Assembly (NCBI GenBank): GCA_903876445.1 | Contig: CAIQZX010000214.1 | Coordinates: 1-34,882 of the forward strand | Source of the DNA: an uncultured Pseudomonadota bacterium | GTDB taxonomy: Bacteria > Pseudomonadota > Gammaproteobacteria > Methylococcales > Methylomonadaceae | DNA: 34,882 nucleotides | Reading direction: 5' to 3' | Notes under the pieces: model-generated | What the model was told of the DNA's origin: nothing | Databases searched by the model: none | Seen by the model: the letters and a program-made list of their open reading frames with translations, nothing else | Shown: positions 1-34,882 of the stretch, one piece after another | Numbering within the stretch: position 1 is the stretch's first letter | How the letters are laid out: every line of letters starts with the position of its first letter | Position numbers and translations under genes: made by a program

Positions 1-16
1 AGATATAATGTTAACG

Positions 17-37
17 GTGTTTCAAACTCTGAAACAC
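17..37. repeat. Perfect 8-bp inverted repeat upstream of infA
   Basis: The arms GTGTTTCA (17-24) and TGAAACAC (30-37) are exact reverse complements around a 5-nt loop. No T-run follows directly on either side, so it is not a convincing intrinsic terminator. It could be the remains of a terminator for a gene left of the window, or a protein-binding site. Nothing else recognisable lies in 1-220, which has no credible ORF. Confidence 0.45.
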
Positions 38-88
38 GACTATATTTTTATATGAATTGCTATGAAAAATGTAAAAGAAAAACATACT

Positions 89-103
89 ATGATTGTCAAT
101 CAT
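89..103. repeat. 15-bp palindrome in the infA upstream region
   Basis: ATGATTG (89-95) and CAATCAT (97-103) are exact inverted arms around one central base. This is operator-like in size. It resembles an FNR half-site pair, but the spacing is 5 rather than 4, so no regulator is assigned. Confidence 0.35.
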
Positions 104-223
104 TTAACTACTAAATGCCGCCACTTTTATGAAAAACATTTTTAAAATTTCCCTGATTCATGTTAAAGCTATTTGCACAAATGATGTTTTGCAAAAAAGA
201 CAATCTTGAACATGGATTGCCGC

Positions 224-257
224 GTGTTTTTTTTAAACACTGTCAATATGTTATAAT
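224..257 (+). promoter_or_regulatory. Candidate infA promoter with adjacent palindrome
   Basis: A perfect -10 hexamer TATAAT lies at 252-257, about 40 nt before the infA start. No good -35 is seen at the right distance. A second inverted repeat, GTGTTT (224-229) and AAACAC (235-240) around five T, occupies the -35 area. Its arms share GTGTTT/AAACAC with the hairpin at 17-37. The functional call is inference. Confidence 0.4.
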
Positions 258-297
258 TTGAGCTTTATAAATTACCCTTCGAGGAAAAAATTACATA

Positions 298-516
298 ATG
301 GCTAAAGAAGATCAAATTGAAATGGAAGGCAAAGTTATCGACACATTGCCAAATACTATGTTCCGCGTGCAACTCGAAAACGGTCACATCGTCACCGCGC
401 ATATTTCTGGAAAAATGCGTAAACATTATATTCGTATTCTTACCGGTGATAGTGTCAAAGTTGAAATGACTCCTTACGATTTAACCAAAGGTCGCATCAC
501 TTTCCGAGTGCGTTAA
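298..516 (+). CDS. infA: Translation initiation factor IF-1
   Basis: The 72-aa product has the family's usual length and is a single S1/OB-fold protein. The N-terminus [19 protein letters not shown], the central [19 protein letters not shown] stretch and the [13 protein letters not shown] ending are typical of bacterial IF-1. The protein binds the 30S A site with IF-2 and IF-3 during initiation. A GAGG (281-284) lies 13 nt before the ATG, a long spacing. The gene is monocistronic here and faces clpA with only 27 nt between the stop codons, an arrangement also seen in enterobacteria. No terminator hairpin is visible in that gap. Confidence 0.97.
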
Positions 517-543
517 TTTTGCCTACGCATATCGTTTCTGTTG

Positions 544-2802
544 TTAATCTGTTAATAGCATTTCAGCACTTTCAATCGTAAATGCTAATTCATTATTTTT
601 CACACTAATTTTAACGTGTCCCCCGTGCGCGAGTTCGCCGAAAAGTAAATCATTAGCCAACGGCTTTTTAATGCTTTCTTGAATCAATCGCGCCATTGGA
701 CGTGCGCCCATTTTGGCATCACACCCATTTTCAGCTAGCCACAAACGCGCTTTTGGTGTCAGTGTTAATGTGACATTTTTATCCGCAAGTAAATTTTCTA
801 ATTCGAAAATGAATTTATCCACAACACTCCCGACGATACTGATGTCTAGCGGTTTGAATTGAATAATCGCATCTAAACGATTACGGAATTCTGGCGAAAA
901 ACCTTTTTCAACCATTTTTAGACTGTCACTAGAATGGTCTTGCGGCGTGAAACCTACGGATGCTCGTCCGCCTTCTTCTGCGCCCGCATTGGTTGTCATG
1001 ACTAAAATGATGTTACGAAAATCCGCTTTTCTTCCGTTGTTATCCGTCAATGTACCGTGATCCATAACTTGCAATAACAAATTAAATACATCGGGATGGG
1101 CTTTTTCTAATTCATCCAGCAATAAAACGGCGTGTGGATGTTTATTCACTTGCTCAGTCAATAAACCACCTTGATCAAAACCCACATATCCTGGTGGCGC
1201 ACCAATCAAACGGGAGACAGTATGCCGCTCCATGTATTCGGACATATCAAAACGAATCAACTCAATGCCTAACACTTTAGCTAATTGGCGCGTCACTTCG
1301 GTTTTTCCAACGCCAGTGGGTCCGGCAAACAAAAATGAACCAATCGTTTTTTGAGCATCACGCAGGCCAGCCCGCGATAATTTAATCGCTGATGTTAAAA
1401 CCGAAATCGCTTCGTCTTGCCCGAACACCAACATTTTCAGATTTTTTTCTAAATTTGCCAATTTATCAACGTCATTGCTCGAGACCGATTTTGCAGGAAT
1501 ACGAGCGATTTTCGCCACGATTTCTTCAATTTCAGCCGCTTCAATTAGCTCTTTTTTCTTGCCTGGATTTGCCATGCGTTGTTTTGCACCGGCTTCATCA
1601 ATCACATCAATCGCTTTATCTGGCAAATGACGGTCTGTAATATAACGCTCAGACAATTCAGCCGCTAAACGCAAAGATTCCGGCGAGTAATGTACACCAT
1701 GATGATCTTCAAAACGGGATTTTAAACCTTTTAAAATCAGCACGGTTTCTTCAACAGACGGCTCTAAAATATCAACTTTTTGAAACCGCCGCGCTAATGC
1801 GTGATCTTTTTCAAAAATCCCACGATATTCTTGATAAGTTGTCGAACCGATACAACGCAATTGCCCAGCCGCTAACATAGGTTTAATTAAATTTGCGGCA
1901 TCCATTACGCCACCCGATGCCGAACCCGCGCCAATGATGGTGTGAATTTCATCAATAAATAAAATCGCGTGTGCTTCTTTTTTCATTTGATTTAACAAGG
2001 ATTTCAATCGTTTTTCAAAATCACCACGGTATTTTGTTCCGGCGACTAACGCGCCTAAATCAAGCGAATAAATCACGCAATCAAGTAATACATCGGGGAC
2101 ATCTTCTTCGACAATCCGTTTCGCTAAACCTTCTGCAATAGCGGTTTTACCTACGCCCGCTTCACCAACTAATAACGGATTATTTTTTCGACGACGACAC
2201 AATGTTTGAATTGTGCGTTCAATTTCAGCAGAACGCCCAATTAACGGATCAATACGTCCGCTTGCCGCTTCTTCATTTAAATTTGTCGCATATTTTTCAA
2301 GCGGCTTGCTATTATCACTTTCAGCGTTTTTGCGTCCGGTTAATTGTTCACGCTCTTCGTAAGGGTCATCGAATTTCGAAATTCCGTGCGCGATAAAATT
2401 CACCACATCAATCCGAGAAATATCTTGTCTACTCAATAAATACACGGCGTGCGAATCGGGTTCACAAAACAACGCCACTAACAAATTTGCGCCTGTGACA
2501 TCAACTTTGTCAGAATCCTGAGCGTTATAAACCGAACGTTGTAAAATCCGTTGAAAACCTAACGTTGGCTGCGTGTCACGTTTTGTATTTTCAGGTAAAT
2601 ATGAAATTGTTTCATCGATAAAACGCGATAATTGACCGCGCAACCATCTAATGTCTGCATCACAGGCTTTCATAACAGGAATAACATCTGGATTATCGAG
2701 TAAGGCAAATAACAAATGTTCTACGGTGATGAATTCGTGCCGACGTTCACGCGCATATTTGAAAGCCATATTTAAAGTTTCTTCGAGTGCTTTACCTAAC
2801 AT
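544..2802 (-). CDS. clpA: ATP-dependent Clp protease ATP-binding subunit ClpA
   Basis: The 752-aa product is close to E. coli ClpA (758 aa). It has an N-terminal Clp-N repeat domain (about 1-145), AAA+ domain 1 with Walker A GEAGVGKT (213-220) and Walker B LFIDE (281-285), and AAA+ domain 2 with Walker A GPTGVGKT (494-501) and LLLDE (560-564). The ClpP-docking loop reads VGF (616-618), where E. coli has IGL. There is no ClpB-type middle coiled coil, which separates it from the disaggregase. ClpA unfolds substrates and feeds them to ClpP. The adaptor gene clpS, usually just upstream of clpA, is absent; cysH lies there, divergently. The start ATG at 2802 has only a weak GAGA-type ribosome site. 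Confidence 0.96.
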
Positions 2803-2843
2803 AGTGATTTCTCATCAAGTTGTTTATTATCTGTGTTAAATTC

Positions 2844-2860
2844 TACGTTAGCATAACGTA
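2844..2860. promoter_or_regulatory. 17-bp palindrome between clpA and cysH
   Basis: TACGTTA (2844-2850) and TAACGTA (2854-2860) are perfect inverted arms around GCA. The site lies in the 97-nt gap between the divergent clpA and cysH starts, about 40 nt from each, where both promoters must be. A dimeric regulator site is plausible. The regulator is unknown, and CysB sites are not of this form. Confidence 0.45.
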
Positions 2861-2899
2861 TGTGGCGCAAAATTAAACTGAAATTTGAGAAAATAAATT

Positions 2900-3613
2900 A
2901 TGAATATAGAAAATTTACTAACTGAACTTACAGGCAAAAATCCGCGTGTAATTTTTAAATCGGCTTTAGCACAATTTGAGAACATTGCTATTTCCTTTAG
3001 TGGCGCAGAAGACGTAGTGTTAATTGATTTAGCATTGAGTATTCGGAAAGATATTCACGTTTTTTGTTTGGATACGGGACGTTTGCATCCTGAAACGTAC
3101 CGTTTCATTGAACAGGTGCGAAAACATTACGGTATCGACATTGATGTATTAAGTCCTGACCGCGATTTATTAGATAATTTTGTAAAAACGAAAGGGTTAT
3201 TTAGTTTTTACGAAGACGGACATTCAGAATGTTGTGGAATTCGGAAAGTTGAGCCATTGCGCCGAAAGTTGGCAAATGTTGATGCGTGGATTACAGGACA
3301 ACGCAAAGACCAAAGTGTTGACACTCGCCAAGATATTCCAGAAGTCCAAATTGACAGTGCTTTTTCGACACCCGAACACATGTTAATAAAATTCAATCCG
3401 TTGTTAAATTGGACTTCAGCGCAAGTTTGGGATTATATCGAGGCTTATCAAGTGCCTTATAATTCCTTACATCAACAAGGTTTTATCAGTATTGGTTGTG
3501 AGCCGTGTACACGCGCCATTTTGCCAAATCAACATGAACGTGTTGGACGGTGGTGGTGGGAAGATAGTGCGAAAAAAGAATGCGGTTTACACGCTGGAAA
3601 TGTGAAGAAATAA
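2900..3613 (+). CDS. cysH: Assimilatory adenylyl-sulfate (APS) reductase, CysH family
   Basis: The 237-aa protein belongs to the PAPS/APS reductase family. It has the nucleotide-binding SFSGAEDVV motif (32-40) and the catalytic C-terminal ECGLH (227-231). It also has a Cys-Cys pair in [10 protein letters not shown] (111-120) and a CxxC in GCEPCTR (C200, C203). These four cysteines are the [4Fe-4S] ligands of the APS-reducing subgroup (EC 1.8.4.10) and are missing in E. coli-type PAPS reductase. The predicted reaction is therefore APS plus thioredoxin or glutathione to sulfite and AMP, in the cytoplasm. No other sulfate-assimilation gene adjoins it. It is divergent from clpA and ends in a hairpin shared with pnp. 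Confidence 0.92.
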
Positions 3614-3629
3614 ATTTTAGTTTTTGATT

Positions 3630-3671
3630 TCACGCGGCACTTTTGATGAATTTCAATGTAAAGCCGCGTGA
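3630..3671. terminator. Probable bidirectional terminator between cysH and pnp
   Basis: TCACGCGGC (3630-3638) and GCCGCGTGA (3663-3671) form a perfect 9-bp GC-rich stem with a 24-nt loop, exactly between the two convergent genes. Both outer flanks are T-rich in the reading direction, though neither has a clean U-tract. The long loop lowers confidence. Confidence 0.55.
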
Positions 3672-3687
3672 TATTTTGATTGAAAAA

Positions 3688-5781
3688 TTATGCAGCTTGC
3701 TGTTCGAGTTCTTTAATCGCTTCTTTGATACTCAAGCGAACTCGACCTTGGCGATCAATTTCAAGCACTTTCACTTTTACAACATCCCCTTCATTTAAGC
3801 GATCGCTGACTTTTTCGACGCGCTCATCAGAAATTTGTGAAATGTGAACTAAACCATCTTTACCAGGCATGATAGCGACAAATGCGCCGAAATCCATTAA
3901 ACGAATTACCTTGCCTTCGTAAATTTTTCCCACTTCAACTTCAGCCGTAATTTCCAAAATCAAACGTTTTGCTTCTTCGCCAGCGGCTTTGTCAACCGAT
4001 GCAATTTTTACAATTCCGTCGTCTGTTAAATCAACCGCTGCGCCTGTTTGCTCAACGATGCTACGAATAGTTGCACCACCTTTGCCGATAACTTCGCGGA
4101 TTTTACTTGGGTCAATTTTGAACGTGATAATACGCGGCGCATAATCTGACATTTCAGAACGCGATGTTGCCAACGCTTTATTCATTTCGCCCAAAATATG
4201 TAACCGACCTTCTTTCGCTTGTGCGAGGGCGGCTCTCATAATTTCAGCGGTAATGCCTTGGATTTTAATATCCATTTGCAATGCGGTAACGCCTTGCTCA
4301 GAACCTGCAACTTTGAAATCCATATCGCCTAAATGGTCTTCGTCGCCCAAAATGTCGGAGATTACAGCGAAACGGTCGCCTTCTTTAATCAACCCCATCG
4401 CGATTCCCGCAACAGGCGCAGATAATGGAACACCAGCGTCCATCAACGCTAAACTGCTACCACAAACGGAAGCCATTGAACTCGAACCGTTTGATTCTGT
4501 AATTTCAGAAACAAGACGAATTGAGTAAGGGAATTCCACCATATCCGGTAAAACAGCTAACACGCCGCGTTTCGCTAAACGTCCATGACCAATTTCACGA
4601 CGTTTTGGCGAACCCACAAAACCTGTTTCACCAACGCTGTACGGAGGGAAATTGTAATGCAACATGAAAGGTTCTTTATATTCGCCCGCGAGTGAATCAA
4701 TTACTTGAGCATCGCGTTGCGTGCCTAATGTTGCCACAACAAGTGCTTGCGTTTCACCGCGTGTAAATAATGCCGAACCGTGTGTGCGTGGTAAAACACC
4801 TGTGCGAATCGTGATTTTGCGAACTTTATCAAGTGAACGACCGTCGATACGTTGTCCATCATTTAAAATCGCACTACGCACAACGTCGTATTCTAATTGC
4901 TCAATGACAGCTTTAATTTCGGCTTCTGTATAAGTTTCGTCAGCGGTTAATTTTTCAATTAAAGCCGTGCGAATTTCTTTCAGTTTTTCTTGGCGAACTA
5001 ATTTTTCTGGAATCAAATAAGCCGCTTTAACATCAGACTCAATGGCACTCACTAAACGATTTAATTCATGATTCGGTTCGGGGGCAATCCATTCAACAGG
5101 CGCACGATTCACGGCAGCCGCAAATTCGTTAATAGCGTTGATTGCAGTTTGCATTTGTTCGTGACCAAACAAAACCGCGCCTAACATAACTTCTTCAGAC
5201 AAGGATTTCGCTTCAGATTCCACCATCAAAACGGCGTTTGCTGTACCAGCAACGACTAAAATCAGTTCAGATTCTTTCAAAGCGGTCGGAGAAGCATTAA
5301 GTAAATACTGACCATCTTTATAGCCAACATTTGCTGCGCCAATTGGACCATTAAATGGTAAGCCAGAAATAGCAAGTGCAGCAGATGCGCCTAATAATGC
5401 AGGAATTTCTGTGTCTACATCGGGATTTAAAGACACCACAGTGGCAATAATTTGCACTTCATTGGTGTAGCCTTCTGGAAATAAAGGGCGAATCGGGCGA
5501 TCGATTAAACGCGAAATCAGTGTTTCTTGTTCGGAAGGACGACCTTCGCGTTTGAAAAATCCACCTGGAATTTTGCCCGCCGCGTAGGCTTTTTCTTGAT
5601 AATTAACGGTTAAAGGGAAAAAGTCGCCACCAGATGCAGATTTTTTGCCCACAACGGTGACTAAAATGGATGTGCCACCCACATCAATCATGACGGCACC
5701 GTCAGCTTGACGCGCAATTTCGCCTGTTTCGAGTATAACTGTTTGATCGCCGTACTGAAATTCTTTCCTAATAGGATTCAC
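3688..5781 (-). CDS. pnp: Polynucleotide phosphorylase (PNPase)
   Basis: The 697-aa product matches the family (E. coli 711 aa). It has RNase PH domain 1 (about 10-140), a helical linker, RNase PH domain 2 (about 310-540), a KH domain (about 550-610, with [13 protein letters not shown]) and a C-terminal S1 domain (about 617-690, with [18 protein letters not shown]). It degrades RNA 3' to 5' phosphorolytically and is a degradosome component. The start codon is GTG at 5781: the next residues [10 protein letters not shown] align with the E. coli N-terminus, and AGGA lies about 11 nt upstream. It follows rpsO as in most gammaproteobacteria, separated by an intrinsic terminator. Confidence 0.97.
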
Positions 5782-5842
5782 TATGAGGTTTCCTTTGTTT
5801 GAAGGTAATTTGGAAAAATGAGTTTTTTATAAAGCTAAAGCA

Positions 5843-5869
5843 AAAACGGCACAGAAGATGTGCCGTTTT
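5843..5869 (-). terminator. Intrinsic terminator between rpsO and pnp
   Basis: AAAACGGCACA (5843-5853) and TGTGCCGTTTT (5859-5869) form a perfect 11-bp stem with a 5-nt loop. Read on the minus strand it ends in a U-run, directly after rpsO. The placement corresponds to the E. coli rpsO t1 terminator, which sets the S15/PNPase ratio. Confidence 0.88.
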
Positions 5870-5881
5870 CTAAGTGGTTTT

Positions 5882-6151
5882 TTATTTACGCAACCCTAAG
5901 CGTCCAATCAATGTGCGATAACGCTCGCCATCTTTATTCTTCAAATAATCCAACAATTTACGACGTTGATTAACCATACGCAATAAACCGCGACGTGAAT
6001 GATTATCTTTTTTATGCGCTGCAAAATGTGGGGCTAAATGTTGAATATGCGCCGTCAATAAGGCAACTTGAACTTCTGGTGAACCCGTGTCTGATTCTGA
6101 TTGACGATAGGCTTCAACGACGGCTTTTTTTTGTTCTGCTGTAAATGGCAT
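5882..6151 (-). CDS. rpsO: 30S ribosomal protein S15
   Basis: The 89-aa product has exactly the usual S15 length. Signature stretches include [25 protein letters not shown] and the C-terminal [14 protein letters not shown]15 binds the central domain of 16S rRNA early in 30S assembly. An AGGGA about 10 nt before the ATG is a good ribosome site. The gene lies between truB and pnp with its own terminator downstream and a structured leader upstream, where autogenous control by S15 would be expected from E. coli. Confidence 0.97.
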
Positions 6152-6192
6152 TGCGGGTAAATCCCTAAAAATTAAAATTTAAAAAATGAAAG

Positions 6193-6265
6193 TTTCCACG
6201 TTTATTTCTAAGCGGCTTGTTTAGCCACGAATGGAAAAAGCGTTTCCACAATAGGGTGTAGAAAC
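6193..6265 (-). promoter_or_regulatory. Structured rpsO leader / truB-rpsO intergenic hairpins
   Basis: The 122-nt gap contains TTTCCA (6193-6198) pairing with TGGAAA (6232-6237) around an inner GGCT/AGCC stem (6214-6217, 6223-6226). A second hairpin uses GTTTC (6242-6246) and GAAAC (6261-6265) with ACA/TGT inside. No U-tract makes either a clear terminator. Position just upstream of rpsO suggests an S15 autoregulatory leader, but this is inference; the E. coli pseudoknot sequence is not recognisable. Confidence 0.35.
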
Positions 6266-6273
6266 TTGAAATG

Positions 6274-7179
6274 TTAGTCGTTTAAATTGAACAATCTAAC
6301 AATTGTTATCTTATCATTTAATCCGATTTCACCCAAACCTAAAAACAGAGTTTCTGCATATAAACGCACACTTTGCTTACTTTCATTAGTTTTAAAATCA
6401 ATCGCTTGACCATAAGAAATGGCTTTTGCTTGTTCGGGCGATAAATGAATCGCTGGCAAATTTTCTAACGGTTTATCAACAGGCATCAAATTAGCGTGTA
6501 ATTCGTCGGAAGTCATCGCCCTCAGTTGTTCAAGCGTTTTTGCTTCGTGCAAATGGAATTTTCCAGCTTGAGTTCGGCGTAATGCTGTGACCGTTCCACA
6601 GCAACCTAACTCATGCCCAATATCTTCAGCAAGTGAACGAATATAAGTCCCTTTAGAACAAGCCACATCCAGCGTCAATGTATCAGAGGTAAAATCGAGC
6701 AAATTTAGGTTGTAAATTGTAATGTGACGCGGTTCCCTTTCAATCGTAATTCCATCCCGCGCTAATTCATATAATTTTTTACCGTTGTGTTTTAACGCGG
6801 AATACATAGGTGGAACTTGCGTTTGTGCGCCGGTAAACTTTGTTAAACAGGTTTGGATTTGTTCCTGCGATAACAACGGAACCGGTTTAGTTTCAATAAT
6901 TTGTCCTTCCGCATCGCCCGTATCCGTCATCACACCGAGCTTTATAGTCACTTGATAACGCTTGTCATCATCTAACATTAACGCGGAAACTTTCGTTGCC
7001 TCGCCAAAACATAACGGCAATAGTCCAGTCGCCAACGGGTCTAAACTCCCTGTATGTCCGGCTTTATTCGCATTAAATAAATGCCGTACTTCTTGCAACG
7101 CTTTATTCGATGACACGCCTAAACGTTTATCTAATAAAATAATGCCATGAACATTTAATCCTGATTTTCGCTTACTCAT
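6274..7179 (-). CDS. truB: tRNA pseudouridine(55) synthase TruB
   Basis: The 301-aa protein makes pseudouridine 55 in the T-loop of tRNAs. The catalytic aspartate is D47 in GHTGSLDPLATGLLPLC (41-57). Other TruB blocks are VPPMYSALKHNGKKLYELAR and CSKGTYIRSLAEDIG, and a C-terminal PUA-like region follows. I start it at the ATG at 7179, which has GGAG 6 nt upstream, rather than at the in-frame TTG at 7191, which lies before that ribosome site. The start overlaps the lpxH stop (ATGAGTAA, 8 nt), so the two are probably translationally coupled. The usual upstream neighbour rbfA is not here. Confidence 0.95.
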   Translation of the reverse strand: MSKRKSGLNVHGIILLDKRLGVSSNKALQEVRHLFNANKAGHTGSLDPLATGLLPLCFGEATKVSALMLDDDKRYQVTIKLGVMTDTGDAEGQIIETKPVPLLSQEQIQTCLTKFTGAQTQVPPMYSALKHNGKKLYELARDGITIEREPRHITIYNLNLLDFTSDTLTLDVACSKGTYIRSLAEDIGHELGCCGTVTALRRTQAGKFHLHEAKTLEQLRAMTSDELHANLMPVDKPLENLPAIHLSPEQAKAISYGQAIDFKTNESKQSVRLYAETLFLGLGEIGLNDKITIVRLFNLND

Positions 7180-7873
7180 TTTTTGCTCCAAAACTTAATA
7201 CTTCACCGCCGTTATTATTCCAATCTGAAAGCGCAAATCGTTGCGCTTTTTGACCATTTAAATTAAATTTATGTAACGCCGGACGGTGCGTATGCCCGTG
7301 GATTAAGCGCGTGCAACCATGTTGTTGCATCACTTTTTCGACTGTCATTTGATTAACATCCATCACATAATGAGATTTTTGTTGTTTATGAAAAAAGCTG
7401 CGAATTCGATACCATCGCGCAAAAAGTAATCTTTGCCATAATGGTTTTGACAAAACATTTTGTTGCCATTCCAGCGTGCGGGATTTTGAACGAAACGCTT
7501 GATAGGCAATATCATCGCTGCATAATAAATCACCATGTGTTAATAATGTTTTCTCGCCTTCTAATTCAATAATCGCATAATCGTCTAATAACGTCACACC
7601 AGTTCCACGAGCAAAACGTTCGCTAATTAAAAAATCTCGATTTCCGCGTTGCAAATACACTTCCACACCAGAATCTGTCAGTTTTTTTAATTCGCGGCGA
7701 ATGTGACCATTAGGCGATGTAAAATCATCATCGCCAACCCAAGCATCAAATAAATCGCCTAAAATATAGACGGCTTTTGCTTGTCGAGCTTGTGTTTGTA
7801 AATAATGCGTAAAATGGTGCGTGATTTTGGGTTTATCGAAAGACAAATGTAAATCGGATATAAAGTGAATCAC
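7172..7873 (-). CDS. lpxH: UDP-2,3-diacylglucosamine diphosphatase LpxH
   Basis: A calcineurin-like metallophosphoesterase of the lipid A pathway that hydrolyses UDP-2,3-diacylglucosamine to lipid X and UMP at the inner membrane surface. Metal-binding motifs (numbering from the GTG) are SDLHL (D7, H9), GDLFDAWVGDD (D40), RGNRD (N78), THGD (H113) and HGHTHRP (H192, H194). The reading frame stays open to 7978, but residues before VIHFISDLHLS are unlike LpxH, whose N-terminus normally begins about 6 residues before DLHL. The GTG at 7873, with AGGA upstream, gives 233 aa, close to E. coli (240 aa). Confidence 0.92.
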   Translation of the reverse strand: MIHFISDLHLSFDKPKITHHFTHYLQTQARQAKAVYILGDLFDAWVGDDDFTSPNGHIRRELKKLTDSGVEVYLQRGNRDFLISERFARGTGVTLLDDYAIIELEGEKTLLTHGDLLCSDDIAYQAFRSKSRTLEWQQNVLSKPLWQRLLFARWYRIRSFFHKQQKSHYVMDVNQMTVEKVMQQHGCTRLIHGHTHRPALHKFNLNGQKAQRFALSDWNNNGGEVLSFGAKNE

Positions 7874-7900
7874 AAAGTATTTAATCCTAAAAGTTGTAGT

Positions 7901-7967
7901 GCAAATCAAAGTTTGTATGCTGAAAAATATGCTGCGAATTGATGCACAAATCTTGGTTTGTACGCTG
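7901..7967. repeat. Two imperfect direct repeats upstream of lpxH
   Basis: Copies at 7901-7922 and 7946-7967 share AAATC, then three variable bases, then GTTTGTAyGCTG, with a 45-nt period. On the minus strand copy 2 reads GTACAAACCAAGATTTG. A related GTACAAATCAAGTTTT lies at 22637-22652. This looks like a short dispersed intergenic repeat. It would explain why the open frame before LpxH lacks family similarity. Confidence 0.5.
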
Positions 7968-8011
7968 TTTGCGTTCATAATCTACCAAGAAAAAGCATTT
8001 ATTTACAGCAG

Positions 8012-8068
8012 GTGGGCATGAATTTATTTGTGCCTTTCGAAAAAACAGCATGAATTTCTCATGCCCAC
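8012..8068. repeat. Inverted repeat with competing hairpin before yqgE
   Basis: GTGGGCATGA (8012-8021) and TCATGCCCAC (8059-8068) are perfect 10-bp arms 37 nt apart. A second hairpin, GCATGA (8048-8053) with TCATGC (8059-8064), uses the same right arm, so only one can form at a time. GCATGAATTT also occurs twice directly (8017-8026, 8049-8058 region). It may be a dispersed repeat or a leader of yqgE, which starts 15 nt downstream. Confidence 0.5.
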
Positions 8069-8082
8069 ATTTAAAACCAAAC

Positions 8083-8646
8083 ATGACTGAAAACCATTAT
8101 TTAGACAACCAATTTATTATTGCAATGCCTACTTTATCGGACGATAATTTTTCGCGTACAGCAATTTACCTTTGTCAACACAATGCCGATGGCGCATTAG
8201 GAATTGTTATAAACCGAGAATCCAAAATGAAACTTAAAGAAATTTTTATGCAAATGGATATTCCGATTACTTCGGTAACGGCAGCAAATGCGCCGGTTTA
8301 TTTCGGCGGACCTGTTCAACAAGAACGCGGTTTTGTATTACATACGACGGGGGGGAAATGGGCGATTACCTTGCCAATCTCAGACACAATGTCACTCACA
8401 ACATCGCGCGATATTATTGAAGCCATTGCAAAAGGCGAAGGACCAGAACGTTATTTTGTCGCATTGGGTTACGCGGGTTGGAGTAAAGGACAATTAGAAC
8501 AAGAAATACTGGCAAATTCGTGGTTAAACACACCATTTGGTGAACCCATTTTATTTGATACGCCCATCGATTTACGTTGGCAAATGGCAGCGAGCCAAAT
8601 TGGTATAGACATCAATCAATTAACTTTCGGTTCAGGTCATGCGTGA
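8083..8646 (+). CDS. yqgE: YqgE/AlgH family protein (UPF0301)
   Basis: The 187-aa protein matches the E. coli YqgE length. Family blocks are FIIAMPTLSDDNFSRTAIY, ADGALGIVINR, YFGGPVQQERGFVLH and YFVALGYAGWSKGQLEQE. Its biochemical function is not established; in pseudomonads AlgH affects alginate and virulence gene expression. I choose the ATG at 8083 because MTENHYLDNQFIIAMP aligns with the family N-terminus. The ATG at 8050 would add 11 residues encoded by a repeat. Neither has a clear Shine-Dalgarno. Its stop overlaps the ruvX start by 8 nt, the usual yqgE-yqgF pairing. Confidence 0.92.
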   Translation: MTENHYLDNQFIIAMPTLSDDNFSRTAIYLCQHNADGALGIVINRESKMKLKEIFMQMDIPITSVTAANAPVYFGGPVQQERGFVLHTTGGKWAITLPISDTMSLTTSRDIIEAIAKGEGPERYFVALGYAGWSKGQLEQEILANSWLNTPFGEPILFDTPIDLRWQMAASQIGIDINQLTFGSGHA

Positions 8647-9097
8647 TCCTTTAGCGCGTCAATCGACCGATACTTTTTTGGGATTTGATTTTGGTACGAA
8701 AAAAATTGGTGTGGCTGTCGGACAATTAACAACGGCAACCGCTAATTCATTGCAAACTATGCGCTCCGCAAATCAAACACCAAATTGGCAAGCGATTGAA
8801 CAATTAGTCAAAGAATGGCAACCGGCTGGCTTTGTTGTCGGCATTTCACGCCAACTCGATGGAACCGATAATCCAGTTACCGCAAAAATGCTCAAATTTT
8901 GCCGGCAATTAAATGGACGTTTTAATTTACCGGTTCATCAACAAGATGAAACGCTTTCTACATTTGAAGCAAAGCAATTGTTATTTGATGATATTCATGT
9001 CAATGCCACGAAATTGTGGGCGGTTCAAGATGAACTCGCCGCACAGTTAATTTTGCAATCTTGGTTGAATCAAAAAAAAGAAGAATCGTCTTTTTGA
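8639..9097 (+). CDS. ruvX: Putative Holliday junction resolvase / pre-16S rRNA nuclease YqgF
   Basis: A 152-aa RNase H-fold protein. It has the N-terminal FLGFDFGTKKIGVAVGQ motif with the first catalytic Asp, VVGISRQLDGTDNP in the middle, QDETLST, and the C-terminal DELAAQLILQSWL with the final acidic residue. In E. coli YqgF processes the 5' end of 16S rRNA; a resolvase role is inferred from the fold. The ATG overlaps the yqgE stop, indicating coupling. The 3' end overlaps the convergent SURF1 gene by 28 nt. Confidence 0.92.
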   Translation: MRDPLARQSTDTFLGFDFGTKKIGVAVGQLTTATANSLQTMRSANQTPNWQAIEQLVKEWQPAGFVVGISRQLDGTDNPVTAKMLKFCRQLNGRFNLPVHQQDETLSTFEAKQLLFDDIHVNATKLWAVQDELAAQLILQSWLNQKKEESSF

Positions 9098-9795
9098 GCA
9101 GAGCGTGACATAAAAAATTTAATAAAAATAATGGTCAAAACAAACGCTAATCCAAACCACTGTAGCGCGTAAGCTAAATGTTGTTCTGGTTGCATAATTT
9201 TTGCGGCTGACCATTCACGTTTAAAACCGTTTGGCGAATTTGCGTCTAATTCCAATTGAAAACTGAATAATTCATAACCTAACTGTTTTGCTAAAACGTT
9301 CGCATCCACAATTCCCACAACGGCAGGATTTGTTTTTGTCGGCTGATTTGCGCCGTCTAATTTCAATCCAATACTTGGAAATGCGTTAATTCTGCCCCTT
9401 AACGTTATTTCATTTTCCGCTTCAAATACGACATTTGGTAATGTAGCACGCGGTTCAACTAACGGAATCCAGCCGCGATTTACTAAAATCGCTTTTGAAC
9501 CGTTTTGCAATCGAAACGGAGTAAAAACAAAATAACCTGCTTTACCGCCATCGATTTGATTATCAAGTAAAAACTGTGTTGTTGTATCGTAATGTCCCGT
9601 GACCGTAGCCGGTTTGTAGCGTAGTGAAACTGAATCATCCGACGTTTCTGAAAGTAATTGCACCGATTCATTCACACGCTGCGCCTCTACATTTAAGAAA
9701 TCTTGTTTTTCGTTAGCGCGATGGATTTGCCAAATGCCTAAACTCAAAAATAATGTAAATAAACTCAAATACGCGACTAGCCATCTTAGTTTCAT
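9070..9795 (-). CDS. SURF1 family cytochrome c oxidase assembly protein
   Basis: The 241-aa protein has one membrane segment at each end (about residues 5-22 and 207-228) and a periplasmic domain between, the SURF1/Shy1 topology. Diagnostic stretches are SLGIWQIHRANEKQ, VTGHYDTTTQFLLDNQIDGGKAGYFVFTPF (in part) and VNRGWIPL. SURF1 helps insert heme a into subunit I of aa3-type oxidases. No oxidase subunit gene is in the window, but the divergent neighbour is a twin-transmembrane protein usually found in cox clusters. AAGG lies about 11 nt before the ATG. The C-terminal codons overlap ruvX tail to tail. Confidence 0.9.
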   Translation of the reverse strand: MKLRWLVAYLSLFTLFLSLGIWQIHRANEKQDFLNVEAQRVNESVQLLSETSDDSVSLRYKPATVTGHYDTTTQFLLDNQIDGGKAGYFVFTPFRLQNGSKAILVNRGWIPLVEPRATLPNVVFEAENEITLRGRINAFPSIGLKLDGANQPTKTNPAVVGIVDANVLAKQLGYELFSFQLELDANSPNGFKREWSAAKIMQPEQHLAYALQWFGLAFVLTIIFIKFFMSRSAQKDDSSFF

Positions 9796-9884
9796 TCGTC
9801 TTGCTGCCTTTTTAAAAGTTGCGTCGTTGTCGTAAAATCATCGAAAATAGGTTTTTCTTTTTTCACGACACCCCAAAAAAAATT

Positions 9885-10073
9885 ATGTTTAAAACATTCG
9901 TTATTATTGCATTTGTAGCGATTATCGTCAGTTTAGGTAATGCGTTGTTTCATTTAGTAAAACACAAAGACCAAGAAAGTTCACAAAAAGCACTCAAAGC
10001 GTTGACCTTTCGAATCGGCTTATCCATCGCGTTGCTAATTTTTGCGGTACTTATGCGATACCTAAATTTTTAG
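9885..10073 (+). CDS. Twin transmembrane protein (DUF2909-like)
   Basis: A 62-aa protein with two membrane helices (about residues 3-21 and 42-60) joined by a short charged loop (KHKDQESSQKALKALTFR). Size, topology and position beside SURF1 fit the DUF2909 proteins of gammaproteobacterial cox operons, whose function is unknown. The frame is open from 9819, but the extra 22 residues are basic and phenylalanine-rich and unlike the family. MFKTFVIIAF at 9885 is the natural start, though no clear ribosome site is seen. SURF1 starts 90 nt away on the other strand. Confidence 0.75.
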   Translation: MFKTFVIIAFVAIIVSLGNALFHLVKHKDQESSQKALKALTFRIGLSIALLIFAVLMRYLNF

Positions 10074-10074
10074 G

Positions 10075-11618
10075 TTAATCCAACCAAACACTGTAAGATT
10101 TTTCATCAATCGTACAATCGAATAAAACTTGTGAACTTAAACCCTCTAATTTCAAACGTTGTAAAATAGTAGCTAAATCGACTGAACTATTTTGTGATAA
10201 TTCAACTCGTACATTTTCAGGAATTAGATTTTCCAAATCTAAAACAGCTTCTGCCGGTAAACAAACACTCACTAACAAGGCATTATTTTTAGTGATTTTG
10301 ACGTGTAACTTTGTAGCTTGAGTGGCAAAGTCTAGGGTTTTAAATTGCGTGGTCGTCACATTTATTACCGGCAAATCTAAATCGCGTGCTTGCTGTAACA
10401 ATGTTTCACCGACACTTTTTTCTAATATATGCCACCAATTTAAACTGATTTGAAGCTGTTGTAACTGATGTGTCAAACCTTGAAAAGCACGCATTAACAA
10501 TAATACATCTGCCGCGCCTGCCGAGCGAAACCACCAGCGTTTTTCTCCTAGCAAATCCGTAATTTTTTGTTCAAGCTGCCAATCCGACAAATTGAAAACG
10601 TGATTAACTAAAAATGGACGAAATAAAAATTGACTCAACATCGTTAACGCACCTTGAATGTGCGCGAGTTTTTGAGCATCAAACCCTATTGCGACAAAAC
10701 AATCCAAGGGATTTACAGCATTTTTTTCTCGACAAGCAATAATCAGTTTTAAAAGTGCTAAACGGCGCGTTTCATCTAACGAAACTGTACATCCAAAATC
10801 TAATAACGTCACCATCGAATGATTTTCAGCATGGTTGTAAAATGTATTCCCGTTATGCGGGTCGGCATGGCAACATCCGGCAACAAAAACACTGGTAAAT
10901 AACGTTTGTAACAATGTTTCCGCAATTAGTTTACGTTCAACTTCTGACCAATTTACAATTTCAGGAAATGTGACACCTGTTGCGCGACTTTGTACTAAGA
11001 CACATTCACTACTAAACGCCTCATAAACGCGCGGGATTTCTAAACGTGGTACGCACACGTTCTCCAGAAAATACGTTTGACGTGTCGCTTCCGAGCGATA
11101 ATCAAGTTCTGCATTCAGCGTATCAAAAAGAGCTTTTTTATATCCGTTTAAATCAAAGCCCCATTCTTGAACTTTGCCAACGCTTGGCATCAAATCTGCT
11201 AATTTTAATTCAGCGTGAATGGCATCGACAATATCGGGATAACGAATCTTAATGGCGATGGACGTGCCATCTTTTAATTCAGCTAAATGAACCTGCCCTA
11301 AGGATGCAGCGGCAATTGAAGGTTGAATGTTTTTGAAGATTTTTTTGGGTGCAAATCCTAAACTTTTTTCCAAAACAGGCAATATGACGTTGAGTGGTAA
11401 AGCCGGAACACTATCCGTCAGCGATTGAAATTCACTTCCTCCTTCGACGGTAGCAAAAAGCTGTCCGATTTTTAAACTGAAACCCCGAGCATCGGCAAGT
11501 AAAGCGACTAAGGCGCGTTGGGCAAGTAATTTTTCGATTTCATTTTGACTGGCATGAATTTTTCTTGTTACTAAACCAATACGAAATAATTTTATAAAGC
11601 GTTTAAGGAAATTCCACA
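10075..11618 (-). CDS. ABC1/AarF (UbiB/ADCK)-type atypical kinase
   Basis: A protein of about 514 aa with the ABC1 signatures: KIGQ (52-55 from the upstream GTG), the alanine-rich loop AAASLGQVHLA (105-115) replacing a P-loop, the invariant lysine in IAIKIRYP (K126), ELDYRSEA (173-180), HADPHNGN (253-260) and LDFG (275-278). UbiB/ADCK3 members support ubiquinone biosynthesis or lipid handling, probably through ATPase activity. This one lacks an obvious C-terminal membrane anchor and ubi neighbours, so it may be a paralogue rather than UbiB. About 230 residues after the kinase core are not recognised. ATG 11618 is preferred over GTG 11625 because GGGGG lies just upstream of it. Confidence 0.85.
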
Positions 11619-11761
11619 TTTTCACCCCCAGTTAGTCGTTTAAAATACCCGTTATTTTTTATTAAAAAAGTGAATTTTTATAGGCGTATTTTGGTTCATA
11701 GTGCATTTTTTCAAGTCGTTTGAAATTGAATTCCCATTAAAAGAAAACAATGCTTTTGTAC

Positions 11762-11800
11762 TATAATCGGCAATACTCAAAACAAAAACTAAAAAAAGGA
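11762..11800 (+). promoter_or_regulatory. Candidate edd promoter and ribosome site
   Basis: TATAAT at 11762-11767 lies 41 nt before the edd start, and AAGGA (11796-11800) sits 7 nt before the ATG. No good -35 is visible. The 189-nt gap to the divergent ABC1 kinase gene is otherwise A+T rich and shows no convincing operator. Confidence 0.45.
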
Positions 11801-11807
11801 CATAAAT

Positions 11808-13628
11808 ATGAATCCAATTATTCAAAGCGTTACCCATGAAATTATGGAGCGCAGCCATGCTACTCGCTCTGCCTATTTAAAACACGTTGATAGTTGCAGT
11901 AGAAAAAAACCACAACGAGTTGGAATGGGGTGCGCGAATTTAGCACATGGTTTTGCGGCCTGTAGCTCTGAGGAAAAAACAGATTTAACTGCCGAACAGA
12001 AACCGAATATCGCGATTATTACGTCATATAACGATATGCTTTCTGCACATCAACCTTATAAAGATGCACCGGATTTAATTAAAGCGGCGATTCGTGAAGC
12101 AGGCGGCGTTGCACAAGTTGCAGCAGGTGTACCAGCCATGTGTGATGGTATTACACAAGGTCAAGCCGGCATGGAATTATCGCTATTTAGTCGCGATTTA
12201 ATCGCAATGACGACCGCCATTGGTATGAGTCACAATATGTTTGATGGCGGACTGTATTTAGGCGTATGCGATAAAATTGTTCCGGGTTTATTGATTGGTG
12301 CATTGAGTTTTGGACATTTACCTGCGATTTTTGTTCCCGCTGGTCCAATGCCAAGTGGTATTACGAACAAAGAAAAATCTCAAGCACGTCAACGCTATGC
12401 GTTAGGACAAATTGGACGAGAAGAATTATTAGCCGCTGAATCAGCATCGTATCACAGTGCGGGAACGTGTACTTTTTACGGCACAGCAAATACAAATCAA
12501 ATGATGATGGAAATGTTAGGACTACATTTACCTGGTAGTTCTTTTGTTAATCCTTATACGCCATTGCGTGATGAATTGACAAAAGAAGCCGCCCGTCAGA
12601 TTTTGAAGTTCACGGATTTAGGCAGCGATTATCGTCCACTTGCTTATGTTGTAGATGAAAAAGCGATTGTCAATGCGGTGATTGGATTACTTGCAACAGG
12701 CGGTTCAACTAATCATACGATGCACTTAATCGCGATTGCGCGTGCATCAGGAATCAATTTGAATTGGGACGATTTCGATCGATTATCGAAAGTGATTCCA
12801 TTACTAGCAAAAGTTTATCCAAATGGTTCGGCGGATGTAAATCACTTCCACGCAGCAGGCGGAATGGGAGTTTTAATTTCGCAATTATTAAATAACGGCT
12901 TGATGCACGAAGATACGATTGCGATTGCCAATAAACGCGGCATGGCAAATTATTGCCAAGAACCACGATTGATTGATAATAAATTGGTTTGGGAAAATGT
13001 ACCGTCTGAACCATTAGATTTAAGTGTGTTAAGTACCGTTAAAAAACCCTTCGCTCCAAGCGGTGGTTTACACGTTATGAAAGGCAATTTAGGTCGTGGT
13101 GTATCGAAACTTTCTGCACTCGCACCAGAACATCAAATAGTAGAAGCTCCAGCCGTTGTTTTTGATGATCAAGAAGATTTCTTAGCCGCTTTCCGTCGTG
13201 GCGAATTAGAAAAAGATTTTGTTGCCGTTATTCGTTTCCAAGGACCTCGCGCAAACGGAATGCCTGAACTCCATAAACTCACGCCACCAATGGGTGTTTT
13301 GCAAGATAAAGGTTTCAAAGTGGCGTTAATTACAGACGGTAGAATGTCTGGCGCATCAGGAAAAGTACCGTCTGTTATTCATTTATGCCCAGAATGTGAA
13401 GTGGGCGGTCCACTTGCAAAAGTACATGATGGCGACATTATTTCGTTGAATTTACAAACAGGTAATATTAATGTGTTAATGGATGAAGTGGAATTTAACG
13501 CGCGTGTTGCAGCTCCAAATTCAGCGCACAATCATCACATGGGCATGGGGCGTGAAATGTTTGGGCATTTCCGTTTAGGTGCATCGTCAGCAGAAACTGG
13601 CGCGTCAAATTTGTTTATCGTAGATTAA
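11808..13628 (+). CDS. edd: Phosphogluconate dehydratase (Entner-Doudoroff)
   Basis: The 606-aa protein (E. coli Edd 603 aa) matches throughout: [87 protein letters not shown], and near the C-terminus [16 protein letters not shown]. It converts 6-phosphogluconate to 2-keto-3-deoxy-6-phosphogluconate. C154 and C221 are candidate [4Fe-4S] ligands by comparison with IlvD/Edd enzymes. The [12 protein letters not shown] block and length favour Edd over dihydroxyacid dehydratase. eda, zwf and pgl are not nearby, so the pathway genes are scattered here. Confidence 0.95.
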
Positions 13629-13649
13629 AACTCTCACCGATAAAGCTCT

Positions 13650-13691
13650 GTCGGGTTATGTCATAAGCTATTTGTAATAGACTAACCCGAC
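13650..13691. repeat. Dispersed-type inverted repeat after edd
   Basis: GTCGGGTTA (13650-13658) and TAACCCGAC (13683-13691) are perfect 9-bp arms with a 24-nt loop. On the minus strand the outer part reads GTAGGTCGGGTTAG, a sequence I recognise as a common intergenic repeat in many proteobacterial genomes. It fills most of the 101-nt gap between edd and the ZIP gene. It could stall transcription, but it lacks a U-tract. Confidence 0.6.
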
Positions 13692-13729
13692 CTACGATTT
13701 TCAAAATTTACAAAAGTGTTGTCTTCTAA

Positions 13730-14566
13730 ATGTTCAATTCTGTTTTAGTTCTTATAATTATTTTTACCGCAATTGGTGGCGTATTAAGTGTACTAGTCGC
13801 TAGCATTTTTTTATTACTTTCCGAGAAAACACAACGTAAAATTATTCCGCACGGCATTAGTTTTGCAATTGGTGCGTTACTCGCCGTCGCATTTTGGGGC
13901 TTAATTCCAGAAGCGTTTGAACACGCGCAACCTGAACAGATTCAACAACTGTCTGGTACGATTTTAGCGGGAATTTTGGGCTTCTTCGTGTTGGAAAAAT
14001 TATTGATTTGGCGACATTGTCATTTTGGTGAATGTGAAGCGCACGGCGATGATGAGCATCAACATCCCGAAGAAAATTCGCATCATCACCGACATTCGCA
14101 TGGCGCAAAAACCGCAGGCACGTTTATTATTTTGGGTGATAGCATTCACAATTTTGTTGACGGTGTTTTGATTGCTGCCGCGTTTTTAACAGATGTAAAA
14201 CTGGGAATTGTTACTAGTTTAGCGGTGGCGACGCATGAAATTCCGCAAGAAGTTGGAGATTTTGCGATTTTATTACACAGTGGATATTCCAAACGCAAAG
14301 CCCTTTTTTATAATGTGCTAGCGAGTTTGACGACTGTTATTGGTGGTGTGTTAGCATATTTTAGCTTGGCTAATTTGCATGATTATTTACCTTATTTTCT
14401 AGCACTAGCCGCTTCGAGTTTTATTTACATTGCGGTGGCAGATTTAATTCCGTCGTTACATAAAAAAACCGATATAAAAACCTCACTCCAACAAATTGCG
14501 CTAATTTCTGCTGGCGTGTTTTTGATTTGTACGCTGCATAATTTTGCTCATCACATCGAATTGTAA
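13730..14566 (+). CDS. ZIP family divalent metal transporter
   Basis: The 278-aa inner-membrane protein has about eight predicted helices. The metal-path motifs of ZIP transporters are present: HNFVDG (140-145, helix IV) and HEIPQEVGD (169-177, helix V). Between helices III and IV is a histidine-rich cytoplasmic loop (about 97-124), typical for zinc-binding regulation. Import of Zn2+ or a related ion is the likely role; the exact substrate cannot be told. No Shine-Dalgarno is clear before the ATG. The 3' end overlaps the convergent Smr gene by 16 nt. Confidence 0.88.
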   Translation: MFNSVLVLIIIFTAIGGVLSVLVASIFLLLSEKTQRKIIPHGISFAIGALLAVAFWGLIPEAFEHAQPEQIQQLSGTILAGILGFFVLEKLLIWRHCHFGECEAHGDDEHQHPEENSHHHRHSHGAKTAGTFIILGDSIHNFVDGVLIAAAFLTDVKLGIVTSLAVATHEIPQEVGDFAILLHSGYSKRKALFYNVLASLTTVIGGVLAYFSLANLHDYLPYFLALAASSFIYIAVADLIPSLHKKTDIKTSLQQIALISAGVFLICTLHNFAHHIEL

Positions 14567-15129
14567 TCTTCAAAGCCGTATTTATCTGAAAGGCGTAATA
14601 AAACAAACAATGCGCCTGTTCCGCCATCTTTTGGACTGACCGAGCAGAAGGCTTGGACATCTTTATGCTGGCGCAACCAGCGATTTACTTCATTTTTTAT
14701 AATCGGTAAATTATCTAACGAACGATAACCTTTACCATGAACAATATGCACGCAACGACAACCCTCTTCGACGCTATTGTGTAAAAAATGGAGTAATTGT
14801 CGTTTGGCATCGTTAGTATTTAAACCATGTAAATCGATTTCAGCATCAATGCCAAAAAATCCACGTCGTAATTTTTTCAACACATTATTTTGCAAACCGG
14901 CAGATAAGAAATTCAACGAATCATAAATTCCGACAGTCGCAATATCTTCGGTATTTCGTGAACTCAAATGCGCGTCAAAATTCACAATCAATGGTTTCGG
15001 ATAGGGTTTTGGTTTTACATTTTTCTGTTCATGTAAAGCGACTTTATCTTGTTTGACCGCTTGTACTTTGCCGACGGTTTGCCGAAATAAATTTTCGTCG
15101 TCAAAACTTCCGGATTGTTTTCTTGTCAT
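14551..15129 (-). CDS. Smr-domain nuclease (SmrA/SmrB-like)
   Basis: A 192-aa protein with a C-terminal Smr domain (about 96-180): DLHG (99-102), HGKG (131-134) and GGTGALFVLLR (169-179). The N-terminal segment DENLFRQTVGKVQAVKQDKV resembles the LFRQ..G..KIKQD region of E. coli SmrA/SmrB. E. coli SmrB cleaves mRNA between collided ribosomes; YdaL/SmrA is a related endonuclease. Which one this equals cannot be decided from sequence alone. It lies downstream of aspC but beyond a strong terminator, so it probably has its own promoter. Confidence 0.85.
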   Translation of the reverse strand: MTRKQSGSFDDENLFRQTVGKVQAVKQDKVALHEQKNVKPKPYPKPLIVNFDAHLSSRNTEDIATVGIYDSLNFLSAGLQNNVLKKLRRGFFGIDAEIDLHGLNTNDAKRQLLHFLHNSVEEGCRCVHIVHGKGYRSLDNLPIIKNEVNRWLRQHKDVQAFCSVSPKDGGTGALFVLLRLSDKYGFEDYNSM

Positions 15130-15171
15130 AGGCGATTCAGAGGGTTAAAAATGATTTTTTGCGGCAACAAA

Positions 15172-15198
15172 AAAAGGCGATTAAAAAAATCGCCTTTT
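15172..15198 (-). terminator. Intrinsic terminator of the aminotransferase gene
   Basis: AAAAGGCGATT (15172-15182) and AATCGCCTTTT (15188-15198) form a perfect 11-bp stem with a 5-nt loop, ending 6 nt after the stop codon. On the minus strand it is followed by a run of U. It is a textbook Rho-independent terminator. Confidence 0.92.
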
Positions 15199-15203
15199 CG
15201 ACT

Positions 15204-16385
15204 TTAAATCGCTTTTTTAATTCGTTCCAGCGCGGATTTGAGATTGTCCATGCTGGTCGCAATAGAAATACGAATATGTCCTGCCGTTCCGAATGCCGAA
15301 CCCGGAACAAGTGCCACACCGGCTTTTTCAATTAAATAATCTGAAAATGCCAAATCGTCATCAATGCCATCTAAACGTTCAAGTAATTTTTCGATATTTG
15401 GGAAAACGTAAAACGTGCCATCTGTTTCAACGCATTCCACGCCATCAATCGTATTTAATTCCGCCACAACAAAATCGTGACGTTTTTTGAATTCCACACA
15501 CATTTCAGCAATAAAACTTTGATTGCCTGTTAATGCCGCCACTGCCGCATATTGTGAAATCGAAGTCGGATTTGATGTGCTTTGTGATTGAATCGTACAC
15601 ATCGCTTCAATCAATTTTTCATTTCCTGCCGCGTAACCAATTCGCCAGCCTGTCATTGAATACGCTTTTGATACGCCATTCATTACAATCGTGCGGTCGT
15701 AAAATTCAGGATGCGCGTTCAAAATGTTCACAAACGTACCTTGTTGCCAAAGAATATGCTCGTACATATCATCGGTGGCGATAATGATGTTTGGGAAATC
15801 CGCTAACACATCGCCTAACGCTTTCAATTCATCTAATGAATACGCCGCACCTGAAGGATTCGATGGGCTATTGATAAAAATCAAACGGGTTTTTTCAGTA
15901 ATTGCCGCGCGTAATTGTTCAGGTGAAATTTTGAAATTTTGCGCTTGTGTGGTTTCGATAATGACAGGAACGCCATCGGCAAGTAAAACCATATCCGGAT
16001 ATGAAACCCAATACGGCGCTGGAATAATGACTTCATCGCCAGCGTTTAAAAGAGCTTGCGTTAAATTAAATGAACTCTGTTTGCCGCCACATGAAACCAA
16101 AATTTGTTTTGGGTTATATTCCAAACCATTATTTTTTTTGAATTTATCGATAATGGCTTTTTTCAATGGTGCAATGCCATCAACAGCCGTATATTTTGTA
16201 AAACCTTTGTTAATCGCCTCAATCGCGGCTTGTTTAATAAAATCAGGCGTGTCGAAATCGGGTTCGCCTGCGCCTAAACCAATAATGTCATGACCTGCGG
16301 CTCGCATTTGTGCGGCTCTTGCGGTAATTGCTAAGGTCGGTGAAGGTTTTACAGCATTGACGCGATTAGAAAGTTGGATGTTCAT
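15204..16385 (-). CDS. Pyridoxal-phosphate aminotransferase, aspartate type (class I)
   Basis: The 393-aa protein has the fold-type I aminotransferase motifs: GAGEPDFDTP (38-47), the SPSNPSGA loop (173-180), ATDDMYEHI, and the PLP lysine K240 in VSKAYSMTGWRIGY. Near the end, PGSAFGTAGHIRIS carries the substrate-carboxylate arginine. This is the AAT I-beta subgroup, which makes aspartate or, in some members, also transaminates prephenate or alanine. The ORF extends to 16463, but that N-terminal extension is a translated heptad repeat. MNIQLSNRVNAVKPSPT at 16385 is the family start, though it lacks a clear Shine-Dalgarno. Confidence 0.92.
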   Translation of the reverse strand: MNIQLSNRVNAVKPSPTLAITARAAQMRAAGHDIIGLGAGEPDFDTPDFIKQAAIEAINKGFTKYTAVDGIAPLKKAIIDKFKKNNGLEYNPKQILVSCGGKQSSFNLTQALLNAGDEVIIPAPYWVSYPDMVLLADGVPVIIETTQAQNFKISPEQLRAAITEKTRLIFINSPSNPSGAAYSLDELKALGDVLADFPNIIIATDDMYEHILWQQGTFVNILNAHPEFYDRTIVMNGVSKAYSMTGWRIGYAAGNEKLIEAMCTIQSQSTSNPTSISQYAAVAALTGNQSFIAEMCVEFKKRHDFVVAELNTIDGVECVETDGTFYVFPNIEKLLERLDGIDDDLAFSDYLIEKAGVALVPGSAFGTAGHIRISIATSMDNLKSALERIKKAI

Positions 16386-16394
16386 TTTATAAAG

Positions 16395-16465
16395 TAAGGT
16401 GAAAGGTGAAAGGTGAGAGGTGAAAGACACGAGACTAAAGGTTTTTTGCCTTGCACCTTTCACCT
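16395..16465. repeat. Heptad tandem repeat with inverted counterpart
   Basis: From 16395 four 7-nt units run TAAGGTG, AAAGGTG, AAAGGTG, AGAGGTG, with a decayed fifth. CACCTTTCACCT (16454-16465) is the exact reverse complement of AGGTGAAAGGTG, found at 16397-16408 and 16404-16415. GACTA (16433-16437) also pairs with TAGTC (16465-16469). The element fills the 86-nt gap between htpX and the aminotransferase gene and can fold several ways. Confidence 0.75.
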
Positions 16466-16471
16466 AGTCTT

Positions 16472-17350
16472 TTAACGTAAATTTTGTAATGCCGCAATGC
16501 GTTCTTCAAGTGGTGGGTGCGTCATAAATAATCTTGATGCACCACCGCCGCTAATTCCAAAAGCGGCTAATTGACCAGGTAAAGCTTCGGGTTCATGAGC
16601 GCGTTGTAATGCTTGAAGTGCAGCAATCATTTTTTCACGACCTGCTAAATTCGCGCCACCTACATCAGCTCTGAATTCACGGTAACGCGAGAACCACATC
16701 GTCAACATAGAAGCTAAAATACCTAATGCAATTTGAGCCACCATTTGTGTGACATAATATGCCCAGCCATAACCTTCGTCTTCGTTTTTCAAAATCACTT
16801 TATCAACAAAATGTCCGATAATTGTGGCAAAGAAATACACAAAGGTATTCACAACACCTTGCATTAACGCCATCGTAATCATGTCACCGTTTGCAACATG
16901 GCTAATTTCATGACCTACAACGGCTTCAACTTCGTCAGCATTCATTGCGTGTAACAACCCCGTGCTAACTGCAACTAACGCATTGTCACGATTCGCACCT
17001 GTCGCAAACGCATTAGGTTCAGGCGATTCAAAAATGCCAACTTCTGGCATACCAATTCCGGCGTATTGTGCTTGACGCGCCACAATATCTAATAACCATT
17101 GTTCTGTTTGGTTTTGTGGTTGTTCGATAACGACAACGCCCATACTGCGTTTTGCCGACCATTTCGACATAAATAACGAAATAACTGAGCCAGCTGAACC
17201 AATAATGGCGGACATGACCAACAATTTTTTTAAATCTAAATCAACGCCGTTTGCCGCTAATGAACTGTGCAAACCTAATAGATTAAAAATAACGCCAATC
17301 ACAACCATTACGGCAAGGTTAGTGACTAAAAATAAAAAGATACGTTTCAT
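16472..17350 (-). CDS. htpX: Membrane zinc metalloprotease HtpX
   Basis: The 292-aa M48 protease has two N-terminal membrane helices (about 4-26 and 43-62), the zinc motif HEISH (147-151) with the third ligand in REFRAD (E225), further hydrophobic segments at about 163-183 and 200-220, and the C-terminal FMTHPPLEERIAAL signature. HtpX degrades misfolded inner-membrane proteins, acting alongside FtsH. The ATG at 17350 (MKRIFLFLVTNLAV) aligns with E. coli. The TTG at 17368 would add six residues and lies before the GAGG. It may be cotranscribed with the aminotransferase gene, as no clear terminator separates them. Confidence 0.95.
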   Translation of the reverse strand: MKRIFLFLVTNLAVMVVIGVIFNLLGLHSSLAANGVDLDLKKLLVMSAIIGSAGSVISLFMSKWSAKRSMGVVVIEQPQNQTEQWLLDIVARQAQYAGIGMPEVGIFESPEPNAFATGANRDNALVAVSTGLLHAMNADEVEAVVGHEISHVANGDMITMALMQGVVNTFVYFFATIIGHFVDKVILKNEDEGYGWAYYVTQMVAQIALGILASMLTMWFSRYREFRADVGGANLAGREKMIAALQALQRAHEPEALPGQLAAFGISGGGASRLFMTHPPLEERIAALQNLR

Positions 17351-17422
17351 AATAAAAAGTTTCCTCAATTAAATGATTAAAGCGATACGATAACTTAACG
17401 CTTCTATAATAAAAAGCAAGCC

Positions 17423-17803
17423 TTAGAGTTTTTCACGAAATACAAAATAGACTGCGCCAATTAAACAAAAAAATGCCCACAAATAATCCAATTTCAAAGG
17501 CTCGCGCAAATAGTAGACAGAAAAAGGAACGAACATCGATAACGTAATCACTTCTTGAATAATTTTAAGTTGTCCAACTGTTAAAACAGTAAAACCAATA
17601 CGATTAGCCGGAACTTGTAACAGATATTCAAATAAAGCAATAAACCAACTGACTAACGCCGCCACAATCCAAGGTTTATCATGTAATTCTTTTAAATGGG
17701 CGTACCACGCAAACGTCATAAAAACATTGCCAAAAATTAACAATCCGATACTAACGGCAATAGGATGTAATTGGCTTAACGTTGAAAAACTACTCCAATT
17801 CAT
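17423..17803 (-). CDS. DMT-like membrane protein, DUF486 family
   Basis: A 126-aa protein with about four membrane helices (roughly 13-33, 44-63, 80-100, 105-122). The stretch GNVFMTFAWYAHLK and the segment QEVITLSMFVPFSVYYLREPLKLDY are characteristic of DUF486, a family related to small drug/metabolite transporters with no assigned substrate. The start overlaps the end of the upstream unknown gene by 14 nt, implying coupling. A start a few residues inside cannot be excluded, as family members often begin near the first helix. Confidence 0.82.
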   Translation of the reverse strand: MNWSSFSTLSQLHPIAVSIGLLIFGNVFMTFAWYAHLKELHDKPWIVAALVSWFIALFEYLLQVPANRIGFTVLTVGQLKIIQEVITLSMFVPFSVYYLREPLKLDYLWAFFCLIGAVYFVFREKL

Positions 17804-18209
17804 TTTTGATTAACGCATTAAATTCATGTGTTTTTTCAAGCATTGCGTTATATTTTGCTTCAACTTTATCCGTAACTTCACTTAAAAAACACGTTAACGC
17901 TTCGTCGTCTAAATTTTTAGCAAACGGCAAAACATAGCTTTCCAATTCACTTATCGCGTCAGCATCAACAATTTCATCTAAAAATGCCACCGCTTTTGAT
18001 AACTCAAGCGCATCGAGCAAGGCTTCTCCCGACAATGTGCTAATTTCTTTTTGAATTGTATCTACGGCTTTAATAATTTGAATCGCAACTTGCGTCACCA
18101 TTTTTAACAACGTTAATTTTTCAGTAAATCGGTAAAGTTCAATAGCTGAATGACGAATATCCATCAATGCCGTTTTTAAATCTGCGGGAGTAACAACAGT
18201 GTTTTGCAT
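17790..18209 (-). CDS. Unrecognised helical cytoplasmic protein
   Basis: I do not recognise this 139-aa protein. It is acidic, has no signal peptide, membrane segment or cysteine motif, and is predicted to be almost entirely alpha-helical, with heptad-like leucine spacing in the middle (about 45-85) and C-terminus. It could be a small helical-bundle or coiled-coil protein. It overlaps the downstream DUF486 gene by 14 nt, so the two are likely made together. A TATAAT on the minus strand at 18252-18247, about 40 nt upstream, may be its -10. Confidence 0.7.
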   Translation of the reverse strand: MQNTVVTPADLKTALMDIRHSAIELYRFTEKLTLLKMVTQVAIQIIKAVDTIQKEISTLSGEALLDALELSKAVAFLDEIVDADAISELESYVLPFAKNLDDEALTCFLSEVTDKVEAKYNAMLEKTHEFNALIKNELE

Positions 18210-18246
18210 AAAAAATCCACTTTTAATAACAATTCAGAATGTGCTA

Positions 18247-18252
18247 ATTATA
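18247..18252 (-). promoter_or_regulatory. Candidate -10 of the unknown/DUF486 operon
   Basis: Minus-strand TATAAT, 38 nt before the start at 18209. The best -35 at 17-nt spacing (GATTAT) is poor. The rest of the 114-nt gap to the acyltransferase gene shows no terminator. Confidence 0.35.
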
Positions 18253-18323
18253 ACCTGAGTTTGTGATTGATAATCAGAGAGTAAGCCGCGAATTAACGAA
18301 TTTAATTTTTATGGTTTTAACAT

Positions 18324-19361
18324 TTAAGTTCGCATTTTTAATCGATTTGAAACCCGCGTCCCCAATTTCTGACAAGGTAATTCAAAATACTGAAACGATA
18401 ATGCCGCAAATCCAAATACCAAAACTAAATAAAACAAGGTTTGCCACCATACTGTACCCGGATAATATGCGGTCGCAATTTGCTGCCATAAATATACGCT
18501 ATAAGAAATTCGCCCTAAATAACTTAAACCATGATTATGAAAAATGTTTTTAACTATCGAAATAGATGAATGGGTTGGCGTTCCAAAAACAATAATCTGA
18601 ACCAAAATGGGATAAAAGATTGTTTTCAAGAAACTATCCTGATTACCGGGTACAAAACAAATTAAACAAATTAACGAAACCACGGCGGAAAACCAAACAA
18701 GGAACGATAAATTTCGTAAACGTTGCATCCAATTTGTGGGCAATAAAGCCGTAAAACAGCCTGTTAATAAAAATAAAAAATAAACACAATACTCAGAGCT
18801 GAACAAATGCCCGTAATAACGCAAACCGAGTGCAATGAGCATTAACGTACTGATTGCAATTAACAATCGTGAACTTTTTCCACCACGCCACGCCCATAAA
18901 AATAACAACGGATACCCTAAGTAAAATTGTTCTTCATACGCTAACGACCATGTATGTCCGACAAACCAAGGGCAATTTTTAATAAAAACAGAGAAATTAC
19001 AAACAAAAGCCGCTGACGTTAACGCCTGTAAGCTACTTATTTTATTAAACAATGTTAAACAAACTAAATAAAGCCACAAAGGCGGAATAATACGAAAAAA
19101 TCGGCGGGCATAAAAGGCACTCAAGCACACTTTTCCTGTCGAATTTTTTTCTGAATTCAATGCGGTACAAATTACAAAGCCACTAATACTAAAAAAAATC
19201 AATACACCTAATTCACCAAACCGTTCAATTTGTAATGAATAGAGTTCGACTTGTGACCAATACTTATCTACACCACTGAATAAAAAGACGTGTTCAGCTA
19301 TTACCAGCATAACGGCAAAGAACCGCCACACGTCTATGTGTTCAATACGCTTAACTGACAT
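18324..19361 (-). CDS. Acyltransferase 3 family membrane protein (OafA-like)
   Basis: A 345-aa multi-pass protein with about ten helices. The N-terminal RIEHIDVWRFFAVMLVIAEHVFLF carries the conserved histidine of the family, followed by GVLIFFSISGFVI and ARRFFRIIPPLWLYL, both typical of PF01757 acyltransferases. These enzymes O-acetylate or acylate surface glycans and lipids using a cytoplasmic acyl donor. There is no C-terminal SGNH domain. It begins 3 nt after the lipoprotein gene and follows galU in the same apparent operon, supporting an envelope-glycan role. The actual substrate is unknown. Confidence 0.88.
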   Translation of the reverse strand: MSVKRIEHIDVWRFFAVMLVIAEHVFLFSGVDKYWSQVELYSLQIERFGELGVLIFFSISGFVICTALNSEKNSTGKVCLSAFYARRFFRIIPPLWLYLVCLTLFNKISSLQALTSAAFVCNFSVFIKNCPWFVGHTWSLAYEEQFYLGYPLLFLWAWRGGKSSRLLIAISTLMLIALGLRYYGHLFSSEYCVYFLFLLTGCFTALLPTNWMQRLRNLSFLVWFSAVVSLICLICFVPGNQDSFLKTIFYPILVQIIVFGTPTHSSISIVKNIFHNHGLSYLGRISYSVYLWQQIATAYYPGTVWWQTLFYLVLVFGFAALSFQYFELPCQKLGTRVSNRLKMRT

Positions 19362-19364
19362 AAA

Positions 19365-20120
19365 TCAATCTGCCTCGGATTGTTCGGCTAAAAACTTTTT
19401 ATAGTTAATCGACACTTTCAAACCGGCAAATCGTCCCGCCATTCGTGTTAATTCCTGTGTTTTTTTATCAAATGTAATTTTAACTTCATTTAATGCACGG
19501 TCTTCAAACCCTTTTTCAATTTGATTTGTTTCAAGTAAAAAATGGTAAATATAAATTTCTTGTTCTGGCTCATCTTTGATTTCCAATGGTGCGCCTAATG
19601 CTTCTACAACCGTTAATTTTTTTGGCAAATCGGCGGCTATTTTTTCCAGTAAAGCACTATTTGCTTTAAGTTGCTTTTTATCTTTATCGATTTCCGCGCC
19701 ACCAATTGAACGCAATGAAACTTCTAAAAATTTTGGCGGCGCAATTTGTAAAAATAATGATGAAAACGACCACGCAGTCAACTTACTTTCTTTATTGAAA
19801 TATAAGTCTGAATAAAATTTGATTTCGGGTTTTATGATATTGCCCGCTGCGTCAATTTTCCGAAACCAATAACGCCATTTTCGACCATCCGCCGTTGGTG
19901 AATCATCGCTTGGATGCAACCTGGATAACGAGACAAAATCTTGGCTATATAAAATGGGTTCTTTGAATTGCAGCATAAATTCGTCAGTCACAACAATGGC
20001 GAAATGTTTATCGAAATCGCTCATTTGCTGATAAACCTGAAACGCTCGAATCCAATACACGCAGCCCGTTAAAAATAGCGCGAAAATCAGAACGCTGATA
20101 AAAGGAATTTTTTTCTTCAT
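19365..20120 (-). CDS. Putative lipoprotein of unknown function
   Basis: I do not recognise the family. Starting at 20120 the 251-aa protein begins MKKKIPFISVLIFALFLTGC, a clear lipoprotein signal peptide with lipobox LTGC and lipidated C20; the mature part (rich in beta-type and charged segments) would be periplasmic. An ATG at 20141 would add 7 residues and lies 3 nt after the galU stop. I prefer the inner start because of the signal peptide and a GAG 6 nt upstream, but coupling from galU could favour the outer one. It is followed after 3 nt by the acyltransferase gene. Confidence 0.75.
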   Translation of the reverse strand: MKKKIPFISVLIFALFLTGCVYWIRAFQVYQQMSDFDKHFAIVVTDEFMLQFKEPILYSQDFVSLSRLHPSDDSPTADGRKWRYWFRKIDAAGNIIKPEIKFYSDLYFNKESKLTAWSFSSLFLQIAPPKFLEVSLRSIGGAEIDKDKKQLKANSALLEKIAADLPKKLTVVEALGAPLEIKDEPEQEIYIYHFLLETNQIEKGFEDRALNEVKITFDKKTQELTRMAGRFAGLKVSINYKKFLAEQSEAD

Positions 20121-20144
20121 TTCGCACTCTATCTTTTTCATGTC

Positions 20145-21032
20145 TTATTCGGGTAAATTTGCCACAAAATTTTTCAAATATGCCAAAAAATCATCTTTTA
20201 ATTCTTCATGAATTAACCCTTCTTCAACAGTCGCTTGTAAATAACCCAATTTCGAACCGCAATCGTAGCGTTTACCCTCAAACTCGTAAGCAAAAACATT
20301 TTGTTCCAACATCAACGCTGCAATCGCATCGGTTAATTGAATTTCACCACCCGCGCCTTTTCCGGTTTCTTCAATTTTTTCAAAAATCGTTGGCGTTAAA
20401 ATGTAACGTCCAACAACGGCTAAATTAGATGGCGCACGTTCTGGCGAAGGTTTTTCGACAATTAAATCAACTTGCCCTAAATTTGGTGTGAGTTCTTTCG
20501 TTTTTACAATCCCGTATTTGTCCGTTTCAGCGGGATTGATACGTTCAACACCCAAGATACTGCATTGATTTTTATGATATTGCGCGACCATTTGTTTTAA
20601 ACAGCCATTATCACCATTTTGAATAAAATCGTCCGCTAAAATCACCGCAAACGGTTCATCGCCAATCGCACTTTTTGCACAATGCACCGCGTGACCTAAA
20701 CCGAGTGCTTCCGCTTGACGAATAAAAATAAACGTCACATTCGGCGGCATCATTTGTCGAATCATTTGCAATGTTTCGGTTTTCCCTCGAATCATTAATT
20801 CATTTTCTAATTCATAGGCTTTATCAAAATGATCAACAATCGCGTTTTTACTACGACCCGTCACAAAAATAATGGTGTCAATTCCTGCCGCAACAGCTTC
20901 TTCGACCGCATATTGGATTAACGGTTTATCCACAATCGGCAACATTTCTTTGGGACTGGCTTTTGTCGCAGGCAAAAATCGCGTGCCTAAACCGGCAACA
21001 GGGAAAACCGCTTTTCTAATTTTTTTACTCAT
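20145..21032 (-). CDS. galU: UTP-glucose-1-phosphate uridylyltransferase
   Basis: The 295-aa protein has the nucleotidyltransferase N-terminus KAVFPVAGLGTRFLPATKA with the downstream catalytic-site lysine region KEMLPIVDKPLIQY, then VTGRSKNAIVDHFD, ILADDFI, VEKPSPERAPSNLAVVGRYIL and the terminal YDCGSKLGYLQA. It makes UDP-glucose for polysaccharides and glycolipids in the cytoplasm. It starts 18 nt after holA and may be read through from lptE-holA. Downstream are a lipoprotein and an acyltransferase gene with 3-nt gaps. Confidence 0.96.
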   Translation of the reverse strand: MSKKIRKAVFPVAGLGTRFLPATKASPKEMLPIVDKPLIQYAVEEAVAAGIDTIIFVTGRSKNAIVDHFDKAYELENELMIRGKTETLQMIRQMMPPNVTFIFIRQAEALGLGHAVHCAKSAIGDEPFAVILADDFIQNGDNGCLKQMVAQYHKNQCSILGVERINPAETDKYGIVKTKELTPNLGQVDLIVEKPSPERAPSNLAVVGRYILTPTIFEKIEETGKGAGGEIQLTDAIAALMLEQNVFAYEFEGKRYDCGSKLGYLQATVEEGLIHEELKDDFLAYLKNFVANLPE

Positions 21033-21050
21033 CGTAAATCTCTCTAAAAG

Positions 21051-22067
21051 TTAGTATTTAAAATTGTAATTGGTAAACAACAAACATATAGCTAAAATTG
21101 TTTCCCATACATCGCCCGATTCTTGACCTTTTGCTTGTCTATCCGCTTTTGCGCTGAGGGTGAGAATTTCTAACAATCGCGGTTGAGGTAAATAGCGCAA
21201 TGCTTTTTCAATCAACGATACACGTTTATCCCAAATCTGATTATTTCTAAAAACACTCTCTTTGTTTTTGCCTTGCTGTAATTCTAATTTTACTTTGCAC
21301 AATGTTCGTGCTTCGCGCATTATCCCCCAAAGTACAACAGGTGGTGCGATTCCTTCTGCTTTTAAACCAGCTAAAATTTTAAAAATTCGATTTGTATTTG
21401 CACTCAAAAGTACGTCCACCAATTTGAACACATCGTAACGCGAATTATCCGCTACAACGTCAAAAATTTGCGCCTGCGTTAACATCGTTGCGCCGTAAAT
21501 GACGTACAATTTTTCAATTTCTTGTGCCGCTGCCAGTAAATTTCCTTCAACACGCTCACCTAATAACAAAAGTCCATCTCTGTCTGTACTCAAGCCACGG
21601 CGTTGTAATCGTGTTTGCAACCATAACAATAAATCATCCCCTTCTAATGGACGAACTTGAACGGTTACACCAACTTTATCGATAGCTTCAAACCAACGAG
21701 TTTTCATACCTGCTGCGTTCAATTTTCCACAGGTAATTAACAAAATGGTATCAGCTGGCGGTTTTTCGCAATACGATGCTAATGTTTTTGAACCTTCAAG
21801 CCCAAAATTTGCCGAAGGAACACGCACATCCAGCACTTTTTTATCGCCGAAAATAGACATGGAACACGCGGCAGTCGTAATTTCTGACCATTCAAAACCG
21901 GTGTCAGTCGAAAAAATTTCTCGTTGTGAAAACCCTGCTTTTTTAGCCGCTTGTCGAACTGCGTCTGCTAATTCAACAATTTGCAACGGTTCGTCACCAT
22001 GAAATAAATACACCGCACCAAGATTTTTTTGTAATGATTTTACTAATTCTTCAGGTTTAAGGCGCAT
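21051..22067 (-). CDS. holA: DNA polymerase III subunit delta
   Basis: The 338-aa protein is the clamp-loader delta subunit (E. coli 343 aa), which opens the beta clamp. Supporting stretches are the N-terminal GAVYLFHGDEPLQIVELADAVR, IFGDKKVLDVRVPS, LLLITCGKL and GNLLAAAQEIEKLYVIYG, in the family order; there is no P-loop, as expected for delta. The ATG shares one base with the lptE stop (TAATG), which gives tight coupling, and lptE-holA is the standard gammaproteobacterial order. leuS before and nadD after are replaced by other genes. Confidence 0.93.
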   Translation of the reverse strand: MRLKPEELVKSLQKNLGAVYLFHGDEPLQIVELADAVRQAAKKAGFSQREIFSTDTGFEWSEITTAACSMSIFGDKKVLDVRVPSANFGLEGSKTLASYCEKPPADTILLITCGKLNAAGMKTRWFEAIDKVGVTVQVRPLEGDDLLLWLQTRLQRRGLSTDRDGLLLLGERVEGNLLAAAQEIEKLYVIYGATMLTQAQIFDVVADNSRYDVFKLVDVLLSANTNRIFKILAGLKAEGIAPPVVLWGIMREARTLCKVKLELQQGKNKESVFRNNQIWDKRVSLIEKALRYLPQPRLLEILTLSAKADRQAKGQESGDVWETILAICLLFTNYNFKY

Positions 22068-22576
22068 TATTTTCCACTTTTTTCCAAGGCAAAACGTGCT
22101 TGATTCAACAATGTTCGCACAACTTGCTGTGTCATTTCAGTACGCAATACCGATTCTTCATTATCGCGCGCCAAAATTGCCTGTTGATCATTGTAATAAT
22201 CACGGCGGACTTCTAATGGTTGACGCGCGGCTAACATTTCGTCTTTGGGTGTCGTAATTTCATATTCCAATCGATAAACCAATTCGTATTCATTGGTTTT
22301 ACCGCGTTCACTTAATGAAACGCCGCGCCGTTGAAATTGTTCGTTAAATAATTTCACAACAATACTTGCCGTTTGGAGGGAGGGCGTGAGCTGACTTTTT
22401 GCATTTCGTAATTGTTGAAACATTTGCTCGCGTAATGCAGGTGAACCACCTTCGAGATACACATTTTTTAATTCGGTTGGTAATGTACTTCCGCCACGCG
22501 GATGAAAACCACACGCCATAAGCGATGTAGTAAATAATAATAAAAATAATAGTTTGAGTGAACGAGTTAAAGTCAT
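22067..22576 (-). CDS. lptE: LPS-assembly lipoprotein LptE
   Basis: A 169-aa outer-membrane lipoprotein with a signal peptide ending in the lipobox LMAC (C22), followed by GFHPRGG, the hallmark GF.LRG motif of LptE/RlpB. LptE plugs the LptD barrel and helps insert lipopolysaccharide into the outer leaflet. The later segment NEYELVYRLEYEI and the terminal VVRTLLNQARFAL fit the family. The stop overlaps the holA start. Upstream is the 3' end of a sensor kinase gene, so the promoter must lie in the 82-nt gap. Confidence 0.9.
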   Translation of the reverse strand: MTLTRSLKLLFLLLFTTSLMACGFHPRGGSTLPTELKNVYLEGGSPALREQMFQQLRNAKSQLTPSLQTASIVVKLFNEQFQRRGVSLSERGKTNEYELVYRLEYEITTPKDEMLAARQPLEVRRDYYNDQQAILARDNEESVLRTEMTQQVVRTLLNQARFALEKSGK

Positions 22577-22636
22577 GCGTGTGAAGTTGAATGAATAATA
22601 ATTTAGACGAAAAGTTTAACAGCCTGTGAATCGCTT

Positions 22637-22652
22637 GTACAAATCAAGTTTT
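22637..22652. repeat. Third copy of the GTACAAAyCAAG dispersed motif
   Basis: GTACAAATCAAGTTTT matches 14 of 16 bases of the minus-strand motif at 7947-7963. It sits in the gap between lptE and the hybrid kinase gene, just beyond the kinase stop codon. Confidence 0.35.
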
Positions 22653-22658
22653 TACCTA

Positions 22659-24902
22659 TTACGAATTACGCAAAGCGTGCAGAATATAATCGAAATGAAA
22701 TTCACCAACCGCTTTTTCTAAAATCCGCGCTTGTTCTGGAAAATCAACTTTAATTTTTTGTATTATCGATTGTACGGCTTCAATATCCAATAATTCAGCC
22801 GCGCAACTTAATTCCTCTCGCAATTTAAACTCCAAACAATTTAAATTTAACGCAATTGTTGTTGAATTATTTTTTTGGGGTACAAGGTTATAACGGAATT
22901 CTAACGCTAACAATCGCCGCATGATTTCAAATAAATCTTCTTCTCGAAGCGGTTTTGTCAAAACTTCATCGCAACCGGCGGATAAAATCGATTTACGATC
23001 TTCGAAAAAAGCACTCGCCGTCAAAGCCACGATTTTCACGTTTTGACCATTTGGTAAATCCCGAATTTTTTTGGTCGCCGTGTAACCATCCATCACCGGC
23101 ATTCGCATATCCATCCAAATAAAATCGGGCGACCATATTTGAAATTCTTCAATAGCTTGTTTGCCATTTTCAACGGCTTTTACTTTAAAACCGACATTTT
23201 CTAAAATCCTTGTCAATAAATCGCGATTATCGACATTATCTTCGACAACTAATACCCGATAATTTTTTTGCCCTTCAGCAAGTGAAATAACAGCTCCTTT
23301 TAATTTTGGTGCAGTCTCTGGCGCGTCAACTTCAGGCAATGGAATCGTAAAGGTAAAGGAGCTGCCCCGCCCTTCTATACTTTTAACTATAATTTTTCCT
23401 CCCATTAAACGAACAAATTCTTTACTAATTGTCAGACCCAAGCCAGAGCCATCTCCTTTCGAAATGCCATTTTCTGTTTGATAAAAAGCCCCAAATATAT
23501 TTTGTAAATCTTCTTTAGAAATTCCAACACCGGTATCAATTACTTCAAAACAAATTGAATCTTTTTTCTCGGCAGTAATGTTTAACCTGACCGTTCCTTT
23601 GTTGGTGTATTTAACCGAATTGCCTAATAAATTGATTAGCACTTGCCGTAAATGATGCGAATCGCCCTCAACAAAATGCGGCAATTCACTTAATCTTTCA
23701 ATTTTAAAATCCAGTTTTTTGGCTTCCGCTCGCATTCGAATTATTTCTTCAATCACCTGTAAAAGTTCATAAAAATCAAACAAATCATTTTGAGAATAGC
23801 TTTGACCGGCTTCGATTCGCGAAATTTCCAAAACATCGTTAATCAACCCAAGTAAATGCTGTCCTGCGCGATTGATTGTTTGTAATTCTTTATGATGTTC
23901 ATCACTCAAAAGTGGATCATGTTCAATCAGTTGCGCGAATCCTAAAATGGCATTTAATGGCGTGCGGAGTTCATGTGACATATTAGCTAAAAAAACACTT
24001 TTCGCCCGATTCGCACATTCCGCTTCATTTTTCGTTTTTTCAAGTTCTTGTGTGCGGATAAAAACTAATTCTTCGAGATGTTGGCGATGCTGAATTAGTT
24101 CGATTTCAATCAGTTTTCGTTCAGTAATATCTTGAATCGTACCGAGTGTACTAATCGGTTTTTCGTTTTCATTTCTATCTGTTTGACGACGTTCGTGAAT
24201 ATGTTTAATTTCGCCATTTGAAAGCAATAAACGGTATTCCGTATCATAATCGATTTTTTCATTTAAATGGGCTTGATAGAGCGTTTCAATTCGTTCACGA
24301 TCATCTGAGTGGATAAGTTGTAAAAAAGAAAGGTAATTTAGACTAAAAAGCGGGGCTTCGATTTCAAAAATATGTGAAAACTCGTTCGACCACGATAGCT
24401 TGTCATTGAGTAAATCTAATCGCCAATAACCTAATTTTGCAATATGTTGCGCTTCTTGTAACTCATTTGTGCGTTTTTGTAACTCAATTAGTCCCATTTC
24501 AGCTCGAATAATTCGTGTACATTTTAAAAGTGCATCTTCTAAAATATCTAAATCCACAGGTTTCGCCACATATTTATCTACGCCTAAATCAATAGCACGA
24601 TGAAAATAACATGGCTCTTCAAATGCGGTAGTAATGATAATAGGAACTTTTGGGTTGATGTCTCGAATCGCTCTCCCCATTTTCAAACCATCCATAACAG
24701 GCATCAAAATATCGGTTACGATAACATCCGGTTTATGCTCAATAAAAAGTTCAACGCCTTTTTGACCGTTTGACGCTAAATGCAACGTTGAGCAGCGTCT
24801 TCTAAGAAATTGTGAAAGTTGCTCACGAATATGGTCATCATCTTCAACATAAAGAATCGTTAAATTTTTTAAATAATCTAAATCGGCTTGATTGTTGTTC
24901 AT
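22659..24902 (-). CDS. Hybrid sensor histidine kinase (REC-PAS-HisKA-HATPase-REC)
   Basis: A 747-aa cytoplasmic hybrid kinase without membrane segments. An N-terminal receiver (about 14-128) has phospho-acceptor D64 in VTDILMP and K114. A PAS/PAC domain (about 152-265) and a coiled coil (265-300) follow. HisKA carries H310 in FLANMSHELRTPLN, and the ATPase domain has N428, DTGVG (456-460) and GDGSGLGL (483-490). A second receiver (about 548-665) has D598 in WMDMRMP. The last 65 residues resemble tails of related kinases but lack an HPt histidine motif. Its ATG overlaps the stop of the giant kinase gene (ATGA). The N-terminal receiver is a natural target of that partner. Confidence 0.93.
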   Translation of the reverse strand: MNNNQADLDYLKNLTILYVEDDDHIREQLSQFLRRRCSTLHLASNGQKGVELFIEHKPDVIVTDILMPVMDGLKMGRAIRDINPKVPIIITTAFEEPCYFHRAIDLGVDKYVAKPVDLDILEDALLKCTRIIRAEMGLIELQKRTNELQEAQHIAKLGYWRLDLLNDKLSWSNEFSHIFEIEAPLFSLNYLSFLQLIHSDDRERIETLYQAHLNEKIDYDTEYRLLLSNGEIKHIHERRQTDRNENEKPISTLGTIQDITERKLIEIELIQHRQHLEELVFIRTQELEKTKNEAECANRAKSVFLANMSHELRTPLNAILGFAQLIEHDPLLSDEHHKELQTINRAGQHLLGLINDVLEISRIEAGQSYSQNDLFDFYELLQVIEEIIRMRAEAKKLDFKIERLSELPHFVEGDSHHLRQVLINLLGNSVKYTNKGTVRLNITAEKKDSICFEVIDTGVGISKEDLQNIFGAFYQTENGISKGDGSGLGLTISKEFVRLMGGKIIVKSIEGRGSSFTFTIPLPEVDAPETAPKLKGAVISLAEGQKNYRVLVVEDNVDNRDLLTRILENVGFKVKAVENGKQAIEEFQIWSPDFIWMDMRMPVMDGYTATKKIRDLPNGQNVKIVALTASAFFEDRKSILSAGCDEVLTKPLREEDLFEIMRRLLALEFRYNLVPQKNNSTTIALNLNCLEFKLREELSCAAELLDIEAVQSIIQKIKVDFPEQARILEKAVGEFHFDYILHALRNS

Positions 24903-27900
24903 AATTTTAATTCTTTGCTAGAAATCGGTGTCAGAATTACAAACTCTGCGCCTTCCTTTACATTTTGTACATTGATTTGACCATTCATATTATTTTCAAT
25001 AATCATTTTTGACATATAAAGCCCAATTCCAGTACCGGTTTCTTTTGTTGAAAAATAAGGATCAAACAAACGTGGTAAAATTTGTTCGTTAATCCCAATA
25101 CCATTATCTGTAATAATTACTTTGGCAAAATTATTTAATTTCCGTAACTGTACATGAATATAACCGCTGTTATTTTTTTTCGCTAAAATCGATTCCTTTG
25201 CATTTGTCATTAAATTCAAAAGCACTTGCGTATATTCATTAGGAAAACCTTCTATTTCTATGCTGACGGGTGCATCAATCACTAATTCAATTTTATTTGC
25301 TTTAAAACTTGCCCCCACCAACATTGCCGCTTTTTGAATCGCATTATTTAAACTAAAAACTTCTTTATCTTTATTCGGATTAAAGAAATTTCGGAAATCG
25401 TTGATTGTATTCGACATATTTTGAATATATCGCCCGCCTTCTACAATTTGATTTTCTAAATACTCGCTGGTTAATTCCCCAAATCGATTCGCATCTTTTA
25501 AATTCCCAAGCACCAAACCTAAGGCGTTTAATGGTTGTCGCCATTGATGGGCGATATTGTTAATCATTTCCCCCATAACCGCTAAACGTGATTGCTGAAT
25601 CAGTAAATGATCTTTTTCACGATTTTGCGCGACTTCATCCGCCACACGTTTTTCTAACGCGAGGTTAAACTGCTCAATTTCCGCCATCATCCTCGCATTT
25701 TCCATTGAAATTGCAGCTTGCTGACAAAGTAATTCCGTAACTCGTACACGGTCTGGCGTAAAAATATCGGGCGCGAGTCGATTTTCCAAATATAAAATAC
25801 CGATAAATTGCCCTTGTTGGCGTAACGGTAAACATAGCAGTGAACGCAAACCAAGTTTGGTTACTTCAGGCAAGTTTTTAAATTCCACAGCCGTTTGTGC
25901 ATCCGCTAAAACGACCGTATCTAACGTGCGGAACGCATAATTTACAATTCCTCGACACAATTCGGTTTCGATATTTACCGATTGTGAACTATTTTCAAGT
26001 TCCATTTCACTGTTGATATGGCTTGCGATACGCACAATCCATTCGCCGTTATTTTGCATCAATAAATAACCGTGTTGTGCGCCACTTGATTGCAATACCA
26101 CATCCATAATTTTAGCGAGCAATTTCTCTTGGTTAATTTCTGCCGATAATATCAGCGACGATTTCACTAAATAATCGACATCTAAATTCGGCAAAACCAG
26201 ACTACTCAAATTTTCAATATAATTGTTATTTGTTTGACGTTCATCTTCAAAAGAAATGGGTAAACGTTCAAGTAATTGAATTTCTTTTCCGCGTGCGCCA
26301 CACAAACGGTATAAACGTACTGCTTCGCGGCAATAAATATCATTGCTTTGATGCCCCGTTTCACGCAACCAATCACTAAAACTTTCGTTAGCGAATCCTT
26401 CTAAAAACGTATAATCTAAACGACGTGCTGTTTCAATAACTTCAATATATCGTGGACAACTTTCAGAAAAATCGCCAAAACAATAAGCGTATTCTGCTTG
26501 ATAAAGTTGTAAATAAGGTTGTAATAAAACTCCTAAAGTTGCCCAGGTTTTGACAGGGGCAATTAAATCGTCCAACTTTATCATTAAAATTTCTTTATCG
26601 CCGCCATTTTTGATATGTAAACGCAGCGCATTCAAGGCTTGAAAAACATACCATTGCCGCTTCAATACGTTATCGGTTAAGCCTGTTAAATAACGATTTA
26701 CTCGCTGTAAACTTTCATCCGCTTCTTCGTAACGCCCGTAGTAATAATGGCACATTCCTAAATGCACAAAATAACTGCCCGCCGAGGCAACATGATTATT
26801 GTTTTCCCATAATTTTAAAGTTTCTATCATTGGAATCAGTGGCGCAGAGTGACTTTTCATCGGTTCAATCCAACCCGCTTGCATCGCTTTAGCAATCCCA
26901 ACTGAAAAACTCAATTGATTCTTTTGTGAAAAATCTAAACATTCCGTCGCAATAGTTTCGATTTTTTGGAAATCCGCCCCTTGCACTTGTAAATTCCACA
27001 TCAATGGCGCGTAAGTCAATCCGGCATTGTATAAATCGCCGCAATTTTTGCCGCTTTGAATACCTTTCTGACAATACGCCACAATCTCAGCCGGATGACT
27101 GCGTGAGTGCATATTACACCATACTATGCCGTTAATTCCGCGCGTTGCGCCAAATGTATCAGGATAATTTGTGCATAATTCATGCGCCAAATCTTCATAT
27201 TTAAATGCTAAATCAAATTGTCCTTGTTCACCCAAGTTTAGTCCCATAATCGAAAATGAATAAATAACCGATTCGTCCATGCCGCCTTCTAAACAATGCA
27301 GCGTCGATTGTGCGGCGGATAAATATAATTGCGGAACACGACCCGACATATATAAATCTGGAATCAATTCGCTATAAAATGCTAATTCAATTTTGCTGCG
27401 CCGCTCTTGTGTAAAAGGCATTTCAAGAATTTTTTGCCATACATCAAGATTATTTTCATGAATTTTTGCCATCAGTTCAGCGGTGCGTTGCGAGGCTTTT
27501 TCTGCCTCATCAGGAATCGCTTTATCAAAATAGCTTAAACCCCGATTTGCGGTTTCAATTGCTTTAATAAAATTACCAATCGATGATAACGACGTAGTTT
27601 GTTCCGCTAACGCTTCGGCGCGGTCTAAATCATCGACAGCTTGATTTAGTAATGTATCCAGCAACTTTTCTGATAAATCATAACGCCCCGCCATCAATTC
27701 CGTTTTCGCTAATCGTTGGTGTAAACGGAAAGTGAACGCGTAATGTTTTTCCCACGCATCTTGAGGTAATAAATCAATACCATTTCGGAAGTATTCATTT
27801 GCGGCAAGTGTCGCGAGCGAATTCAAGGCTTTATTGCCAGCATGGAAATTGATGGTCGCTAATTCCAACATTTCTTCTTCTTTTAAAGTTTCAAGTCGTC

Positions 27901-30091
27901 CCAAATTCAAATGCGCCGTAATAGTAAATAAATTGTCTTGTTGTTCAAGTTGCGTGTTAATTAACGTGTCGCCTAATAAATGTAATCCAATTTGCCAATG
28001 AATAGCCCGACGTTTTTCCGGATTTAGAAAACATAAAACCGCTTCTTGAACGCGATCATGAATAAATTGTAATTCGGCTTTATTTTCAATTAACAAACCT
28101 AAATTTAATACCGGTTTTAATCTTTCAAATAGCATTTGATACGAAATTTCATGAATCAGAGCAACCTCTTCCGCAGAAAAACGATTTCCCATACACGCAC
28201 ACAACATCAAAATTTCAATGGTTTCTAAAGGTAATTGCCTTACTTTTGAACCAAATAATTCGACCACACTGGTAGGCATGTGAGATTGACTTATTTTAGC
28301 TATGTCCCAACCCCATTCCCCTTCTTCATTGACGTTTAATAATTGTTCATTGTGTAACCACGATAAACTTTCACTGACAAATAATGGATTTCCTTCTGTG
28401 AGTTCAACTAAAAAATTCGCCAAGGCTTCACATTGGTTGTGTTCCAAATCTAAAATGTAAGCCACCATTTCATGGCAATCATTTTTATTGAGGGGTGTTA
28501 AACGCAAATCATGTAATGGCAAACGTTTTTCTTGCATCATTTTCATAAGTTGACTTAACGGATGATTCGCGTCAACTTCATTGTTGCGATATGCGCCAAT
28601 GAAAAATAAATACGGATAATCGGACACATTGGAAAATAAATGCCGAAAAAAATCAAACGTCGCACTATCGCACCATTGCAAATCATCAATAAACAGCACT
28701 AACGGATATTCACGTTGTGCTAAACACGCCAAAAACCGTCCAAATAAATTATTAAATCGGTTTCGCGCTTCAACAGGCGGCAAACTCGATGCGTCGGGTT
28801 GTTCGCCAATGAGGATTTTTAATTCCGGAATCACGTCCGAAATGACGCGCCCTTGTGTCCCAATCGCTTTTAAAATACGACTTTTCCAAAACTCGACTTG
28901 CAAATCACTTTCTGTCAAAAGCGTGCGAATTAAATTTCGCAAGGCTTGCAATAACGAACTGTAAGGAATGTTTTTTTGATATTGATCAAATTTTCCTGAG
29001 GTGAAATAACCACGATGTTCAACCAATGGGCGTTGTAATTCTTGAATCAATCGTGTTTTCCCAATTCCGGGTAAACCTGAAATAAATACAGTTGAAAAAC
29101 CGCCGCGCGTCACTAAATCGTATTGATTTAAAATGGTTTTCGCTTCGATGCGTCGCCCGACCATTTTAGAAATAAAAATGACTCGCCGTTGATGATCTTG
29201 TAAACCGATTTTGAATTTCACCACGTTTTTTGAACTGTTATATTCCTCTGCACAACGATTTAAATCTTTATATAAACCTAAACCACTTTGATAACGTTTT
29301 TCAGGTTCTTTCAGACACATTTTAGCAATAATTTCACCTAACATTGGCGGCAAATTTTTATTGATGTGATGCACCGGTGCCGCTTGTTCAGCCAGATGTG
29401 AGTGAATTAACTCTAAGGGATCTGCACTTTTAAAGGGTAATTTTCCTGTCAATAATTCATAAAACACAACACCTAACGAATACATATCGGTAGAAAAATC
29501 AACACGATGGTTGATACGTCCGGTTTGTTCCGGTGAGGTATAAGCTAATGTACCTTCAACAAAATCTTGGTCATAAATAAAATGGCTGATTTCTCGAATA
29601 TCAATCGGCGTAATGAAATCTGTCAAATGTACAGCCAGTGTATCGGGATGAATTAAAATGTTATGCGGTTTTACGCCACCATGAATAATTCCCGCTTCAT
29701 GAATCACATTCAAAATTTCGGCTAATTGTCGGGCGATTTTAAAGAAATCATTAAATGAAATTGCATTTCCACCGCTCCATTCATCAAGTGGAAAATGAGA
29801 CGAAAAGTGCGAAAAATCACGTTGTACAATAAACTGCGTATCACCAAAACATTCAAACTTGATGGGTGTAATTACTCGTTCATCATCAATAATTTTCAGG
29901 CGTTCAATTTTCTGATGTAAATAACGCCGCTGATTTTCTTGACGCAACGGATGCTTAAATAATTTCAAAATGTAGAAGTCATTAGGTTGTTGTTTCAACA
30001 CAGCTTTGAAAACTAATGATTCTAAACTTTCACCTAATAATTCAAGTAAATGGTAATGTGGAATATGTATCGCGACATCATTGAGATTCAT
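24899..30091 (-). CDS. Giant kinase-like/STAND ATPase/GAF/histidine kinase
   Basis: A 1730-aa soluble sensor. Residues 10-280 form a Ser/Thr-kinase-like domain with the ATP lysine K43, HGGVKPHN (137-144) where HRDLKPxN is expected, DFI (158-160) for DFG, and SPEQ (186-189). An AAA_16/STAND ATPase follows, with Walker A GLPGIGKT (339-346) and Walker B LFIDD (466-470). About 700-1300 is a helical, TPR-like array. GAF spans about 1318-1468, then a coiled coil, a HisKA-like box with H1515 in NNIAHQWRQPLN, and an ATPase domain with N1630, DNGIG (1662-1666) and TGTGIGL (1685-1691). There is no receiver of its own. Because the HRD aspartate is glycine, the first domain may be a pseudokinase. It is the first gene of a two-gene operon. 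The architecture is known from cyanobacteria and Beggiatoa-like bacteria; the signal is unknown. Confidence 0.92.
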   Translation of the reverse strand: MNLNDVAIHIPHYHLLELLGESLESLVFKAVLKQQPNDFYILKLFKHPLRQENQRRYLHQKIERLKIIDDERVITPIKFECFGDTQFIVQRDFSHFSSHFPLDEWSGGNAISFNDFFKIARQLAEILNVIHEAGIIHGGVKPHNILIHPDTLAVHLTDFITPIDIREISHFIYDQDFVEGTLAYTSPEQTGRINHRVDFSTDMYSLGVVFYELLTGKLPFKSADPLELIHSHLAEQAAPVHHINKNLPPMLGEIIAKMCLKEPEKRYQSGLGLYKDLNRCAEEYNSSKNVVKFKIGLQDHQRRVIFISKMVGRRIEAKTILNQYDLVTRGGFSTVFISGLPGIGKTRLIQELQRPLVEHRGYFTSGKFDQYQKNIPYSSLLQALRNLIRTLLTESDLQVEFWKSRILKAIGTQGRVISDVIPELKILIGEQPDASSLPPVEARNRFNNLFGRFLACLAQREYPLVLFIDDLQWCDSATFDFFRHLFSNVSDYPYLFFIGAYRNNEVDANHPLSQLMKMMQEKRLPLHDLRLTPLNKNDCHEMVAYILDLEHNQCEALANFLVELTEGNPLFVSESLSWLHNEQLLNVNEEGEWGWDIAKISQSHMPTSVVELFGSKVRQLPLETIEILMLCACMGNRFSAEEVALIHEISYQMLFERLKPVLNLGLLIENKAELQFIHDRVQEAVLCFLNPEKRRAIHWQIGLHLLGDTLINTQLEQQDNLFTITAHLNLGRLETLKEEEMLELATINFHAGNKALNSLATLAANEYFRNGIDLLPQDAWEKHYAFTFRLHQRLAKTELMAGRYDLSEKLLDTLLNQAVDDLDRAEALAEQTTSLSSIGNFIKAIETANRGLSYFDKAIPDEAEKASQRTAELMAKIHENNLDVWQKILEMPFTQERRSKIELAFYSELIPDLYMSGRVPQLYLSAAQSTLHCLEGGMDESVIYSFSIMGLNLGEQGQFDLAFKYEDLAHELCTNYPDTFGATRGINGIVWCNMHSRSHPAEIVAYCQKGIQSGKNCGDLYNAGLTYAPLMWNLQVQGADFQKIETIATECLDFSQKNQLSFSVGIAKAMQAGWIEPMKSHSAPLIPMIETLKLWENNNHVASAGSYFVHLGMCHYYYGRYEEADESLQRVNRYLTGLTDNVLKRQWYVFQALNALRLHIKNGGDKEILMIKLDDLIAPVKTWATLGVLLQPYLQLYQAEYAYCFGDFSESCPRYIEVIETARRLDYTFLEGFANESFSDWLRETGHQSNDIYCREAVRLYRLCGARGKEIQLLERLPISFEDERQTNNNYIENLSSLVLPNLDVDYLVKSSLILSAEINQEKLLAKIMDVVLQSSGAQHGYLLMQNNGEWIVRIASHINSEMELENSSQSVNIETELCRGIVNYAFRTLDTVVLADAQTAVEFKNLPEVTKLGLRSLLCLPLRQQGQFIGILYLENRLAPDIFTPDRVRVTELLCQQAAISMENARMMAEIEQFNLALEKRVADEVAQNREKDHLLIQQSRLAVMGEMINNIAHQWRQPLNALGLVLGNLKDANRFGELTSEYLENQIVEGGRYIQNMSNTINDFRNFFNPNKDKEVFSLNNAIQKAAMLVGASFKANKIELVIDAPVSIEIEGFPNEYTQVLLNLMTNAKESILAKKNNSGYIHVQLRKLNNFAKVIITDNGIGINEQILPRLFDPYFSTKETGTGIGLYMSKMIIENNMNGQINVQNVKEGAEFVILTPISSKELKL

Positions 30092-30129
30092 AGCAAACCG
30101 TTTTTGAGTGTAGATTGAAATTCATTGTG

Positions 30130-30137
30130 ATTATAAT
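30130..30137. promoter_or_regulatory. Shared -10-like site between the sensor operon and aroG
   Basis: ATTATAAT reads as TATAAT on the plus strand (30132-30137) and on the minus strand (30135-30130). It lies 36 nt before aroG and 38 nt before the giant kinase gene, within their 82-nt gap, so it could serve both. Neither direction has a good -35. Confidence 0.35.
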
Positions 30138-30173
30138 GCGCCACTAAATTGAAAGTAACAGGAGAAATTCATT

Positions 30174-31241
30174 TTGCAAAAATATAACACCGATGACTTA
30201 CGCATTTCAGGCATGAAAGAAGTGATCGCCCCTGTGGAAGTTCATGCGGAAATACCGCTTTCAGAAAAAGCGGCACAAACGACATTTCAAACACGTCAAG
30301 CCATTCACAACATTTTAGCGGGTTATGATGACAGATTGGTTGCCGTCGTGGGTCCTTGTTCGATTCATGATACGAAAGCCGCGCATGAATACGCCGCGCT
30401 TTTGAAAAACGCGATGGCTGAACATGAAAAAGATTTGTTGATTGTGATGCGGGTATATTTTGAAAAACCGCGTACCACGGTGGGCTGGAAAGGTTTAATC
30501 AACGATCCGGATTTGGATTCCAGTTTTAATATCAATAAAGGTTTGCGAATCGCGCGGCAATTATTGCTTGATGTGAATGATATGGGCATTCCTGCTGCAA
30601 CGGAATATCTTGATTTAATCACACCGCAATATGTATCGGATTTAATTTCATGGGGCGCGATTGGCGCGAGAACGACGGAAAGCCAAGTGCATCGTGAATT
30701 AGCGTCGGGTTTATCCTGTCCAGTAGGCTTCAAAAATGCAACCGACGGCACAATTAAAATTGCGATTGATGCGATTGGCGCGGCAATGAGTCCACATCAT
30801 TTTTTATCATTGACGAAAGCAGGACATTCAGCCATTTTTTCCACAACAGGAAATGAAGATGTGCATATTATTTTGCGTGGTGGCAATCATCAGCCGAATT
30901 ACGACGCGGTAAATGTAAATCAAGTGGCGAAAAGTATGGAAAAAGTCCAATTGCGCCCAAACATTATGATTGATTTCAGTCATTCAAACAGTTTAAAACA
31001 ATGCCAACGACAATTGATTGTCGGTGATGATGTTGCCGCGCAAATTGCGAACGGTGATAAACGCATTATGGGTGTGATGATTGAAAGTCATTTGAAATCG
31101 GGTTCTCAATCAGTCGTTCCGAATCAAGAATTGATTTATGGGCAAAGTATTACCGATGCCTGTTTGTCGTGGGAAGATACGTTGCCGCTATTGCAAACCC
31201 TTGCGAATGCAGTTCAAAAAAGACGGAGTGTAAAAATATGA
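30174..31241 (+). CDS. 3-deoxy-7-phosphoheptulonate (DAHP) synthase, class I
   Basis: The 355-aa AroF/G/H-type enzyme catalyses the first step of the shikimate pathway from PEP and erythrose 4-phosphate. Family blocks are [68 protein letters not shown] and GVMIESHL. The start codon is TTG at 30174: [15 protein letters not shown] lines up with the E. coli AroG N-terminus, GGAG (30161-30164) lies 9 nt upstream, and no ATG occurs before codon 14. Which feedback type (Phe, Tyr or Trp) it is cannot be settled by eye. It overlaps the thiSG start (ATGA). Confidence 0.94.
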
Positions 31242-32215
31242 TGATTTATGTCAATGGTAACGGACGTGAAATAGCTGAAAATAGCGTGATTTATGACGTT
31301 GTTGCCGAATTAGGTTTAACAGATAAAAAAATTGCAATTGAATTGAACGAAGAAATTTTGCCATTCCAAAATTTTGCCACACACATTTTAAAGGCGAATG
31401 ATAAATTAGAAATCGTTCAGGCGATTGGCGGCGGACAAGATGATTCTTTTCTTATTGCAGGCAAACGCTACCAATCGCGTTTGTTGGTTGGGACAGGAAA
31501 ATACAAAGATTTAGAAGAAACGCGCTTGGCGATTGAAGCAAGTGGCGCAGAAATTGTGACCGTTGCCATCCGTCGTACAAATATCGGACAAAATGCAGGC
31601 GAGCCAAATTTATTGGATGTCATTTCACCGGACAAATATACCATTTTGCCCAATACGGCTGGCTGTTACAGCGCAGAAGAAGCCGTGCGAACGTGTCGAT
31701 TGGCGCGTGAATTATTGGGTGGTCATAATTTAGTGAAACTCGAAGTTTTAGCTGACCAAAAAACATTATTTCCAAATGTCGCTGAAACCTATATTGCGGC
31801 TGAAATTTTGGTACGCGAAGGCTTTGAGGTCATGGTTTATACCAATGATGATCCGATTGCCGCGAAACGTTTAGAAGAAATGGGCTGTGTTGCCGTCATG
31901 CCACTGGCTGCACCGATTGGTTCGGGTTTAGGAATTCGGAATCCGTATAACATTTTGACGATTGTTGAAAATGCCAATGTGCCGATTTTAGTGGATGCAG
32001 GCGTAGGAACAGCGTCCGATGCCGCGATAGCAATGGAATTAGGTTGTGGAGGCGTGTTAATGAATACGGCAATTGCCGAAGCGAAAAATCCAATTTTAAT
32101 GGCTTCCGCAATGCGAAAAGGCATTCAAGCAGGACGCGAAGCTTTTTTAGCGGGTCGAATGCCACGAAAACGTTTTGCCTCGGCTTCTTCTCCAATCGAT
32201 GGGTTGTTTTTTTAG
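31238..32215 (+). CDS. thiG: Fused sulfur carrier ThiS / thiazole synthase ThiG
   Basis: The 325-aa protein joins two thiamin genes. Residues 1-66 are a ThiS-like beta-grasp domain ([12 protein letters not shown]...) ending in the diglycine region AIGGG (62-66). Residues 70-325 are ThiG, with [27 protein letters not shown], the Schiff-base lysine K167 in LVKLEVLAD, and [12 protein letters not shown]. ThiG makes the thiazole phosphate from deoxyxylulose phosphate, dehydroglycine and ThiS thiocarboxylate. The diglycine is internal here, so it cannot be adenylated by ThiF unless the chain is cut. The ATG overlaps the aroG stop, with GGAG (31225-31228) 9 nt upstream; a frame extension to 31169 lies inside aroG. 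Confidence 0.93.
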
Positions 32216-32238
32216 GAAACGCCCCTTCCTTTTCGCCC

Positions 32239-32244
32239 TATAAT
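32239..32244 (+). promoter_or_regulatory. Candidate -10 of guaB
   Basis: TATAAT lies 35 nt before the guaB start, inside a small palindrome CCTAT-A-ATAGG (32237-32247). No clear -35 is present, and no terminator separates thiSG from guaB, so read-through is also possible. Confidence 0.4.
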
Positions 32245-32270
32245 AGGACGTTTATTTCATAAATAAGTAG

Positions 32271-33815
<1,545 letters not shown>

Positions 33816-33838
33816 CATTGTTATTTTGATTTTTTTGC

Positions 33839-33880
33839 AACGCTTTGTACGATTGAATCCGTCAAAGCGTTTGTTTTTTT
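33839..33880 (+). terminator. Intrinsic terminator between guaB and hisA
   Basis: AACGCTTTG (33839-33847) and CAAAGCGTT (33863-33871) pair over 9 bp, with an inner ACG/CGT extension across a bulged T, followed by TTGTTTTTTT. It ends the guaB transcript, which would include the CRISPR-like repeat and the guaB tail copy. Confidence 0.85.
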
Positions 33881-33905
33881 AAGTTTTTAAATAGGTTTTT
33901 ATTTT

Positions 33906-34637
33906 ATGCTACTTATCCCTGCGATTGATTTAAAAGAAGGAAAATGTGTCCGTTTGCGTCAAGGACGCATGGAAGATAACACCGTATTTTCAGATAACCC
34001 TGTTGAAGTCGCTGGACGATGGGTTGAAGCAGGTGCGAAACGGATTCATTTGGTGGATTTAGATGGCGCGTTTGCCGGCAAACCACGCAACGCTGAAGTC
34101 GTCACCGCGATTGCTAAAGCCTATCCGAATTTACCCGTGCAAATTGGCGGCGGCATTCGTGATGAGGCAACGATTCAAGCCTACTTAGATGCAGGCGTTC
34201 AATATGTGATTATCGGTACAAAAGCTGTGCAAGAACCGCAATTTGTCCGTGAAATGGCAGCGAAATTTGCGGGTCACGTCATGGTCGGTTTAGACGCAAA
34301 AGATGGCAAAGTTGCCACCGACGGTTGGGCAACCGTATCAGAATTTGATGTGATTGATTTAGCAACGCAATTCCAAAATGATGGTGTTGTGGCAATTATT
34401 TACACCGACATCGCACGCGATGGCATGATGCAAGGCGTAAACGTTGAAGCCACGGCAAGATTGGCGCGAGCCATTTCAATTCCCGTGATTGCATCGGGCG
34501 GCATTACCAATTTGGATGATATTTACGCGCTCGGTAAAGTGGCAAGCGACGGCATTATGGGCGCAATTACGGGACGAGCGATTTACGAAGGCACGTTAGA
34601 TTTCGCCGAAGGTCAACGAATTGCAGACCAATTTTAG
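33906..34637 (+). CDS. hisA: ProFAR isomerase HisA
   Basis: The 243-aa (beta/alpha)8-barrel (E. coli 245 aa) performs the fourth step of histidine biosynthesis, isomerising ProFAR to PRFAR. Signatures are [16 protein letters not shown] with the first catalytic Asp, [30 protein letters not shown], and the second Asp in [14 protein letters not shown], then VIASGGI. AGG lies about 9 nt before the ATG. hisF follows after 9 nt. The usual upstream hisB and hisH are not next to it; guaB is. Confidence 0.96.
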
Positions 34638-34646
34638 GAAATCAAC

Positions 34647-34882
34647 ATGAGTTTAGCGAAACGAATTATTCCCTGTTTAGATGTAGATAATGGGCGCGTC
34701 GTCAAAGGCGTGCAGTTTGTAGACATTCGCGACGCGGGCGATCCCGTTGAAATTGCCCGACGTTATGACCGCGAAGGCGCAGACGAAATTACCTTTTTAG
34801 ACATCACCGCGACACATGATAATCGCGCCACGATGGTTCACGTTGTTGAACAAGTGGCGAGTGAAGTCTTTATTCCATTGAC
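34647..34882 (+). CDS. hisF: Imidazole glycerol phosphate synthase subunit HisF (partial)
   Basis: The window ends 236 nt into this gene, giving 78 codons of a protein usually about 256 aa. The visible part, [21 protein letters not shown], then [27 protein letters not shown], is unmistakably HisF, with the catalytic Asp in CLDVD. HisF with HisH makes IGP and AICAR from PRFAR and glutamine. AGGA 7 nt before the ATG overlaps the hisA stop codon, so hisA and hisF are coupled. Confidence 0.95.

Follow-up and report, generated by a model that had tools for sequence, protein, structure and literature searches.

Convergent heptad repeats at the site of a terminator-like hairpin between htpX and an aminotransferase gene in a Methylomonadaceae bacterium

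The stretch of DNA analysed here (34,882 nt, hereafter the window) carries on its minus strand the gene of the membrane protease HtpX (16472–17368; two plasmid homologues are annotated htpX) and, downstream of it, the gene of a PLP-dependent aminotransferase (15204–16385, starting at a conserved ATG at 16385; several plasmid homologues are annotated pyridoxal phosphate-dependent aminotransferase). A plasmid search with both genes yielded ordinary homologues only. The interval between them holds a tandem array of 7-nt units together with an inverted partner of that array. On the plus strand, the array spans positions 16396–16426 and consists of three AAGGTGA units, one GAGGTGA unit and a terminal AAG, corresponding to TCACCTT units on the strand of htpX and the aminotransferase gene, and it lies 10 nt before the aminotransferase start codon. 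Written in the phase AGGTGAA, AGGTGAA, AGGTGAG, AGGTGAA, the array may run on in degenerate form as AGACACG, AGACTAA, AGG (16425–16441, plus strand). The partner comprises the inverted 12-mer CACCTTTCACCT at 16454–16465 and extends to 17 nt (CCTTGCACCTTTCACCT, 16449–16465) with 94% complementarity to 16397–16413, and it also pairs with the array in shifted registers. On the minus strand this arm is AGGTGAAAGGTGCAAGG, and the htpX stop codon (16472–16474) stands 6 nt before it. Rfam gave no match at the gathering score at the repeat site; near the end of the window, at 33769–33796, it matched a CRISPR direct repeat (RF01317, CRISPR-DR4, 47.6 bits).

Tandem Repeats Finder returned the array with a period of 7, 4.4 copies and 91% matches. 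Across the window, the top 24-position stretch at period 7 reached 22 matches, compared to a maximum of 19 in 100 dinucleotide shuffles, and periods 4–6 and 8–12 reached at most 17 in the real window. The four consecutive 7-nt units reported in a preliminary description of this DNA were thus rightly placed. The inverted 12-mer given there was also recovered, but the two pairing registers assigned to it proved to be four usable ones. The same description had the open reading frame of the aminotransferase running through the repeat, which is the case (GTG at 16463, frame open) and yet is uninformative because TCACCTT contains no stop codon in any frame; three AAGGTGA units, for their part, contain TGA in all three. 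Among 16 junctions, that of this genome included, the frame upstream of the conserved ATG was open for 2–65 codons with no pattern, and at 10 of the 16 it held no start codon whatsoever. Given the stop-free unit and the lack of conservation of the upstream open stretch, extension of the reading frame was rejected as a coding signal.

Since htpX and the aminotransferase gene both lie on the minus strand, the RNA of that strand is the relevant one. Its predicted fold has an energy of −25.2 kcal/mol, compared to a mean of −12.25 (standard deviation 2.8) for 200 shuffles (z −4.63). The heptad-armed hairpin (16396–16465, minus strand) can adopt four alternative registers of −23.3, −22.2, −21.9 and −18.3 kcal/mol, each computed on the segment cut at that register, with the stem ending 11, 18, 25 or 32 nt before the aminotransferase ATG. 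The locus therefore has the stable stem-loop downstream of a stop codon that is expected of an intrinsic terminator. A consensus terminator scan, on the other hand, found nothing at the repeat site, and the U score of the tail, calculated with a script of our own after a published form, was 0.65–1.78 for the four registers (1.65 in the register nearest the gene) as opposed to 2.12–3.41 in ten hairpin-bearing relatives. The UCACCU repeats of this RNA may be likened to an anti-Shine-Dalgarno sequence, a reading that presumes complementarity to the 3′ end of 16S rRNA.

An aminotransferase search of 61 genomes made the htpX/aminotransferase junction readable in 15 relatives from the same genus (in one of them, L020, the contig ends just inside htpX; G001 and G007 yielded none that was complete). 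Twelve of the 15 carry a compact AGGTGCAAAG-loop-CTTTGCACCT hairpin, or a variant thereof, followed by a T-rich tail, and three (G005, G010 and G011) another palindromic element; a heptad array was found at the junction in none of the 15. The stem of the relatives has 93% of its cells paired, compared to 32–58% when slid, and 12 cells changed on both sides among ten distinct hairpins, G002 and G004 being left out of the count because their junctions duplicate those of G015 and G012, respectively. Covariation exceeded all 500 shuffles in three of five measures, as scored on the same sequences from which the structure was drawn; the numbers of both-side-changed pairs and of pair types did not exceed those of the shuffles. 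The resident arm of this genome, the AGGTGCAAGG part of 16449–16465, coincides in the alignment with the 5′ arm of the relatives, and folding and comparison together place the heptad-armed hairpin at the site of their short terminator-like one. The hairpin here is a longer, multi-register stem with a poorer T tail than the form seen in the relatives.

In the three loci with the other element (L021, L022 and L023, from G011, G010 and G005, respectively), the terminator-like hairpin is replaced by another palindrome (GTGGGCGCGACAAATTCGCGC...). A 21-mer of this element, allowing up to 3 mismatches, matched 5 times each in G010 and G011 and was present in 12 of 18 genomes of the genus (reversed control, 2 of 18). 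With relatives of the replacing element this widespread in the genus, the junction seems prone to palindrome turnover.

The array is alone in its genome. Both the two-unit 14-mer and a three-unit pattern allowing 2 mismatches matched at this site only, and a 96-nt DNA query of the same genome returned nothing convincing elsewhere (next best E value, 0.126), so that the genome-wide count of AAGGTGA arrays called for by the preliminary description comes to one. The three-unit pattern with at most 1 mismatch was found in none of the genus's 17 other genomes, although two of these are only 72% complete. Four units of the looser form AAGGNNN occur in 4 of these 17 (G008, G009, G010 and G011) and have no match in the present genome, its fourth unit being GAGGTGA. 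AAAGGNN arrays, found in 9 of 18 genus genomes including this one (reversed control, 5 of 18), were discarded as kindred elements, the nine places inspected in relatives lacking the look of a heptad hairpin.

Within the family the repeat type is widespread. The three-unit AAGGTGA pattern (at most 1 mismatch) was found in 28 of 201 genomes, compared to 1 of 201 for the reversed control, and four AAGGNNN units in 80 of 201, compared to 16 of 201. Six genomes of one genus, g11, hold 41–519 overlapping three-unit AAGGTGA matches each, and the unit is scattered through four further genera (g13, g15, g32 and g33). A scan of named genomes gave at least 80 loci; among the matches listed, exact ones include Methylotuvimicrobium buryatense and a Methylomicrobium MAG, for which reason the family is probably Methylomonadaceae, and many others come from Bacteroidota MAGs, the unit being scattered outside the family. 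Long arrays run to 42.6 AAGGTGA units in a family genome (L070) and to 20.6 in Candidatus Limimorpha caballi (L142). At four loci (L069, L070, L072 and L144), AAGGTGA arrays precede a similar core, TCGGCGC(C)TTGACAAG..., and inverted CACC-type units; this element may be a heptad palindrome that is mobile. The reversed controls also matched in G070 (genus g3), G027, G077, G099, G116 and G130, with 9 matches in G070 for the AAGGTGA pattern and 268 in G077 for the AAGGNNN pattern, indicating that these genomes hold other heptad-spaced repeats. The AAGGTGA unit itself has no special status: two control heptads that share its composition occur in 17 and 44 stretches of viral contigs as opposed to 7 for AAGGTGA, and in a phylum sample AAGGTGA was found in 2 of 398 genomes, this one included, and the reversed control in 1 of 398. 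The extended string GTGAAAGANACGAGNNNAAAGG, considered as a shared element, was found in a single viral stretch.

The orientation of inverted partners was scored in 104 AAGGTGA arrays (7 viral, 21 from the family and 76 named ones, the last among the matches listed), the set that remained once arrays flanked on either side by fewer than 130 nt were left out (105 kept) and one array with a repeated flank was removed. Among the matches listed, a reverse-complement partner (at least 11 of 14 positions) was present on the 3′ side of 21 of the 104 arrays (8 family, 13 named and no viral ones) and on the 5′ side of one, the shuffle expectations being 1.0 and 0.7. Reversed and complemented units also scored on the 3′ side (13 and 11 of 104 among the matches listed), so that part of the 14-nt signal is one of purine/pyrimidine composition; at the stricter threshold of 12 of 14, the two controls fell to 4 and 3 versus 12 for the true partner, again among the matches listed. 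An exact inverted partner of 11–12 nt within 250 nt is a feature of 4 of 115 arrays among the matches listed, the present one included. The 34 AAGGNNN arrays of the family, a sample of one or few loci per genome (30 loci from the 80 matching genomes) in which some arrays are orthologous (L326, L327 and L328) and hence not all independent, show the same polarity, 18 of them having the convergent motif CCTTNNNCCTT 3′ of the array and none having it 5′; shuffled sequences gave 0.2, and period-6 and period-8 versions 3 each. Beside AAGGTGA arrays, CCTTNNNCCTT was found in 6 of 21 family cases versus 2 of 85 named and viral ones among the matches listed. Where close four-unit arrays lie on both strands, the order was plus then minus at all six loci. 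Period-7 repetition likewise marked the downstream flank in 32 of 104 arrays and the upstream flank in 10 of 104, other periods giving 0–5 (among the matches listed). The locus studied here belongs to the convergent AAGGNNN-type heptad palindromes common in the family, the partnered members of which have the purine arm 5′ and the pyrimidine arm 3′. An intrinsic terminator offers just such a purine arm 5′ and pyrimidine arm 3′, and this order would be expected if the structures derived from A-rich/T-rich terminators.

Three broader generalizations from these arrays were abandoned. A T-rich stretch (at least 5 of 8) follows the convergent partner in 5 of 18, 1 of 2 and 1 of 6 cases in three sets; most convergent palindromes, accordingly, need not be terminators, and a general terminator function of partnered arrays was rejected. 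A cross-phylum rule by which arrays follow a stop codon in sense was suggested by 60 of 80 arrays versus 151 of 290 background gaps (p 0.0002, among the matches listed); it is not claimed, since the proportion becomes 60 of 96 (p 0.08) when 16 antisense-ORF arrays are counted on the other side. These gene contexts rest on crude longest-ORF calls, and of 113 arrays, 17 at locus edges and 16 inside an ORF were left out. Arrays were depleted between divergent genes (6 of 80 versus 60 of 290, p 0.005, among the matches listed); the present one belongs to the ‘--’ context (14 of 80), being close to where the next gene starts and not directly behind a stop. Lastly, a constant AAGG followed by a variable NNN, taken as the sign of a 7-nt reader, turned out to be search bias, the AAGG being quickly lost outside the searched match.

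Orthologous sites in relatives, verified by alignment and represented by one genome per species so that variation is between species, reveal how the arrays turn over. Unit numbers at orthologous places were 3.6, 3.6 and 4.6 in one set (L055, L058 and L062), 3.4 versus 5.9 in another (L064 and L065), and at least 17.4 (L077, where the array runs to the end of the locus) versus 3.6 (L078) in a third. At the L062 site, both anchors were found in 19 of 20 genus-g15 loci; three of them (L300–L302) have AAGGTGA arrays, which are exchanged for four AAGGTAA units in L304 and twelve in L312, for AAGGTAA/AAGGTTC mixtures in L305 and L306 and for AAGGTTA/AAGGTTG in L317, others having no clear array. The arrays of L300–L302 lie between co-directional genes and have no convergent partner by eye, from which it follows that hairpins are not the origin of all arrays. 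A different genus of the family supplies the L060 site, where six orthologous loci between genes (L280–L285) form by eye a stem ending in a run of 6–7 T, L060 and L061 among the six having also been folded. Their 5′ arms consist of five AAGGTGA units, of three AAGGTGA units and then a long AAGGTGC run, of short AAGGCTA/AAGGTGA forms, or of AAGGGCA runs, which are longer by 14 nt (two units) in L284 than in L285; the 3′ arm of L061 has one 7-nt unit more than that of L060. The other 14 of the 20 loci were uninformative (7 with other sequence and 7 lacking the anchor). The L060 site provides the clearest support for arms that may grow in 7-nt steps inside a terminator.

Of the two properties proposed in the preliminary description, a mobile or an expandable repeat, the latter is borne out for the family, where orthologous arrays differ in unit number and sequence, and the former finds no support here, the array being the sole copy in its genome and sitting on a hairpin site found in 12 of 15 genus relatives. 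A repeat both unique and of fixed length had been named there as speaking against the proposal; this array is unique, but length is not fixed among orthologous arrays in relatives.

Taken together, the feature is, somewhat more probably than otherwise, a heptad expansion specific to this lineage, within a hairpin that resembles an intrinsic terminator and separates htpX from the aminotransferase gene. As the heptad palindrome sits on the hairpin site of the relatives, it is best read as a terminator the arms of which have grown in 7-nt steps. The starting state, to judge from the comparison, would have been the AGGTGCAAAG-loop-CTTTGCACCT hairpin or a variant with its T-rich tract. Both arms would then have been extended in 7-nt steps with nearly the same unit (AGGTGAA and TTCACCT); the simplest route would be replication slippage starting from a seed that the arm already contained. 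Arms that share a unit are computed to stay complementary and to pair in several registers, and the predicted outcome is a longer stem, with its base 11, 18, 25 or 32 nt before the start codon according to register, followed by a poorer U tract. The effect might be a leakier stop or, alternatively, a hairpin acting on translation of the aminotransferase. That the repeat influences the downstream transcript, as the preliminary description proposed, is plausible given its terminator-like site, 10 nt ahead of where the aminotransferase gene starts.

It is quite possible that the array is a neutral microsatellite, produced by plain slippage and tolerated in an intergenic spot with no effect on either gene. 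This reading concerns effect, and is compatible with the slippage origin of the explanation preferred above. It accords with the frequency of other heptad arrays (17 and 44 viral stretches of the control heptads versus 7), with the erratic presence of arrays between species and the turnover of unit identity at one site, and with the account of the Xanthomonas heptads by Rehm et al. (2015, PMC4692102), who could identify no gene-regulatory role for them. Slippage alone, however, leaves unexplained why the complementary array lies 3′ and almost never 5′, and why the repeat is placed on a covarying hairpin.

Import of the element is unlikely; on this view, a relative rich in heptads would have supplied a convergent AAGGTGA palindrome, which either entered the terminator by recombination or took its place. 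A source would be at hand in that AAGGTGA is abundant in g11 and scattered in g13, g15, g32 and g33 but missing from all 17 other genus genomes; the junction accepts other palindromes, one of which is carried by three relatives, and L069, L070, L072 and L144 share an element, apparently interspersed, that has AAGGTGA arms and a core much alike in the four. Yet this genome holds no copy elsewhere, as would be looked for in a mobile (REP- or MITE-like) element, no core common to the array and the g11 element is visible by eye, the stem arm of the resident hairpin is kept at its aligned position, and no flanking target-site duplication was seen by eye. Translational control of the aminotransferase, whether by UCACCU repeats that resemble an anti-Shine-Dalgarno sequence or by hairpins that switch register ahead of the start codon, is very improbable: the repeats lie close to the ATG, the hairpin ends 11–32 nt before it and the TAACTGA heptads of Beggiatoaceae are described just upstream of start codons (PMC4679880), but no Shine-Dalgarno motif is visible by eye in this genome or its genus relatives, none of the 15 relatives with the junction has the array, and its orientation is opposite to that of a ribosome-binding site.

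Returning to expansion within a terminator, one may ask how far it reaches beyond this locus. That convergent AAGGNNN palindromes are in general self-renewing intrinsic terminators, their arms growing and shrinking in 7-nt steps as a length-tunable read-through valve, is doubtful. An A/G-rich 5′ arm and a C/T-rich 3′ arm would serve as seeds, to be matched anew by slippage or by arm-to-arm template copying. If true, this would explain the preference of bacterial repeats for period 7, their location at gene ends and their mutual orientation. The series from plain to heptad-armed hairpin, along with the six T-tailed stems at the L060 site, would in any case offer a concrete birthplace for heptads, one that fits their polarity. 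At the present locus, the consequence would be modest, in that the stop separating htpX from the aminotransferase gene may be altered.

An excess of period-7 repeats is not new. Mrazek et al. in 2007 reportedly took a census of heptameric long simple sequence repeats and found period 7 over-represented in many bacterial genomes; the period-7 excess is common to that census and the present case, and the passages that cite it contain no terminator-arm mechanism. Our literature searches combining heptads or simple repeats with terminators turned up no paper in which heptads originate in terminators. To ordinary intrinsic (rho-independent) terminators the feature is alike in its hairpin after htpX and in the U-rich tail of the relatives, and unlike in the longer stem, larger loop, competing registers and weaker U tract found here. 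Satellites derived from heptamers are mentioned in bacteria in a passage of another study (PMC6749651). The TAACTGA direct repeats occur in Beggiatoaceae, Cyanobacteria and Bacteroidetes, intergenically and sporadically across phyla (MacGregor 2015, PMC4679880), in agreement with the mention of cyanobacteria and Beggiatoaceae in the preliminary description; they are mostly forward and just before start codons, with only one inverted case listed. The present array resembles them as a sporadic, intergenic heptanucleotide tandem and differs in its unit and in its inverted partner, TAACTGA being a direct repeat.

A better parallel, and the closest known case, is provided by the convergent GGGAATC or (GGGANTN)n heptads of Xanthomonas, as described by Rehm et al. 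(PMC4692102). These are intergenic, lying near stop codons when on the sense strand and upstream of ORFs when on the antisense strand; they most commonly number four units, form 70 and 75 convergent array pairs, and vary largely in length between close species, and the authors quote a polymerase-slippage idea for the bacterial excess of heptamers. Common to both systems are a 7-nt unit with a fixed G-rich part and variable positions, an intergenic setting and convergent arrays; the present locus has tandem 7-nt units (at least two) and a nearby inverted array (two units, 16449–16465). As opposed to the Xanthomonas heptads, its AAGG-type units hold GG only and no G-triplets, so that a G-quadruplex is not expected, and the array is a single copy where dispersed copies would be typical. 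It is thus an isolated representative, within its genome, of a repeat type already known, and what sets it apart from the Xanthomonas case as described is its unusual context, a site at which sister species conserve a covarying terminator-like hairpin.
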